From Pseudomonas sp. HAR-UPW-AIA-41 (lineage in GTDB: Bacteria; Pseudomonadota; Gammaproteobacteria; Pseudomonadales; Pseudomonadaceae): a stretch of DNA of 64,000 bases. Under the pieces are notes generated by a model that searched no databases, had not been told where the DNA came from, and saw only the letters and a program-made list of their open reading frames with translations. This document shows positions 1 through 64,000 of the stretch, in pieces. A program made the translations under genes and the position numbers. How positions within the stretch are numbered: position 1 is the first letter of the stretch; the number at the start of each line of letters is the position of its first letter. The stretch lies in NCBI RefSeq assembly GCF_002304225.1, contig NZ_NSLB01000002.1:62001-126000 (forward strand). Reading direction: 5' to 3'.

Positions 1-993
1 TGCGGCTGCACCGAGCTGAACCACGGTCAGGTGCGCAAGCTGATCCGCGAGAAGCACCTGACCAACCTCAGGCAGACCATGAGCGAGCTTGGCTGGACCA
101 GCCCGGATGGCTGCGCCACCTGCCGCCCGGCGCTGAACTACTACCTGATTTCCACCTGGCCGGGCGAGGCCAAGGACGACCCGCAGTCGCGCCTGATCAA
201 CGAACGCGCCCACGCCAACATCCAGAAGGACGGCACCTACTCGGTGGTGCCGCGCATGTGGGGCGGCGTGACCAACCCGTCCGAGCTGCGCCGCATTGCC
301 GACGTGGCCGACAAGTACAACGTGCCGATGGTCAAGGTTACCGGTGGCCAGCGTATCGACCTGCTGGGCATCAAGAAGGAAGACCTGCCGGGCGTGTGGA
401 AGGATCTGGACATGCCTTCCGGACACGCCTACGGCAAGTCCATCCGTACCGTGAAGACCTGCGTGGGCAGCGAGTTCTGCCGCTTCGGCACGCAGAACTC
501 CACCCAGTTGGGCATCGACCTAGAGCACGACCTGTTCAACATGTGGTCGCCGCACAAGGTCAAGCTGGCCGTCTCCGGCTGCCCGCGCAACTGCGCCGAG
601 GCCGGCATCAAGGACGTCGGCATCATCGGCGTGGACTCGGGCTTCGAGATGTACATCGGCGGTAACGGCGGCATCAAGACCGAGGTGGCTGAGTTCTTCG
701 TCAAGGTGAAAACCGCCGAGGAAGTACGCGAATACAACGCCGCCTTCCTCCAGCTGTACCGCGAGGAAGCCTTCTACCTGGAGCGCACCGTGCACTACAT
801 GCAGCGCGTCGGCATGGACCACATCAAGAAGGCCGTGCTGGAAGACGAAGCCAACCGCAAGGCCCTGGCTGCCCGCCTGCAATACGCCCTGTCGTTCGAG
901 CAGGACCCGTGGAAAGAACGCATCGAAACCCCGGTGCTGAAGAAAGAATTCGACCGCATTCCGGTTGTTGCCGTCGAGGAGGCCGCTGTATGA
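1..993 (+). CDS. nirB: Nitrite reductase (NADH) large subunit, C-terminal part
   Basis: The reading frame is open from base 1, so the 5' part lies outside the window and only about 330 C-terminal residues are present. This part is the sulfite/nitrite-reductase-type catalytic half, which reduces nitrite to ammonium in the cytoplasm. It holds the four cysteines for the [4Fe-4S]-siroheme centre: a C-x5-C pair (codons at 460 and 478) and a C-x3-C pair (codons at 580 and 592). The gene order nirB-nirD-nasA-cobA is the assimilatory nitrate operon known in Pseudomonas. The stop overlaps the nirD start in an ATGA, suggesting translational coupling. The identification is firm; only the N-terminal FAD/NADH half cannot be seen. 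Confidence 0.96.
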   Translation, partial: CGCTELNHGQVRKLIREKHLTNLRQTMSELGWTSPDGCATCRPALNYYLISTWPGEAKDDPQSRLINERAHANIQKDGTYSVVPRMWGGVTNPSELRRIADVADKYNVPMVKVTGGQRIDLLGIKKEDLPGVWKDLDMPSGHAYGKSIRTVKTCVGSEFCRFGTQNSTQLGIDLEHDLFNMWSPHKVKLAVSGCPRNCAEAGIKDVGIIGVDSGFEMYIGGNGGIKTEVAEFFVKVKTAEEVREYNAAFLQLYREEAFYLERTVHYMQRVGMDHIKKAVLEDEANRKALAARLQYALSFEQDPWKERIETPVLKKEFDRIPVVAVEEAAV

Positions 994-1316
994 ACTGGCT
1001 GGATATCTGTGCCCTGGAAGAGATCAATGTATTGGGCTCCCGAATTGTCAGCGGGCCTAAAGGCGACATCGCGCTTTTCAGGACTTCCGCTGATGAGGTA
1101 TTCGCGCTCGACGACCGCTGCCCGCACAAGGGCGGGCCGCTGTCCCAGGGGCTGATCTATGGCAAGCGTGTGGCCTGCCCGCTGCACAACTGGCAGATCG
1201 ATCTGGAAAGCGGCGAAGCGCTGGCACCTGACGTCGGCTGCTCGCACAAGTACCCGGTAAAGGTGGAAGGCGGCCGCGTGCTGCTGGCCCTCAAGACCCT
1301 CAGCGACTGCGCGTAA
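990..1316 (+). CDS. nirD: Nitrite reductase (NADH) small subunit
   Basis: A 108-residue cytoplasmic partner of NirB with a Rieske-like fold. It keeps a complete Rieske-type ligand pattern, C44-x-H46 and C63-x2-H66, so it may carry a [2Fe-2S] cluster; as I recall, the enterobacterial NirD has lost these ligands. The start is the ATG that overlaps the nirB stop (ATGA); a longer frame opening at 909 would run into nirB and is not used. The subunit is needed for an active NADH-nitrite reductase. A hairpin and a gap of about 100 bases separate it from nasA. Confidence 0.94.
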   Translation: MNWLDICALEEINVLGSRIVSGPKGDIALFRTSADEVFALDDRCPHKGGPLSQGLIYGKRVACPLHNWQIDLESGEALAPDVGCSHKYPVKVEGGRVLLALKTLSDCA

Positions 1317-1324
1317 CGCGGCCA

Positions 1325-1349
1325 GGGCGTGCAGTGCTGCTGCACTCCC
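1325..1349 (+). other. Hairpin between nirD and nasA
   Basis: GTGCAG and CTGCAC form a 6-bp stem around a 5-base loop, extended by GGG/CCC on the outside. There is no U-tract, so it is not a standard intrinsic terminator. It may stabilise or process the operon mRNA, or weaken read-through from nirD into nasA. No function is shown. Confidence 0.4.
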
Positions 1350-1416
1350 GATTTATGTAAGCGCCACCCGCAATCCGAAGCGATGTGAGGTGGCGGTCTT
1401 CGACAGGAAGCGGGCC

Positions 1417-4140
1417 ATGACAACCCCAGCCACGACTCAAGTCACAGCGTCGACCTGCTGCTATTGCGGCGTAGGTTGTGGCGTTTTGATTGAACATGAC
1501 GGCGCTAGGATTCTCGGAGTCTGTGGTGACCCTGAACATCCGGCCAACTACGGCAAGCTGTGCAGCAAGGGCTCGACCCTGCACCTGACCGGCGACCTCG
1601 ATGCCCGTGCGCTCTACCCCGAACTACGCCTTGGCAAACAACTGGCCCGTGCACGCACCGACTGGGACAGCGCGCTCGACCATGCCGCCAGCGTGTTTGC
1701 CGAGACCATTCGCGAACATGGCCCGGACAGCGTGGCCTTCTACATCTCCGGCCAGTTGCTGACCGAGGACTACTACGCCTTCAACAAGCTGGCACGGGCG
1801 CTGGTCGGTACCAACAATATCGACAGCAACTCGCGCCTGTGTATGAGTTCTGCCGTGGTCGGCTACAAGCGCAGCCTGGGCGCCGATGCACCGCCGTGCA
1901 ACTACGAGGACATCGAGCTCAGTGACTGCCTGCTGATCGCAGGCTCCAACATGGCCTACGCCCACCCGGTGCTGTTCCGCCGCCTGGAAGAAGCCAAGGC
2001 GCGCCGCCCCGAGATGAAGGTCATCGTGGTCGACCCACGTCGCACCGACACCTGCGATCTGGCCGACCTGCACCTGGCGATCCTGCCGGGCACCGACGTT
2101 GCGCTGTTTCACGGCATCCTGCACCTGCTGCTGTGGGAAGGCTGGATCGACCGCCGCTACATCGACGCCCACACCGAAGGCTTCGACGCCCTCAAGACGC
2201 TGGTTCGCGACTACACCCCGGCCGCCGTGGCCGATATCTGCGGCATCAGCCAGGCCGACCTGCTGCAAGCCGCCGATCTGATCGGCAAGGCGCCGAGCTT
2301 CCTCTCGCTGTGGTGCATGGGCCTGAACCAGTCCAGCGCAGGCTCGGCCAAGAACAGCGCCCTGATCAACCTGCATCTGGCCACCGGACAGATCGGCAAG
2401 CCCGGCGCAGGCCCCTTCTCCCTCACCGGCCAGCCCAATGCCATGGGCGGCCGTGAAACCGGCAGCCTGAGCAACCTGCTGCCCGGCCACCGCGAAGCCG
2501 GCAATGCCGGGCACCGCGCCGAAGTCGCCGGCTACTGGGGGGTTAACAGCCTGCCGGAGAGCAGCGGCCTGACCGCCGTGGAATTGTTCGACGCGGTGCG
2601 CAGCGGCCAGGTCAAGGCTCTGTGGATCGCCTGCAGCAACCCTGCGCAGTCCCTGCCCGACCAGAGCAAGGTGCACGAAGCGCTGCGCAACTGCCCCTTC
2701 GTGGTGGTTCAGGAAGCCTTCGCCACCACCGAAACCTGTGCCTATGCCGACCTGCTCCTACCCGCTGCAAGCTGGGGCGAGAAGGAAGGCAGCGTGACCA
2801 ACTCCGAGCGGCGCATCACCCATGTGCGCCGCGCCGTGCCAGCGCCCGCAGAGGCGCGGCCGGACTGGGCGATCACCTGTGATTTCGCCCGCCGCCTGGA
2901 ACGCCATCTGCGCCCCGGCCTGCCCAGCCTGTTCGACTTCGACAGCGCCGAAAGCCTGTTCGACGAGTACAAACAACTGACTCGCGAGCGCGATCTCGAT
3001 CTGTCAGGCCTGTCCTACGGCATCCTCGATACTGATGGCCCGCAACAGTGGCCATTCCCAACAGGCGCACGCAGTGGCCGTTCACGTCTTTACAGTGATG
3101 GCCAATTCCCCACCGAGAGCGGCCGCGCCCAATTCGTCGCCGACGCCTACCAGGCACCTCGCGACAAGCGGGAAGCCCGTTACCCGCTGAGTTTGCTGAC
3201 TGGCCGCCTTCGTGATCAATGGCATGGCATGAGCCGAACCGGTACGGCCGCACGCCTTTTCAGTCATGCCCCGGAAGCCCAACTCAGCCTGCACCCGGAT
3301 GAAATGCGTCGGCGTCAGCTAAACAGCGGTGATCTGGTCGCCGCACGTAGCCGCCGTGGCAGCCTGATTCTGCCGGTCGTGGCCGATGCCAGTATTCGGT
3401 CTGGCCAGGCTTGGTTGCCAATGCACTGGGGCGATCGTTTTCTCAAGGGTCTGGGCAGCAACGTGCTAACCCAACCAGCATTCGACCCGCTGTCCAAGCA
3501 GCCCGAGCTGAAGCTCAGCACCATCGAGGTGAGTAAGGTAGACCTGCCCTGGCAACTGTTCGCTCTGGTCGAAGGAGATGTGCAACATCGTCTCAGCCAG
3601 TTGCGGCCGCTGTTCAATGATTTCGCATTCACCAGCCTCACACCCACGGGGCGTGAACGCCCCGCACTGCAGATCCGAGCTGCCAGCGCGGTTGCACCGC
3701 CCCCCGATCTGCTAGCACAGATCGACGCCCTACTCGATCTCGACCATGGCCCGGTGCTGTCCTATGACGACCCACGCCGGACCGTAGGCAAGCGCGTACG
3801 CATCGAGGATGGTCGCATCACATCACTGCGACTGGCCGGCGAAACCATGGCCCGCGACTGGTTGAAAAGCCTGTGGCTGGAGGGCAAAGCGGATGCTGAT
3901 CTGCGCCGCTGGTTGTTGGCCCCGATGGCAACTCCCCCTGGGGCAACCAACCAACAGAAACCACAAAAGACTCTGTGCAACTGCCTGAACGTCAGCGAAC
4001 AGGCCATCTGCGCCGGTATCGCCCGCGGCCTGGACCTGGATGGTCTGAAAAACGAACTCAAATGTGGCACCAGCTGCGGCTCGTGCGTACCGGAAATCAA
4101 ACGTCTGCTGGCCACACAGTCAGTGGCCGTCAATGCCTGA
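1417..4140 (+). CDS. nasA: Assimilatory nitrate reductase catalytic subunit
   Basis: A 907-residue cytoplasmic molybdopterin enzyme that reduces nitrate to nitrite, which NirBD then reduces to ammonium. The N-terminus has the [4Fe-4S] ligands C14-x2-C17-x3-C21 and C49 of the bis-MGD oxidoreductase family. The body is the molybdopterin oxidoreductase plus the dinucleotide-binding domain. The last 55 or so residues are a bacterioferritin-associated-ferredoxin-like [2Fe-2S] domain with a CNC pair and a later C-x4-C pair, as in NasA/NarB enzymes that carry their own electron-transfer domain. The ATG at 1417 follows an AGGAAG ribosome site; a GTG at 1390 is in frame but less likely. cobA follows 10 bases after the stop. 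Confidence 0.95.
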   Translation: MTTPATTQVTASTCCYCGVGCGVLIEHDGARILGVCGDPEHPANYGKLCSKGSTLHLTGDLDARALYPELRLGKQLARARTDWDSALDHAASVFAETIREHGPDSVAFYISGQLLTEDYYAFNKLARALVGTNNIDSNSRLCMSSAVVGYKRSLGADAPPCNYEDIELSDCLLIAGSNMAYAHPVLFRRLEEAKARRPEMKVIVVDPRRTDTCDLADLHLAILPGTDVALFHGILHLLLWEGWIDRRYIDAHTEGFDALKTLVRDYTPAAVADICGISQADLLQAADLIGKAPSFLSLWCMGLNQSSAGSAKNSALINLHLATGQIGKPGAGPFSLTGQPNAMGGRETGSLSNLLPGHREAGNAGHRAEVAGYWGVNSLPESSGLTAVELFDAVRSGQVKALWIACSNPAQSLPDQSKVHEALRNCPFVVVQEAFATTETCAYADLLLPAASWGEKEGSVTNSERRITHVRRAVPAPAEARPDWAITCDFARRLERHLRPGLPSLFDFDSAESLFDEYKQLTRERDLDLSGLSYGILDTDGPQQWPFPTGARSGRSRLYSDGQFPTESGRAQFVADAYQAPRDKREARYPLSLLTGRLRDQWHGMSRTGTAARLFSHAPEAQLSLHPDEMRRRQLNSGDLVAARSRRGSLILPVVADASIRSGQAWLPMHWGDRFLKGLGSNVLTQPAFDPLSKQPELKLSTIEVSKVDLPWQLFALVEGDVQHRLSQLRPLFNDFAFTSLTPTGRERPALQIRAASAVAPPPDLLAQIDALLDLDHGPVLSYDDPRRTVGKRVRIEDGRITSLRLAGETMARDWLKSLWLEGKADADLRRWLLAPMATPPGATNQQKPQKTLCNCLNVSEQAICAGIARGLDLDGLKNELKCGTSCGSCVPEIKRLLATQSVAVNA

Positions 4141-4150
4141 GGAGAACTCC

Positions 4151-4888
4151 ATGCACGGTAAAGTCTGGCTGGTGGGCGCTGGCCCAGGAGATCCCGAGCT
4201 ACTCACCCTCAAAGCGGTAAAGGCGCTGAAGCAAGCCGACATCGTGATGATCGACGATCTGGTCAATCCGGCGGTGCTGGAACACAGCCCGCAGGCCAGG
4301 GTCATCCCGGTGGGCAAGCGCGGCGGCTGCCGCTCCACGCCGCAAGAGTTCATCCACCGCCTGATGCTGCGCTACGCCCGCCAGGGCAAGTGCGTGGTGC
4401 GCCTGAAGGGTGGTGACCCCTGCATCTTCGGCCGCGGCAGCGAGGAAGCCGACTGGCTGAGTGCACATGGGATCAGCGTGGAGATGGTCAACGGCATCAC
4501 CGCCGGCCTGGCCGGCGCGACCAATTGCGGCATCCCCCTGACCCTGCGCGGTGTAGCCCGAGGCGTGACGCTGGTCACCGCCCACACTCAGGACGACAGC
4601 AGCCTGAACTGGCAGGCCCTGGCCCAGGGTGGCACCACTCTGGTGGTCTACATGGGCGTGGCCAAGCTTCCTGAAATCCGTGAAAGCCTGCTGGCCGGCG
4701 GCATGCGTGACGACATGCCGGTGGCGATGATCGAAAACGCCTCGCTACCGCAGCAACGCGAATGCCGCAGTACTCTGGCCGCTATGCAACAGGATGCGGC
4801 GGATTTTCAGCTGAAAAGCCCGGCCATTCTGGTTATCGGTGAAGTCGCCGCCGAGCAGGCCCAAGCCCTGCTGGCTAAGAGCGCCTGA
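4151..4888 (+). CDS. cobA: Uroporphyrinogen-III C-methyltransferase
   Basis: A 245-residue SAM-dependent methylase (tetrapyrrole methylase fold) that converts uroporphyrinogen III to precorrin-2, the first step to siroheme and cobalamin. The N-terminus has the glycine-rich loop VGAGPGDPELLTLKA. Further on are the RLKGGDPCIFGRG motif and the GITAGLAGA segment, all diagnostic of the SUMT family. The length fits a stand-alone CobA, without the CysG dehydrogenase/chelatase half. The ATG at 4151 follows GGAGAA. Its place after nirBD-nasA fits the siroheme demand of NirB. It is followed by an intrinsic terminator. Confidence 0.94.
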   Translation: MHGKVWLVGAGPGDPELLTLKAVKALKQADIVMIDDLVNPAVLEHSPQARVIPVGKRGGCRSTPQEFIHRLMLRYARQGKCVVRLKGGDPCIFGRGSEEADWLSAHGISVEMVNGITAGLAGATNCGIPLTLRGVARGVTLVTAHTQDDSSLNWQALAQGGTTLVVYMGVAKLPEIRESLLAGGMRDDMPVAMIENASLPQQRECRSTLAAMQQDAADFQLKSPAILVIGEVAAEQAQALLAKSA

Positions 4889-4914
4889 TTTCCCCTTCGC
4901 TCCTGCTAGGTCTT

Positions 4915-4942
4915 GAGTCCGGCTCCGGCCGGGCTCTTTTTT
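4915..4942 (+). terminator. Intrinsic terminator of the nir-nas-cobA operon
   Basis: A 9-bp GC-rich stem (GAGTCCGGC with GCCGGGCTC, one G-T pair) has a 4-base loop and is followed by six T residues. It lies 26 bases after the cobA stop. Confidence 0.9.
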
Positions 4943-5232
4943 GGCTCGAATGGCCCCGATGAAATTTGCGGTAGCACCAACGTTCTGTGGGCTGATTTCA
5001 GACGTTACATGTGAACAGCAACGAAGCTATAACTCTGTATACCCAGAAGAAGAATCATATGCTTGGTGATTAGTGGTACGAACAACTTCATGCATCACGA
5101 TTCAGAAATAGAAAACCGAATGGCGCGAGAGCAGAAGGTAGGACGGGACAGTAGACACGGGTGCATCACTCCTTGTACCACTGCGTGGATTGGAGTGAAA
5201 ACCCTTCAGAATCAGTAGCGTGAGTTACTGGA
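4943..5232. other. Gap with no recognised gene
   Basis: About 290 bases between the cobA terminator and the 3' end of the SRP RNA gene. It is visibly richer in A and T than the flanking genes. The best open frame is only 42 codons (5090-5218, +), with no ribosome site or family resemblance. A weak stem at the lower end (CAGTA/TACTG, around 5212-5229) might help end ffs transcription. I see no tRNA, repeat or promoter that I would defend. Confidence 0.4.
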
Positions 5233-5344
5233 GGCGAACCCCGCCAGCCACACCCCGGCACACGATGTCACCGCTGCGGCTGCTCCCTTCCGGGCCTGAC
5301 CGGGTTCACGGCTGATCGTTGCGAGGGGACCGACAGGGCCCGCC
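5233..5344 (-). ncRNA. ffs: Signal recognition particle 4.5S RNA
   Basis: Read on the minus strand, this stretch has the strongly conserved apical hairpin core of bacterial SRP RNA (GGTCAGGCCCGGAAGGGAGC, with the GGAA-type tetraloop region). It continues into the GCAGC...GTG bulge and the GTGTGCCGGGGTGTGGCTGG arm. The ends pair with each other (GGCGGGCCC with GGGGTTCGCC), giving a hairpin of about 112 nt, the usual size of the bacterial small SRP RNA. The RNA binds Ffh and directs membrane-protein ribosomes to FtsY. The ends are set by base pairing and may be off by a few bases. Confidence 0.95.
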
Positions 5345-5377
5345 ATAACGCCACTCGCCATTGCAGCGAGCGGCGTC

Positions 5378-5405
5378 ATTGTAACGGCTTGCGGAGAACT
5401 TACAA
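5378..5405 (-). promoter_or_regulatory. Predicted sigma-70 promoter of ffs
   Basis: On the minus strand there is a -35 TTGTAA (5400-5405), a 16-base spacer and a -10 TACAAT (5378-5383), five of six matching the consensus. Initiation near 5370 would leave a short 5' leader to be trimmed, as is known for 4.5S RNA precursors. The promoter sits in the short gap behind the chemoreceptor gene. Confidence 0.65.
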
Positions 5406-5427
5406 CCGCTTCAAGCACTTATGTTGC

Positions 5428-7062
5428 TCAGACGCGGAAGCGCGCCACCAGCGTAGCCAGACGCCCAGCAGTAGCCGAGAGCTGCTGACTGGAATCTACA
5501 CCTTGGGCGGAGGTGTGCGCCGACCGATCAGAGAGATCACGGATATCGGTGATATTGCGCGTAATTTCTTCAGTCACAGTGCTCTGCTGCTCACATGCGG
5601 CGGCAATATGCGCAGCCATCTCGTTGATCGAATCAACCCCCTGCGCGGCCTGAGCCAGGGTCGACTCGACCGTTGCCGCACGGTCAACGCTTTCCTGAGC
5701 CCGCCCCGAGCCACCCTGCATCACCTTGACCGCATTCTGCGCACCGCTCTGCAGACGCTCAATCATTTCCTGAATGTCCTTGGTCGACTCCTGCGTACGG
5801 GCGGCGAGCGCCCGTACTTCATCGGCGACCACCGCAAAGCCACGCCCCTGCTCGCCGGCGCGTGCCGCTTCGATGGCCGCATTCAGCGCCAGCAGGTTGG
5901 TCTGCTCGGCAATGCCCTTGATCACCGCCAGCACCGCACCGATGTTGTTGGTCTCCTGCTCCAGACTGCCAATCACTTCAGAGGCACGTTCCACTTCGGC
6001 CGCCAGGGCCCGCATAGAGGCAATGTTGTCGGTCACCACCCGGGCACTTTCGCGCGACAGCTTTTCCGCATCCTGCGATGCCTGCGCTGCCTGCTGGGCG
6101 CTGCGCGCCACCTCATGGATGGCCGCGCTCATCTGCGCGGCGGCCGTCGACACCTGATCGATCGAGGCATGCTCCTGGCGGATAAGGGAACTGTTTTCAT
6201 TGGCCATGCTGGCCATGCTTCCAGCCGACGCTTCCACATCGGAGGTGGTATCCCTCACCTCGCGAATCAGGCCCTGTAAACGCTCCAGAAAACGGTTGAG
6301 GGCATCGCTCAGCTGGCCCAGCTCGTCGCTGCCGCGCACATCGATACGCGCCGTCAGGTCGCCATCGCCTTCGGCGATGTCCCGCACCCGCTCCAGCATG
6401 CGTTCAAGCGGCCGGGTGACAAACAACGGAAAGGCGACCACCAGCACCACGCACAGCACCAGGCCCAGAACGATGGCCACACTCTGCTGCCAGATACGCT
6501 CGGAAGCGATTTCGACAGCCTGCTTGCCGGATTTGTCGGCAATTTCGCCCACCAAGCCCGACAGCTGGTCCAGCGCCTCACGCGCCACGCTGAACTGGTC
6601 ATAGCTGCGCCCCATGGTCAGCGCCTGTGCCGCCGCCCGGTCGGTAGTCGCCACGGCCACCACCTCGCTGGAGGTTTTCTGCCACTGATCGAACTGGCGC
6701 TCGAAATCACGAAAACGCTGACTCAGCTCGGGCTGATTTTCCATCTTCGCCGCACTGGCCACCCGCTCGCGGGCCTGCTGCAGGTTCTCGCTGTGCTCGC
6801 CGCGGATGGCCTGCTGGATCTGCGGGTCATCGGCCAGAATCAGACTGCGCTCGGCCAGAAAGGCCTGGTACATGTCACGATCGGCATCCAGCAGCAGCAC
6901 AGCCGCCGGCATGTGCTGCTCGGCCAGGTCAGTCGCCACGTCCTGCAGCTCGCCGGCACCACGGATACCCAGCATGCCGATCAACAGCAGCAAGAGCGCA
7001 AGAATGATGATCGGCAACGCGAGCTTCTTGCGAAACCCCAGGTTAGAGAGCAACTGCATCAT
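5428..7062 (-). CDS. Methyl-accepting chemotaxis protein
   Basis: A 544-residue chemoreceptor. A transmembrane helix at about residues 14-34 is followed by a helical periplasmic region of about 150 residues (4-helix-bundle type). Then come a second transmembrane segment near 190-212, a HAMP domain, and the methyl-accepting signalling domain with the conserved hairpin tip around [15 protein letters not shown]. The C-terminus has no obvious CheR-binding pentapeptide. The start is the first of two adjacent ATGs, 10 bases after AGGTG; an upstream in-frame extension is not credible. The ligand cannot be predicted. It is divergent from the HU-like gene. Confidence 0.93.
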
Positions 7063-7229
7063 GACTGAACACCTGCGTAGCTGAAGAGGGATTACACCCT
7101 TCCAGCATAGTCCGCCAAACGGCAGATGCTGGTCTTCGACAAGAATGCGCTGGCATCGGCAGTGCCTGAGTGTTGAAATGCGCGCCACGCGCCATCCGGC
7201 GCCCCGTCACTGAACAAGGATCTCCGACC

Positions 7230-7511
7230 ATGGCCCTGAGCAAAGACCAACTGATTGACGATATCGCCGAAGCCACCGATCTGGAAAAGAGCAGCGTCCG
7301 CAACGTGCTTGAGCAACTCAGCCAGATCGTTGCCGATGCACTGGAAAACGACGGTGAAATCACTCTGCCGGGTATCGGCAAGCTGAAGGTCAGCGAGCGC
7401 CCGGCACGCACCGGCCGCAACCCCCAGACCGGCAAGACGATCGAGATTGCCGCCAAGAAAGTGATCAAGCTGGTACCGGCCAAGGCACTGAGCGACAGCC
7501 TGAACAGCTGA
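7230..7511 (+). CDS. HU family DNA-binding protein
   Basis: A 93-residue nucleoid-associated protein. It has the HU/IHF helical dimer body (MALSKDQLIDDIAEATDLEK...) and the beta-arm with the G-R-N-P-Q-T-G-K signature (residues about 64-71) that binds bent DNA. It differs from the main HupA/HupB type in its acidic N-terminal half, so it is a divergent HU-like paralogue rather than a clear HU or IHF subunit. AAGGA (7216-7220) lies 9 bases before the ATG. It is a single-gene unit ending in a strong terminator shared with convergent ligA. Confidence 0.9.
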   Translation: MALSKDQLIDDIAEATDLEKSSVRNVLEQLSQIVADALENDGEITLPGIGKLKVSERPARTGRNPQTGKTIEIAAKKVIKLVPAKALSDSLNS

Positions 7512-7524
7512 GCCGGATAGTCTT

Positions 7525-7556
7525 ACGACAAGGCCGCCTGATGGCGGCCTTGTCGT

Positions 7557-7558
<2 letters not shown>
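7525..7558. terminator. Bidirectional terminator between the HU-like gene and ligA
   Basis: A perfect 14-bp stem (ACGACAAGGCCGCC / GGCGGCCTTGTCGT) with a TGAT loop lies between convergent genes. Short T runs on the plus side and A residues on the other flank fit a terminator working both ways. It touches the ligA stop codon. Confidence 0.85.
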
Positions 7559-9989
<2,431 letters not shown>

Positions 9990-9994
9990 TCAAT

Positions 9995-10792
9995 TCAGCG
10001 TTTCTGGGTCAGCTTGCGCCGCTCGTGGTCGGCGATGCGCTGACGGTAGTGTTCGATGGTCTGGGCCGTCATCACGCTGCGCTGTTCGTCCTTCAGTTCG
10101 CCATTGAGCTCGCTGGAGAGCTTGCGCGCCGCCGCCACCATCAGGTCGAAGGCCTGTTTCGGATGACGCGGCCCCGGCAGACCGAGGAAGAAACTCACCG
10201 CACGGGTACTGAACAGGTCGATGTCATCCAGATCGAAGGTACCCGGCTTGACGCCATTGGCCATGGAGAACAGCACTTCGCCGTTGCCGGCCATGCTTTC
10301 GTGGCGGTGGAAGATATCCATTTCGCCGAAACGCAGACCGCTTTCCAGAATGTTCTGCAGCAGGGCCGGGCCCTTGAAGCCTTCCGGGTCACGGGCGATC
10401 ACGTTGATGACCAGCACTTCGTCGACCGGTACCTGCTCGCGCGGCGACTCAGATTTGACCTCATCGTCGACCGGATTAAGCAGGGTTGGTACCGGCTCGT
10501 CGAGGCTCAGATCGCCCTGGAATGGCTCACTGCGCTTCTTACCACCGTCGGTCGCAGTCATCGAAGGCAGATCATGCTCGTCCAGCTGCGGCTCGGCATG
10601 TTTTTCCTTGACCCGAACCGGGCCCAGCAGATTGGGGTCGACATCCTCGTCGGGCAGATTGCCGAAGCTGTTGTCCAGACGGAACTTGAGCTTGCCCTTG
10701 TTACCACTCATACGGCGCCAGCCATCGAACAGAATGCCGGCAATGACGATGATGCCGATGACAATCAGCCACTCGCGCAGACCGATATCCAT
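9995..10792 (-). CDS. zipA: Cell division protein ZipA
   Basis: A 265-residue inner-membrane division protein that tethers FtsZ filaments. An N-terminal transmembrane anchor (residues about 7-24, [15 protein letters not shown]) is followed by a short basic segment ([13 protein letters not shown]). A charged, proline-containing linker runs to about residue 125, and the C-terminal FtsZ-binding domain ([17 protein letters not shown]... to RIADHE) fills the rest. The arrangement smc-zipA-ligA on one strand is conserved in Pseudomonas. The start is the only ATG preceding the membrane anchor. Confidence 0.95.
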
Positions 10793-10962
10793 GTGAATCT
10801 GTTTCCCCTAGTCAAAAATACGCTGAACAAGGGCATCCTGCCCCTCACACGTGTCGCCAAATCCCTGTTCTCTCAGGCGTTTTCCACGATAAATAGATTT
10901 GCGCAATAAGCTAGCACGCCACCCACCCGCTTAGGAACCTTTGCCGGCCTCCCGATGTGGCT

Positions 10963-13900
10963 TTAGGCCTCCACCATCGCCACCGCTTCCTCGACATTGA
11001 CCGTGACCAGGCGCGAGCAGCCAGGTTCGTGCATGGTCACGCCCATCAACTGATCGGCCATTTCCATGGCGATCTTGTTGTGGGTGATATAGATGAACTG
11101 CACCGTCTCCGACATTTCCTTGACCAGGCGCGCGTAGCGGCCGACGTTGGCGTCGTCCAGAGGTGCGTCCACTTCGTCGAGCATGCAGAACGGCGCCGGG
11201 TTGAGCTTGAAGATGGCGAACACCAGCGCCAGTGCGGTGAGCGCCTTCTCGCCGCCGGACAGCAGGTGAATGGTGCTGTTCTTCTTGCCCGGCGGTCGCG
11301 CCATGATCGCCACACCGGTATCGAGCAGGTCTTCGCCAGTCAGTTCCAGGTAGGCGTGGCCGCCACCGAACACCTTGGGGAACAGCGCCTGCAGGCCCGC
11401 GTTGATCTGATCGAAGGTTTCCTTGAAGCGGTTGCGGGTTTCCTTGTCGATCTTGCGGATGACGTTTTCCAGCGTCTCCAGTGCCTCGACCAGATCGTCG
11501 TTCTGCGCGTCCAGATAGCGCTTGCGCTCGGACTGCTGCTGATATTCGTCGATGGCCGCCAGGTTGATTGCACCCAGACGGGCAATGCGCCCGGCCAGCT
11601 GTTCCAGCTGCTGCTCCCAGAGGCTTTCGCTGGCTTCGGCTGGCAGGCTGGCCAGCACGCCGTGCAGGTCATAGCCATCCTCGGCCAACTGGTCGGCCAG
11701 GGCCTTGCGCCGCACATTCAGGGCCTGCCAGTCCATCCGCTGCTGCTCGAGCTGACCACGCAGCAGCTGTGCCTGTTGCTCGGCCTGACTGCGGCGCTTC
11801 TCGGCATCGCGCAGTTCGCGATCAGCATCTTCCAGAGCCAGACGCGCCAGCTTGAGCTCTTCCTCGACGCTCATGCGCCGTTCCAGTAGTTCTTCGAGCT
11901 TGATACGCAGCTCTTCAAGCGGCGCCTCGCCCTCCTCCAGATTGAGGCTGAGCTGCTCCCGGCGCTCGATGGCGCGCTCGAACTGCAGCTCAAGGCGTTC
12001 CAGCGCCTGACGGGTGGATTCGTGCTGGGCGCGGATCGAGCCCAGACGCACAGCCAACTGATGGGCGTGATCCTTGTGCTGGCGCGCCTCCTGGCGGACA
12101 CGATCGAGGCGCTCACGCAACTGATCACGGGTAGCCAACAGCAACTCGCGCTGCTCGGTGTCACTGGCCATGGCATCCAGCGCATCCTGCAGGGTCAGTC
12201 GCGCCTCGCCCAGTTGCTCGTGCTCCAGTGCCCGCTGCTCGCCCAGCTCGGCCAGTTCTTCCTGCAGGCGGCGGCGACGCAGGGTCAGTTGCTCGACCTT
12301 GGCCTGCTGCGCCGACAGCTGCGCCTTCAGCTCGCCATGACGGCGAGACTCGTCCTGCAGTCGACGACGCTGCTCCTCGCGCTGCTGTTCCTGCTGCTGC
12401 TGGCGGCTGCGCAGGCTCTGCAGGCGCTCATCCAGTTCGGCCAGGGCCATTTCCCGCTCATCGCGCTCGGCCTGCAGGCGCTCAAGTTCCTGACCACGGG
12501 CCAGCACGCCGCTCTCGGCCGCGCAGGCGCGGCGCACCCGCAGAAAATACCGGCCAACCCAGTAGCCGTCGCGGCTGATCAGGCTGTCGCCCTCGGCCAA
12601 CTGACCGCGCTGGACCAGTGCTTCGTCCAGGGTCTCGACCGGACGCACCCGGGCCAGCCACGGGCTCAGATCCAGACTGGCCTCTACCTTGTCCAAAAGA
12701 CTGCCGGCCACCCGGGCGCCGTGGCGCGGTGCACTGACCAGACGTAACTCGCCCTGATCGAAGCCTTTGAGGTCGAGACCGTTGAAATCGTCCAGCAGTA
12801 CCGCCTGCAGATCGGCGCCGAGGACGGTTTCCACCGCCAGCTCCCAGCCACTTTCCACACGCAGCCCTTCGGCCAGACGTGGCCGGCTGGCCAACTGCTG
12901 CTCACGCAGCCACTCGGCGGCGCCCTTGCCGGGGTTCAGCGCGGCCTGTTGCAAGGCCTCCAGCGAGGCAATGCGGCCATTGAGGCGCTGCAACTCGCCC
13001 TGCGCCTGCTGCTGGGCCTGCTGGGCCTGCTGCAGTTCTTCACGCAGGGTGTGCAGGCGTTCGGCCTGCTGTTCTTCGGCCTGCTGCAGCTCTTCCAGGG
13101 TCAGCTCGCCGCACGCCAGCTGTTCGCTGAGTTCGAGAATCGCCGCATCCTGCGGGTCGGCCGCCAGCTGCGCCTGCTCGTCCTGCAGGCGTCGCTCACG
13201 CTCCTGCACCCGCTCAAGGGCCTGCTCCAGCTGCTGGATGCGCGACTGCTGCACCTCGGCCTGCCGCCGCGGTTCGGCGCTGCGCTGGTTGAAGCCATCC
13301 CACTGCTCCTGCCAGGCGTGCATGGCGCCTTCGGCCTCTTCCAGCTGGGCGCTGGCTTCTTCGGCCGCTGCGGCGCTCATTTCCTGTTCGGGGGCGAGCA
13401 TGTCCAGCTCTTCACCGAGGGTCGCCAGCAGCGTGCGGTCATGACCCAGGTGCGATTCGGTTTCCAGACGAGCGCGCTCAGCCTCGCGCAAATCGTCCTG
13501 CAGCTGACGCAGACGTTGCTGGCCGTGCTGGATGCTCTGCTCGACCCGGGCGATATCACCGCCCACCGAGTAGAAACGGCCCTGAACCTGATTGAAGCGC
13601 TCGGACAGCTCGTGATGCCCGTCGCGCAAACGCTCGATGCTGGCATCGGCACTGCGCTGCTCGGCCACCAGCGCCTCGAAGGCCACTTCCTGATCGCCGA
13701 TCACCGCCTCACGGTTGCCAACCTGCTGGTTCAGCGCCTGCCACTTGAGCGCAGCCAGCTGGGCCTTGAGCTGACGCTCCTCGGCCTTGTATTCCTGATA
13801 TTTCTCGGCGGCCTGGGCCTGACGATGCAGGCGTTCGAGCTGACGCTCCAGCTCCTCGCGCAGGTCGGTCAGGCGCGCCAGGTTCTCGTGGGTACGGCGG

Positions 13901-14451
13901 ATACGGCTCTCGGTCTCGCGGCGGCGCTCCTTGTACTTGGAGATACCGGCGGCTTCCTCGATGAAATTGCGCAGATCCTCCGGCTTGGCCTCGATCAGCT
14001 TGCTGATCATGCCCTGCTCGATGATCGAGTAGCTGCGCGGCCCGAGGCCCGTGCCGAGGAAAATGTCGGTAATGTCGCGGCGCCGGCACTTGGTGCCGTT
14101 GAGGAAATAGGTGTTCTGTCCGTCGCGGGTCACCCGGCGGCGGATGGAGATTTCGGCAAAAGCCGCGTACTCGCCCACCAGCGAGTTGTCGCTGTTGTCG
14201 AAGATCAGCTCGATGGAGGCCTGGGTCACCGGCTTGCGGGTATTGGAGCCGTTGAAGATGACGTCAGTCATCGACTCGCCGCGCAGGTTCTTCGCCGAGC
14301 TTTCACCCATCACCCAGCGCACGGCGTCGATGATGTTGGACTTGCCGCAGCCGTTGGGGCCGACCACCGCCGCCATGTTGCTGGGAAAGTTTACCGTGGT
14401 CGGGTCGACGAAGGACTTGAAGCCCGCCAGCTTGATGCATTTGAGGCGCAT
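10963..14451 (-). CDS. smc: Chromosome segregation protein SMC
   Basis: A 1162-residue structural-maintenance-of-chromosomes ATPase that compacts and segregates DNA, normally with ScpA/ScpB. The Walker A motif GPNGCGKS is at residues 31-38. Long coiled coils rich in Glu, Gln, Arg and Leu flank a central hinge (about 500-650). The C-terminal head has the signature LSGGEKALTALAL and the Walker B MLDEVDAPLDD. The length is normal for the family. The GntR-type gene ends 7 bases upstream, so the two may be co-transcribed. Confidence 0.97.
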   Translation of the reverse strand: MRLKCIKLAGFKSFVDPTTVNFPSNMAAVVGPNGCGKSNIIDAVRWVMGESSAKNLRGESMTDVIFNGSNTRKPVTQASIELIFDNSDNSLVGEYAAFAEISIRRRVTRDGQNTYFLNGTKCRRRDITDIFLGTGLGPRSYSIIEQGMISKLIEAKPEDLRNFIEEAAGISKYKERRRETESRIRRTHENLARLTDLREELERQLERLHRQAQAAEKYQEYKAEERQLKAQLAALKWQALNQQVGNREAVIGDQEVAFEALVAEQRSADASIERLRDGHHELSERFNQVQGRFYSVGGDIARVEQSIQHGQQRLRQLQDDLREAERARLETESHLGHDRTLLATLGEELDMLAPEQEMSAAAAEEASAQLEEAEGAMHAWQEQWDGFNQRSAEPRRQAEVQQSRIQQLEQALERVQERERRLQDEQAQLAADPQDAAILELSEQLACGELTLEELQQAEEQQAERLHTLREELQQAQQAQQQAQGELQRLNGRIASLEALQQAALNPGKGAAEWLREQQLASRPRLAEGLRVESGWELAVETVLGADLQAVLLDDFNGLDLKGFDQGELRLVSAPRHGARVAGSLLDKVEASLDLSPWLARVRPVETLDEALVQRGQLAEGDSLISRDGYWVGRYFLRVRRACAAESGVLARGQELERLQAERDEREMALAELDERLQSLRSRQQQQEQQREEQRRRLQDESRRHGELKAQLSAQQAKVEQLTLRRRRLQEELAELGEQRALEHEQLGEARLTLQDALDAMASDTEQRELLLATRDQLRERLDRVRQEARQHKDHAHQLAVRLGSIRAQHESTRQALERLELQFERAIERREQLSLNLEEGEAPLEELRIKLEELLERRMSVEEELKLARLALEDADRELRDAEKRRSQAEQQAQLLRGQLEQQRMDWQALNVRRKALADQLAEDGYDLHGVLASLPAEASESLWEQQLEQLAGRIARLGAINLAAIDEYQQQSERKRYLDAQNDDLVEALETLENVIRKIDKETRNRFKETFDQINAGLQALFPKVFGGGHAYLELTGEDLLDTGVAIMARPPGKKNSTIHLLSGGEKALTALALVFAIFKLNPAPFCMLDEVDAPLDDANVGRYARLVKEMSETVQFIYITHNKIAMEMADQLMGVTMHEPGCSRLVTVNVEEAVAMVEA

Positions 14452-14458
14452 ACCGACC

Positions 14459-15118
14459 TCAGCGCTCGGCCAGTGCCATCAGCACCAGCGCACTGTTGTG
14501 CTCGCCGTAGGCGTTCAGCACATCGTGCACCGCCACCTCGTCGCGGGCGATCACGGCCTGCAGCAGACTGGCAAAGGTGTTGACGAACTGCGCCATCTCG
14601 CCCTTTCGCCGCTCCAGCGCCAGGTGATAGGTGCGACTGATGGCCGGTAACAGGTTTTCCAGGGTTTCCTGCAGATACAGGTTGTTGGCAAACGGGAAGG
14701 ACGCGCGCATCACATCGAAGCTGCTCTCGACGAAGGCGTTGATGTCCTCGCGCTGCATGTTCTCCACCAGACGCTGCTGGATGACGAGAAACGGCTGCAG
14801 GTCGCTCTGCTGCTGCCAGCCGCGGGCCACAGCCAGACCCAGCTTGATGTACAGGTAGATCACCAGTTCGTAGAGGCTGGTCACATGCTGCGGGGTCAGC
14901 TCGGACACTTGGGCGCCACGGCGCGGCAGGATGTTGATCAGGTGGCGCCGCTCCAGAATCAGCAGGGCCTCGCGTACCGAGCCGCGGCTGACATTCAGCG
15001 CCTGGGTCACCTTGATCTCCTGAATGCGCTCACGTTCCTTGAGCTCACCGCGAATGATGCGCTCGGCCAGGTGTTGGGCGATCTGTTCGGCGAGGCTGTC
15101 CGGTGCCTTGAAGGTCAT
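14459..15118 (-). CDS. GntR family transcriptional regulator next to alkB
   Basis: A 219-residue regulator with an N-terminal GntR winged helix-turn-helix (residues about 8-70; the recognition region includes VTQALNVSRGSVREALLIL). Its all-helical C-terminal effector domain is of the FCD/VanR type. The start ATG has AAGGA 10 bases upstream; the longer open frame to 15376 would run through the divergent alkB promoter. It is divergent from the alkane hydroxylase, and the shared 170-base region holds a palindrome suited to a GntR dimer. By position it resembles the gntR gene beside alkB2 of P. aeruginosa. The effector is unknown. Confidence 0.88.
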   Translation of the reverse strand: MTFKAPDSLAEQIAQHLAERIIRGELKERERIQEIKVTQALNVSRGSVREALLILERRHLINILPRRGAQVSELTPQHVTSLYELVIYLYIKLGLAVARGWQQQSDLQPFLVIQQRLVENMQREDINAFVESSFDVMRASFPFANNLYLQETLENLLPAISRTYHLALERRKGEMAQFVNTFASLLQAVIARDEVAVHDVLNAYGEHNSALVLMALAER

Positions 15119-15205
15119 GCTGTTCCTTACTGGAGGGGCCTTCTGGAGTGGCGCGCAGTTTATCACAGGCCCCTGCCCGACCAAGTCTGGCGACCGCCCA
15201 TCGAA

Positions 15206-15219
15206 GGTTTGCACAAACC
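15206..15219. promoter_or_regulatory. Short perfect palindrome in the gntR-alkB intergenic region
   Basis: GGTTTG-CA-CAAACC is a perfect 6+2+6 inverted repeat lying 16 bases upstream of the larger operator-like palindrome. It could be a second protein-binding site for this divergent promoter region. Confidence 0.4.
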
Positions 15220-15229
15220 CGATGGATAT

Positions 15230-15266
15230 TTGTAGGATTGTCGGACAATCTAACAATTCCAATAAT
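15230..15266 (+). promoter_or_regulatory. alkB promoter with overlapping palindromic operator
   Basis: A perfect palindrome GATTGTC-G-GACAATC (15236-15250) is framed by symmetric TTGT (15230-15233) and ACAA (15253-15256). This gives a 27-bp site with 11 of 13 positions paired. A -35-like TTGTCG (15238-15243) lies inside it, and a -10-like AATAAT (15261-15266) follows after 17 bases. Binding there by the adjacent GntR regulator would block alkB transcription. The site is seen directly; the protein that binds it is inferred. Confidence 0.65.
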
Positions 15267-15288
15267 AAAAGACTGGAGACCTGCCACC

Positions 15289-16425
15289 ATGTTCGAACGC
15301 CTGCCTTCCAACTGGATGCTTGCCCTGAAAAGCATCGGCTACTGGTTCTGGCTGATCCCGGTTGCTCTGCTGCCACTGAGCTACAGCCTCTCCCTGAACA
15401 GCGCTAATCCCGATGCCTGGGCCTTCCTCGTACCGCTGGTGATCTTCGGCCTGATTCCGGTTCTGGACGCCATCATCGGCCGCGACCCGGCCAATCCGGA
15501 CGAGGCAGAGCAGGTTCCAGTTATGGAGCGGCAGGCGTATTACCGCTGGCTGACGCTGGCCAGCGTTGCCGGTCTGCTCGGCATACTCCTGTGGTCGGCC
15601 TGGATTCTGGCGACCTACAGCGCCTGGAGCTGGGTCGGCCAACTGGGCTGGGTGCTCTCGGTGGGCATCATTATGGGTGGCATCGGCATCACCGTTGCCC
15701 ATGAGCTGGTGCACAAGGACTCCGCCCTGGAGCAGAATGCCGGCGGCCTGCTGCTCGCAGCCGTCTGCTACGCGGGCTTCAAGGTCGAGCATGTCCGCGG
15801 CCACCATGTGCACGTATCGACCCCGGAGGACGCCTCCTCGTCCCGCTACGGCCAGAGCCTCTACAGCTTCCTGCCGCATGCCTACAAGCACAACTTCCTC
15901 AACGCCTGGAAACTCGAGGCCGAACGTCTCAAGCGCAAAGGCCTGAGCCCGCTGTCGCGGCACAATGAGCTGATCTGGTGGTATGCCCTGAGCGGTGTTT
16001 TCCTGCTGGGTTTCACTATCGCCTTTGGATGGCTGGGCGCGCTGTTCTTCCTGGGCCAGAGCTTCGTGGCGTTCACCCTGCTGGAAATCGTCAACTATCT
16101 GGAACACTACGGCCTGCACCGGCGCAAGCTGGACAACGGCCGCTACGAGCGGACCAACCCCAACCATTCGTGGAACAGCAACTACCTGCTGACCAACCTG
16201 TTCCTCTTCCACCTGCAACGCCATTCCGACCACCACGCCTATGCCAAGCGCCGCTACCAGGTGCTGCGCCACTACGACGAGAGCCCGCAACTGCCCAACG
16301 GCTATGCCGGCATGGTGGTACTGGCCCTGATTCCCCCGCTGTGGTTTGCCGTGATGAACCCGCGTGTCCGCGCCTACTACGCCGGCGAGGAACACCAGCT
16401 CAAGGCCGGGCAGCAAGCCATCTGA
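15289..16425 (+). CDS. alkB2: Alkane 1-monooxygenase (integral-membrane diiron)
   Basis: A 378-residue membrane enzyme that hydroxylates the terminal carbon of medium-chain n-alkanes, using electrons from rubredoxin. It has about six hydrophobic helices and the histidine boxes of the membrane fatty-acid-desaturase-like family: H138-E-L-V-H142, H168-x3-H172-H173, and H312-x2-H315-H316. It also has the AlkB-specific NYLEHYG motif (269-275). The start ATG follows TGGAG. Context (smc, GntR regulator) matches alkB2 of P. aeruginosa, hence the symbol. No rubredoxin or rubredoxin reductase lies in the window, so electron partners must be encoded elsewhere. Confidence 0.93.
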   Translation: MFERLPSNWMLALKSIGYWFWLIPVALLPLSYSLSLNSANPDAWAFLVPLVIFGLIPVLDAIIGRDPANPDEAEQVPVMERQAYYRWLTLASVAGLLGILLWSAWILATYSAWSWVGQLGWVLSVGIIMGGIGITVAHELVHKDSALEQNAGGLLLAAVCYAGFKVEHVRGHHVHVSTPEDASSSRYGQSLYSFLPHAYKHNFLNAWKLEAERLKRKGLSPLSRHNELIWWYALSGVFLLGFTIAFGWLGALFFLGQSFVAFTLLEIVNYLEHYGLHRRKLDNGRYERTNPNHSWNSNYLLTNLFLFHLQRHSDHHAYAKRRYQVLRHYDESPQLPNGYAGMVVLALIPPLWFAVMNPRVRAYYAGEEHQLKAGQQAI

Positions 16426-16445
16426 AGCTCACTTGATGCTGGTCA

Positions 16446-16473
16446 ATTGCGCCTGGCTCCGGCCAGGCGCAAT
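16446..16473. terminator. Strong hairpin downstream of alkB
   Basis: A perfect 12-bp stem (ATTGCGCCTGGC / GCCAGGCGCAAT) has a TCCG loop and starts 21 bases after the alkB stop. There is no T tract, so it may stabilise the 3' end or act with Rho rather than be a textbook terminator. Confidence 0.5.
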
Positions 16474-16538
16474 CACATAGGCAATCCGGCAAGGCCGGGG
16501 TTAGTCTTACCGGATGTCCCGCTGACCGACACTCGACC

Positions 16539-17366
16539 ATGACTGAACTGCCGCTGCGCGAACGTCTGCACAAGATCATTTTCGAATACGACACAGCCGC
16601 CGGCCGGCGTTTCGATACCTGGCTGTTCGTGATCATTCTGGCCAGTCTGGCCGTGGTGCTGGTCGACAGCGTGGAGGATTACCGGCAGCGCTTTGGCACC
16701 CTCCTCACCCTGCTGGAATGGGGATTTACCCTGTTCTTCGCGGTCGAGTACCTGACCCGCCTGTACTGCTCACCCAAACGCCTTGGCTACGCCTTCAGCT
16801 TCTTCGGCCTGATCGACCTGCTCGCCGTGCTGCCCAGCCTGCTGGCACTGTTCTTCCCCGCCTCGCAATACCTGATGGTGGTGCGCATCCTGCGCCTGCT
16901 GCGCATCTTCCGCGTGCTCAAGCTGCGCCAGTACCTGATCCAGGCCAACTTCCTGCTCACCGCCCTGCGCAGCAGCCGGCAGAAGATCACCGTGTTCTTT
17001 GTCAGCATCGCCAGTCTGGTGGTGGTGTTCGGCGCCGTGATGTACGTGATCGAAGGCCCGGGCAATGGCTTCACCAGTATTCCCAAGAGCATCTACTGGG
17101 CCATCGTCACCCTCACCACCGTCGGTTTTGGCGACATCACCCCCAAGACGCCACTCGGCCAGGCCGTCGCCAGTCTGGTGATGATCACCGGTTACGCCGT
17201 GATCGCCGTACCCACCGGCATCTTCACCGCCGAGCTGAGCAACGCCATGCGCAGCGATGGTGTGCTCAAGCAGCCCTGCCCGTGCTGTCCGAAAGCCGAG
17301 CACGAGGCCAACGCCAGCTTCTGCAGCCGCTGCGGCAGTGCCCTGTTCACGCGGCCGCCGGCCTGA
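16539..17366 (+). CDS. Voltage-gated-type potassium channel with C-terminal zinc ribbon
   Basis: A 275-residue six-transmembrane ion channel. The S4-like helix has regularly spaced arginines (R116-ILRLLRIFRVLKLR-130), so voltage sensing is plausible. The pore loop carries the K+ selectivity filter TVGFGD (194-199). After S6 a short tail has four cysteines in a CPCC (247-250) and CSRC (262-265) arrangement, which looks like a zinc ribbon. The protein sits in the inner membrane. It appears to be a single gene; its terminator is shared with the convergent ccm operon. Its physiological role is unknown. Confidence 0.9.
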   Translation: MTELPLRERLHKIIFEYDTAAGRRFDTWLFVIILASLAVVLVDSVEDYRQRFGTLLTLLEWGFTLFFAVEYLTRLYCSPKRLGYAFSFFGLIDLLAVLPSLLALFFPASQYLMVVRILRLLRIFRVLKLRQYLIQANFLLTALRSSRQKITVFFVSIASLVVVFGAVMYVIEGPGNGFTSIPKSIYWAIVTLTTVGFGDITPKTPLGQAVASLVMITGYAVIAVPTGIFTAELSNAMRSDGVLKQPCPCCPKAEHEANASFCSRCGSALFTRPPA

Positions 17367-17375
17367 CACGGCATA

Positions 17376-17403
17376 AAAAGCCCGCCAATTGGCGGGCTTC
17401 TTC
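17376..17403. terminator. Bidirectional terminator between the channel gene and ccmI
   Basis: A perfect stem AAGCCCGCC / GGCGGGCTT with an AATT loop (itself able to pair) has A residues on the left flank and T residues on the right. It lies between two convergent genes. Confidence 0.88.
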
Positions 17404-17414
17404 GTGAGGACAGG

Positions 17415-18617
17415 TTAGCGCTGATCCGCCTCGCTGATGCGTACGGACTGCTGCTCGGTGCTCTGACTGGAAACTCCGGCGCTGCGGCCGATCCACTCAC
17501 CGGCCGTGGCATTGCCGGCTCGCGAAACCCGCGCCACCAGCTGCACTTCAGGAAATTTCGACAGTTTCAGCTGCGGCATCATCGCATCGCTGTCACTCAG
17601 GCTCACTTCGGCCGGCAGATCGGCCACCGTCAGGCGTTTGACCGCCAGCGGCATGGGCGGGCCGGACAATGCCCGGGCGAAGACGAACACCGCATCCCCC
17701 GGCTGAACCTTGTCCTTGAGCGCCGCATCCAGCTCGACCCTGACCTTCAGGCTGGCCGCTGCCGGTGCCGGCGTTGCCGCCACAGCCGGCGCCGCAGCAC
17801 CCAGTTGCTCACGGGCACGGGCGATACCGCTCTGAATAGCCTCGCGCGACGGGTCTTCGGCCGGCAGTACCGCCACCAGACGCTCCCAGTAGCGCACCGC
17901 ATCGGCATAGCGGCCGGCCTCGTAACCGGCGATACCGAGCAGCCCGAGGCTGGTCACTTCTTCCGGATCGGCCTGCAGTGCCTCATCGGTCAGTTGCTGC
18001 AGACTCTCGCTCCATTGCTTGTTCTGGGCAAAGTACTGAGCCTGCGCCCACTGGCCCAGCAGTGCCGGTTCACGCCCGGCCAGCCGGACCGCTTCGGCAA
18101 ACGCCTTGGCGGCATCCGCGGCACGCTCCTGCGCCATGTAGGTACGACCGAGGAAATACCAGCCTTCCGGGTCTTCCGGGCGGCTCTTCACGCTCTGTTC
18201 CAGACGCTCGGTCATCTCCGCCATGCTGCGTGGCGCCATCTGCGCCAGCTCGCGGGTCTGATTCACCTGATCCAGACCGCCCCAGTGCAGGTACAGACCC
18301 AGACCGAGCAGCGGCACCATCAGTGCGGCGGCCAGCGGCAGCCACTGCCCCAGACGGCGCTGCGCGGCCTCATCACGCTCGGCATCGGCCAACAGCTCGC
18401 GGGCCGCTTCCGCCTTTCCGGCGGTCAGTTGCTCGTCGGTCAGCGTTCCGGCTACCTGCTGCGCCTGCAGCTCGGCCACCCGCTCCTCATAGAGCGCCAC
18501 GTTCAGGGCTGTACGATCCTCTTCGGCCTGAGCCTTACGACCACGCAGCAGGGGAACCAGCAGAAAGGACAACGCCACCAGCAACAGCAGGCCGGCGGGC
18601 AACCAGAAATCGATCAT
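17415..18617 (-). CDS. ccmI: Cytochrome c maturation protein CcmI (CycH)
   Basis: A 400-residue membrane protein of the heme-ligation complex that hands apocytochrome c to CcmF/CcmH. Two N-terminal transmembrane helices (about 4-22 and 93-115) flank a cytoplasmic loop. The periplasmic part contains TPR-type repeats ([20 protein letters not shown] and neighbours, about 145-260) and a C-terminal beta-rich domain. It is the last gene of the ccm operon. The ATG at 18617 overlaps the ccmH stop by one base (TGATG); an in-frame GTG just before it is the alternative start. Confidence 0.92.
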
Positions 18618-19084
18618 CACTTCTTATCCAGCAATTGGGCCAGGCGCTCGCGCTCCTCGGCCGACAGTTCAGTGGTAGCGGCACTCGTCACGCTGCGGCG
18701 ACGACGCCAGACGATCACACCCAGGGTCAGCACGCCCAGCCCCAGCAACCCGGCCGGACCGTACCAGAGCAGCAGGGTTTTGCTCGACAGAGGGGGGTTG
18801 TAGAGGACGAAGTCGCCATAGCGGTCAACCAGGAAGTCGACGATCTCGGCATTGCTCTTGCCCTCGGCGAACATGCGGTAAATCTCGCGGCGCAGGTCCA
18901 TGGCGATCGGCGCATTGGAATCGGCGATGTTCTGGTTCTGGCACTTGGGGCAGCGCAGCTCTTCGGTGAGCTGGCGGAAGCGCTGACGCTCACTCTCGTT
19001 CTTGAACTCGTAGGTATCGATGGCTGCCAGCACGGCGCCACTGAGGCCGAACGCCAGCAGCAAACCACAAAGTAGTTTCTTCAC
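18617..19084 (-). CDS. ccmH: Cytochrome c maturation protein CcmH
   Basis: A 155-residue periplasmic thiol oxidoreductase, membrane-anchored at its C-terminal end. It has a signal peptide ([19 protein letters not shown]), the redox motif L-R-C-P-K-C-Q near residues 43-49 that acts on the apocytochrome CXXCH cysteines, and one transmembrane helix (about 104-122). The start is the GTG at 19084, which overlaps the ccmG stop in GTGA and is preceded by GAGGTG. An upstream in-frame ATG at 19138 would lie deep in ccmG. Confidence 0.93.
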
Positions 19085-19620
19085 GGCTGCACCTCGTCGA
19101 GCAGTGCCTGATAGCGTGGCGCCAGTTCCTCGCGCCACACGCGCTCATCAATGGCCCCCACATACTTGTGGCGAATCACGCCCTTGGCATCGATCAGGAA
19201 GGTTTCCGGCGCGCCGTAAACACCCAGATTGACGCCCAGCGAGCCATCGGTATCCATCACGTTCAGCGTGTAGGGATCGCGGTAATTGGTGAGCCACTGA
19301 CGGGCCGCCGCGGCGTCATCCTTGTAGTTGACGCCATGGATGACCACGCCCTGCTGCGCCAGGCGGTTGAGCATCTGGTGCTCGGCCTTGCAGGTAGGGC
19401 ACCAGGTTGCCCAGACATTGACCAGCGCAGGGCGCCCCTTGAGGTCGTCCTGGGTCAGGGTCCGCTGCGCATCCTGGAGATCCGGCAGGCTGAAGGCCGG
19501 CAACGGCTTGTCGATCAGGGCCGACGGCAACTCCGATGGATCGAGAAACAGGCCGCGGTAAAGAAACACCGCCATGCCGAGAAAGACCAGCAGCGGCAGC
19601 AGCAGGATTGCCCGTTTCAT
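19081..19620 (-). CDS. ccmG: Thiol:disulfide interchange protein CcmG (DsbE)
   Basis: A 179-residue periplasmic thioredoxin-like protein held by an N-terminal transmembrane anchor (MKRAILLLPLLVFLGMAVFL). The active site WCPTC is in the thioredoxin fold, and the GAPETFLID segment carries the family cis-proline region. It keeps apocytochrome c and CcmH thiols reduced for heme attachment. The ATG at 19620 overlaps the ccmF stop (ATGA). Confidence 0.95.
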   Translation of the reverse strand: MKRAILLLPLLVFLGMAVFLYRGLFLDPSELPSALIDKPLPAFSLPDLQDAQRTLTQDDLKGRPALVNVWATWCPTCKAEHQMLNRLAQQGVVIHGVNYKDDAAAARQWLTNYRDPYTLNVMDTDGSLGVNLGVYGAPETFLIDAKGVIRHKYVGAIDERVWREELAPRYQALLDEVQP

Positions 19621-21602
19621 GCAGAAGCTCCATTGAGCGCCAGCGCCTCGCGCACGCGCGTTTTCACCTTCACCCGGTAGCGCCGGTCGCATGCCGCCAG
19701 CAAGCCACCCAGGCCCATCATCAGACCGCCCAGCCAGATCCAGCGCACATAGGCCTTGACGTTCAGACGCACGGCCCAGGCGCCCTGCTCCAGTGGCTCA
19801 CCCAGCGCGACATACAGGTCGCGGGTAAACCCGGCATCGATGCCGGCTTCGGTCATGGGCATGCGCTGCACGGTGTACAGGCGCTTCTCCGGGTGCAGCA
19901 CGGCAATTTCCTCACTGCCCTGCAGCACGCGCACCGTGGCACGGTCGGAGGTGTAGTTCGGCCCTTCGTGGTGCTCGGCTCCCTCGAAGACAAAGCGGTA
20001 ACCGGCAAGCTCGGCCGAATCACCCGGTTCCATGCGCAGGTCACGCTCGGCACTGAAGTGGCTGACCAGCACGATGCCGATGGCGCACACGGCAATACCG
20101 GCGTGGGCCAGCTGCATGCCCCAGTAACTGGAGGACAGGCTGCGCATCCCCTTGAACAGACCTTTGTGGCGGGTCTTGTCGAGCAGATCGCGCACACCGG
20201 CCAGTACCACCCAAGCCGAGAGCAGGAATACCGCCAGCACCGCCCAGTTGAACTCGCCGAACAGCAGGCTGGCGACCACGGCCAGCGCCACACTCGTCAG
20301 CAACACCGGCGTCAGCATGCCCACCAGCCACTTCACGGGCGTGTCTTTCCAGCGCACCAGCAGGCCGATCGCCAGCACCGCCATCAGAAGGGCCATCAGC
20401 GGCAGGAACAGGGCATTGAAGTATGGCGGGCCGACAGACAGCTTGGCGCCAGTCAGCGCATCGAGAATCAGCGGATAGAGAGTACCCAGCAGGATCGTCG
20501 CCGCCGTTACCACCAGCACCAGGTTGTTGACCAAGAGCCAGGTTTCCCGCGACCACAGGGCAAAGCCGACATTACTCTTGACCACCGGCGCCCGCAGGGC
20601 GAACAGGGTCAGCGAGCCACCGACCACCGCCAGCAGGAAACCCAGAATGAACACCCCGCGCTCCGGGTCGGTGGCAAAGGCATGCACCGAGGTCAGCACA
20701 CCGGAGCGGACCAGGAAGGTCCCCAGCAGACTGAGGGAAAAGGCGGCAATCGCCAGCAGCACGGTCCAGTTCTTGAACACGCCACGCTTTTCGGTCACCG
20801 CCAGCGAGTGGATCAGGGCCGTGCCCACCAGCCAGGGCATGAACGAGGCATTTTCCACCGGATCCCAGAACCACCAGCCGCCCCAGCCCAGCTCGTAATA
20901 GGCCCACCAGGAGCCCAGCGCGATACCGATACCGAGGAAAGCCCAGGCCACGATTGTCCACGGCCGCGACCAGCGCGCCCAGGCCGCATCCAGACGACCG
21001 CCGAGCAGCGCGGCGATGGCAAAGGCAAAGGCCACGGAGAAACCGACATAACCCATGTACAGCATCGGTGGATGGACGATTAGACCAAAATCCTGCAGCA
21101 GCGGGTTGAGGTCGCGGCCATCAGCCGGGGTATCCGGCAGCAAACGCATAAAGGGGTTGGAGGTGATGATCATAAACAGCAGGAAGCCGATGCTGATCAT
21201 GCCCATGACCGACAGCACGCGGGCCAGCACCGGTTCCGGCAATTGCCGCGAGAACACCGACACGGCGAAGGTCCAGCCACCGAGAATCAGCGCCCACAAC
21301 AGCAGCGAACCCTCGTGGGCACCCCATACCGCACTGATCTTGTACACCCATGGCAGCGCTGTGTTGGAGTTGCTGGCGACATAGGCCACCGAGAAGTCAT
21401 CGACCAGAAAGGCCTGAGTGAGGCAGGCGAAGGAGAACGCCAGCATGGCGAACTGGCCCCAGGCCGCCGGCACGCCCATGCTCATCCACTGCCGATCGCC
21501 ACGCCAGGCGCCGACCAGCGGGAAAATCGACTGCACCAGGGCAAAACACAGGGCGAGAATCAGTGCCAGGTGGCCGAGTTCCGGCACCAGAGTCGGGTTC
21601 AT
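19617..21602 (-). CDS. ccmF: Heme lyase subunit CcmF
   Basis: A 661-residue polytopic membrane protein, the core of the cytochrome c heme-ligation complex. It has many hydrophobic helices and the periplasmic tryptophan-rich WWD signature near residue 235 (YYELGWGGWWFWDPVENA). The family histidines are in flanking loops. The chosen ATG at 21602 follows AGGGAGA by 7 bases; the GTG immediately before it is in frame and possible. It is followed by ccmG with a 4-base overlap. Confidence 0.95.
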   Translation of the reverse strand: MNPTLVPELGHLALILALCFALVQSIFPLVGAWRGDRQWMSMGVPAAWGQFAMLAFSFACLTQAFLVDDFSVAYVASNSNTALPWVYKISAVWGAHEGSLLLWALILGGWTFAVSVFSRQLPEPVLARVLSVMGMISIGFLLFMIITSNPFMRLLPDTPADGRDLNPLLQDFGLIVHPPMLYMGYVGFSVAFAFAIAALLGGRLDAAWARWSRPWTIVAWAFLGIGIALGSWWAYYELGWGGWWFWDPVENASFMPWLVGTALIHSLAVTEKRGVFKNWTVLLAIAAFSLSLLGTFLVRSGVLTSVHAFATDPERGVFILGFLLAVVGGSLTLFALRAPVVKSNVGFALWSRETWLLVNNLVLVVTAATILLGTLYPLILDALTGAKLSVGPPYFNALFLPLMALLMAVLAIGLLVRWKDTPVKWLVGMLTPVLLTSVALAVVASLLFGEFNWAVLAVFLLSAWVVLAGVRDLLDKTRHKGLFKGMRSLSSSYWGMQLAHAGIAVCAIGIVLVSHFSAERDLRMEPGDSAELAGYRFVFEGAEHHEGPNYTSDRATVRVLQGSEEIAVLHPEKRLYTVQRMPMTEAGIDAGFTRDLYVALGEPLEQGAWAVRLNVKAYVRWIWLGGLMMGLGGLLAACDRRYRVKVKTRVREALALNGASA

Positions 21603-21605
21603 CAC

Positions 21606-22076
21606 TTATTCTCCCTTGGCCGCTGCGGCCGGTTGACCATTGGCGTCCAGCTGACCGCTTTCCTTCAGGGCCTTGGTCACTTCCGGCGGCATGTAATTCT
21701 CGTCGTGCTTGGCCAGCACTTCATCGGCAACCAGTACACCGTCGGCATCCAGCTTGCCGAGGGCTACGATGCCCTGCTCCTCACGGAACAGATCCGGCAG
21801 GATGCCGCGGTAGCGAATGGTCACGCTCTTGGCGAAGTCGGTGACCACGAACTCGACATCCAGCGAGTCGGCCGAACGCTTGACCGAACCCTTGGCTACC
21901 ATGCCGCCGGCGCGGATGCGCGTGTCCTGCGGCGCCTCGCCATTGGCGATCTGGGTCGGGGTGTAGAACAGGTTGATGTTCTCCTGCAGCGCACTCAGCG
22001 CCAGCGCCACCGCCGCGCCCACGCCGACCAGAATGACCAGGACGATATACAGGCGCTTCTTGCGTACCGGATTCAC
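21606..22076 (-). CDS. ccmE: Heme chaperone CcmE
   Basis: A 156-residue periplasmic heme chaperone. An N-terminal transmembrane anchor (about 8-30) precedes an OB-fold domain. The covalent heme-binding histidine is H124 in the motif HDENY, with Tyr128 as the likely axial ligand. It takes heme from CcmABCD and delivers it to CcmF. It starts with GTG inside a GTGA overlap with the ccmD stop. The C-terminal tail is alanine-rich and flexible. Confidence 0.96.
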
Positions 22077-22249
22077 TTCGCTTCCTCCCGGCGCAGACGG
22101 CGCGCCTCGTCTTGCAGGTAACGGCGCCGGGCCAGAATCGGCAGCACCACATTCAACGCCAGCACCAGCAGGCTGATGCCGTAAGCCGACCAGACATAAG
22201 GGCCATGATTACCCATGGCCAGGAATTCGCCGAACGAGGCAAAACTCAT
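22073..22249 (-). CDS. ccmD: Heme exporter protein CcmD (small membrane protein)
   Basis: A 58-residue protein beginning [20 protein letters not shown], with one transmembrane helix (about 19-40) and a basic cytoplasmic tail ([17 protein letters not shown]). This is the usual CcmD shape. It belongs to the CcmABCD complex that releases holo-CcmE. It overlaps ccmC by one base at its start and ccmE by four bases at its end, which fixes both ends. Confidence 0.93.
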
Positions 22250-23007
22250 CACTTGTTCCCCGCGTTGACCAGACCTGCGACTTCATCCTTGACCCAGCGT
22301 GCCCGCGCCTCGCGGCGCAACACTTCCAGGCGCATGCGCATCAGAAGCACGGCGCCGAAAAAGCAGTAGAAGCCCAGCACCATGATCAGCAGCGGCAGCC
22401 ACATCTCGGCACTCATGCTGGCCTTACCAGTGATCTTGAAGGTGGCCGGCTGGTGCAGGGTATTCCACCACTCCACCGACTTCTGGATGATCGGGATGTT
22501 CACCGCGCCCACCAGCGCCAGCACCGCGCAGGCCTTGGCCGCGCTGTCGCGGTTACTGATGGCATTGCCCAGGGCGATGATGCCGAAGTAGAGGAACAGC
22601 AGAATCAGCATCGAGGTCAGCCGGGCATCCCAGATCCAGTAGGTGCCCCAGGTCGGCTTGCCCCAGATGGCCCCGGTGATCAGCGCGATAAAGCACATCC
22701 AGGCGCCAATGGGCGCCGCCTGCTGCAGGGCCACGTCCGCCAGTTTCATCTTCCAGATCAGGCCGACTGCACCGGCAATGGCCATCATCAGGTAGCAGGA
22801 CTGGGCGAGAAACGCCGCCGGCACGTGGATATAAATGATCCGGTAGCTGTTGCCCTGGTATTTCTCAGGCGGCGCATAGGCCAGACCCCAGACCAGACCG
22901 ACAACCAGCAGCAGCACGGCAGCCACAGTAAGCCAGGGCAGCCAGCGGCCGCTCATTTCATAAAACCACTTGGGCGAACCCCACTTGTGAAACCACGTCC
23001 AATTCAT
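22249..23007 (-). CDS. ccmC: Heme-handling membrane protein CcmC
   Basis: A 252-residue, six-helix membrane protein that loads heme onto CcmE. The periplasmic tryptophan-rich motif [13 protein letters not shown] (about residues 120-132) and flanking histidines ([15 protein letters not shown]) are the heme-binding features of the HCP/WWD family. I chose the ATG at 23007, which matches the family N-terminus [19 protein letters not shown] four codons upstream (23019) is the alternative. Confidence 0.94.
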
Positions 23008-23023
23008 CTGGGACTTCACTCTT

Positions 23024-23695
23024 CTATTCGGCCAGGCTGATTTTCAGCCCGGCAGCAATCGCAAAAGGTGTCAGGGTAACGGCCAGCGCCGCCAGGCTGG
23101 CCAGCCACAGCAACTGCCCGGCTGCCGGCAATCCCTGCAGGGAGGCCTGCAAGGCGCCCGTGCCGAGAATCAGCACCGGGATGTACAACGGCAGAATCAG
23201 CAGCGCCAGGAGCAGACCACCGCGTTTGAGGCCTACCGTCAACGCCGCACCAACCGCGCCCAGCAGGCTCAGCACCGGCGTGCCGAGCAGCAGCGACAGC
23301 AGCAGCACCGGCAGGCAACGTCCCGGCAACCCCAGCATCAGGGCCAGCAGCGGCGCCAGCAGCACCAGCGCCAATCCGGAGAACAGCCAGTGTGCCAGTA
23401 CCTTGGCCAATACCAGCAGTGGCAGGGGTTGCGGCGAAAGGACGCACTGCTCCAGCGAACCGTCCTCGAAATCACTGCGAAACAAGCCGTCCAGTGACAG
23501 CAGTACGGCCAACAGCGCCGCTACCCAGATCAGCCCGGGTGACAGGGTCTGCAGCAGCTGGCTTTCCGGACCAACCGCCAGCGGAAACAGGGCGATGACA
23601 ATGGCAAAGAACACCAGCGGGTTGGCCAGTTCAGCCGGTCGCCGGCACAGCAGACGTGCTTCCCGGGCCAGCAGCAGGGTAAAGAAGTTGCTCAT
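23024..23695 (-). CDS. ccmB: Heme exporter permease CcmB
   Basis: A 223-residue integral membrane protein with six hydrophobic helices, the permease half of the CcmAB ABC transporter. That complex uses ATP to release holo-CcmE from CcmC/CcmD. The family features [20 protein letters not shown] at the N-terminus and FEDGSLEQ in the first loop are present. The start overlaps the ccmA stop in ATGA; ccmC follows after a short gap. Confidence 0.94.
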
Positions 23696-24348
23696 GCGGC
23701 CCACTGCCCCAGGTCAAGTTCACGGTAGCTGGCCGGTTTGTGCCCCAGGCTGTGGTGGGTGGTGAAGACCACCGAACCGCCCTGTTCGCAATGGCGCGCC
23801 AGATGCTGTTCCAGCTGGGCGACGCCCTGTTTGTCGAGCGCGGTGAACGGCTCATCCAGCACCCACAAAGGTGGTGCCGGCAGATACAGGCGGGCCAGTG
23901 CCACACGGCGTTGCTGGCCGGCTGACAGGCGATGGCAGGCAACATCCTCATAGCCGCGCAGGCCAACGGCGGCCAGGGCCTGCCAGATGGCCTCGCGCTC
24001 GACCGGCTGATGCAGGGCGCAGAGCCAGGCAAGGTTCTCCTCGGCGGTCAGCAGGCCCTTGACCCCCGGTGCATGACCAATCCACAACAGGTTGCGGGTC
24101 AGCTCATGGCGCTGGCGCGCCAGCGGTTCCCCGAACAGTCGCAGTTCGCCACTGCTGGGTTCCATCAGTCCGGCAATCAGACGCAGCAGACTGGTCTTGC
24201 CGCTGCCGTTGGGGCCGACTATCTGCAGCATGTCGCCTTCGGCCAGACTGAACGCAAGGTCCTCGAACAGCATGCGCCAGTCGCGCTCACAGGCGAGTGC
24301 CACGGCTTCGAGAAGAGGACGACAGGTAGCTGGCACGGCGTTTTGCAC
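23692..24348 (-). CDS. ccmA: Heme exporter ATPase CcmA
   Basis: A 218-residue cytoplasmic ABC ATPase. Walker A GPNGSGKT is at residues 45-52, the signature [14 protein letters not shown] is near 144-157, and Walker B LWVLDEP with the following D-loop is near 164-175. It pairs with CcmB. It begins with GTG at 24348 and is the first gene of the ccmABCDEFGHI operon. The 160 bases upstream are shared with the divergent FliK-like gene and must hold both promoters. Confidence 0.94.
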
Positions 24349-24508
24349 TCAAGTCGGATGGGGCATGGCCGCTATACTGAAGCCGCACCCAAGGTGCCGC
24401 TCTAGCGCGGTCGAACCAGACAGACCGCTGGCGGCCTATGCTCGGGGCGCGATTATACACAGCGCACTTGTACCGCCGAAGCCGGCATTTTCAACAGGTT
24501 GTAACCCG

Positions 24509-26062
24509 ATGACCTCCGAGATCGGCGCCACCCGCCCCTTGCCACCGACCAGCAGCCGCCCGCCCTCCAGCGCTGCGGCCGAACTGGCGATCAAGCTGCT
24601 GCAACCCCTGCAGGGCTTGCTGGCTACCGGCGAGCAGGTACAGGCAGAAGTCATCACCCTGCGCGAGCAGCAGCAAAGCTTCCAGGTATTGCTGAAGATG
24701 ACCTTGGCCAATGGCCGCCAGGCCACCCTGCCCGCCACCAGCAACCAGCCTTTGCCCGAAGGTACGCGCCTGACCCTCACCGCCGTCTCCGAACAGCGCC
24801 TGTCGGCCACTCTTCAGGCCGGGCTGGACACGGCACTGACCCGTTTGAACAGTCAGGCCGCGCCAACCGGCAGCCTGCTGCAGGCCCGGGTGATCAGCAG
24901 CGAGTTGCAGGCGGCGGGCAAGAGTGGACAAAACCTGTACCGGGTACTGGCCAGCCTGCTCACCGGACAGCTGGCCGGCCAGCAGATCAAGCTCGACAGT
25001 CCGCAACCCCTGCCCATTGGCAGCCTGCTCAGCGCCCGGGTGATCGACAGCCAGACCCTGCAGTTCCTGCCACCCAGTGCCCAGCTCGACAGCCTGGAAA
25101 TCCAGCAACAACTCAATCAGCAGCAAAGCCGCCAAACTTCCCTGGAGGCGCTGCTCAAACCCCTTAGCGACCTGATCTCCGGCAACAAGCTGACGCCGGA
25201 ACTGCAAAAGACCGCCAGCCAGTTGCTCAATCAACTGCCGGACTTCAAGCAACTGCAGAACCCGGAACACTTGAGCAAAGCCATGGCCGGCAGTGGCAGC
25301 TTTTTCGAAGCGCACCTGCTAAGCCCTAATGCCCAACAGAGCCTGCCCCAGGATCTCAAAGGTAACCTGCTGCGCCTGATCGCCCAACTGCTGCCGCAAT
25401 TGCCTGCAGGATCACCGCTGAGCAGCCCGCTGGGCGCCAGTCTCAACGTCAATCTGCTGACCCAGGCCCTGCCCACCCTTTTGCGCGGCATGCTCGGTGG
25501 TGCAGCACCTGGCAAAGCCAGCACTGCAGGCTTTCCGCTACCGGCCAGGCTGCTGACACAAGGCGGCGAAGATGCCGATCTGGAGGCCTTGCTCAAGCTC
25601 GCCGCGGCCGCCGTATCTCGCCTGCAGACACACCAGCTGTCCAGCCTCGGACAAAGCCAGACACTGGCCGACGGAAGCCAACTGACCACCTGGCAGATGG
25701 AAATTCCGCTACGCCAGGCGGAGGGCTTTACCAGCCTGCAGGTGAAGATCGAGCAGGAACAGAGCCCGGCGCAGCAGAAGAACAGCCAACCTCAAACCCT
25801 CTGGCGGGTTGATCTGGCCTTCAACCTGGAACCGCTGGGCGCTCTGCAGGTACAGGCACAGTTGCTGCGCGGTTGTTTCAGCAGCCAGCTGTGGGCCGAG
25901 CGTGCCAGCACCGCGCAGCTGGCCAACGCCGAACTGCCCTGGCTGCGTGAGCGTCTCAACGCAGCCGGCTTCAGCGTGGGTGAACTGGCCTGCCAGCAAG
26001 GCGTGCCGCCACAAGGCCCGCGAACCCAATTGCAGCAACGCTGGATTGACGAGAAAGCATGA
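24509..26062 (+). CDS. FliK-like (hook-length control domain) protein
   Basis: A 517-residue soluble protein, rich in Gln, Leu and Ser through its first 400 residues. Its C-terminal region (about 415-505: AAVSRLQTHQLSSL... TTWQMEIPLR... LWRVDLAFNLEPLGALQVQ) resembles the Flg_hook domain of FliK. The true fliK is at 46770-48122, so this is a second family member. It is coupled by an ATGA overlap to an FlhB C-terminal-like gene, the protein FliK normally acts on, so the pair probably forms one module. P. aeruginosa has an equivalent pair beside ccmA. The start ATG follows AGGTTG. Confidence 0.8.
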   Translation: MTSEIGATRPLPPTSSRPPSSAAAELAIKLLQPLQGLLATGEQVQAEVITLREQQQSFQVLLKMTLANGRQATLPATSNQPLPEGTRLTLTAVSEQRLSATLQAGLDTALTRLNSQAAPTGSLLQARVISSELQAAGKSGQNLYRVLASLLTGQLAGQQIKLDSPQPLPIGSLLSARVIDSQTLQFLPPSAQLDSLEIQQQLNQQQSRQTSLEALLKPLSDLISGNKLTPELQKTASQLLNQLPDFKQLQNPEHLSKAMAGSGSFFEAHLLSPNAQQSLPQDLKGNLLRLIAQLLPQLPAGSPLSSPLGASLNVNLLTQALPTLLRGMLGGAAPGKASTAGFPLPARLLTQGGEDADLEALLKLAAAAVSRLQTHQLSSLGQSQTLADGSQLTTWQMEIPLRQAEGFTSLQVKIEQEQSPAQQKNSQPQTLWRVDLAFNLEPLGALQVQAQLLRGCFSSQLWAERASTAQLANAELPWLRERLNAAGFSVGELACQQGVPPQGPRTQLQQRWIDEKA

Positions 26063-26397
26063 GCAAGCATCCGAACCGCCAGGCCATTGCCCTGCAATAT
26101 GACGGCAGCAATGCCCCCAGCCTGACCGCCAAGGGCGATGACGAGCTGGCCGAGGCAATCCTCGCCCTGGCCCGCGAGCATGAAGTGCCGATCTACGAGA
26201 ATGCCGATCTGGTCAAGCTGCTGGCTCGCCTGGAGCTGGGCGATGCCATTCCCGAGGCGCTGTACCGCTGCATTGCCGAGATCATTGCCTTTGCCTGGCA
26301 CCTCAAGGGGCAATGCCCGCCAGGTTTCACCCCCACAGGCAGCAGTGAACGGGATGTCACTCCAGACCTGCCACGGCTGGCGCCGCCAAAGGCCTGA
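26059..26397 (+). CDS. Stand-alone FlhB C-terminal-like (FlhX-type) protein
   Basis: A 112-residue soluble protein similar to the cytoplasmic end of FlhB. AIALQYDGSNAP (residues 9-20) lines up with AVALKYDPAKGSAP of the FlhB in this window. The match continues through LTAKG, EIPEALY and a C-terminal helix. It has no membrane region and no NPTH autocleavage site, beginning where the cleaved C-terminal fragment of FlhB would begin. It is coupled to the FliK-like gene by ATGA. Its last 41 bases overlap the convergent rhodanese gene. A role in tuning the export switch is inferred from FlhX proteins of epsilonproteobacteria. Confidence 0.85.
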   Translation: MSKHPNRQAIALQYDGSNAPSLTAKGDDELAEAILALAREHEVPIYENADLVKLLARLELGDAIPEALYRCIAEIIAFAWHLKGQCPPGFTPTGSSERDVTPDLPRLAPPKA

Positions 26398-26818
26398 AGG
26401 CCACCTGCTCACCTTTCAGTCCACGGCCCTGAGGCATGTCCAGCAACTGCCAGGCAAAGAAGCCCTCGCGGTAGTAATAGACCTGCGTGTAGCCCCAACT
26501 GACCAGCATCTCTGCAGCGACTGCACTGCGCGGGCACACCTCACTGTCGCAGTAGACCACCAGCGGTACCTGCCGCGGCCAGGCCTGATTGCCCATTTCC
26601 GCGAAATTGCCCGCCAGATCCAGATGCACAGCGCCCCAGACATGCCCCCACGACCACTCACGGGTCGGTCGCACATCGACAAACACCGCGCCCAGCTCGT
26701 GCAGGCGCTTGGCCTGCGCGCTATTGACCGTCATGGCGCCCGCCACCTCGACAGGCGCCTCGGCCGCGTGCAGTGAACTCATTACCAGCACCAGCAACAA
26801 CCCACACAAGCGCAGCAT
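26357..26818 (-). CDS. Exported rhodanese-like domain protein
   Basis: A 153-residue protein with an N-terminal signal sequence (MLRLCGLLLVLVMSSLHAA) and a single rhodanese domain. The domain includes the GAVFVDVRPTREWSWGHVWGAVHLDL segment and an active-site loop with VVYCDSEVCPRS; the first Cys is the likely sulfur acceptor and the second Cys is unusual. It probably acts in the periplasm on sulfur or cyanide-type substrates; no substrate can be assigned. The start ATG follows GGGGAGGG. It overlaps the end of the FlhB-like gene tail to tail by 41 bases. Confidence 0.82.
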   Translation of the reverse strand: MLRLCGLLLVLVMSSLHAAEAPVEVAGAMTVNSAQAKRLHELGAVFVDVRPTREWSWGHVWGAVHLDLAGNFAEMGNQAWPRQVPLVVYCDSEVCPRSAVAAEMLVSWGYTQVYYYREGFFAWQLLDMPQGRGLKGEQVAFRPLAAPAVAGLE

Positions 26819-26937
26819 GATCCGGCCCTCCCCGCGTCTTTCTTGAGCGTAGGCAAGGCAACATGCACAGCTTGGAACCATTGGCAGGAGCAAAACGTCT
26901 GCTAAGAGCGCGCAGCACTATCAGCGACGGCGGGAGA

Positions 26938-27336
26938 TCACGCTTTGCGTGCTTGATGCAGGCGACTGACCAGTTCAGCCTCGGCTTTGGTCAGGCCACA
27001 GGAGTGCGTCAGATCATCAACGCTGGCGCCCATGCCAACCAAACGGGCGGCCTGGGTGAAGGACAGCGACGTCGGATCACGCTGTTCGATCTGACTGAGT
27101 TTATCCGGCAACGGGGCCACCACCCGGCGCAGCTCGTGCAGTTCTTCGCCCATGCGGATGCTCCCGGTGAGGTAAGCATCCAGACGCCGGGACAACTCTT
27201 TCAGCCGCTGGTCATAGGCAGCAGCCCGCTCGGCCTGCAGCACCGCCTGCTCACGCAGGCGTCCTGCCAGCCACACACAGGCGCCGATAAGGCCGACACA
27301 CGTCAACCCCAGCAGACCCAGCGCGATCTCGAGCAT
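26938..27336 (-). CDS. DUF2802 domain protein at the end of the chemotaxis operon
   Basis: A 132-residue protein. An N-terminal transmembrane helix (residues 4-24) and a coiled-coil-like helix (about 28-75) are followed by a C-terminal module with helix-turn-helix character (FTQAARLVGMGASVDDLTHSCGLTKAEAELVSRLH). This is the DUF2802 family, which I recall as a regular companion of cheW in Pseudomonas and Vibrio chemotaxis operons. Its start overlaps the cheW stop by one base. No function is established. A role in anchoring or placing the polar array is possible. Confidence 0.85.
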   Translation of the reverse strand: MLEIALGLLGLTCVGLIGACVWLAGRLREQAVLQAERAAAYDQRLKELSRRLDAYLTGSIRMGEELHELRRVVAPLPDKLSQIEQRDPTSLSFTQAARLVGMGASVDDLTHSCGLTKAEAELVSRLHQARKA

Positions 27337-27815
27337 CAGATGCCGTCCAGCTCAGACCACTCTTCTTCGCTCATCATCTTGTCCAGTTCGACCAGAATCA
27401 GCAGCTCGCCATTCTTGTTGCACACGCCCTGGATGAACTTGGCAGACTCGTCATTGCCAACATTCGGCGCGGTTTCCACCTCGGACTGGCGCAGGTAAAC
27501 CACCTCAGCCACGCTGTCGACCAGGATGCCGACCACCTGCTTGTCCGCTTCAATGATCACGATGCGCGTGTTGTCGGTCACCGGCGCCGGCATCAGGCCA
27601 AAGCGCTGACGGGTATCGATCACCGTGACCACGTTGCCGCGCAGGTTGATGATGCCCAGCACGTAGCTGGGCGCGCCCGGCACCGGCGCGATCTCGGTGT
27701 AGCGCAGCACTTCCTGCACCTGCATCACGTTGATGCCATAGGTTTCGTTATCCAGTCGGAACGTCACCCACTGCAGAATCGGATCTTCGGAACCTTGTGC
27801 AGAAGACTTTTTCAT
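27336..27815 (-). CDS. cheW: Chemotaxis coupling protein CheW
   Basis: A 159-residue cytoplasmic scaffold that links chemoreceptors to CheA. It is a single CheW/SH3-like domain (WVTFRLDNETYGINVMQVQEVLRYTEIAPVPGAPSYVLGIINLRGNVVTVID). The conserved NLRG turn is near residues 73-76. The N-terminus has a short, mostly polar lead. The ATG follows GAGGGAA. It lies downstream of parC and parP, as in Vibrio chemotaxis clusters. Confidence 0.95.
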   Translation of the reverse strand: MKKSSAQGSEDPILQWVTFRLDNETYGINVMQVQEVLRYTEIAPVPGAPSYVLGIINLRGNVVTVIDTRQRFGLMPAPVTDNTRIVIIEADKQVVGILVDSVAEVVYLRQSEVETAPNVGNDESAKFIQGVCNKNGELLILVELDKMMSEEEWSELDGI

Positions 27816-27906
27816 TGTTCCCTCGCCTCGTCAAAACCACCAGTGGCGGCAAATACGGGTCTACCCGCTTGTTATCACTATAGAAGCCCAATTCTGATTG
27901 GGCTCG

Positions 27907-28815
27907 TCAAACCTTTGTCTTGCGTCTGTCGCTGGCAGCAATCAGCTCTGCCAACGCCGAAACATCAAGCAACGCACACATATGCTCGATAACTGTTCCA
28001 GCTAGCCAAGGCCGCTGAGTACGCTGACTACGCCACTTGACCTCACTCGGATCAAGGCGAATCGAGCGACTGACCTGATGCACAGCCAGCCCCCACTCAC
28101 AACCTTGAATGGAGATAACGTACTGCAGCCCCTCACGGCACTCATCACGATAGCGCTCTGGCATTACCCAGCGCGCCGTATCAATGACTTTGAGGTTGCC
28201 TGCGGGCACCGGCAGGATGCCGAGAAACCAATCAGGCTGGCCGAACAAGGGCGTTAACTCCTGTCCTTCCAGAGGGCAAATACTACCGAGGCAAATAAGA
28301 GGCACTGCCAGCGTCAAACCAGCCACATCGAACAACAAGCACTCAAAGGGCTCATCTGCCCAACTCGGCCGCCCAACCCAGGGAGCACTGGCTGTTGGCG
28401 CTTTTTCCTCGACAACCACTGCAACTACTGGCGCAGGCGGCTCGATGGAGGGTTCGCTCACCGCAGGTGTTGTTTCTGTTACAACAACTGGCTCAACCAC
28501 CGGCAAAAAACTGGGCAACAACGAAGGCAAGCCAAGCTCGCTTTTAACAGGCGGCAAACGCTCCGCCAAAGTCACTACCCGTGCAGAGGGCTGAGGCTGT
28601 CGGCGGGCATCACGCACCTCCTCCTCCAGTACCGCCGCCGCAAAATCATCCATATCAGTTTGAATGGCTACGCGGTGGGGAGAACCTGGCATCGCTGGCT
28701 CAAACTCAACCCCCCGGGCTGCTTCCAGCTCGCTCGCAGCATCCTGCAACAACGCATCCAGATAACTCTGAAGAGCCAGCTGAGAACGGGTATTGAGGCG
28801 CTGCGGACGATTCAT
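27907..28815 (-). CDS. parP: ParP-like protein with C-terminal CheW domain
   Basis: A 302-residue protein. Its N-terminal half is a low-complexity, Pro/Val/Glu-rich region (about 60-150) after a short helical start. The C-terminal half (about 155-300) is a CheW-like domain: FECLLFDVAGLTLAVPLICLGSICPL, then FLGILPVPAGNLKVIDTARWVM. This matches Vibrio ParP, which binds CheA and ParC and keeps arrays at the cell pole. Its position between parC and cheW supports the call. The symbol is by homology of order and architecture; a general CheW-like coupling protein is the alternative. Confidence 0.82.
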   Translation of the reverse strand: MNRPQRLNTRSQLALQSYLDALLQDAASELEAARGVEFEPAMPGSPHRVAIQTDMDDFAAAVLEEEVRDARRQPQPSARVVTLAERLPPVKSELGLPSLLPSFLPVVEPVVVTETTPAVSEPSIEPPAPVVAVVVEEKAPTASAPWVGRPSWADEPFECLLFDVAGLTLAVPLICLGSICPLEGQELTPLFGQPDWFLGILPVPAGNLKVIDTARWVMPERYRDECREGLQYVISIQGCEWGLAVHQVSRSIRLDPSEVKWRSQRTQRPWLAGTVIEHMCALLDVSALAELIAASDRRKTKV

Positions 28816-28900
28816 TGGAAAAACCTTTTAGCCATAGCTGTGCAAACTATCGGCTGCAAGCATCGGCAACTTGAGCGCCAAAAGGCAACAAAGCAGATCA

Positions 28901-29689
28901 TCACGCCACCTGGGTAGCCGGTTGATGGCTTAGCAGATGCTTGAGCAAGGCCCGATAGGCAATCACACCGCGACTATTGGGATCAAACTGAGAGGGCGTC
29001 AAACCCGCCCGACTGGCATCACGCAGCCGCGTGTCCACTGGCACATAGGCTTGCCACAGCTGCTCAGGATAGGTGTTACGCAACAGACGCAGTGTTGTCA
29101 TCGACGCCTGTGTTCGACGGTCAAACAAAGTAGGCACTATGGTGTAAGGCAAAGCCTGTTTTCTCGAGCGATTGATCATAGTCAGCGTATTGGTCATACG
29201 CTCCAAGCCTTTTACCGCCAGAAATTCAGTCTGAACAGGAATCACCAACTGCTGACTGGCAGCGAGCGCATTGACCATCAGAACACCGAGCAATGGCGGG
29301 CTGTCGATGATGGCATGATCAAACTGCCCCCAGAGCTGCGCCAGGCTTTTGGCAATAACCAGCCCCAGGCCGTTCTGCCCTGGGGACTGTCGTTCTAGAG
29401 TAGCCAACGCCGTGCTGGACGGCAGCAACGCTATACGCTCATTGCTAGTGGGTAACAGTAGGCGCTGCGGCAGGCCATTTGGAACATTGCCCTGTTGCAG
29501 AAAAAGATCGTAGTTACTGTGTTCAAGTCCGTCAGGATCATGGCCAAAGTAGCTGGTCATCGAACCATGGGGGTCAAGATCGACAACCACCACGCGCTTG
29601 CCGGCGTCGGCCAAGAGGCCCGCCAAGGCAATCGACGTGGTGGTTTTGCCGACACCACCTTTCTGATTCGCAACAGCCCACACTCTCAT
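28901..29689 (-). CDS. parC: ParA-family ATPase, ParC-like
   Basis: A 262-residue MinD/ParA-type ATPase with the deviant Walker A K10-GGVGKT-16 and a switch region (VVVDLDPHGS, DSPPLLGVLM). It lies between motD and the ParP-like gene in the chemotaxis cluster. This is the place of Vibrio ParC, which brings chemotaxis arrays to the old pole. It is not the chromosomal ParA, which would be beside parB. The start MRVWAVANQ is the ATG at 29689, right before the nucleotide-binding loop; the upstream frame has no support. Confidence 0.86.
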   Translation of the reverse strand: MRVWAVANQKGGVGKTTTSIALAGLLADAGKRVVVVDLDPHGSMTSYFGHDPDGLEHSNYDLFLQQGNVPNGLPQRLLLPTSNERIALLPSSTALATLERQSPGQNGLGLVIAKSLAQLWGQFDHAIIDSPPLLGVLMVNALAASQQLVIPVQTEFLAVKGLERMTNTLTMINRSRKQALPYTIVPTLFDRRTQASMTTLRLLRNTYPEQLWQAYVPVDTRLRDASRAGLTPSQFDPNSRGVIAYRALLKHLLSHQPATQVA

Positions 29690-29738
29690 GATAATGATCC
29701 TCTCGGCAGCGACCTGGCTTACCAAGATACTCGGCCAG

Positions 29739-30611
29739 TCAATTGGCCGGAGGCAAAGAATTGACGGCGCCCGCAGGCTGCGCCGGTAACTGAGGTGTTT
29801 CTGCAGGTTGCGTGCCAGCACGCTGCAGAGCAGCATCCGGCTTGGCATGGGCACTACCCACACCGCTCACGCTGCGGCGTATCTCCAGATTACGCGAAAC
29901 CACAAGCACCACACGCCGATTACGTCCACGCCCCTCAGCAGTGTCATTTTCGGCAATTGGCTGAAACTCTCCATACCCAACTGCCGCCATGCGCCCTGGT
30001 CTTACACCATCAAGCGCCAACATTCTGACAATGCTCGCAGCCCTCGCTGTAGACAACTCCCAGTTGCTTGGATAGGGGCCGGCACTGATCGGAACGTTAT
30101 CGGTAAACCCTTCAACGTGAATAGGGTTCTCGTAAGGTGCGAGGATCGCTGCGATCTTCTCAATGATGGCAAAAGCCCCCTCACTAGGCACTGCATCGCC
30201 ACTCGAAAACAACAGACTGGAGTTGAGCTCGATTTCAACCCAAAGCTCATTGCCCCTTACAGTCAACTGGTTGGACTTGATCAGATCACCAAAAGATTGC
30301 TGCACACTCAGGGCAATCTGGTTCAACGAGTCCGTGGTCCCTGTACTCTCCTCACCTTCTGGCGCTGCATCCAGATCTGGCGAAATAGTACGAGGCTGCT
30401 CTTCGCCAATCGCAATGGGTTTGGTCGAACGCTCAGGTTGATTGAAAACGCCAACAAGGGTATCGGACAGTACCTTGTACTTGCCCTCATTGACCGAGGA
30501 AATCGAATACATCACAACGAAGAAAGCAAATAGCAGAGTAATGAAGTCGGCATATGAAACCAGCCAACGCTCATGGTTCTCATGCTCTTCATGACGCCGA
30601 CGCCGACTCAC
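29739..30611 (-). CDS. motD: Flagellar stator protein MotD (MotB-like)
   Basis: A 290-residue stator subunit. A short basic N-terminus and one transmembrane helix (about 18-38, VSYADFITLLFAFFVVMYSI) carry the conserved proton-binding Asp22 (SYADF). A periplasmic linker precedes the OmpA-like peptidoglycan-binding domain (about 145-250; VEGFTDNVPIS and NWELSTARA). The tail is Pro/Ala-rich. The start is GTG, preceded by GGAGTAGG. It lies 4 bases after motC. With MotC it forms one of the two stator sets known in Pseudomonas; MotAB is not in this window. Confidence 0.94.
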   Translation of the reverse strand: MSRRRRHEEHENHERWLVSYADFITLLFAFFVVMYSISSVNEGKYKVLSDTLVGVFNQPERSTKPIAIGEEQPRTISPDLDAAPEGEESTGTTDSLNQIALSVQQSFGDLIKSNQLTVRGNELWVEIELNSSLLFSSGDAVPSEGAFAIIEKIAAILAPYENPIHVEGFTDNVPISAGPYPSNWELSTARAASIVRMLALDGVRPGRMAAVGYGEFQPIAENDTAEGRGRNRRVVLVVSRNLEIRRSVSGVGSAHAKPDAALQRAGTQPAETPQLPAQPAGAVNSLPPAN

Positions 30612-30615
30612 AACC

Positions 30616-31356
30616 CTACTCCACGAAGCCTTGCAGCTTCATCTCGATAGCGCGCGGGTTTTCCCCTTCGGCAATGGAAAGAATACCTTCGAGCAACATT
30701 TCACGATAACGCGACTGTTGCAGTACCAGCGTCTTGAGCTTGTTACCTATTGGCAATAGCAACAAGTTGGCAAAACTCACACCGTAGATAGTGGCCACAA
30801 AGGCTACCGCGATACCACTCCCTAGCTGGCTGGGATCAGCCAGATTTCCCATGACATGAATAAGCCCCATCACCGCACCGATAATGCCGATAGTGGGGGC
30901 GTAGCCTCCCATGCTTTCGAACATCTTGGCGGCCTGAAGATCACGACTTTCCTGGGTATACAGATCAACTTCGAGGATGCTTCGAATAGCTTCTGGTTCG
31001 GCACCATCAACCAGCAACTGCAGACCTTTACGCGCGTATGGATCAGGCTCGCTGTCAGCAATTGACTCCAGGCCAAGCAGCCCCTCTTTACGAGCCTTCA
31101 TGCTCCAGGTAACAACTTGACTGATGCCACCAAGCATATCGACGGCGGGTGGAAAAATGATCCAGCGCAAAATCACGGAAGCTCTTTTCAGAGCGGGCAG
31201 TGGCGTCTGCAAAAAGGCAGCACCAAGTGTGCCACCAATTACAATAAGCGCCGCTGGCCCATTAAGGAGAGCCCCAGCATGACCGCCTTCAAGGTAGTTC
31301 CCACCGATAATGGCAATGAAGGCCAGAATAACGCCGATGAGACTCAGTACATCCAT
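30616..31356 (-). CDS. motC: Flagellar stator protein MotC (MotA-like)
   Basis: A 246-residue inner-membrane protein of the MotA/TolQ/ExbB family. It has four hydrophobic helices (about 2-22, 32-50, 148-170, 180-200). A large cytoplasmic loop carries the charged residues that contact FliG. It pairs with MotD to make a proton-driven stator. Its ATG overlaps the cheB stop by one base (TGATG), so stator and chemotaxis genes are co-transcribed. Confidence 0.94.
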   Translation of the reverse strand: MDVLSLIGVILAFIAIIGGNYLEGGHAGALLNGPAALIVIGGTLGAAFLQTPLPALKRASVILRWIIFPPAVDMLGGISQVVTWSMKARKEGLLGLESIADSEPDPYARKGLQLLVDGAEPEAIRSILEVDLYTQESRDLQAAKMFESMGGYAPTIGIIGAVMGLIHVMGNLADPSQLGSGIAVAFVATIYGVSFANLLLLPIGNKLKTLVLQQSRYREMLLEGILSIAEGENPRAIEMKLQGFVE

Positions 31357-32444
31357 CAGCTACAGGCCTCGGCCAAATGGCGGCCGATGTCATCGAGGGG
31401 GTATACCGCATCAGCCAGATTGGCTTTGACAACAGCCATTGGCATTCCATAGATCACACAGCTGGCTTCATCCTGCGCCCAGACCTGACTACCAACTTCC
31501 TTGAGCATCCGAGCCCCATCACGGCCATCTGCCCCCATACCAGTCAGTACCACAGCCAGCACTTTATCGGCATAGGCCTTGGCCGCAGAACCAAATGTGA
31601 TATCGACGCAGGGCTTGTAGTTGAGACGTTCGTCGCCCGGCAGAATTTTGATCTGCCCGCGCCCATCAATCATCATCTGCTTACCACCAGGCGCCAGTAA
31701 GGCCACACCCGGCCGCAGCAGATCTCCATCCTCGGCCTCCTTCACATTAATGCGGCAGAGGCTATTCAACCGCTCGGCAAATGCCTTGGTGAAAGCCGCC
31801 GGCATATGCTGAATCAGGACGATGGGTGCCGGAAAATTAGCCGGCAACTGAGTCAGAACTCGCTGCAGAGCTACCGGGCCGCCCGTAGATGTTCCAATTG
31901 CGACCAAGCGATAGGCTTTTCGACGCACTGACGCAGAAGGAGGAGTAACAGGCACACGCGGCGATGGCGAAGGCGCCGTAGAGGCGTGACTGGACACGGA
32001 AGCAGGTGCTGCGACAGGCGCAGCACTAAAATTTGTTGTGCGACGATTGCTGCGAGCGATAGAAAGAATTTTCTCGCACAGCAACTGTTTTACCTTAGCG
32101 GGATTACGCGAGATGTCTTCGAAGTTCTTCGGCAAAAAGTCAACAGCGCCAGCATCCAGAGCGTCCAAGGTAACCCGCGCACCCTCATGAGTCAGCGAGG
32201 AAAACATCAGTACAGGAGTGGGACAGCGCTGCATGATGTTACGAACAGCAGTGATGCCATCCATCATCGGCATCTCGTAGTCCATGGTGATCACATCAGG
32301 CTTGAGTGCCATTGCCTGATCGATCGCTTCGCGACCGTTGGTAGCAGTGCCAACAACCTCGATACCACTGTCCGAAGAGAGGATTTCCGATACGCGGCGG
32401 CGAAAAAAGCCCGAATCGTCCACCACCAGCACTTTTACTGCCAT
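31356..32444 (-). CDS. cheB: Chemotaxis methylesterase CheB
   Basis: A 362-residue receiver-esterase fusion that demethylates chemoreceptors for adaptation. The receiver domain has the phospho-acceptor Asp55 (VITMDYEMP). After a Ser/Ala/Pro-rich linker (about 140-172), the catalytic domain has Ser186 in GTSTGGP and His213 in IQHMP, with the family Asp later in the sequence ([10 protein letters not shown] region). The partner methyltransferase gene cheR is absent from the window; in Pseudomonas it usually lies elsewhere. Confidence 0.95.
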
Positions 32445-32483
32445 ACAGACTCCTCATCGCCAGCCAACAGTGGCTGGCGCATT

Positions 32484-34730
32484 TCAACCACGCCGAGCGT
32501 AGCGTTTAAGCATGCTGGGAACATCGAGAATCAAAGCAATGCGACCGTCGCCGGTGATGGTCGCACCCGCCATACCAGGCGTACCTTGCAGCTTTTTGCC
32601 AAGCGGCTTGATAACAACCTCTTCCTGGCCAACCAACTGATCAACCACGAAACCGATTCGCTGCGTGCCGACAGAAAGAATCACAACATGCCCTTCGCCA
32701 CGCTCATCATAGGCGGCATTGGGCACCAGCCAGCGCTTGAGATAAAACAGTGGCAGTGCCTTGTCGCGCACAATCACCACTTCCTGCCCATCAACCACGT
32801 TGGTTCTGGACAGATCGAGATGGAAGATCTCGTTGACGTTGACCAGCGGGAAGGCAAACGCCTGATTGGCCAGCATGACCATCAGGGTCGGCATGATCGC
32901 CAGGGTCAGCGGCACCTTGATGATGATCTTCGAACCCTGCCCTTTGACTGAATAGACGTTAACCGTACCGTTCAGCTGGGAAATTTTGGTCTTGACCACA
33001 TCCATGCCCACCCCACGACCGGACACATCGGAAATCTCCGTCTTGGTCGAGAAGCCTGGGGCAAAAATCAGGTTGTAGCATTCCAGTTCGTTGAGGCGAT
33101 CCGCCGCATCCTTGTCCAGCAGGCCCTTTTCCACAGCCTTGGCACGCAGCACATCAGCATCCATACCCTTGCCATCATCGGAGATCGACAGCAGGATGTG
33201 ATCCCCCTCCTGCTCGGCGGACAGCACGACCTTACCGGCACGTGGTTTACCGGCCGCCTCACGCTCTTCCGGAGTTTCCACGCCGTGGTCAACGGCATTG
33301 CGCACCAAGTGCACCAGCGGGTCAGCCAGAGCCTCTACAAGGTTTTTGTCGAGATCGGTTTCTTCGCCGACCAGCTCCAAATTGATTTCTTTCTTAAGGT
33401 TACGCGCCAGGTCACGAACCAATCGGGGGAATCGACCAAAGACCTTCTTGATCGGCTGCATCCGCGTTTTCATCACCGCAGTCTGCAGATCAGCCGTGAC
33501 TACATCGAGGTTGGACACGGCTTTGGACATCGCCTCATCGCCGCTATTCAGGCCCAGACGAACCAGACGGTTTCGCACCAGCACCAACTCGCCGACCATG
33601 TTCATGATCTCGTCGAGACGCGCAGTGTCCACCCGAACCGTGGTTTCCGCCTCACTGGCAGCTCCGGCCTTGTCACCAGCGGCTGCAGGTGCTGCCGCAG
33701 CTCTGGCCGGTACAGAAGCTGATGCTGGCGCGGGTGAAGGTGCAGCAGTAGCTACTGGTGCCTTAGGCTCTACCCGTTCCGGAACCGGCTCACTGACGGC
33801 GGCCTTGCTAGTAACGGGAGGCACAGCGGCAGCAGGCTCTTCTGGGGGAACAAACTTACCCTTGCCATGCAACTGATCGAGAAGCGCCTCAAACTCATCG
33901 TCAGTAATATGTTCATCAGAGGCTGCTGCAGGGGCCACGCTGATACTCTGCTCAGCGGCCGGAGGAACAAACTTGCCCTTGCCATGCAACTGATCAAGTA
34001 ACGCCTCAAATTCCGAGTCGCTTATTTCGTCGCCGCCTCCAACAGCCACAGGTGCCGGCTCAGCAGCTACAGGCGCAGCCGCGAACTTGCCTGGACCATG
34101 CAGATCATCGAGCAACTTTTCAAACTCGTCGTCGCTGATCTCATCACTAGCAACGCTGCTCGCAGGGCCTTCGACTGGACTAGTTTCAGCGGGGCCCAAA
34201 GCATCGAGAAGCTGCTCGAACTCACTGTCGGTGATGTCACCGGAAGCGACAGCTGCAGTCTCGACGACAACTGAAACAGGCTCTTCTACTACCGGAGCGG
34301 GTGCCGGAGCAGCAGGAGGTGGTGCACTGGGCGCCTCTCCCTGAGGTTCAGCCAACCGCGCCAGCGCCTGCAACAAGTCTGGTGAGGCTGGAATTGGCTC
34401 GGTACGCTCACGCACCTGGCTGAACATTTCGTTAACCGTATCCAGTGCCTGAAGCACTACGTCCATCAGCTCCGCATCGACCCGGCGAGCGCCCTTGCGC
34501 AAGATATCGAACACATTCTCGGCAATGTGGCAGCACTCAACCAGAGCATTGAGTTGGAGGAAGCCCGCCCCACCTTTAACGGTGTGAAAGCCCCGGAAGA
34601 TGGCGTTGAGCAGATCCATATCATCAGGCCGGCTTTCCAGCTCAACCAATTGTTCGGATAACAGCTCAAGAATCTCGCCGGCCTCTACCAGGAAGTCCTG
34701 GAGAATTTCCTCATCGGCGTCGAAGCTCAT
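32484..34730 (-). CDS. cheA: Chemotaxis histidine kinase CheA
   Basis: A 748-residue sensor kinase. The N-terminal Hpt domain has the phosphorylated His49 in RGFHTVKGG. There is then a long Ala/Pro-rich region (about 130-360) with four copies of a short acidic motif, listed separately. The dimerisation domain (about 362-425), the HATPase domain (DHGVETPEERE, DDGKGMD, GRGVGMDVVKTKI) and the CheW-like P5 domain follow. It phosphorylates CheY and CheB in response to receptors. No clear separate P2 domain is seen. AAGGAG precedes the ATG. The gene is followed by cheB and preceded by cheZ. Confidence 0.95.
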   Translation of the reverse strand: MSFDADEEILQDFLVEAGEILELLSEQLVELESRPDDMDLLNAIFRGFHTVKGGAGFLQLNALVECCHIAENVFDILRKGARRVDAELMDVVLQALDTVNEMFSQVRERTEPIPASPDLLQALARLAEPQGEAPSAPPPAAPAPAPVVEEPVSVVVETAAVASGDITDSEFEQLLDALGPAETSPVEGPASSVASDEISDDEFEKLLDDLHGPGKFAAAPVAAEPAPVAVGGGDEISDSEFEALLDQLHGKGKFVPPAAEQSISVAPAAASDEHITDDEFEALLDQLHGKGKFVPPEEPAAAVPPVTSKAAVSEPVPERVEPKAPVATAAPSPAPASASVPARAAAAPAAAGDKAGAASEAETTVRVDTARLDEIMNMVGELVLVRNRLVRLGLNSGDEAMSKAVSNLDVVTADLQTAVMKTRMQPIKKVFGRFPRLVRDLARNLKKEINLELVGEETDLDKNLVEALADPLVHLVRNAVDHGVETPEEREAAGKPRAGKVVLSAEQEGDHILLSISDDGKGMDADVLRAKAVEKGLLDKDAADRLNELECYNLIFAPGFSTKTEISDVSGRGVGMDVVKTKISQLNGTVNVYSVKGQGSKIIIKVPLTLAIMPTLMVMLANQAFAFPLVNVNEIFHLDLSRTNVVDGQEVVIVRDKALPLFYLKRWLVPNAAYDERGEGHVVILSVGTQRIGFVVDQLVGQEEVVIKPLGKKLQGTPGMAGATITGDGRIALILDVPSMLKRYARRG
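33852..34238 (-). repeat. Four degenerate repeats in the CheA linker
   Basis: CheA residues 165-180, 196-216, 234-254 and 273-293 repeat the pattern D-E-I-[ST]-D-x-E-F-E-x-L-L-D-x-L, mostly followed by HGxGKF. Pro/Ala-rich spacers of about 15-20 residues separate them. Copies 3 and 4 are also closely alike at the DNA level, which suggests duplication. The motif resembles the N-terminal SQDEIDALL peptide of FliM in this window, a known CheY-binding element. Confidence 0.85.
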
Positions 34731-34741
34731 GTAGGTGCTCC

Positions 34742-35530
34742 TTAGAAGCCCAGACTGGAAAGCAGATCATCGACGTCGACCTGTCCGGATACGACATCAT
34801 CACGCTTATCGGCATGCATCTGCGGACCTTCACCCTGGGATGAAACTTTTTGTTGTTTGGCTTCTTCCTGGATCGCGGCTTGGTCATGCTCGATACCCGC
34901 GAAGCGATCGACATGACTGGCCATCATCACCAGCTTGACCAGATTACTTTCCACTTCAGTCACCAGCGCAGTGACACGTTTGATCACCTGGCCAGTGAGA
35001 TCCTGAAAGTCCTGAGCCAAGAGGATGTCATTCAGATAGCTGGATAGCTGAGTACCATCCTGGTCGACACGACCAAGAAAGTTGTCGACCTTTTTGGCAA
35101 GATCACGGAAGCCATCGGCACTGATTTCACGACGCATAAAGCGCCCCCACTCTTCCCGCAACTGCTGGGACTCATCAGAGAGGCCATTGACCAGGGGCGC
35201 GCTCAGCTCGACCAAATCCATGGTGCGATTGGCCGCTTTTTCGGTCATCTCAACCACGTAGTTAAGGCGGTGAGTAGCATCGTTGATCTGTGACATTTCC
35301 TGGGCATGCTTGCCGTGGATGTCGATCTGAAAGTTGACGATTGCGTTGTGTAACTCACGGGTCAGCTTGCCCACTTCCTGGTACAAGCCACGATCACGCA
35401 CCTGATTGAGTTCGTAAATAACCTGAATTGCCTCGGCAAAATTGCCGCGTTCCAAGCTGTTCACCAACTTGTTTGCGTGATCTTTCAGGGTTGTCTCAAG
35501 CTCACCCTGCGAAGATTCGTTGTGCTCCAT
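34742..35530 (-). CDS. cheZ: CheY-P phosphatase CheZ
   Basis: A 262-residue, almost entirely helical cytoplasmic protein that speeds dephosphorylation of CheY-P. The central hairpin has the conserved ILLAQDFQDLTGQVIKRV segment, which holds the catalytic Asp/Gln. A linker leads to the C-terminal CheY-binding helix VDVDDLLSSLGF (251-262). It lies between cheY and cheA with short gaps. The ATG start gives the family length. Confidence 0.95.
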   Translation of the reverse strand: MEHNESSQGELETTLKDHANKLVNSLERGNFAEAIQVIYELNQVRDRGLYQEVGKLTRELHNAIVNFQIDIHGKHAQEMSQINDATHRLNYVVEMTEKAANRTMDLVELSAPLVNGLSDESQQLREEWGRFMRREISADGFRDLAKKVDNFLGRVDQDGTQLSSYLNDILLAQDFQDLTGQVIKRVTALVTEVESNLVKLVMMASHVDRFAGIEHDQAAIQEEAKQQKVSSQGEGPQMHADKRDDVVSGQVDVDDLLSSLGF

Positions 35531-35547
35531 AGCATCCTCGAGGCTGA

Positions 35548-35922
35548 TCAGCCATTGACCCGCTCAAAAATCTTGTCGATCTTTTCCTTGAGCACCTGGG
35601 CCGTAAAGGGTTTGACCACGTAGCCATTCACCCCGGCTTGGGCCGCCTCGATAATTTGGTCGCGCTTCGCCTCGGCAGTCACCATCAGCACCGGCAAACC
35701 CTTCAGGCGCTCATCCGCGCGCACCGCACGCAGCAGATCAATGCCGGTCATCCCGGGCATGTTCCAGTCGGTGACCAGGAAGTCGAAACTGCCGCTCTGC
35801 AGCATCGGCAACGCTGTGGTGCCGTCATCAGCCTCCGACGTGTTGGTAAAACCCAGATCACGCAACAGGTTCTTGATGATCCGTCTCATCGTCGAAAAAT
35901 CGTCCACGATGAGGATTTTCAT
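35548..35922 (-). CDS. cheY: Chemotaxis response regulator CheY
   Basis: A 124-residue single-domain receiver. Its acidic pocket is D7/D8, the phospho-acceptor is D52 (LVTDWNMPG), the switch Thr is T82 and the conserved Lys is K104 (VVKPF). Phosphorylated by CheA, it binds the switch proteins FliM/FliN and changes motor rotation. The start MKILIVDDF at 35922 gives the exact family length; the in-frame ATG at 35982 adds an unrelated extension. It is the first che gene after fliA. Confidence 0.96.
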
Positions 35923-36000
35923 ATTCTTGTCCAAGTCGACCTCCGTACAGTCTCTAACGCTTCCCTGAGGAAACGCCGTCAATTCTTGATCGGCCTTATC

Positions 36001-36732
36001 TCAGCCTAGACGCCAGTCCGCCAGTCGTGCACGCAATCTTGCAGCACACTGACTGTGCAACTGACTCACCCGGGACTCACTGACACCAAGCACCGCACCG
36101 ATTTCCTTCAGATTCAGCTCTTCGTCGTAGTACAACGCCAACACTAGGCGCTCGCGCTCAGGCAACTGGGCAATGGCCTCGGCTAGAGCTTTTTGGAAAC
36201 GCTCATCTTCCAGACCGTGCGCTGGCTCCCCCTGATGGCTGGCATCATCGTGCTCACCGTCCTGTAACAAGTCATCGAAACTGAACAGGCGGCTCCCCTG
36301 AGTGTCGTTGAGAATGCCGTAGTATTCCTCGAGACTCAATTCAAGTTCGGCCGCAACCTCTTGATCTTTAGCGTCTCGACCCAATCTGGCTTCAACGGTA
36401 CGAATTGCTTCACTGACCATCCGGCTGTTGCGATGCACCGAGCGAGGCGCCCAATCCCCCTTACGCACTTCATCCAACATGGCACCGCGAATGCGGATGC
36501 CGGCGTAAGTTTCGAAGCTGGCGCCCTTGCTGGCGTCATATTTCTTTGCGGCCTCCAGCAGTCCGATCATACCGGCCTGCATCAGGTCTTCGACCTGCAC
36601 ATTAGCGGGCAAGCGGGCCAGCAGATGATAGGCAATGCGCTTGACCAAAGGGCCATGTCGCTCAATCAACATCTGCTGTGACTCTTGAGCTTGCGCCTTG
36701 CTATACATACGGAGTCCGCTGGCTGCTGTCAT
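36001..36732 (-). CDS. fliA: RNA polymerase sigma-28 factor FliA
   Basis: A 243-residue flagellar sigma factor for late genes such as flagellin, anti-sigma factor and chemoreceptors. Region 2 (LVKRIAYHLLARLP...DLMQAGMIGLLEA...FETYAGIRIRGAMLDEVRKGDW) and region 4 (LPERERLVLALYYDEELNLKEIGAVLGVSESRVSQLHSQC) are intact. The start ATG overlaps the fleN stop in ATGA. The order flhF-fleN-fliA is conserved in polar flagellates. Its anti-sigma factor FlgM is not in the window. Confidence 0.96.
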   Translation of the reverse strand: MTAASGLRMYSKAQAQESQQMLIERHGPLVKRIAYHLLARLPANVQVEDLMQAGMIGLLEAAKKYDASKGASFETYAGIRIRGAMLDEVRKGDWAPRSVHRNSRMVSEAIRTVEARLGRDAKDQEVAAELELSLEEYYGILNDTQGSRLFSFDDLLQDGEHDDASHQGEPAHGLEDERFQKALAEAIAQLPERERLVLALYYDEELNLKEIGAVLGVSESRVSQLHSQCAARLRARLADWRLG

Positions 36733-37562
36733 ATCGAACTTCCCACAACCGGCTGTTGCACCAAGCGTTCGACGAAGAACTCCAGATGGCCACGAGGGTT
36801 AGCTGGCAGAGGCCAGCTGTCCACTTTCTGCGCCACGGCCTTGAAGGCCAGGGAACACTTCGACCGGGGGAAAGCTTCGTAAACCGCTCGCTGCTTCTGC
36901 ACGGCCTTGCGCACGGACTCGTCATAAGGAATCGCGCCAACATACTGCAGGGCCACATCAAGGAAGCGATCAGTTACTTTGGTGAGCTTAGCAAAGAGGT
37001 TGCGACCTTCCTGCGGGGAGTGGGCCATATTGGCCAGCACGCGGAAGCGATTCACCCCGAAATCACGATTTAGCAGTTTTATCAGGGCATAGGCATCGGT
37101 GATCGAGGTCGGCTCATCGCACACCACCACCAGCACTTCCTGAGCCGCGCGGACAAAACTGACAACACCATCGCCGATGCCCGCGGCGGTATCGATGATC
37201 AGTACATCGAGATTTTCGCTGATCTCACTGAAGGCCTGGATCAGACCAGCATGCTGCATCGGCGACAAATGCACCATGCTCTGAGTGCCGGACGCAGCAG
37301 GCACGATACGAATGCCGCCCGGCCCCTGCAGCAGCACATCCTTGATGTCGCACTCACCGCTGATCACGTCGGCCAAAGTGCGCTTGGGCGTCAGCCCAAG
37401 CAGCACATCGACGTTGGCCAAACCGAGATCGGCATCCATGAGCATGACGCGCCGGCCAAGATCAGCCAATGCCAGTGACAGATTCACCGACACGTTGGTC
37501 TTGCCGACGCCACCCTTGCCGCCGGTTACAGCAATCACCTGTACGGGGTGCATGCTTGCCAT
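36729..37562 (-). CDS. fleN: Flagellar number regulator FleN (FlhG)
   Basis: A 277-residue MinD-like ATPase that limits the number of polar flagella and, in P. aeruginosa, antagonises FleQ. The deviant Walker A motif is GGKGGVGKT (residues 14-22), with switch motifs MLMDADLGLANVD and LIIDTAAGIGD. The C-terminal part has an amphipathic end typical of MinD-like membrane association. The start could be residue 1 or the Met at residue 4. It is translationally coupled to fliA. Confidence 0.95.
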   Translation of the reverse strand: MASMHPVQVIAVTGGKGGVGKTNVSVNLSLALADLGRRVMLMDADLGLANVDVLLGLTPKRTLADVISGECDIKDVLLQGPGGIRIVPAASGTQSMVHLSPMQHAGLIQAFSEISENLDVLIIDTAAGIGDGVVSFVRAAQEVLVVVCDEPTSITDAYALIKLLNRDFGVNRFRVLANMAHSPQEGRNLFAKLTKVTDRFLDVALQYVGAIPYDESVRKAVQKQRAVYEAFPRSKCSLAFKAVAQKVDSWPLPANPRGHLEFFVERLVQQPVVGSSI

Positions 37563-37620
37563 TGATTCTTACACCTTGTCTTTCATTATCGGGCCAGATG
37601 CCATTGCACTGGCCATTCGC

Positions 37621-38907
37621 TTAGCCGGCTTGCCGCGCCTGCTGCTGATACAGGCCGGCAAACAGCTCGGCCATAGCATCCTCACTTGGGTCTTGTGCAC
37701 TTTGCAGACTTACTGCACGGCTAACCAGCTGATGGCTTCGCCAGACCTGAAGATCATCAGGAATTCTAGGCCCATCAGCCAGATAGGCTACCGGCAGACG
37801 CTGGCTGATCGCCAGCCCCAATGCTTCACCGAGGCTCGCCGACTCGTCGAGCTTGGTCAGAATGCAGCCGGAAAGACCACACTGCTTATAACTATGGTAG
37901 GCCGCTTTCAGCACTTGCCCCTGACTGGTCGCAGCCATGACAAGGTAATTACGCGATTTGACCCCTCTCGAGGCCAGCATCTCCAACTGTAGACGCAGCC
38001 CAGGGTCGTTGGCGGGCAGACCTGCCGTATCGATCAGCACCACCCGCTTACGCGCCAGTGGCGCCAGAGCCTGCAGAAGTGACTGACCCGGATCGACCGG
38101 GGTCACTGACACACCAAGGATGCGGCCAAGCGTTTTGAGCTGCTCCTGCGCCCCGATGCGGTAGCTATCGAGGCTGACCAAAGCAATGCTCTGCGCGCCG
38201 TATTTGAGTACGTAGCGTGCCGCAAGCTTGGCTAGGGTCGTGGTTTTACCCATGCCGGCCGGACCCACAAGGGCAATCACGCCTCCCTCCTCCAGCGGCT
38301 CCTGTTCCGGTGTACGGATGGCATGCGCCAGATGCGCCAGCAGCATGCGCCAGGCCTGACGTGCATCACTGATGCCGGCCACCTTGTCTAGCAGCGGGCG
38401 GGCCAGGTCAGCGGGGATTCCCATGCGCTGCAGACGGCGCCAGAGGCTGGCCTGCTGCGGACGGCGGTTCTGCATCTGCCCCCACGCCAGCGAACCGAGC
38501 TGGCTCTCGATCAGCTCGCGCAGGCCGTGCAGCTCAAAGCGCATGGCGTCCAGAGCGCGCTGGTCCATTGCCGGGGCGGCCACCGCCTGCGGCTTGCTCA
38601 CGGGTTTTACGGCAGCCACGCCTGGGGTAAACAACTGGCGGTCCTGACTGTCCGGCACACTCACCGGAGCACTCAGTTCGGCGTGCGCCTGGGCAATGCG
38701 GGTCTGGGTCTTGCGCAGCTCAGCTTCCAACTGTGGATTAGGCTTGCTCGGTGCAGCCGCTGGCATCGGGTAATCCAAAGCAGCAGTCAGCTCCACACCG
38801 CCGGCCACCCGACGGTTACCAATGATGGCAGCATCGGCGCCCAGCTCATCGCGAACCAGTTTCATGGCTTGGCGCATATCGGCGGCGAAGAAGCGTTTGA
38901 CTTGCAT
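37621..38907 (-). CDS. flhF: Flagellar placement GTPase FlhF
   Basis: A 428-residue SRP-type GTPase that fixes the flagellum at the cell pole. The N-terminal basic/variable domain (MQVKRFFAADMRQAMKLVRDELG) is followed by the NG domains. G1 is GPAGMGKT (215-222), and G3 DTAGLP and G4 TKLDE are also present. It is closely related to FtsY and Ffh. It follows flhA by 17 bases, so the two are probably co-transcribed. Confidence 0.95.
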   Translation of the reverse strand: MQVKRFFAADMRQAMKLVRDELGADAAIIGNRRVAGGVELTAALDYPMPAAAPSKPNPQLEAELRKTQTRIAQAHAELSAPVSVPDSQDRQLFTPGVAAVKPVSKPQAVAAPAMDQRALDAMRFELHGLRELIESQLGSLAWGQMQNRRPQQASLWRRLQRMGIPADLARPLLDKVAGISDARQAWRMLLAHLAHAIRTPEQEPLEEGGVIALVGPAGMGKTTTLAKLAARYVLKYGAQSIALVSLDSYRIGAQEQLKTLGRILGVSVTPVDPGQSLLQALAPLARKRVVLIDTAGLPANDPGLRLQLEMLASRGVKSRNYLVMAATSQGQVLKAAYHSYKQCGLSGCILTKLDESASLGEALGLAISQRLPVAYLADGPRIPDDLQVWRSHQLVSRAVSLQSAQDPSEDAMAELFAGLYQQQARQAG

Positions 38908-38924
38908 GCTGTGACCTCACTGGC

Positions 38925-41057
38925 TCAACCGTTTTGACCAACGGTGGCAACAATCGTGACCTGTTTGTTGTCCGGAATTTCCTGGTAGGCCAGCACATGC
39001 ATGCTGGGTACCGCCATCCGGGCAAACCGCGCCATCATGGCTCTGATCTGACCAGCCACCAGCAGGATCACTGGTTTGCCGAGCATCTCCTGACGCTGCG
39101 CCGCATCCACCAGGGAGCGTTGCAGCTTTTCGGCCATTCCGGGCTCCAGGAGGATGCCCTCCTCACTGCCCTGTCCGGCCTTGTTGATACTGTTGAGCAA
39201 TATCTGTTCCAACCTTGGCTCCAGCGTGATCACAGGCAGCTCCGGCTCAAGCCCCACAACGGTTTGCACGATGGCGCGGCTCAGCGCGACCCGGACCGCC
39301 GCGACCATGGCGGCGGGATCTTGACTCTTGCCAGCCACATTGGCGATGGCTTCGGCGATGGTACGGATGTCACGCACCGGCACCTGCTCCTGCAGCAGCG
39401 CCTGCAGCACCTTGAGCAGGGTCGACAGCGACAGCATGCCCGGCACCAGCTCCTCGGCCAGCTTGGGCGAGCTCTTGGCCAGCAGCTGCAGCAGTTGCTG
39501 GACTTCCTCATGGCCGATCAGCTCATGAGCATGCTTGTTCAACACCTGATTGAGGTGGGTGGCCACCACCGTGCTGGCGTCCACCACTGTGTAGCCGAGC
39601 GACTGAGCCTGATCGCGCAGGCCCGTCTCGATCCATACAGCCTCCAGGCCGAACGCCGGATCTTTGGCGGCGATCCCGTTGATGGGCCCGAATACCTGTC
39701 CGGGGTTGATTGCCAGCTCACGGTCCGGATACACCTCAGCTTCCGCCAGGGAAACCCCCATCAGTGTCAGGCGATAGGCATTGGGCAACAGATCGAGGTT
39801 GTCGCGGATGTGCACCGAAGGCATGAGAAAGCCCAGTTCCTGAGATAGCTTCTTGCGCACGCCCTTGATTCGCGTGAGCAACTGCCCGCCCTGATTGCGA
39901 TCCACCAGCGGAATCAGGCGATAGCCCACTTCCAGGCCGACCATGTCCACCGCCGGCACGTCATCCCAGCCCAGCTCCTTGGTTTCCTGCTGGCGCTGCG
40001 CAGGCAACTGCTCTTGCTGCAGCGCCACCGCCTTGACCTCTTCATCCTTGGCAACACGCTGCTTGTTGGCAATCCAGTAGGCCGCTCCGGCCGCCACCAA
40101 ACCCAGACTGATGAAGGAGAAGTGCGGCATGCCCGGCACCAGCCCCATGGCGATCATGATCGCGGCCGATACGGCCAATGCCTTGGGCGAAGCGAACATC
40201 TGCCGGCCGACCTGAGCGCCCATTTCTTCCGAGGTCGATACACGAGTCACCATGATCGCGGCAGCAGTCGACAGCAGCAGCGAAGGAATCTGCGCCACCA
40301 GACCATCACCGATGGTCAGCAGGGTGTAGATCTTGCCCGCTTCGGCAAAAGGCAGGTCATGCTGCAGAACGCCGATGGCAATACCGCCGATCAGGTTGAT
40401 GAACAGGATCAGCAGACCGGCGATGGCATCGCCGCGGACGAACTTGCTGGCACCGTCCATCGAGCCATAGAAGTCTGCTTCCTGCGAGACTTCCAGACGT
40501 CGGCGCTTGGCTTCGGCCTGGTCAATCAGCCCGGAGTTGAGGTCGGCGTCGATCGCCATCTGCTTGCCCGGCATCGCATCCAGGGTGAAGCGTGCGCTGA
40601 CTTCGGAAATCCGCCCGGCACCCTTAGTCACCACCACGAAGTTGATGATCATGAGGATGGCGAACACCACGATACCCACCACGTAGTTGCCACCGATCAC
40701 GACCTCACCGAAGGCCTGAATCACCTTACCCGCGGCGCCATGCCCCTCCTGACCATGCAGCAGCACCACACGGGTGGAGGCAACGTTCAGGGCCAGCCGC
40801 AGCAGGGTCGCTGCCAGCAGAACGGTAGGGAAAACAGCGAAATCCAGCGGCCGCAATGCATAGATCGCCACCAGCAGCACGACAATCGACAGGGCGATGC
40901 TGAAGGTGAACAGCACATCCAGCAGGAATGGCGGAATCGGCAGCATGACCATGGCCAGCATGACCAGCAGCAGCAGCGGAATGCCCAGATTGCCGTGACG
41001 CAATCCGGACAGGTTGCTGCGAACATCACCGATAAGTTGTGCGCGATCCAGTGCCAC
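38925..41057 (-). CDS. flhA: Flagellar export gate protein FlhA
   Basis: A 710-residue component of the flagellar type III export gate. The N-terminal half has about eight transmembrane helices with the conserved FHIPEP-family segments (PPFLLDVLFTFSIALS; RISEVSARFTLDAMPGKQMAIDADLN). The C-terminal half is the cytoplasmic nonameric ring that docks chaperone-substrate complexes. The start is a GTG with a weak ribosome site. A 126-base gap to flhB contains a sigma-54-type promoter. Confidence 0.96.
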   Translation of the reverse strand: MALDRAQLIGDVRSNLSGLRHGNLGIPLLLLVMLAMVMLPIPPFLLDVLFTFSIALSIVVLLVAIYALRPLDFAVFPTVLLAATLLRLALNVASTRVVLLHGQEGHGAAGKVIQAFGEVVIGGNYVVGIVVFAILMIINFVVVTKGAGRISEVSARFTLDAMPGKQMAIDADLNSGLIDQAEAKRRRLEVSQEADFYGSMDGASKFVRGDAIAGLLILFINLIGGIAIGVLQHDLPFAEAGKIYTLLTIGDGLVAQIPSLLLSTAAAIMVTRVSTSEEMGAQVGRQMFASPKALAVSAAIMIAMGLVPGMPHFSFISLGLVAAGAAYWIANKQRVAKDEEVKAVALQQEQLPAQRQQETKELGWDDVPAVDMVGLEVGYRLIPLVDRNQGGQLLTRIKGVRKKLSQELGFLMPSVHIRDNLDLLPNAYRLTLMGVSLAEAEVYPDRELAINPGQVFGPINGIAAKDPAFGLEAVWIETGLRDQAQSLGYTVVDASTVVATHLNQVLNKHAHELIGHEEVQQLLQLLAKSSPKLAEELVPGMLSLSTLLKVLQALLQEQVPVRDIRTIAEAIANVAGKSQDPAAMVAAVRVALSRAIVQTVVGLEPELPVITLEPRLEQILLNSINKAGQGSEEGILLEPGMAEKLQRSLVDAAQRQEMLGKPVILLVAGQIRAMMARFARMAVPSMHVLAYQEIPDNKQVTIVATVGQNG

Positions 41058-41114
41058 GTGTTTTCCCCAGCCAATTCAATCTTTTGACGCGAAATGGCGT
41101 CATGCAGGGGTAAT

Positions 41115-41130
41115 GGCAAGAAGCGTTCCA
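41115..41130 (-). promoter_or_regulatory. Sigma-54-type promoter upstream of flhA
   Basis: On the minus strand TGGAAC-N5-TTGCC is one mismatch from TGGCAC at -24, and keeps the GC of the -12 element. It lies about 58 bases before the flhA start. It is weaker than the other four sites in the window. Confidence 0.5.
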
Positions 41131-41183
41131 CAAAGCACAACGCGCAGACACAGCAAGGCGTTGCGGGTAGCCGCTGGCCCGGC

Positions 41184-42323
41184 TTATTCGTCGCGGCGCA
41201 GGTCGGGCGGAATGGGCAGGTTGTCTGACAGCGGCGCCGGGCGCTTGCCCTTGCCGGCCTGGTACTGCTTGATCTGATAGACGTAGGCCAGCACCTGGGC
41301 CACCGCCAGATACAGACCGGCTGGAATTTCCTGGTCCATTTCCGTGGAGAAATACACCGCCCGCGCCAGCGCTGGCGACTCCAGCACCATGACCTTGTTC
41401 TCCTGGGCGATCTCGCGAATCTTCAGCGCCAGGAAATCCCCGCCCTTGGCCAGCAGCACCGGCGCACTCCCCTTCGCCGGGTCGTACTTGAGCGCAACGG
41501 CAAAGTGCGTAGGGTTGGTGATCACCACATCGGCCTGCGGCACCGCTTCCATCATCCGACGCTGGGCCATTTCACGCTGCAACTGGCGAATACGCGACTT
41601 GACCTCGGGCTTGCCTTCGCTGTCCTTGTACTCGTCACGTACTTCCTGCTTGGTCATCATCAGCTTCTGACGGTTATCCCAGAGCTGGAATGGCACATCC
41701 ACGACAGCAATCAGAATCAGGCCACAAGCCAGCCAGATCGCGCTTTTCGCCACGATCAAAGCACTGTGCTGAAAAGCTGGTTCCAGCGCCTCATGCCCTA
41801 ACGCCAGCAGGTCATCCTGATCAGCCTTCAGAACCAGCAAGGCGACACCGAGCAACACAATAAACTTGGCCAGCGCCTTGAGCAGCTCGGCCAGCGCATG
41901 CATGGAAAACATGCGTTTGAGGCCCGCCAACGGGTTCATCCGGCTGAGCTTGGGCTGCATCGCCTGCGCCGAAAACAGCCAGCCACCCAATGCGATCGGC
42001 CCGATGATGGAGGCGGCCAGCAAGACCACAAACAGCGGAATCAGCAGGATCATTGCCATCTCACCGGACGCCAGCAGGTACAACGCCATGCTGCGCTCGT
42101 CCATCACCGTTTCACGGCTGAGTTCGAAATTGGCGCGCATAAGATCGGAGAGTCCGACAGCCAGGCTGGCTCCGGTAGCCAGCAGCGTAATACAGCCTGC
42201 CAGCACCACCGCCAGCGTACTGAGCTCTCGGGAGCGGGCGATCTGGCCCTTCTCGCGCGATTCACGCAGGCGTTTCTCTGTGGGTTCCTCGCTGCGGTCC
42301 TGGCCGCTTTCGCTCTCAGCCAT
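41184..42323 (-). CDS. flhB: Flagellar export switch protein FlhB
   Basis: A 379-residue inner-membrane export protein. A basic N-terminus (EEPTEKRLRESREKGQIARSREL) is followed by four transmembrane helices (about 35-55, 90-115, 145-165, 190-215). The cytoplasmic domain has the autocleavage motif NPTH (270-273). Cleavage after the Asn lets FliK switch export from hook to filament substrates. It lies 3 bases after fliR. The C-terminal fragment is the template that the stand-alone FlhX-like protein resembles. Confidence 0.96.
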   Translation of the reverse strand: MAESESGQDRSEEPTEKRLRESREKGQIARSRELSTLAVVLAGCITLLATGASLAVGLSDLMRANFELSRETVMDERSMALYLLASGEMAMILLIPLFVVLLAASIIGPIALGGWLFSAQAMQPKLSRMNPLAGLKRMFSMHALAELLKALAKFIVLLGVALLVLKADQDDLLALGHEALEPAFQHSALIVAKSAIWLACGLILIAVVDVPFQLWDNRQKLMMTKQEVRDEYKDSEGKPEVKSRIRQLQREMAQRRMMEAVPQADVVITNPTHFAVALKYDPAKGSAPVLLAKGGDFLALKIREIAQENKVMVLESPALARAVYFSTEMDQEIPAGLYLAVAQVLAYVYQIKQYQAGKGKRPAPLSDNLPIPPDLRRDE

Positions 42324-42326
42324 GGC

Positions 42327-43103
42327 TCAACCAATCCGCGCCAGTTCACGCAACAGGTCCAGAGCCTCGCGCAGCAAGAGCTGGAACTGACTGAGAATAT
42401 CGGCCATGCCGATCCAGACAATGAACAGGCCAACCACCAGGGTCAGCGGAAAACCGATGGAGAAGATATTCAGCTGCGGCGCAGCACGGGTCATCACGCC
42501 GAAGGCGATGTTGACCACCAGCAAGGCGGTGATCGCCGGCAGCGACAGCAACATTCCGGCCCCCAGCACCCAGCCCAGTTTTCCCGCCAGCAGCCAGTAG
42601 TGATCGGTGAGCAGTCCCTCACCCACCGGAAGGGTGACAAAGCTCTCGGCAATCACCTCGAAAACCACCAGATGGCCATTCATCAGCAGAAACAGCAGGG
42701 TCACCAGCATCAGATAGAACTGGCCGAGCACCGGCACCGAAATGCCATTGGTAGGATCGACCATCGAGGCGAAACCCAGGCCCATCTGGGTCGAAATGAT
42801 CTGCCCGGCGACGACAAAGGCATGAAAGAACAGCTGCAGAGAAAACCCCAGGGCCACACCAATCAGCACCTGCTCGGCCACCAGCAGACTGCTGCGCAGA
42901 TTCAGCGCATCCACCTCCGGCATCGCAGGCAAAACCGGCACCAGCACCAGGGTGAATGCCAGCGCCAGGTACAGACGAACGCGCACCGGTACCAGTTGCG
43001 TACCGATCACCGGCATGGTCATCAGCACCGCAGCAATGCGGAACAGCGGCAGCATGAAACTGCCCACCCAACCGCCTATCTGTGCATCCGTCAGGGCAAG
43101 CAT
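42327..43103 (-). CDS. fliR: Flagellar export protein FliR
   Basis: A 258-residue polytopic membrane protein of the export gate, with about six hydrophobic helices. It includes the family segments LPLFRIAAVLMTMPVIGTQLVPVRVRL and SMVDPTNGISVPVLGQF. It assembles with FliP and FliQ into the helical export pore. It follows fliQ by one base and precedes flhB by three. Confidence 0.95.
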   Translation of the reverse strand: MLALTDAQIGGWVGSFMLPLFRIAAVLMTMPVIGTQLVPVRVRLYLALAFTLVLVPVLPAMPEVDALNLRSSLLVAEQVLIGVALGFSLQLFFHAFVVAGQIISTQMGLGFASMVDPTNGISVPVLGQFYLMLVTLLFLLMNGHLVVFEVIAESFVTLPVGEGLLTDHYWLLAGKLGWVLGAGMLLSLPAITALLVVNIAFGVMTRAAPQLNIFSIGFPLTLVVGLFIVWIGMADILSQFQLLLREALDLLRELARIG

Positions 43104-43104
43104 G

Positions 43105-43374
43105 TCAGCCGATCAGCTGCGGGATGTTCTGGATAAGGTTCTGCATATAGTCGGTAAGCTCCCGGGTCAGCCAGGGGCCCAGTACGATCAAAGTCAATAG
43201 CGTAACCAACAAACGAGGCAAGAAGCTTAGTGTCTGCTCGTTGATCTGCGTGGCAGCCTGAAACATCGCCACCAGCAAACCAATGACCAATCCTGGCATT
43301 ACTATTACGGCCACGATGAGGGACGTCAGCCAGAGCGCCTCGCGAAACAGATCAACCGCGATTTCCGGGGTCAT
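43105..43374 (-). CDS. fliQ: Flagellar export protein FliQ
   Basis: An 89-residue protein with two transmembrane helices (about 15-38 and 52-75). It has the FliQ signature MTPEIAVDLFREALWLTSLI and QINEQTLSFLPRL. Four copies join the FliP/FliR export pore. It lies one base from both neighbours in the fliLMNOPQR-flhB run. Confidence 0.95.
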   Translation of the reverse strand: MTPEIAVDLFREALWLTSLIVAVIVMPGLVIGLLVAMFQAATQINEQTLSFLPRLLVTLLTLIVLGPWLTRELTDYMQNLIQNIPQLIG

Positions 43375-43375
43375 G

Positions 43376-44131
43376 TCAGGTTCCTCCGAAACTGGCCGCC
43401 AGGGTGCCCATGATCAGCGCCCAGCCATCAACCAAGACGAACAGCATGATCTTGAACGGCAGGGAAACGATCAGCGGCGAGAGCATCATCATGCCCATGG
43501 CCATCAGCACACTGGAAACCACCAGGTCGATGATCAGGAACGGAATAAAGATCATGAAGCCGATCTGGAAGGCTGTTTTCAGCTCCGAGGTGACAAACGC
43601 CGGAATCAGGATGGTCAGCGGTGCTGCTTCGGGCGTGGTGATATCCGTACGTTTGGACAGGCGCACGAACAGCTCCAGGTCGCTGGCCCGGGTCTGCGAC
43701 AGCATGAACTCCTTGATCGGCACCTCGGCCTTGGCGATCGCCTGCTGCGCCGGCAGCTGCTCATTCAGGTAGGGCTGCAGCGCTTCGTTGTTAATCCGGT
43801 CAAATACCGGCGCCATGATGAACAGGGTCAGGAACAGCGCCATGCCGATGAGGATCTGGTTCGACGGCGTCTGCTGCAGACCCAGTGCCTGACGCAGAAT
43901 GGAGAAGACAATAATGATGCGCGTGAAACTGGTCATCAGCATGACGAACGCTGGAATGAAGCTCAGCGCAGTCATGATCAGCAGAATCTGCAGGCTGACC
44001 GAATACTCCTGCTGACCGTCGGCATTGGTCGACAGGGTAATGGCCGAAATCTTCAGCGGATCATCGGCGCCCAGCGCCATCGGCGCCAATACGAGCAACA
44101 GCAGCGCCAACAGGGTACGCACGGCAGCCAT
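43376..44131 (-). CDS. fliP: Flagellar export protein FliP
   Basis: A 251-residue membrane protein. A cleavable-type signal sequence ([21 protein letters not shown]) and four further hydrophobic helices surround a periplasmic domain. The conserved segments [25 protein letters not shown] and [23 protein letters not shown] are present. It is the main subunit of the export pore. Its ATG overlaps the fliO stop by one base. Confidence 0.96.
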
Positions 44132-44562
44132 CAGGTCGGGTCCTTCTGATCCTTGCCCAGCATTTCCATCAGGCGCTGAGCGAATTCTGGGCTGGCAGCT
44201 TCCGCCTCAGGCAGATGCACCGGATCCTTGAGTACATGCAGCGGACTGATCTGTCCCGGCGTCAGCCCCAGCAGCACCTGCTCGGTACCAACCTGAACCA
44301 GCAGCAGCCGTTCACGCGGACCAATGGCCTGACTGGCCAGCAGGCGAATCAGGCCATTGCCACGCATGCCGCTGTGCTGGTGTACACGACGCAGCAGCCA
44401 CGCCAGCAGGAAAATAAGCCCAACCACCAGGCCAAGGCCCAACAGCATCTGCACCACCTGCCCGGCGACGCCACTACCGGCGGTTGCCAGCTTGGCCGGC
44501 GCAACTTCTTCAGCCAGCGCGGGGGCCGCCAGCAACCACAGGCAAAGGCTGTATTTGCTCAT
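44131..44562 (-). CDS. fliO: Flagellar assembly protein FliO
   Basis: A 143-residue protein. It has a signal-like N-terminus ([14 protein letters not shown]), one transmembrane helix (about 35-55, [19 protein letters not shown]) and a cytoplasmic SH3-like domain ([29 protein letters not shown]). It is thought to help FliP assemble into the gate. Both ends overlap neighbours by one base. Confidence 0.92.
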
Positions 44563-45038
44563 CAGCGCAGCTTCTTGATGCGTTCGCTCGGACTGATCAC
44601 ATCGGTCAGCCGGATGCCGAACTTCTCGTTGACCACCACCACCTCGCCGTGGGCGATCAGGGTACCGTTTACCAACACATCCAGAGGCTCACCAGCCAGG
44701 CGGTCCAGCTCGACCACCGAGCCCTGATTGAGCTGCAGCAGGTTGCGGATGCTGATGTCGGTACTGCCCACTTCCATGGAAATGGTGACCGGAATATCGA
44801 GAATCACATCCAGATTCGGGCCTTCCAGACCCGCCGGAATATTCAGTGGCGCACCCGCCCCGAACTCCTCCATGGGCGCCCGGGGTGCCGCTGGCGGCGG
44901 ACTGGCAGCCGCCCCCTGATTCATCAGCGCGTCGATATCGGCTTGCGAGGCATCATCACCCGCCTCTGCCAGGGCCGCAGCCCACTCATCCGCCAGGGCT
45001 TGTTCTTCCGGTGAACTGCTTTCGTTTTCGTCTGCCAT
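44562..45038 (-). CDS. fliN: Flagellar motor switch protein FliN
   Basis: A 158-residue C-ring protein. The C-terminal SPOA domain (about 78-158: LDVILDIPVTISMEVGSTDISIRNLLQLNQGSVV...) is typical. The N-terminal extension is acidic and contains ASQADIDALMN at residues 30-40, similar to the CheY-binding N-terminus of FliM. The ATG at 45038 has GAGGAA at the right distance; the GTG one codon upstream is unlikely to be used. Confidence 0.95.
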   Translation of the reverse strand: MADENESSSPEEQALADEWAAALAEAGDDASQADIDALMNQGAAASPPPAAPRAPMEEFGAGAPLNIPAGLEGPNLDVILDIPVTISMEVGSTDISIRNLLQLNQGSVVELDRLAGEPLDVLVNGTLIAHGEVVVVNEKFGIRLTDVISPSERIKKLR

Positions 45039-45091
45039 CACTATTCCTCATGCCTCGGCATTACTCGGCCGGCGAGTTCGATTGAGCCCGC

Positions 45092-46063
45092 TTAGCGGCT
45101 GCGCTCAACCGGTTCCAGAATCTGCAGGGCCAGATTGCCCTTGTGTGCGCCCAGCTTGACCTTGAAAGTCGGCACGCCATTGGCGCGCACCACCATCTGT
45201 TCGGGCATTTCCACCGGGATAATGTCACCCGGCTGCATGTGCAGGATGTCGCGCAGCTTGAGCTGGCGGCGTACAACCGTGGTATCCAGTGGCACCTTCA
45301 CATCCAGTACGTCTTCACGCAGGGCCTTGACCCAGCGCTCGTCCTGATCGTCGACGTCCGACTGGAAGCCGGCATCCAGCATTTCGCGGATCGGTTCAAT
45401 CATCGAATACGGCAGGGTCATGTGCAGATCACCGCCACCACCATCGAGCTCGATGTGGAAGGTCGACACCACCACCACTTCACTGGGACTGACGATGTTG
45501 GCCAGAGCCGGGTTGACCTCCGAGTTGATGTACTCGAAGTTGATATCGAGCACCGCGTGCCAGGCTTCCTTCATGTCGATAAAGGCCTGATCCAGCACCA
45601 TACGCACCACACGCAGCTCAGTGGGTGTGAACTCACGCCCTTCGATCTTGGCGTGGCGACCGTCACCACCGAAGAAGTTGTCCACCAGCTTGAACACCAG
45701 CTTGGCATCCAGAATGAACAGCGCCGTGCCGCGCAGCGGCTTCATCTTCACCAGATTGAGACTGGTCGGCACGTACAGCGAGTGCACGTACTCGCCGAAC
45801 TTCATCACCTGAACCCCGCCGACGGCGACATCAGCCGAGCGGCGCAGCAGGTTGAACATACTGATGCGGGTGTAACGGGCAAAACGCTCGTTGATCATCT
45901 CCAGGGTCGGCATGCGGCCACGGACGATTCGATCCTGGCTCGTCAGGTCATAGGACTTGATCGTGCCCGGTTCGGCATCACTTTCCGTTTCGACCAGACC
46001 GTCGTCGACGCCATGCAGTAACGCGTCAATCTCGTCCTGGGAAAGCAGATCCTGCACTGCCAT
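45092..46063 (-). CDS. fliM: Flagellar motor switch protein FliM
   Basis: A 323-residue C-ring protein. Its N-terminal peptide LLSQDEIDALLHG (residues 6-18) is the known CheY-P binding element. The middle CheC-like domain (about 45-235) binds FliG, with GG-type motifs, and the C-terminal SPOA domain binds FliN. It connects CheY signalling to motor reversal. It is preceded by fliL with a 9-base gap. Confidence 0.96.
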   Translation of the reverse strand: MAVQDLLSQDEIDALLHGVDDGLVETESDAEPGTIKSYDLTSQDRIVRGRMPTLEMINERFARYTRISMFNLLRRSADVAVGGVQVMKFGEYVHSLYVPTSLNLVKMKPLRGTALFILDAKLVFKLVDNFFGGDGRHAKIEGREFTPTELRVVRMVLDQAFIDMKEAWHAVLDINFEYINSEVNPALANIVSPSEVVVVSTFHIELDGGGGDLHMTLPYSMIEPIREMLDAGFQSDVDDQDERWVKALREDVLDVKVPLDTTVVRRQLKLRDILHMQPGDIIPVEMPEQMVVRANGVPTFKVKLGAHKGNLALQILEPVERSR

Positions 46064-46072
46064 GACTAACCC

Positions 46073-46612
46073 CTATTGCAGTACGAAATTGGTGAACAGC
46101 ACCTGCTCAATGACCACCTCGCCAAGCTCCTTCTTGGCCAGTTCCTGCACGGTGGCAGTGGCCTGCTGGCGCAGCATTTCCTTACCTACAGGCGTCAGCA
46201 GGCTGGCAAAGTCCTGAGAAGAAAACAGCATGACCAGACGGTTGCGAATCAGCGGCATATGCGCGTTGAGCGCCTCCATCTGCTTCTCGTCGCGGCCCAT
46301 CAGGCTGACCGTCACCTGCATATAGCGAGGTCGGCCGGCATGAGTGAAATTGACCACAAAGGCGGGAGCGATGAACTGATAGATGGCTTCTTTTTTCTTC
46401 GGTGCCTTTTCCTCACCCTCAACGGCAGCCGCTTCTTCTTTGGCAGCATCGGCCTTCTTGTCACTCTTGCCGCCAAGCAGGAACCAGGTTGCCCCCACCG
46501 AGGCACCGATGACCAGCAGCAAAGCTACCACCACGATGATGATCAGCTTGAGCCTACTTTTACCTGCGGGCGCGCCTTCAGCGGCGTCCTTGGGTGCTTC
46601 TTTCTTTGCCAT
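46073..46612 (-). CDS. fliL: Flagellar basal body-associated protein FliL
   Basis: A 179-residue single-pass membrane protein. A Lys/Ala-rich cytoplasmic start and a transmembrane helix (about 23-45) are followed by a charged linker (KSDKKADAAKEEAAAVEGEEKAPKKKE). The periplasmic FliL domain (about 80-179) forms rings around stators. It is the first gene of the fliLMNOPQR-flhB run, with a sigma-54-type promoter upstream. Confidence 0.94.
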   Translation of the reverse strand: MAKKEAPKDAAEGAPAGKSRLKLIIIVVVALLLVIGASVGATWFLLGGKSDKKADAAKEEAAAVEGEEKAPKKKEAIYQFIAPAFVVNFTHAGRPRYMQVTVSLMGRDEKQMEALNAHMPLIRNRLVMLFSSQDFASLLTPVGKEMLRQQATATVQELAKKELGEVVIEQVLFTNFVLQ

Positions 46613-46662
46613 GCCAAATTCCTGTCACTGATCGCTCGAATAAGCGTCCGCCACTCACCCAG

Positions 46663-46678
46663 AGCAAGTGTTATGCCA
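46663..46678 (-). promoter_or_regulatory. Sigma-54-type promoter upstream of fliL
   Basis: On the minus strand TGGCAT-N5-TTGCT matches the -24/-12 consensus with one change. It lies about 50 bases before the fliL start and downstream of a hairpin that ends fliK transcription. Confidence 0.8.
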
Positions 46679-46715
46679 GTCAGTGGCACTCCGGTGAGCA
46701 ACGGACACACACAAA

Positions 46716-46733
46716 CCGCTGCCATAGCAGCGG
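46716..46733 (-). terminator. Terminator-like hairpin after fliK
   Basis: A 7-bp perfect stem (CCGCTGC / GCAGCGG) with a 4-base loop is followed on the minus strand by TTTGTGTGTG. It would partly separate fliK from the fliL operon. Confidence 0.55.
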
Positions 46734-46769
46734 TTCATTGTGCCTATTCTAGATCAGCGCTGCAGCGAA

Positions 46770-48122
46770 TCAGGCATAGAAGTCGACCAGCCCCGATCCA
46801 CCTCCGGCCTGGCGCGAACGAATATCCAGCTGCCCCTGGGCGATCATGGACTCGCTGCCCAAACCATCGTCATCAGTGTGACGGGCCGAACCACGAGCAT
46901 GCTCCTCGGCCTGCTGCCCCTGCCAGCCACGATTGAGCGACTGATCCGAGACATTCACATCCAGCTGCCCCATTCCCTGCTGGGCAAAAAGCTCACGCAG
47001 CCGATGTTGCTGGGCTTCCAGTGCCTCGCGCACTGCAGCATTGGGGCTGACGAAGGTAACCTGAGCAGCCTGATCCTTGGTCAGTTCGATGCGCACCTCC
47101 AGGCGCCCAAGCTCAGCCGGATCGAGCTGAATCTCGGCCGACTTGAGATTCTGGCTGGACAGCCACATCACCTTGTCCACCAAGGTCTCACTCATCCCAC
47201 CCTGCTGCACGGCCAGCGGCTGGCCGGGGACCAGCAGACTGGGGCTGCGCCCGGTCTGCTGAGTGATGGCCTGAGCCAGCGCATTGAGCCGGCCAGCGAA
47301 GCTTTCCGGCTGCGCCTGAACCTTGTTGCCAGCGGAGTTCTCCAAGGTGTATGCAGACACTTCCAGCAGCCCGCTCTCGGCGCTCTCCCCTTCAGCGGCC
47401 TGCCCTTCAGCCTGAGCCTGCAGAGCAGCCATGGCCTGGCCGAACAGAGCCGCCGGCTGAGTGGCTGACGCGCCCTGGGCTGCCTGACCGGGCTGTGCCA
47501 CTGCGGGCTTGGCTGCCGCCTCACCCTGCAGATCGATCTGCAGGGCAGCCAGACTATTGAGCGCCTCGATCTGCGGATCGCTGCTGGCGACTGTCAAGGT
47601 CGCCGGCGCCGCACTGGCCGAGCCGCTGGCTTTGGCGGCTGAAGCCCCCTGCGACGCCGCATGCAGCTGCGCCGGCTCGGCAGCGGTCTCCGGCAACTCG
47701 CCGTTCAGACCAACCGCCAGGCCCTTGGCCTGTTCGGGCAGCTCACTGCCAGGCAGCAGGGCAAACAACAGCGCGGCCTCCTCTCCGGGCTCCTCTGACT
47801 CGACCTGATCACCATCAGTCACTGCAGTATCGCCGTCGGCCGGCAAGGCATTGCCGCCCCCGGCAATAGCGACCTCGTCACTGCCGTCGGCAACTGCCGG
47901 CTCAGCCGGCGCCTCGCGGTCCTCGGCTGCTCGCTCGTGACTCGCCGGTTTGGCGCGCGCCGGTTCACCGGCAGGCTCCCGACGCTCGCGCGCATAGACC
48001 TTGGCGAAGCTAGAAGCATCGTCGTTACTGGGTTTGTCGCTGCGTGACGACGCCTTGGCAGGGGTCGCCTTGAGCTTAAGATCGGAAATGGTCTGCAGCA
48101 GCAGATCAGGTGCTACGGCCAT
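46770..48122 (-). CDS. fliK: Flagellar hook-length control protein FliK
   Basis: A 450-residue exported ruler protein. The first 300 or so residues are low-complexity (Ala, Glu, Gln, Ser). The C-terminal Flg_hook domain (about 320-410: LVDKVMWLSSQNLKSAEIQLDPAELGRLEVRIELTKDQAAQVTF) contacts FlhB to stop hook growth. The ATG at 48122 has GGAGAG upstream; the GTG four codons before it is less likely. It has its own sigma-54-type promoter and a 3' hairpin. Confidence 0.93.
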   Translation of the reverse strand: MAVAPDLLLQTISDLKLKATPAKASSRSDKPSNDDASSFAKVYARERREPAGEPARAKPASHERAAEDREAPAEPAVADGSDEVAIAGGGNALPADGDTAVTDGDQVESEEPGEEAALLFALLPGSELPEQAKGLAVGLNGELPETAAEPAQLHAASQGASAAKASGSASAAPATLTVASSDPQIEALNSLAALQIDLQGEAAAKPAVAQPGQAAQGASATQPAALFGQAMAALQAQAEGQAAEGESAESGLLEVSAYTLENSAGNKVQAQPESFAGRLNALAQAITQQTGRSPSLLVPGQPLAVQQGGMSETLVDKVMWLSSQNLKSAEIQLDPAELGRLEVRIELTKDQAAQVTFVSPNAAVREALEAQQHRLRELFAQQGMGQLDVNVSDQSLNRGWQGQQAEEHARGSARHTDDDGLGSESMIAQGQLDIRSRQAGGGSGLVDFYA

Positions 48123-48160
48123 GATGCTCTCCACTCAAGAGGGGCTGGTGAGTGGAGGCT

Positions 48161-48176
48161 AGCAAGGGGCGGGCCA
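48161..48176 (-). promoter_or_regulatory. Sigma-54-type promoter upstream of fliK
   Basis: On the minus strand TGGCCC-N5-TTGCT has one mismatch in the -24 element and a perfect -12 element. It lies about 40 bases before the fliK start, in the 70-base gap behind hptB. Confidence 0.7.
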
Positions 48177-48192
48177 GATCTGCCTAAAAGCC

Positions 48193-48549
48193 CTAAGCGC
48201 CGGAGTGACGCTGGCGCTCGCTCTTGAACAGAATGCGCACGATGGCAAATTCACGCTCCACCTGCTCGATCAAGTCATGAGCTTGCTCGAGCTGCTCACG
48301 GCGGCCAGCCTCTTCGAGCTGTTTACACAGGCTGGCAAGCAACGGCGCCCCCATGTTGCTACAGCTACCCTTGAAGCTGTGAGCAGCATGGCGCATAGCT
48401 GCTGCATCACCATTCTGAAGAGCCTCTCGCAGCAAGCGCAGGCGCTCATCGGAGTCGACAAGGAAGGTATCCAGCAGAATCGGATACTCCTCTTCCATCA
48501 CCTCACGCAAGGAGGCCAAGACCTGATTATCGATATGCGCCTCGGACAC
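48193..48549 (-). CDS. hptB: Histidine phosphotransfer protein HptB
   Basis: A 118-residue single Hpt domain with the phosphorylated His57 in AAHSFKGSCSNMG. In P. aeruginosa HptB receives phosphate from several hybrid kinases and passes it to HsbR, affecting swarming and biofilm. It lies directly after the HsbR-like gene, which supports the assignment. The start is GTG. In P. aeruginosa the same three genes lie in a different locus. Confidence 0.88.
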   Translation of the reverse strand: MSEAHIDNQVLASLREVMEEEYPILLDTFLVDSDERLRLLREALQNGDAAAMRHAAHSFKGSCSNMGAPLLASLCKQLEEAGRREQLEQAHDLIEQVEREFAIVRILFKSERQRHSGA

Positions 48550-48582
48550 TACTGCATCACTCCTTGAGCCGTTCTTCGCCGA

Positions 48583-50277
48583 TTATGCATCGCAAGACCA
48601 GTAAAACTCCACGCATACGCGTTTGCCATCCTCAGACCAGGCACAGTGATCCGCCAACTGACGAATCAAAGACAAACCTCGACCGGATAGGCTCTCCTTA
48701 ACTGTAGTGCAAGGCATATGCTGCTCTACATTGAAACCCGCACCACTATCACTGACCTCCAGCCTTAACCGACCGCCGTCAGCAGTAGGACTGACATCAA
48801 TGCAGAAGCAGACAAAACCATCTTCAAGAGTCTGCAAGCGGCGGTTGCGCTCCTGATAGTACTGGGCAAAGCCACTGGCGCCTTGTTTCATCGCCGAATC
48901 CAAGCCCATGACCCCATGCTCCAAAGCATTGGAGTAAAGCTCGGCCAACACTGTATAGAGCACGCCCCCCTTAAGACGCAGGCCATCCACGGCCATCAAC
49001 ATCTGCATAAGCTGCGGCAACGGGTTGAAGTGCCGTAAGGTCTGCGCACGGTATTCATACTGCGCGCGCCAATCAGTCGGGCCTCGCGGGCCACCCTGCT
49101 CGGCATCAAGCAGGGGACGCTGCAGGCTGGCACCATCTACCATGCTGACCTCAAGCAGCGTGACATCGTCCTGCACACTGCCGTTGAACCGAGTCAGAGC
49201 CTGCTGGATCTCCTCGAACAGCTTTCCTCGCTCGCTATTACTGCGCAGCACATCGAGAAAGCGTCGTTCGCCGAACATTTCACCATGCTGATTGCCGGTT
49301 TCCAGGACCCCATCGGATAACAGCACGATGCGCTCACCAAGCTCGAGCGGATATACCTCACACGCATCCTTGAAGGCATCGGCAGAGAGGATGCCCAGTG
49401 GCACATGTCTCGAGGCTAATGGCTGCAACTCACCATCGAGACGCAACAGATAACCATCGGGTAGTCCACCGTTCCAGACCTCGACTAAGCGTCGCTGAAA
49501 GCTCAGATTGAGCATTGTCGCGCAGCAAAACACCCCAACCGGCAGAATGCGTTTGAGCTTGGCATTCATCTCCCGAAGGATCTCAGCCATGCTGTAACCC
49601 TTGGCGGTCATCGCATAGAAGACCTCAGCCAACGGCATAGCACCGATAGCTGCCGGCAGGCCATGGCCAGTGAAGTCACCCAGTAGCACATGCATGCCGC
49701 CAGAGGGTTTGAAGGCGGCCAAGAGAAGATCGCCATTGAACAGGGCAAAGGGCGATTGCAGATAACGCACATTGGCCGCATTCAGGCTACCCGAATGTGC
49801 CACCTTGTCGAACACAGCCTTAGCGACACGCTGCTCATTGAGCAAATGCTCATTATGCCGGGCAATGAGATCGCGCTGTTCCAGCACCGTTGCCTGCAGT
49901 CGGCGCAGGCGCGCCATGGCATTGATCTTGGCCTGCAGAATAAGACGATTGTAAGGTTTTGCCAGGAAGTCATCACCGCCGGCTTCCAGGCAACGCGCCA
50001 GCTCTTCACTGCCCGTCAGGGAGGTGAGGAAGATCAGCGGCACTAGCTGCTGACCGGCGGATTGCTTGATCTGACGAGCCGCCTCAAAGCCGTCCATGAC
50101 CGGCATCATGGCATCCATGAGAACCAGGTCAGGCTTTTCCTGCTCAAACAATGTGACAGCTTCCTGACCATTGGCTGCCGTCAGAACCCGGTGCCCTTCA
50201 CGAGTCAGAATGGTCGACAGCAGCAATCGATCAGCCGGACTGTCCTCGGCGATCAAGATAGTCAGTGGCTCGCTCAC
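48583..50277 (-). CDS. hsbR: HsbR-like response regulator with PP2C phosphatase and anti-sigma kinase domains
   Basis: A 564-residue protein in three parts. The N-terminal receiver has Asp55 (LVLMDAMMPV). The middle SpoIIE/PP2C-type phosphatase (about 175-380) includes GGMHVLLGDFTGHGLPAAIGAMPLAEVF and LLSDGVLE. The C-terminal HATPase anti-sigma kinase-like domain (about 430-560) includes LYSNALEHGVMGLD and GRGLSLI. In P. aeruginosa HsbR controls the phosphorylation state of HsbA. It starts with GTG, 9 bases after the hsbA stop. Confidence 0.9.
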   Translation of the reverse strand: MSEPLTILIAEDSPADRLLLSTILTREGHRVLTAANGQEAVTLFEQEKPDLVLMDAMMPVMDGFEAARQIKQSAGQQLVPLIFLTSLTGSEELARCLEAGGDDFLAKPYNRLILQAKINAMARLRRLQATVLEQRDLIARHNEHLLNEQRVAKAVFDKVAHSGSLNAANVRYLQSPFALFNGDLLLAAFKPSGGMHVLLGDFTGHGLPAAIGAMPLAEVFYAMTAKGYSMAEILREMNAKLKRILPVGVFCCATMLNLSFQRRLVEVWNGGLPDGYLLRLDGELQPLASRHVPLGILSADAFKDACEVYPLELGERIVLLSDGVLETGNQHGEMFGERRFLDVLRSNSERGKLFEEIQQALTRFNGSVQDDVTLLEVSMVDGASLQRPLLDAEQGGPRGPTDWRAQYEYRAQTLRHFNPLPQLMQMLMAVDGLRLKGGVLYTVLAELYSNALEHGVMGLDSAMKQGASGFAQYYQERNRRLQTLEDGFVCFCIDVSPTADGGRLRLEVSDSGAGFNVEQHMPCTTVKESLSGRGLSLIRQLADHCAWSEDGKRVCVEFYWSCDA

Positions 50278-50286
50278 AGGCGAAAC

Positions 50287-50592
50287 CTAGGCGATCTGAA
50301 AAAGCTGCTCGAAGTTAGAGATCGAGAGAATTTTGCGCACATCGCCATTACAGTTGGCCAGGCGTACTTGCGCGTGATCACCACCTGCATGGTCCCGCAG
50401 GAGCAAAAGCATGCCCAGCGCGGAGCTGTCGAGATAAGTTGTGTTCTTCAAGTCCACAACATAACGTCGTGGCGAGCTGTCGATGCGCTCATAAGCATCG
50501 CGAAACTCCTGATGAGCCCCGAAGTCGAAACGCCCTTCCACGTGGATGGTCAGCTCCTGACCATCGGCAGAAGAATTAGCAGTAATGGCCAT
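50287..50592 (-). CDS. hsbA: Anti-sigma factor antagonist HsbA (STAS domain)
   Basis: A 101-residue STAS-domain protein with the phosphorylatable serine in YLDSSALG (S56/S57). In P. aeruginosa the unphosphorylated form binds the anti-sigma factor FlgM and promotes swimming, and the phosphorylated form favours biofilm through a diguanylate cyclase. Location inside the flagellar cluster and next to hsbR fits that role. FlgM itself is not in the window. Confidence 0.9.
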   Translation of the reverse strand: MAITANSSADGQELTIHVEGRFDFGAHQEFRDAYERIDSSPRRYVVDLKNTTYLDSSALGMLLLLRDHAGGDHAQVRLANCNGDVRKILSISNFEQLFQIA

Positions 50593-50665
50593 GCGGCTCT
50601 CCTTATTGTTGTCAGGCGCTCTGTGAAGATGTAGCAGCCCGTCATCAGACCGGCAAGCTCAAGGT

Positions 50666-51115
50666 CTATAACGACTGCACCGAGGCTAAACGCTGCGCCA
50701 GCTCATCGAGTTGTTTTTGCTCGCGTTTATCTTCAGCCAGCCGAGCTTCATCTCGGTAGCGCTGAACCAGCTTACGCAAGCCTTCCAGGCGTGCATAGCG
50801 TTCTTGCCATTGCAAACGTGCTTTATCTACAACTCCTTGATGCCATGCCAGTGCCTGCGCCTGCTGACTGATCGCCTGCTCCAGCTGGGAAAGGAAGCGC
50901 TGGTAGTTCATCAGCCATTGACCACTGACCCCCTGACGGCCCGACTGCAGCCACTGCTGCTGGTAATCACTGCGGTAACGCTCTAACTCACCAAGCTTGA
51001 CTTCAGCTTGGGTCAACTGGCTCTGGGCGCGCGCCAACTGCACTGCAGCGGCCCTTTCAGCACGCTGGGCCATGTCAACCACGGGCGCCAGACGACTGGC
51101 ACGATCTCGTGCCAC
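50666..51115 (-). CDS. fliJ: Flagellar export protein FliJ
   Basis: A 149-residue protein predicted as a long antiparallel coiled coil (heptad-rich throughout, many Gln, Arg and Leu). It sits in the FliI hexamer as the central stalk of the export ATPase. The start is GTG, 6 bases after the fliI stop. Sequence conservation is low in this family, so the call rests partly on position after fliI. Confidence 0.9.
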   Translation of the reverse strand: MARDRASRLAPVVDMAQRAERAAAVQLARAQSQLTQAEVKLGELERYRSDYQQQWLQSGRQGVSGQWLMNYQRFLSQLEQAISQQAQALAWHQGVVDKARLQWQERYARLEGLRKLVQRYRDEARLAEDKREQKQLDELAQRLASVQSL

Positions 51116-51121
51116 GGGTTA

Positions 51122-52477
51122 TCAGCCTGCTGCCGGGCGCAGAATCTGCGCCAGTTTCTGAACGCTGCCTGGCAACTGCTCGCTCTCATTGAGAGCCTGC
51201 CGCAGGTAGGCTGACATCACTGGTTGTCGAGCAATAGCCAAGTCAGTGTCAGCATCGCCACCGGCCACATAGGCGCCCACACTGATCAGATCGCGGCTCT
51301 GCTGGTAACGTGACCACAACTGCTTGAAGCGCTGGGCATCGCGCTGATGCTCTGCGGTGACCACCTGAGGCATGACCCGGCTGATCGAGGCTTCGATATC
51401 GATGGCCGGATAATGCCCCTCCTCGGCCAGACGACGGGACAACACGATGTGGCCATCAAGTACACCACGCGCGGCATCGGCAATCGGGTCCTGCTGGTCA
51501 TCGCCTTCGGAAAGCACGGTGTAAAAAGCGGTGATTGAGCCGCCACCTTCCTCCGCATTACCGGCCCGTTCCACCAGCTTGGGCAACTTGGCAAACACCG
51601 AAGGCGGATAACCCTTGGTCGCCGGTGGCTCACCAATGGCCAGGGCAATCTCGCGCTGGGCCTGGGCGAAACGGGTCAGCGAATCCATCAGCAGCAAAAC
51701 GTTCTTGCCCTTGTCGCGGAAATATTCGGCGATCCGCGTGCAGTACATGGCGGCACGCAGGCGCATCAGCGGCGCGTCGTCCGCCGGCGAAGCCACTACG
51801 ACCGAACGCTTGAGACCTTCCTCGCCAAGAATGTGCTCGATGAACTCCTTGACCTCGCGCCCCCGCTCGCCGATCAGGCCAACGACGATGATCTCGGCCT
51901 CGGTAAAGCGCGTCATCATCCCCAGCAGCACCGACTTACCCACGCCGGTACCGGCGAACAGGCCGATGCGCTGACCACGACCAATGGTCAGAAGACTGTT
52001 GATTGAACGAATACCGACATCCAATGGCTCGCTGATCGGGTGGCGTTTGAGCGGATTGATGGTCGGCCCGTCCATCGGCACCCAGTCATCGGCCTTCATC
52101 CGACCCTTGCCATCCAGCGCCCGCCCGGCGCCATCAAGCACCCGCCCCAGCATACTCATGCCCATCGGCAGACTGCCGGTTTCGGCAAGCGGTACAACAC
52201 GGGCACCTGGAGAAATACCAACCAAGCTACCAACCGGCATCAGATAGAGTTTGCTGCCGGCAAAGCCCATCACCTCAGCCTCGACCTGGACGGCCTGTTG
52301 CCCGTCTTGATTGATCACCAAACAGCGACTGCCCATGGCAGCGCGCAGCCCTTCGGCTTCCAGAGTCAGGCCGACCATCCTCAGCAAGCGCCCCTCGACT
52401 ACCGGCTGAGCCGGCAGTTGCAGTGCCTCACTGTAACCGGCCAGGCGCTGAGCGAAGCTTGAACGTTCAAGGCGCAT
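51122..52477 (-). CDS. fliI: Flagellar export ATPase FliI
   Basis: A 451-residue F1-beta-like ATPase that powers and prepares flagellar export. Walker [12 protein letters not shown] is near residues 175-185, Walker [18 protein letters not shown] is near 260, and the [18 protein letters not shown] segment is typical of type III ATPases. The ATG at 52477 overlaps the end of fliH by 11 bases; an in-frame start at 52597 would lie inside fliH. Confidence 0.96.
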
Positions 52478-53273
52478 CGGAGTTGTCCAGTTCCTGCCCC
52501 AGCTCCAGACTGATGTCCGCCGGTAATGGCTGCGTAGCCTGCTGCCGCTGCTGCTCGAAAAGCTGTTTGAGCGCCTGCTCAAGACGAGTTTCCACACTGG
52601 CGTCGATCAGACTGTGCTCGGTTTCGATACGACAACCTCCGGGCGCCAGCGACTCGTCCTCAAACAGACGCCAGCTTTCCTCGTGCCGCTCGCGCAGCTG
52701 CTTGACCTGTTCGAAGTCCTGCGGATTGAGGTGAATCCGGATGTTCTGCGCGCCCATTGGCAGTAGTTTGAGCGCCCCCTGCACCACCTGACGAATCTGG
52801 CTGGAATCGTGACTCAACTCACGACGGATGACCTCTTGAGCCAGTTGACTGACCAACTGTACTAACGCCACCTCGATGGCTTGATCTTGCTCTTGAATCG
52901 GCTCAAGCAAGTGCCGCATCAACTGCTCAAGTTGGACCACATGTGCTGCCAGAACGGTCTCGGCCTCTTGCTTAGCCTTGAGCTGGCCGGCATGAAAACC
53001 GTCTTTTTCACCCGTTGCGAAACCATCGTTGTAGGCTTCCTGACGTATAGCCTCAAGCTGCTCAAGCGTCAGCGGCTGCACAGATTCTTCAGCCACCTCC
53101 ACGACACTGTCAGGCAGCGCCTCGGCTCCGGCAGGCGGCGCAGAAACTTCCTCGGGGGGTGGCTCGTCGCTGATGGCCACTACATGGGCGCTCTCGCCGA
53201 AGCTTGGCAACATCCATCGGTCAAAGGCTGCCGTGCCCGGGCGAATCAGTTCGGAGGTTTCCTTGTTGGCCAT
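52467..53273 (-). CDS. fliH: Flagellar assembly protein FliH
   Basis: A 268-residue negative regulator and stator-like partner of FliI. A Pro/Glu-rich N-terminus is followed by a long helix ([33 protein letters not shown]). Its GxxxG-like spacing is a family feature. The C-terminal V-ATPase E-subunit-like domain follows (about 130-240). AAGGGG precedes the ATG. It lies 76 bases after fliG. Confidence 0.93.
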
Positions 53274-53349
53274 TACTACCCCTTAGCAGGCCGCTGAAAA
53301 ACTACCGGCGTCATCTGGCCGTGGTTCACAACAGCCTGCCAGCCGGCTA

Positions 53350-54366
53350 TCAGATCATCGCCTCGCCACCGGCACCGCCGAGAACGATCTCGCCAGATTC
53401 GGCCATGCGCCGTGCAATGGTGAGGATTTCCTTCTGCGCCCCTTCCACTTCGCTGACCTTGACCGGCCCGCGGGCCTCGAGGTCGTCACGCAGCAACTCG
53501 GCGGCACGCTTGGACATATTCTTGAATACCTTTTCCTTGATCGTGTCGTCAGCCCCTTTGAGCGCCAGCACCAGCACCTCGGAAGAGACCTCGCGCAACA
53601 GCGCCTGAATACCGCGATCATCAACATCAGCCAAGTTGTCGAAGACGAACATGAGATCTTCGATCTGTGTCGACAGGTCTGCGTCGACTTCGCGGATCGA
53701 ATCCATCAATTGGCCTTCGATCGAGCTGTCGAGGAAGTTCATGATATCCGCCGCACGCTTGACGCCTCCCAGTTGGGTGCGCGTGGCATTGGCGCCGCCT
53801 GCAAACTGCTTCTCCAGAATCTGGTTGAGTTCCTTCAGAGCAGTTGGCTGAACGGTATTGAGCGAGGATACGCGCAACACGATATCCAGCCGTACTTTGT
53901 GATCAAAATGGCTCAGCACCTCGCCAGCCTGGTCCGGATCCAGATAAGCCACCACGATGGCCTGAATCTGTGGATGCTCGTAGCGAATCACATCAGCAAC
54001 AGCGCGGGGCTCCATCCACTTGAGGCTATCCAGACCGCTGGTACTACCGCCCAGGAGAATGCGGTCAATCAGGTTGTTGGCCTTATCCTCGCCCAGTGCC
54101 TGAGTCAGCATTTTGCGAATGTAGGTATCGGCTCCGACCCCCAGGCTGGTCTGGTCGCCGACAATCTCGACGAACTCGCCCATCACCTGCTCGACCTGCT
54201 CACGCTGCACATTACGCATCTGCGACATGGCCACACCGACCCGCTGCACTTCCTTGGGCCCCATGTGGCGCAGCACCTGCGCGGCATCGGTTTCGCCCAG
54301 CGAGAGCAGCAGAATGGCGGCCTTGTCGACCTTGCTCAATTTGGCGGGGGCGCGATTATCACTCAT
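53350..54366 (-). CDS. fliG: Flagellar motor switch protein FliG
   Basis: A 338-residue rotor protein that meets the stators. It has N, middle and C armadillo-like domains. The EHPQ-type motif appears as YEHPQIQAIVVAYL (about 129-142). The C-terminal torque helix contains the charged residues of LMFVFDNLADVDDRGIQALLREV and ELLRDDLEARGPVKVSEVE. The start overlaps fliF by 8 bases. Confidence 0.96.
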   Translation of the reverse strand: MSDNRAPAKLSKVDKAAILLLSLGETDAAQVLRHMGPKEVQRVGVAMSQMRNVQREQVEQVMGEFVEIVGDQTSLGVGADTYIRKMLTQALGEDKANNLIDRILLGGSTSGLDSLKWMEPRAVADVIRYEHPQIQAIVVAYLDPDQAGEVLSHFDHKVRLDIVLRVSSLNTVQPTALKELNQILEKQFAGGANATRTQLGGVKRAADIMNFLDSSIEGQLMDSIREVDADLSTQIEDLMFVFDNLADVDDRGIQALLREVSSEVLVLALKGADDTIKEKVFKNMSKRAAELLRDDLEARGPVKVSEVEGAQKEILTIARRMAESGEIVLGGAGGEAMI

Positions 54367-56158
54367 CGGCGTTGATCCACTCTTTCACGACTTGCGCCAC
54401 CCGGCCCGGGTCTTCAGCGACCAGGCTCTTAATGGCATTCAACTGAGCATCGTAACCTTCGCTCGGGCTCGGCAGCAGGATGCTCGCCGGACCACCGAGA
54501 CTGACCCGATCCTCGGACAGACCACCGACGCCACCGATGCCGCCCATGTCACCGAGTTCCACATCACCACCCCGACCACCGGCCGCACCAGCCTCGCCGG
54601 ACTTGCCACCACTGATGATGGTATTGAGCACCGGGCGCAGCACACCAAACACCAGAACCAGAATGAAGAGAATTCCCAGCACCTGTTTGATGATGTCCCA
54701 GAACCAGGGTTGCGAATAGAAGGGAACCTCAAAGATTTCCTCCTGCTGGTCAGTGAAGGCCGCATTGATCACACTGACACTGTCACCACGACTGGCATCA
54801 TAACCAACAGCATCCTGCACCAGACGCTTGAAGCGCTCGATATCGGCTGCAGCCCAAGGCGTGCGGGTCACTTCGCCTGTTTCAGCATTGATAGCCACCT
54901 TGTCATCCAGCACCACCGCCACCGACAGACGCTTGAGGCGGCCCTGCTGCTGCTTGGTATAACTGATCGACCGGTCCAGCTCGAAATTACGCGTGGTCTG
55001 ATCACGCTTGTCGGCCGGGTAAGGCGCGAGCATGGGCTGGCCTGTTGCCGGATCCATCACCTGCTGACCATTGGCATCGAGCAACGGCTGGCCAGCGGCA
55101 ATCGGCCCAGGCGGTACCGGAGCGGCAGCGGCCTGTTCGGGTGCAGCTGCGGCGCCCGGCGGCTGATTGGACAGTGCGCCCGGCACCCCCTGAGGCGGCA
55201 GACCACTCTGACGCTGCTCCTTGAGCAACTGCTCACTGCGCAGCGCCGGCTGGTCAGGGTTGAACATCTCGGCGGTGGACTCCACCGCACTGAAATCGAT
55301 ATCAGCAGAAATTTCCGCCTTGTAGCGCCCCTCTCCGAGCACCGGCTGGAGGATGCTGTGCACGCGCTGAGTCAACACGCCCTCGACGCGGCGGTTGTAG
55401 TCGAACTGCTTGCCGGCCATGGTCAGCTCGGACATTTCCTGCTGATCGGACAGCAGATTGCCCTTCTGATCAACCACGGTGACCTGCGACTTATCCAGCT
55501 CCGGCACGCTGGTAGCCACCAGATTGACGATCGCCAGCACCTGACTCGGCTCCAGGGTGCGCCCCGGATAGACCTCGACCAGTACCGAAGCACTGGGCTT
55601 GCGCTCATCACGAACGAACACCGAGCTCTTCGGAATGGCCAGATGTACGCGAGCCGCCTTGACGTTGTTCAGGCTGCTGATGGTGCGCCCCAGCTCACCC
55701 TCCAGACCGCGGCGATAGCGGGTGGTTTCCATGAACTGACTGGAACCCAGGCCCTGCTCCTTGTCGAGGATCTCGAAACCAACGGAACCATCACTGGGCG
55801 CCACGCCGGCGGCAGCCAGCTTGAGGCGTGCCCGTGCCAGGTCCTCATTCTTGACCAGCAAAGCACCAGAATTCGGCTCGATGGTGTAGGCAATATCGGC
55901 GGCTGTCAGCGCATCAACCACCTGCGCGGTATCGCCTGCCGAGAGGTTGGCCTGCAATGGTCGCCAGTCAGGTTGCTGCGACCAGAGCACCACGGCAAAA
56001 CCGATTGCTACGCTGGCAGCCAGACCGACCAGCAGGCCAACCTGCCGCAGCATCGGCATGGCGGCAAGATTCTCCAGAAAAACAAGACCGAAGAGCGGCT
56101 TCTTATTCGCCTCTTCATCGACCTTGGCCGGTACGTTACCCGCAACTGCTTCAGCCAT
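54359..56158 (-). CDS. fliF: Flagellar MS-ring protein FliF
   Basis: A 599-residue protein forming the membrane-supramembrane ring. Transmembrane helix 1 is at about 41-62, followed by ring-building motifs (about 65-230; LPDW/SSLNNVKAARVHLAIPKSSVFV). A Pro/Ala/Gln-rich loop (about 300-370) and transmembrane helix 2 (about 475-495) lead to a cytoplasmic tail that binds FliG. The ATG start at 56158 follows fliE by 8 bases. The rich Ala/Pro linker is common in Pseudomonas. Confidence 0.95.
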   Translation of the reverse strand: MAEAVAGNVPAKVDEEANKKPLFGLVFLENLAAMPMLRQVGLLVGLAASVAIGFAVVLWSQQPDWRPLQANLSAGDTAQVVDALTAADIAYTIEPNSGALLVKNEDLARARLKLAAAGVAPSDGSVGFEILDKEQGLGSSQFMETTRYRRGLEGELGRTISSLNNVKAARVHLAIPKSSVFVRDERKPSASVLVEVYPGRTLEPSQVLAIVNLVATSVPELDKSQVTVVDQKGNLLSDQQEMSELTMAGKQFDYNRRVEGVLTQRVHSILQPVLGEGRYKAEISADIDFSAVESTAEMFNPDQPALRSEQLLKEQRQSGLPPQGVPGALSNQPPGAAAAPEQAAAAPVPPGPIAAGQPLLDANGQQVMDPATGQPMLAPYPADKRDQTTRNFELDRSISYTKQQQGRLKRLSVAVVLDDKVAINAETGEVTRTPWAAADIERFKRLVQDAVGYDASRGDSVSVINAAFTDQQEEIFEVPFYSQPWFWDIIKQVLGILFILVLVFGVLRPVLNTIISGGKSGEAGAAGGRGGDVELGDMGGIGGVGGLSEDRVSLGGPASILLPSPSEGYDAQLNAIKSLVAEDPGRVAQVVKEWINADE

Positions 56159-56166
56159 GATTCACC

Positions 56167-56496
56167 TCAGACCGGCATTTGCATGATGTCTTGATACGCC
56201 TGAACCAGCTTGTTGCGTACCTGGGTCATGGCCTGGAAGGATACGCTGGCTTTCTGCGAGGCAATCATCACATCCGTCAGGTCGACGCCCTTCTGCCCCA
56301 TCTCGAAGGCACTGGACATATCGCTGGCGGCACTCTGCGTTTCGCTAACCTTGTTCACCGCATTGCCCAGCATCTCGGCGAAGCTCGGCGCGCCAGCCTC
56401 CTGTGGAGCCGCAGCCGGCTTCGGGCGGGCCATGGCATCCATCTGCATGGCTCGCATTTCCAGCATCAGGCGATTGAACTCGACACCCTGACTCAT
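56167..56496 (-). CDS. fliE: Flagellar hook-basal body protein FliE
   Basis: A 109-residue helical protein joining the MS ring to the rod and the first export substrate. The C-terminal part ([40 protein letters not shown]) is the family hallmark. GGAGGT lies 8 bases before the ATG. It heads the fliEFGHIJ operon, with a near-perfect sigma-54 promoter upstream. Confidence 0.96.
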
Positions 56497-56556
56497 GATG
56501 ATCTACCTCCATGGTCGCGATTTTTTTGACGCTGCGCGACTCGATAGCAGGAAGAT

Positions 56557-56572
56557 TGCAACAAGGGTGCCA
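56557..56572 (-). promoter_or_regulatory. Sigma-54 promoter of the fliEFGHIJ operon
   Basis: On the minus strand TGGCAC-N5-TTGCA is a perfect -24/-12 match. It lies about 60 bases before the fliE start, just downstream of the fleR terminator. Confidence 0.92.
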
Positions 56573-56589
56573 GCCTCTGAGCCCCAATG

Positions 56590-56622
56590 AAAAAGGCGCG
56601 AACCCGGAGGTGCGCGCCTTTT
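56590..56622 (-). terminator. Terminator of fleSR
   Basis: A GGCGCG/CGCGCC stem extended by AAAA/TTTT pairing has an 11-base loop and a run of T residues on the minus strand. It lies 20 bases after the fleR stop. Confidence 0.85.
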
Positions 56623-56641
56623 CTCAAGCAACTGCCGATAC

Positions 56642-58063
56642 TCAGCTGGCGAACAGATAGCCTTCCACATCCAGCCCGGCATCACGCATCTGCGCCAGCT
56701 TGTAGCGCAGCGTACGCGGACTGATACCCAACCGCTCGGCAGCTTCCTTGCGGCGACCACGCTCGGCACGCAGGGTATCGATGATGAGCTGGAACTCGCG
56801 GCGACGCAGGTCCTCTCCCAGCCCACCCGCATCAGCACTGGCCGGCAGCGCGACCTCGTGACCGACTGGCGCCGCCGGCGCGGAAACCACCTGAAGCACA
56901 GGCGTCGGCACTGGCACAGCCTGATTAAGGCCGATCGGCGCGTGCAGGCACAGATCCTCAGGCTGAATCAGACCACCCTGCTGCAGGATCAAAGCGCGCT
57001 GCAGTGCGTTGTCCAGCTCCCGCACATTGCCTGGCCAGGCATGCTGTACCAGCGCCTGCTGTGCCGCCGGGGAGAGACTGACCGGAGCGTGATTCATTTT
57101 TTTGACGTGCTTGCCGAGCAGGCGTTGGGCCAGCGGCAGAATATCGGCGGGACGCTCACGCAGCGGACGCCACGCCAGCGGGAAAACCGACAGCCGATAA
57201 TAGAGGTCCTCACGGAAGCGCCCGGCAGCCACCTCGCCTGCCAGATCACGGTTCGTGGTAGCCAGCACGCGGATATCCAGACTGATGGGCTTGCGCGCGC
57301 CCACGCGTTCAACCTCACGCTCTTGCAGCACCCGCAGCAGTTTGGCCTGCAAGCCCAGCGGCATCTCGGAAATCTCGTCGAGCAAAATGGTGCCACCGTC
57401 GGCCAGCTCGAACTTGCCCGGCGCGCTGGCGATCGCCCCGGTAAAGGCGCCTTTCTCATGACCGAACAGGGTCGCCTCAAGCATGTTATCCGGGATGGCT
57501 GCGCAGTTGATGGCAATGAACGGCTTGCTGGCGCGCGGCGATTGCTGGTGGATGTAGCGCGCCAGCACTTCCTTACCGGTACCGGACTCGCCCGAGATCA
57601 GCACCGTGGAATCACTGCGCGCCACCCGCGCAGCCAGATCGAGCAACTGGCGGCTGGCCGGCTCCAGCGCCACCGGTCCTTCGCTGGCACTACTGCCAAG
57701 CTGCCCCAGGGCATGACGGTTGACCAGCTCGAGCAGTACCTTCGGCTCGAACGGCTTGACCAGATAATCGGCCGCCCCCAGACGCATCGCCTGTACCGCC
57801 CGCTCAACGGCACCGTAGGCCGTCATCAGCAGCACCGGCAACATCGGATAGCGCTGACGCACCAGCGCCAGCAACTCATGACCATCCATCCCCGGCATGT
57901 TCACGTCACTGATCAGCAGGCTGAAGCTCTCCTCGCCCATAGCAACCAGCGCCGCCTCGGCGCAGTCCACTGCCCGGTAGTCATGACCACCCAGACTCAG
58001 GGTGTCGGCCAGGGCTTCACGCAGGGCGCGGTCGTCTTCGACCAGCAAAATTTTGGCAGGCAT
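56642..58063 (-). CDS. fleR: Sigma-54-dependent flagellar response regulator FleR
   Basis: A 473-residue enhancer-binding protein. The receiver has Asp53 (ISDVNMPG), and the AAA+ domain has Walker A GESGTGKE (158-165) and the sigma-54 contact loop GAFTGA (205-210). The C-terminal Fis-type helix-turn-helix ([28 protein letters not shown]) completes it. With FleS it activates the basal-body and hook genes of the next tier. It starts 5 bases after fleS. Confidence 0.95.
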
Positions 58064-58068
58064 GCGGA

Positions 58069-59277
58069 TTACTCCTGAGCAATAGTCTGAGCCGCGGGAA
58101 TCAGCGGCAGAATGAGGGTGGCGCAGGTGCCGCGCCCCGGACGCGAGCGCAGCTGCAACTCGCCGTTATGCGCCCGCGCCACAGCCTTGACCACCGCCAG
58201 ACCGAGACCGGTACCGGTGGTCTTGGTGGTGAAGAAGGGCTCGCCCAGGCGCGACAGGGTCTGCGCATCAATGCCGGCGCCGTTGTCACTGATGGAAAGG
58301 CGCAGGCTGCTCCCGCGACCGTAAAGATGAACCTTGAGGCGCACCGCCGAACCGGCGGCCTGAATCGCGTTCTCGATCAGATTGAGCACAGCGCCGACCA
58401 AGGTGTCGCGGTTGCACAGCAACTCGCCACGCTCCCCCTCACACTGCCAGCGCACACTCAAGCCCTCGACATGCGGCTCGGCTGCCTCACGCAGAGCTCT
58501 GAAGAATTGCCGTGGCGAGAGACGGTCCGGCAGCGGCAGATCACCACGGGCAAACACCAGCATGTCGCGCACCTGATGCTCCAGCTCGTGCAAACGCTCC
58601 TTGAGCCGCCCGGCAAAACGCTGCTGCTGCTCGAAGGGTAGCGCCTGCTCGCTGAGGTGACTGGCATACAGCATGGCCGCCGACAGCGGCGTGCGAATCT
58701 GATGAGCCAGTGACGCCACCATCCGCCCCAGAGCAGACAGGCGCTCATGACGGGCCAACTGATCCTGCAGGCGACGGGTTTCGGTGAGATCGGTGAGCAG
58801 CACCAACTGACCCGGCTCACCATTGAGCGAGCGGGTGGCAATGGACAGGCGCCGGCCATCCTTGAGGGAGATTTCGTGGCCGTCATCCTCGCGCGGCGCA
58901 AAGCAGCGGGCGATCACTTCGCGCCAGAGCATGCCTTCCAGCGGCTTGCCCAGCAGCAGGCAGGCGGCTGGATTAGCCTCGCGCACCACACCCTGACCAT
59001 CGATGACGATGACACCGCCTGGCAACAGATCGAGCAGACTCAGCAGCCGATTGGCCAGGCGCTCCTTTTCCGCCAACTCCTGCATCCGCTGGGCACTGAC
59101 CAGAGCCAGCTCGCCCTTCAGCTCATTGACCCGCGCCTCAAGGAGCCCATAAGACTCGCTGAGCTGATTGGACATCTGATTGAACAGGGCAAAAGCCTGC
59201 TCCAGGCTGGCACGGCTTTCCAGCTCAGCCGGGGCCAGGCCTGCGGGAGTTGATGTGGAAGTGACCAGCGCATTCAT
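58069..59277 (-). CDS. fleS: Flagellar sensor histidine kinase FleS
   Basis: A 402-residue cytoplasmic kinase without transmembrane helices. A PAS-like domain (about 80-165) is followed by the HisKA domain with phosphorylated His192 (ASLAHQIRTPLSAA) and the HATPase domain (NLIENAIQAAG, DNGAGI, GTGLGLAVV). It phosphorylates FleR; the signal is thought to relate to flagellar assembly state. A sigma-54-type promoter lies 53 bases upstream. Confidence 0.94.
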   Translation of the reverse strand: MNALVTSTSTPAGLAPAELESRASLEQAFALFNQMSNQLSESYGLLEARVNELKGELALVSAQRMQELAEKERLANRLLSLLDLLPGGVIVIDGQGVVREANPAACLLLGKPLEGMLWREVIARCFAPREDDGHEISLKDGRRLSIATRSLNGEPGQLVLLTDLTETRRLQDQLARHERLSALGRMVASLAHQIRTPLSAAMLYASHLSEQALPFEQQQRFAGRLKERLHELEHQVRDMLVFARGDLPLPDRLSPRQFFRALREAAEPHVEGLSVRWQCEGERGELLCNRDTLVGAVLNLIENAIQAAGSAVRLKVHLYGRGSSLRLSISDNGAGIDAQTLSRLGEPFFTTKTTGTGLGLAVVKAVARAHNGELQLRSRPGRGTCATLILPLIPAAQTIAQE

Positions 59278-59329
59278 GCCTGTGTTCTCTTGTCGCGTGC
59301 GTCAAAGGACGGTCGTTGCAACAAGACAT

Positions 59330-59345
59330 AGCAATCTGCGTGCCC
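59330..59345 (-). promoter_or_regulatory. Sigma-54-type promoter of fleSR
   Basis: On the minus strand GGGCAC-N5-TTGCT differs from the consensus at one base of the -24 element. It lies about 53 bases before the fleS start, consistent with FleQ control of fleSR. Confidence 0.75.
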
Positions 59346-59381
59346 AAAAAATTATCTATATTTTTCAATCAGTTAAAAACA

Positions 59382-59413
59382 AAGGCCGAAGGATGTGTCA
59401 ATCCTTCGGCCTT
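59382..59413. terminator. Terminator between fleQ and fleS
   Basis: A perfect 13-bp stem (AAGGCCGAAGGAT / ATCCTTCGGCCTT) with a 6-base loop has T tracts in both directions. It follows the fleQ stop. Confidence 0.92.
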
Positions 59414-59440
59414 TTTCAGAGGGCTGCGACTGGAGGGCGA

Positions 59441-60919
59441 CTAAAAATCGTCAGCCATTTCGTCGTCGCGACGCCCCATGCCGTACTTGCGCATTTTCTC
59501 CACCAGAGTAGTGCGACGGATGCGCAAACGTTCGGCCGCACGCGCCACCACCCCACCTGCATCGTCCAACGCCTGCTGAATCAGACTCTGCTCCAGATTG
59601 CCCAGATACTCCTTGAGATCCAGACCCTCGGTCGGCAGCAAAGCACCTGACACAAGCCCCTGAGGAACACTGGAAGACAGGGCCGCGCGCTCTTCGATGT
59701 CTTCGCGCAACGAGGCAGCCAGTTGCTCGTCCTCATCCTCGACATAGCGGAATTTCTTCGGCAGCTCGGCCACACCAATCACGCCATAGGGATGCATGAT
59801 CGCCATACGCTCAACCAGGTTGGCCAGCTCACGCACGTTACCCGGCCAGTCGTGACGGCACAGGGAAAGGATCGCAGCCGAGTTGAAGCGAATCGAACCG
59901 CGCTTCTCGAACTCCATGCGTGAGATCAACTCGTTCATCAGCAGGGGAATGTCTTCGGCACGTTCGCGCAGCGGCGCCATCTCGATCGGGAAGACATTCA
60001 GGCGGTAGTACAGATCCTCGCGGAAGGTGCCCTGCTCGATCATCTGCTCGAGGTTCTTGTGGGTAGCGGCAATGATGCGCACATCCACATTCTGCGTCTT
60101 GTTGCTGCCAACACGCTCGAAGGTACGCTCCTGCAGCACACGCAGCAGCTTGACCTGCATGGGCAGCGGCATATCGCCAATCTCATCGAGAAACAGCGTG
60201 CCGCCATTGGCCAGCTCAAAGCGTCCGGCACGGCTGGTAATGGCACCGGTAAACGCCCCCTTCTCATGGCCGAACAGTTCGCTTTCCAGCAGTTCAGCCG
60301 GAATAGCACCACAGTTAACCGGCACAAACGGGCCTTCGCGGCGCTTGGAGTGATAGTGCAGGTTACGCGCCACCACTTCCTTGCCAGTACCAGACTCACC
60401 CAGGATCAACACACTGGCATCGGTATCGGCGACCTGCTGCATCATCTGCCGCACCTGACCGATGGCCCGACTGGTGCCAACCAGACTGCGGAACAGATTG
60501 GTTTCGCGCTGCCGGCCACGCTCACGGGCCTCGTCATACATCTCGCGGTAAACCTGGGCGCGATGCAACGAATCAAGCAACTGGTTGTAGCCCGGCGGCA
60601 TTTCCAGACTGGCCAGCACGCGCCGGCGCAGATCTTCAGGCCAGTCGCCGGGTACCTGCTCCCCTAGGAGCAACACCGGCAGGAACTCATCACGCTCGCC
60701 CAACTCCTTGAGCAGCTCCAAGGCCCCGCCCTTGCTTTGGATAGTTCCCAGCAATACGCAGAGCAGCCCCCGCAACGACTCCTGACTTTCGCAGTGCGTT
60801 TGCCAGTTGGCGCTGTCACTGCTAATCAGCTCTTCGCCAAGGAAGGTAAAAATGACACTCAGGTCACGACGGCGATCCGCATCGTCGTCAATCAGAAGAA
60901 TCTTGGTTTCACGCCACAT
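59441..60919 (-). CDS. fleQ: Master flagellar regulator FleQ
   Basis: A 492-residue sigma-54 enhancer-binding protein and, in P. aeruginosa, a cyclic-di-GMP-binding switch between flagella and exopolysaccharide. The N-terminal receiver-like domain lacks the phospho-acceptor Asp after beta-3 (LLCVLLGTI). The AAA+ domain has GESGTGKE (174-181) and the [13 protein letters not shown] loop. The Fis-type DNA-binding domain ([26 protein letters not shown]) ends the protein. The start MWRETK is chosen by family length. An ATG six codons upstream (60937) is possible, and neither has a good ribosome site. Confidence 0.95.
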
Positions 60920-60953
60920 CTTATTTTTCTGACTCATGTGGAAAACTGGAGGC

Positions 60954-60982
60954 GCAGTAGTGCTCTTGAAAAGCACTATTGC
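60954..60982 (-). other. Inverted repeat in the fleQ leader
   Basis: TAGTGCT and AGCACTA (7 bp) flank a 7-base spacer, with GCA/TGC pairing outside a single mismatch. The mRNA hairpin would end about 17-35 bases before the fleQ start. There is no T tract, so termination is unlikely. Confidence 0.5.
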
Positions 60983-61139
60983 GGCACATTGCCACTAGTT
61001 AAGTCAAAAACTCGACATTAGTCAATTTAATGGCGTGATTTTTTTGATGTTTTGGCAGCGAGACTAAGTCGCTGAAAGACGGGGGCAAGCCCCTGAAGCA
61101 AAGACCAGCCATGATGAATGGTCAAGTTGGTCGACACTA

Positions 61140-61433
61140 TTAGCCAAACAGCTGATAGACCTTCGCACCATGCCGGCCTTGGTTGAGTTGAGTCAGCTCC
61201 CCAGCAAGGCGTTGCTGTTCCTGCTGACAGGTCGTCACCAGCTGACGATACAGAGCCAAAAGTTCCTGCATCCGCAGCTGAAGAGCATCTGCATCCAGCG
61301 GCTCAACCATTGCAGCCTCAACTGCTTCACGGCACTGGCGATCCAACTCACCGATAGCCAGCCAATCGCGACGCGCCAATGCCTCACGCAACGCTTCGCC
61401 AGTCAGCTCTAGTAAATCGGCGGCAGGCTTCAT
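61140..61433 (-). CDS. fliT: FliT-like flagellar chaperone
   Basis: A 97-residue helical protein in the position of FliT (called fleP in P. aeruginosa) at the end of the fliD-fliS run. FliT normally binds the FliD cap protein. It shows the small, Leu/Glu/Gln-rich three-helix profile of the family (LTGEALREALARRDWLAIGELDRQCREAV). The ATG at 61433 follows GGGGAG. The family is weakly conserved, so the call depends partly on context. Confidence 0.78.
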   Translation of the reverse strand: MKPAADLLELTGEALREALARRDWLAIGELDRQCREAVEAAMVEPLDADALQLRMQELLALYRQLVTTCQQEQQRLAGELTQLNQGRHGAKVYQLFG

Positions 61434-61438
61434 AAGAA

Positions 61439-61828
61439 TTACTCCCCATCTGGCTCGATGGCATCCCACGCAGTTTTAATATTCCGCAAAAGCCCCAGTA
61501 CCTCGTCAATCGTTTCGATACTGCTATGCACGTTAGCCTGCACCAGGCGCATGGACATGTAGTCATAGAGCGAGGCCAGATTCTCCGCAACCTCTCCACC
61601 CTGAGAAAGATCAAGAGCCTCTCGCAAACCACCAATGATCGAAATCGCACTGCTGATCAGGGGCCCTTTCAGCTCAATCTGCCCATGCTCCATTGCCCCC
61701 CTGGCTTTAAACAATCTAGCCATGGCGCCCTCAAGAAGCATCTGGATCAGCCGATGCGGAGACGCCTCCGCCACCTGAACCTGGGTATCTACTCGCTGGT
61801 ATTGCCTGAGGGCTGTAGCTGCGTTCAT
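61439..61828 (-). CDS. fliS: Flagellin export chaperone FliS
   Basis: A 129-residue four-helix-bundle chaperone that keeps flagellin unpolymerised for export. It has the usual N-terminus (ALRQYQRVDTQVQVAEASPHRLIQMLLEGAMARL) and the GGLREALDLSQGGEVAENLASLYDYM helix. The ATG has GGAG 6 bases upstream. It is the standard FliS; a second, more divergent copy lies between it and fliD. Confidence 0.94.
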   Translation of the reverse strand: MNAATALRQYQRVDTQVQVAEASPHRLIQMLLEGAMARLFKARGAMEHGQIELKGPLISSAISIIGGLREALDLSQGGEVAENLASLYDYMSMRLVQANVHSSIETIDEVLGLLRNIKTAWDAIEPDGE

Positions 61829-61893
61829 GTCAACTCCGGGAGGTAACTGCCTTGACCTAGTATTCATATCGGCCGCCTCTCCCACAGCTTTAA

Positions 61894-62286
61894 TCAACTT
61901 TCAGAGCAAACCTCAACCTCTGGACCAATGGCAAGCCATGCCTGCCGAATACCATCAAGAATCTCGATTACTTCATCCAGACTCTGCGCCTCAGGCTCAA
62001 AGGGAACACGAGCCAGCCGCTTGACCATATAGTCGTAGAGCGCATCCAGATTGGCTGCAATGTCCCCACCCTGCTCTTTATCCAGACTTGCCTGCAACAC
62101 ACCCAGAATGCTCAAGCTGGAGCCAACAGCCTGCCCCCGCTCAGCAACATTTCCTTCCTTTACGGCCAAGCGAGCAGCCGCAAGGTGTTTAGCCGCGCCA
62201 TCCAGCAAATAGCGGACTGCTTGGTAAGGAGAAAGCTCATCAGTTGACATAGATTCTTTACTCGCCTGGATGAAATTTTGCTGCAT
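61894..62286 (-). CDS. FliS-like paralogue
   Basis: A 130-residue FliS-family protein with the same core (YQAVRYLLDGAAKHLAAARLAV... LQASLDKEQGGDIAANLDALYDYM...DEVIEILDGIRQAWLAI). It lacks the usual N-terminal Y-x2-V-x-T segment that caps the flagellin-binding groove in FliS, so its client or regulation may differ. It starts 2 bases after the fliD stop; a TTG or a Met 12 codons later are alternative starts. Confidence 0.85.
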   Translation of the reverse strand: MQQNFIQASKESMSTDELSPYQAVRYLLDGAAKHLAAARLAVKEGNVAERGQAVGSSLSILGVLQASLDKEQGGDIAANLDALYDYMVKRLARVPFEPEAQSLDEVIEILDGIRQAWLAIGPEVEVCSES

Positions 62287-62288
62287 CT

Positions 62289-63722
62289 TCAAGAATTCTT
62301 CTTAACGACGCCGGGCAAGCTGCCCAACGCCTGCGTCAGTCTTTCGCTGGTTTTGTTCAGCTGCGACACCAAAGAGTCCATAGCCTGGAACTGGGCGTAG
62401 AGACGATCCTGAACCTGAGTCATCCGCAACTCCAGCGCCGACTTTTGTTTTTCCACGGAGCGCAGGGTTCCCTGCAAGCCATCCATTCTCTGCTGAAGAA
62501 CACCACCACTTTTTGTGTAACCATCAACTCGTGAGGCCAAACGGCTCATGAGGCCGTCACTACCAGTCAGAAATGACGACACAGCAGTAAAGTTATCTCC
62601 TATAGCTTTGTTCAGCTTGGCATCGTCGACCTTGAGAGTCCCATCCTTCTGAGTGGTTATACCCAAGTCAGCCAAAACATTGATGTCACCACCACTCTGC
62701 GGAGAGACCAACTCGGCGCGCAGACCAGACAGTACAGAGCGAACAGAGGAGTCACCAACAAGCCCACCCACAACTGGGGGTTTCCCATCACCCGCGCTAA
62801 CCACGGAAGTCAACTGATTTGTCGTACTGATGAGCTTATTGTACGACTCAACAAACTTCTTGATCGCCGATGTAGCTGCACCCTTGTCAACGCCTACGGT
62901 CAACTTGGTTTCAACTCCCACTTCAGCCTTCAGCAAGTTCAGCGTTACGCCTCCAACAGCATCAGAAACGGTATTGGTAGGCGGATTGATCTGAATCCCA
63001 TCAACCTCAATCTGAGCATTGGCAGCCTGACTGATGAATCCCGCAGCAGCACCAGAAGACGCCAGCGCACCGATACCTGCAGAGATATTGAGGCTATCGA
63101 GATTCTTAACTGGGCTAGGTGAAGAACCTGTAAGACTGGTAGCTTCCAGGGTCAGCCCCTGCCCTGCACCTGTCTTGGTCGAGCTCAATACCAGTCGACC
63201 TGAACCGTTAGCAGGATCGGTTACAACCGATGCTGAGATACCCTTGCCAGCGACTTTCGCATTGATAGCAGTTGCGACGTCTTGCAGCTTGGCACCTTGA
63301 GCAATATCGACGACACCCTGGGCAACACCTCCGAGAGAAACCGTCAATTGCCCTGCATTGAAAGTGGCACTCGACGCCGAACTCACAGAAGCCGTGGCAA
63401 CCTTACTGCTGGTTGCCAGAGCTTTGACCTGTATGGCGTATGTTCCCGCCGCAGCACCTTGGGTAGCAGTAGCAGTCAGGCGGGAGGTGTCAGCAACCGT
63501 TGCACTGATCTTCTGAAACAGAGTTGGATCCTTGAGCGAGCCGATGGCTGTCTGTAGCTCCCCAAGCGCCCCCCTGAACTGACCCAAAGCGGAGAACTTG
63601 GTGGTTGTAGCCTTCTCCAGGCGAGCCAATTGAGCATCCTTCGGAGCCCGTTCAGCACTCACGAGAGCACCGACAATCTTGTCGATATCGATTCCTGAGC
63701 CTATGCCTGAGATACCTGCCAT
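62289..63722 (-). CDS. fliD: Flagellar cap protein FliD
   Basis: A 477-residue exported filament cap protein. The N-terminal D0 segment (MAGISGIGSGIDIDKIVGALVSAERAP) and the C-terminal coiled segment (MTQVQDRLYAQFQAMDSLVSQLNKTSERL) are the conserved ends; the Ser/Thr/Ala-rich middle is variable. GAGG precedes the ATG at 63722. It is followed by the two fliS genes and preceded by flaG. Confidence 0.95.
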   Translation of the reverse strand: MAGISGIGSGIDIDKIVGALVSAERAPKDAQLARLEKATTTKFSALGQFRGALGELQTAIGSLKDPTLFQKISATVADTSRLTATATQGAAAGTYAIQVKALATSSKVATASVSSASSATFNAGQLTVSLGGVAQGVVDIAQGAKLQDVATAINAKVAGKGISASVVTDPANGSGRLVLSSTKTGAGQGLTLEATSLTGSSPSPVKNLDSLNISAGIGALASSGAAAGFISQAANAQIEVDGIQINPPTNTVSDAVGGVTLNLLKAEVGVETKLTVGVDKGAATSAIKKFVESYNKLISTTNQLTSVVSAGDGKPPVVGGLVGDSSVRSVLSGLRAELVSPQSGGDINVLADLGITTQKDGTLKVDDAKLNKAIGDNFTAVSSFLTGSDGLMSRLASRVDGYTKSGGVLQQRMDGLQGTLRSVEKQKSALELRMTQVQDRLYAQFQAMDSLVSQLNKTSERLTQALGSLPGVVKKNS

Positions 63723-63803
63723 CACACACCTCGCCAATAGGTTGACGCTGATAAGAACTGACTATCAGCTATCAATTTCCGTGCCGGAAAAAGCACACCT
63801 GGC

Positions 63804-64000
63804 TCAGGCCTCCGCCCGGAACAGCAAACTGCGCACTTCTTCAAGACTCTCTGCCAACTTCAAGGCGTCCTCAGAAGGAATCTGACGCACCACATCGCCC
63901 GACTCACTATCAGTGACACTGACAACCACCCTTCCGGATGAATCATCCAAGCGAAAATCCAAGTTACGCTTCACCGACTGTACAAACTCGCGGATGACTG
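63804..64000 (-). CDS. flaG: FlaG family protein, C-terminal part
   Basis: The last 64 residues of a FlaG-type protein; the 5' end lies beyond the window edge. The segment VIREFVQSVKRNLDFRLDDSSGRVVVSVTDSESGDVVRQIPSEDALKLAESL is the family hallmark. FlaG affects filament length and lies upstream of fliD in Pseudomonas. The gap of about 80 bases to fliD holds no convincing promoter. Confidence 0.9.
   Translation of the reverse strand, partial: VIREFVQSVKRNLDFRLDDSSGRVVVSVTDSESGDVVRQIPSEDALKLAESLEEVRSLLFRAEA

What the first reader, a model, noticed from the sequence alone, without database searches (positions are those of the whole stretch)
33852..34238. Four FliM-N-like motifs in the CheA linker: candidate multivalent CheY docking
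The CheA region between Hpt and dimerisation domains repeats [IL]-[ST]-D-x-E-F-E-x-L-L-D-x-L four times. FliM in the same window begins LLSQDEIDALLHG, the established CheY-P-binding peptide, and the two share S/T-x-x-E-[IF]-[DE]-x-L-L. CheA here has no obvious P2 domain, so the repeats may replace it as CheY (or CheB) docking sites and give an avidity effect. The repeats are directly seen; CheY binding is inferred.
Basis: partly seen in the sequence, partly recalled or inferred. Interest (0 to 1): 0.72.

Follow-up and report, generated by a model that had tools for sequence, protein, structure and literature searches.

The report
Repeated docking peptides in CheA linker
The chemotaxis kinase CheA of this bacterium carries four copies of a short, strongly conserved helical peptide where other bacteria have a folded CheY-docking domain; the peptide resembles two known CheY-binding peptides and is widespread in related bacteria, but what it binds has still to be measured.

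Summary
CheA (window 32484-34730, minus strand, 748 aa) has four copies of I-[ST]-D-x-E-F-E-x-L-L-D-x-L between Hpt and dimerisation domain, three with an HGxGK tail. They are not chance. In the class survey 81 of 82 full-length CheAs read carry 1-8 copies (the 82nd has two degenerate look-alikes). None of 84 CheA N-termini matched a P2/CheY-binding Pfam model at E <= 0.003. A profile made from other genomes ranks FliM residues 7-19 second of 18,220 windows in 57 other ORFs here, and in 39 of 77 CheZ proteins of the class the best match is the C-terminus, also a CheY-binding peptide. So CheY docking is a reasonable reading. Yet eight full-length CheAs come from genomes where neither ParC nor ParP was found, and seven keep 1-4 copies, so ParP is unlikely to be the only partner; copy number is lower there. 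A structure-prediction comparison did not discriminate and a covariation test was negative. I favour CheY docking as the core role, with ParP sharing the array where present; unproven.

The parts
32484..34730 (-). cheA, 748 aa: Hpt 8-99, dimerisation 363-422, HATPase 470-609, CheW-like 616-743
   Evidence: ORF; Pfam
34182..34244 (-). repeat 1, SGDITDSEFEQLLDALGPAET (no HGxG tail)
34086..34148 (-). repeat 2, SDEISDDEFEKLLDDLHGPGK
33972..34034 (-). repeat 3, GDEISDSEFEALLDQLHGKGK
33855..33917 (-). repeat 4, DEHITDDEFEALLDQLHGKGK
35548..35982 (-). cheY, proposed binding partner (ORF as listed; the true start is probably internal)
   Evidence: Pfam Response_reg; sequence
34742..35530 (-). cheZ; its C-terminus VDVDDLLSSLGF is the analogous peptide
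   Evidence: Pfam CheZ; sequence
45092..46063 (-). fliM; N-terminus LLSQDEIDALLHG
   Evidence: Pfam; sequence
27907..28815 (-). parP orthologue (C-terminal CheW-like part with WRSQRTQRPWLAG), rival partner; identity inferred from place and similarity
   Evidence: sequence; profile; alignment; gene order in relatives
28901..29863 (-). parC-type ParA ATPase (ORF as listed; likely start internal, at MRVWAV)
   Evidence: sequence

Best explanation
The repeats are a string of acidic amphipathic-helix docking peptides on a flexible Pro/Ala linker that stands in for P2 in F6-type gammaproteobacterial CheA. Each copy (I-[TS]-[DE]-x-E-F-E-x-L-L-D-x-L-H-G) most likely binds CheY on the surface used by FliM-N and CheZ-C, keeping CheY near the phosphorylated Hpt domain; several copies raise local CheY concentration. 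In species with ParC/ParP the same linker also serves as the LID to which ParP binds. Shown here: the repeats, their conservation, no match to a P2 model, resemblance to FliM-N and CheZ-C, and persistence in most genomes where no ParP/ParC was found. Inferred: CheY binding, avidity, sharing with ParP.
For: 0 of 84 CheA N-termini match either P2 Pfam model at E <= 0.003 (all 11 families listed); at E <= 0.1 neither is among the 25 of 55 families shown. 81 of 82 full-length CheAs of the class survey hold at least one repeat; 30 of 30 loci of the genus that were read hold four; 80 of 80 named loci hold 2-4. The repeat profile (built from loci L073-L163, without the window) ranks FliM residues 7-19 second of 18,220 windows of 57 other window ORFs; the best-scoring window of CheZ is within 3 residues of its end in 39 of 77 CheZ proteins, against 13 of 94 for CheY and 0-4 for each other gene. 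Seven of eight full-length CheAs from genomes without detected ParP and ParC keep 1-4 copies. L157 and L158 keep one copy although no cheZ lies between cheY and cheA there. In 200 Pseudomonadota genomes the motif at E < 0.001 is found in 24, all of the window's class; all 24 loci fetched for these are CheA. P. putida CheA pulled down CheY and CheZ strongly (PMC11978298, passages). CheZ and FliM share one CheY face (PMC3774744, passage).
Against: No binding was tested. In this window the CheZ C-terminus itself is not the best CheZ match. CheZ C-terminus and CheA repeat scores do not covary (73 loci, rho 0.09, partial 0.00). AlphaFold: helix block pLDDT 88 with CheY in the chain and 81 without, too close to tell, and contacts could not be read. 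CheA without P2 can still phosphorylate CheY (PMC10782961, section 12). Copy number is lower where ParP is missing, which points to ParP as well.
Confidence: 0.5

Rival explanations
1. The repeats are simply the LID of CheA: they bind the AIF domain of ParP, tying CheA and the array to the ParC-marked pole; resemblance to FliM-N is coincidental.
For: Vibrio ParP binds CheA through a LID said to occur only with ParC/ParP (PMC5706961 passages), placed between P2 and P3 (PMC7534058 passage). In the Vibrio, Aliivibrio and Photobacterium linkers printed, the repeats are by eye the main conserved block. ParC and ParP genes are recognised at 76 of 80 named loci; of the other four (L204, L238, L240, L246) all end early at a contig end. 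34 of 53 ParP-labelled ORFs of the class loci carry a W-R-x(5)-R-x-W-L-[AS]-G segment. Copy number averages 2.7 in 67 genomes with ParP and is 0-4 in 12 without (p 0.001, not corrected for kinship).
Against: Eight full-length CheAs come from genomes where neither ParP nor a ParC orthologue was found; seven keep 1-4 repeats, one only degenerate copies. Four more genomes have ParC without a recognised ParP and keep 1-2.
Confidence: 0.28
2. The repeats bind another partner: CheB or CheV receiver domains, CheZ, CheW/P5, or CheA itself, for example to hold the Hpt domain or to build array contacts.
For: CheZ co-purifies with P. putida CheA (PMC11978298, passage). P2 of other CheAs docks CheB too (same paper).
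Against: No specific pointer in the sequences; L157/L158, with no cheZ next to cheA, keep the motif.
Confidence: 0.15
3. A SHOCT-type short C-terminal domain, as Pfam suggests, or a plain spacer helix.
For: SHOCT matches this CheA at E 3e-8 (best stretch 162-177) and 56 of 84 relatives at E <= 0.003, 73 at E <= 0.1.
Against: The model is 28 positions long and only positions 11-26 match; the copies are internal and repeated, and a spacer would not keep E-F-x-x-L-L across the class.
Confidence: 0.07

Closest known systems
CheA LID (ParP-binding region of Vibrio CheA)
   Same: Same linker of orthologous CheAs, parC and parP in the same gene cluster
   Different: LID borders could not be read (the 2014 paper is not held); the repeats also occur where ParC/ParP were not found, against the stated restriction
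FliM N-terminal CheY-binding peptide
   Same: Core [ST]-x-x-E-[IF]-[DE]-x-L-L
   Different: Internal, repeated, F instead of I, extended by D-x-L-H-G-x-G-K; binding untested
CheZ C-terminal CheY-binding peptide
   Same: Acidic stretch D-[DEQ]-[VF]-[DE]-x-L-L-x-x-L
   Different: CheZ mostly ends in L-G-F; V instead of F
CheA P2 / CheY-binding domain
   Same: Same place between P1 and P3; proposed same job
   Different: Peptides, not a recognised folded domain; no Pfam match in 84 relatives

Membership tests
P2/CheY-binding domain (PF07194, PF09078) | sequence match to the domain models between P1 and P3 | tested here: not met
   none in the window CheA at E <= 1; 0 of 84 relatives at E <= 0.003; profile-profile search, which finds more P2 domains according to PMC10782961, not run
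P2/CheY-binding domain (PF07194, PF09078) | a folded domain between P1 and P3 | tested here: inconclusive
   only a relative (L158) was modelled: after the Hpt helices one 7-residue and one 12-residue helix in a low-confidence linker; the window CheA was not modelled
FliM-N/CheZ-C type CheY-binding peptide | sequence core | tested here: met
   FliM second of 18,220 windows; CheZ end best in 39 of 77, but not in the window's own CheZ
FliM-N/CheZ-C type CheY-binding peptide | binds the alpha4-beta5-alpha5 face of CheY | not testable with these tools
   coordinates of the predicted chain are not given; confidence change 81 to 88 is not decisive
CheA LID | lies in the linker before P3 | tested here: met
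CheA LID | present only with ParC/ParP | tested here: not met
   seven full-length CheAs with 1-4 repeats from genomes without detected ParC/ParP; drafts listed as 91-100% complete, so absence is not certain
CheA LID | binds ParP AIF | not testable with these tools
   literature on Vibrio only
SHOCT | short domain at the C-terminus | tested here: not met
   match is internal, partial (16 of 28 positions) and in a repeated motif

The most novel reading that the evidence does not exclude
Across F6-type gammaproteobacterial CheA, P2 has been replaced by 1-8 copies of one FliM/CheZ-like helix that both CheY and ParP recognise, so that loading of CheY and tethering of the array to the pole compete for, or share, the same peptides, and copy number sets the balance.
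Probability: 0.22. Interest if true: 0.75.

Novelty: new variant of a known kind. Interest (0 to 1): 0.5.

Why it matters
More than half of CheA proteins in a broad survey lack P2 (PMC10782961, abstract and section 12), and how they bring CheY to the kinase is not settled in what I read. A defined, repeated peptide makes that testable in Pseudomonas with a few point mutations, and it would connect CheY docking with ParP-dependent polar placement of the array.

Tried and rejected
Rejected: SHOCT family (partial, internal match). Motif in other proteins: the 200-genome scan gave only weak matches (E 0.005 to 0.1) outside CheA; two of them that I read (L188, L189) look like DnaG primase (named from memory). 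PDB sequence search with residues 155-300: no match at E <= 10. Covariation of CheZ C-terminus with CheA repeats: none. AlphaFold with and without CheY in the chain: not discriminating. Fold searches of that model: the 50 rows shown are CheY structures and, in one of the two searches, the CheA P1 domain. Spread of copies within one protein in the genus: copies at the same position in different species are more alike (0.85) than copies within one protein (0.79), 29 loci, so the positions are old. Literature: no paper found for the peptide string EFEALLD or for CheA, CheY and chemotaxis with 'linear motif'; 'inheritance domain' with CheA gave one review. Only the held open library was searched, and none of these searches shows that the motif is unpublished.

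Rows dropped before counts: of 91 class loci, nine were left out as fragments, split genes or a different CheA type (L100, L105, L132, L133, L135, L145, L151, L160, L162), giving 82; for the ParP comparison three more with unclear ParP (L121, L134, L144), giving 79. Some genomes counted as having ParP rest on weak hits (E 1e-7 to 1e-12). The 91 loci are the top CheA rows after the window's own, down to about 380 bits, a cut I chose; 'F6' is my label from gene order and the literature. Of 59 genus genomes, all with a match, CheA was read in 30. The 57 window ORFs were picked by me. The P2 scan covered 84 of 91 loci (seven skipped because an end was missing).

Full report
What is there. The minus-strand ORF 32484-34730 is CheA, 748 aa. 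Pfam finds Hpt, dimerisation, HATPase and CheW-like domains and no P2 or CheY-binding domain at E <= 1. The stretch between Hpt and dimerisation domain is rich in Ala and Pro and holds four copies of I-[ST]-D-x-E-F-E-x-L-L-D-x-L at residues 166, 198, 236 and 275; none appeared in 20,000 shuffles. Copies 2-4 also repeat at DNA level and end in LHGxGK.

How widespread. A search of 59 genomes of the window's genus (taken to be Pseudomonas) matched all 59; the 30 loci read, the window's own included, all have four copies. In 229 genomes of the class, 147 of which had a CheA match at E <= 1e-60, I took the 91 top CheA loci. Of 82 full-length ones, 81 have at least one copy at the score used; the exception, L161, shows two degenerate look-alikes by eye. 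Copies run from 1 to 8, start-to-start spacing 29-73 residues. The consensus is SDEITDDEFEALLDQLHGKGK. In 80 named loci, among them Vibrio, Photobacterium, Shewanella, Alteromonas, Marinobacter and Pseudomonas, 69 have three, 10 four and one two; these 80 are the best of 580 found, themselves a capped list. A profile of the repeat over 200 Pseudomonadota genomes gave matches at E < 0.001 in 24, all of the window's class; all 24 loci fetched for them are CheA.

P2. None of 84 CheA N-termini with linker matched either Pfam model of P2 at E <= 0.003; at E <= 0.1 only 25 of 55 families were shown and neither is among them. The E. coli-type model (PF09078) matched one of 229 class genomes, and E. 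coli as control; PF07194 was not searched genome-wide. The structure model of a relative (L158) shows after the Hpt helices only a 7-residue and a 12-residue helix, the latter being the repeat. A survey finds P2 missing in more than half of CheAs, using more sensitive profile-profile searches that I did not run (PMC10782961, section 12). One P. putida study, by contrast, names a CheY-binding domain in that CheA on the basis of Pfam (PMC11978298, passages), and a review places LID after P2 in Vibrio CheA (PMC7534058, passage); I found no P2 here.

Likeness to CheY-binding peptides. A profile made from the class loci, without the window, was slid over 18,220 positions of 57 other ORFs of the window. 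Its second-best hit is FliM LSQDEIDALLHGV; the best is [13 protein letters not shown] in ORF 7557-9950. In 77 CheZ proteins of the class the best window lies within three residues of the C-terminus in 39. In this window's own CheZ the end is not the best place. That FliM and CheZ use one face of CheY is stated in PMC3774744 (passage).

The rival. parC and parP orthologues lie at 28901-29863 and 27907-28815. In Vibrio, ParP binds CheA through a region called LID, said to exist only with ParC/ParP (PMC5706961, passages) and to lie between P2 and P3 (PMC7534058, passage). The original paper is not held, so I could not compare borders. In the Vibrio linkers printed the repeats are by eye the main conserved block, so LID and repeats very probably overlap (inference).

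Which partner. ParP was found in 71 of 229 class genomes with the single-sequence query at E <= 1e-6, and a profile found it in four more of the 24 other genomes tried (G177, G196, G206, G217). For eight full-length CheAs (genomes G059, G250, G068, G080, G228, G083, G084, G212) no ParP or ParC orthologue was seen: only CheW-like matches up to 40 bits and distant ParA matches up to 148 bits. Seven of these CheAs keep 1-4 repeats; L161 (G083) has only degenerate ones. Four more genomes have ParC but no recognised ParP and keep 1-2. With ParP the mean is 2.7 (67 genomes); the difference between these 67 and the 12 has p 0.001 without correction for kinship. In L157 and L158 (two genomes of one genus, both without ParP) cheA follows cheY directly with no room for cheZ, and one copy is kept; whether cheZ lies elsewhere was not searched. 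So ParP is unlikely to be the only reason for the motif, yet more copies go with ParP. CheY is the simplest constant partner (inference), and P. putida CheA pulls down CheY and CheZ (PMC11978298, passages).

Tests that did not decide. I folded L158 CheY and CheA N-terminus in one chain, and CheA alone. The repeat helix has block pLDDT 88 (residues 381-390) with CheY, and 71 and 81 (residues 241-250, 251-260) without; contacts are not reported. CheZ C-terminus score and CheA repeat score do not covary, which gives no support to a shared partner.

Verdict. Observation confirmed. CheY docking is the better single explanation (0.5), but ParP/LID is a strong rival (0.28) and both may be true.

Noticed in passing
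27907-28815 and 28901-29863: This genome has parP and parC orthologues in its che operon, while PMC12410967 (passage) states that P. aeruginosa has no related genes; PMC12918733 (passage) says Shewanella and Pseudomonas have potential orthologues.
   Followed up: partly
L118 (G091): CheA of 1073 aa with eight repeats and a long AAPAKP tract in a 564-residue linker.
   Followed up: no
L157, L158, L085: cheA follows cheY with no cheZ between them, although these CheAs keep repeats.
   Followed up: partly
L101 (G250): Three copies of a variant, LPEGVDPDG-[ED]-ITDDEFEALLNQRD, that keeps the FliM-like core and lacks LHGxG; no ParC/ParP orthologue found.
   Followed up: partly
L153, L155, L156, L159 (G114, G251, G070, G223): Genomes with ParC but no recognisable ParP.
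   Followed up: partly
L188, L189: Proteins that look like DnaG primase carry a look-alike of the repeat (EITDDDFEGLL, DISDDEFEKLQ) near the C-terminus.
   Followed up: no
Vibrio, Aliivibrio and Photobacterium CheA (L210, L262, L268, L218, L217): The third repeat is followed by a further conserved segment, G-x-G-x-G-P-x-x-E-E-L-[ED], which may be part of LID.
   Followed up: no
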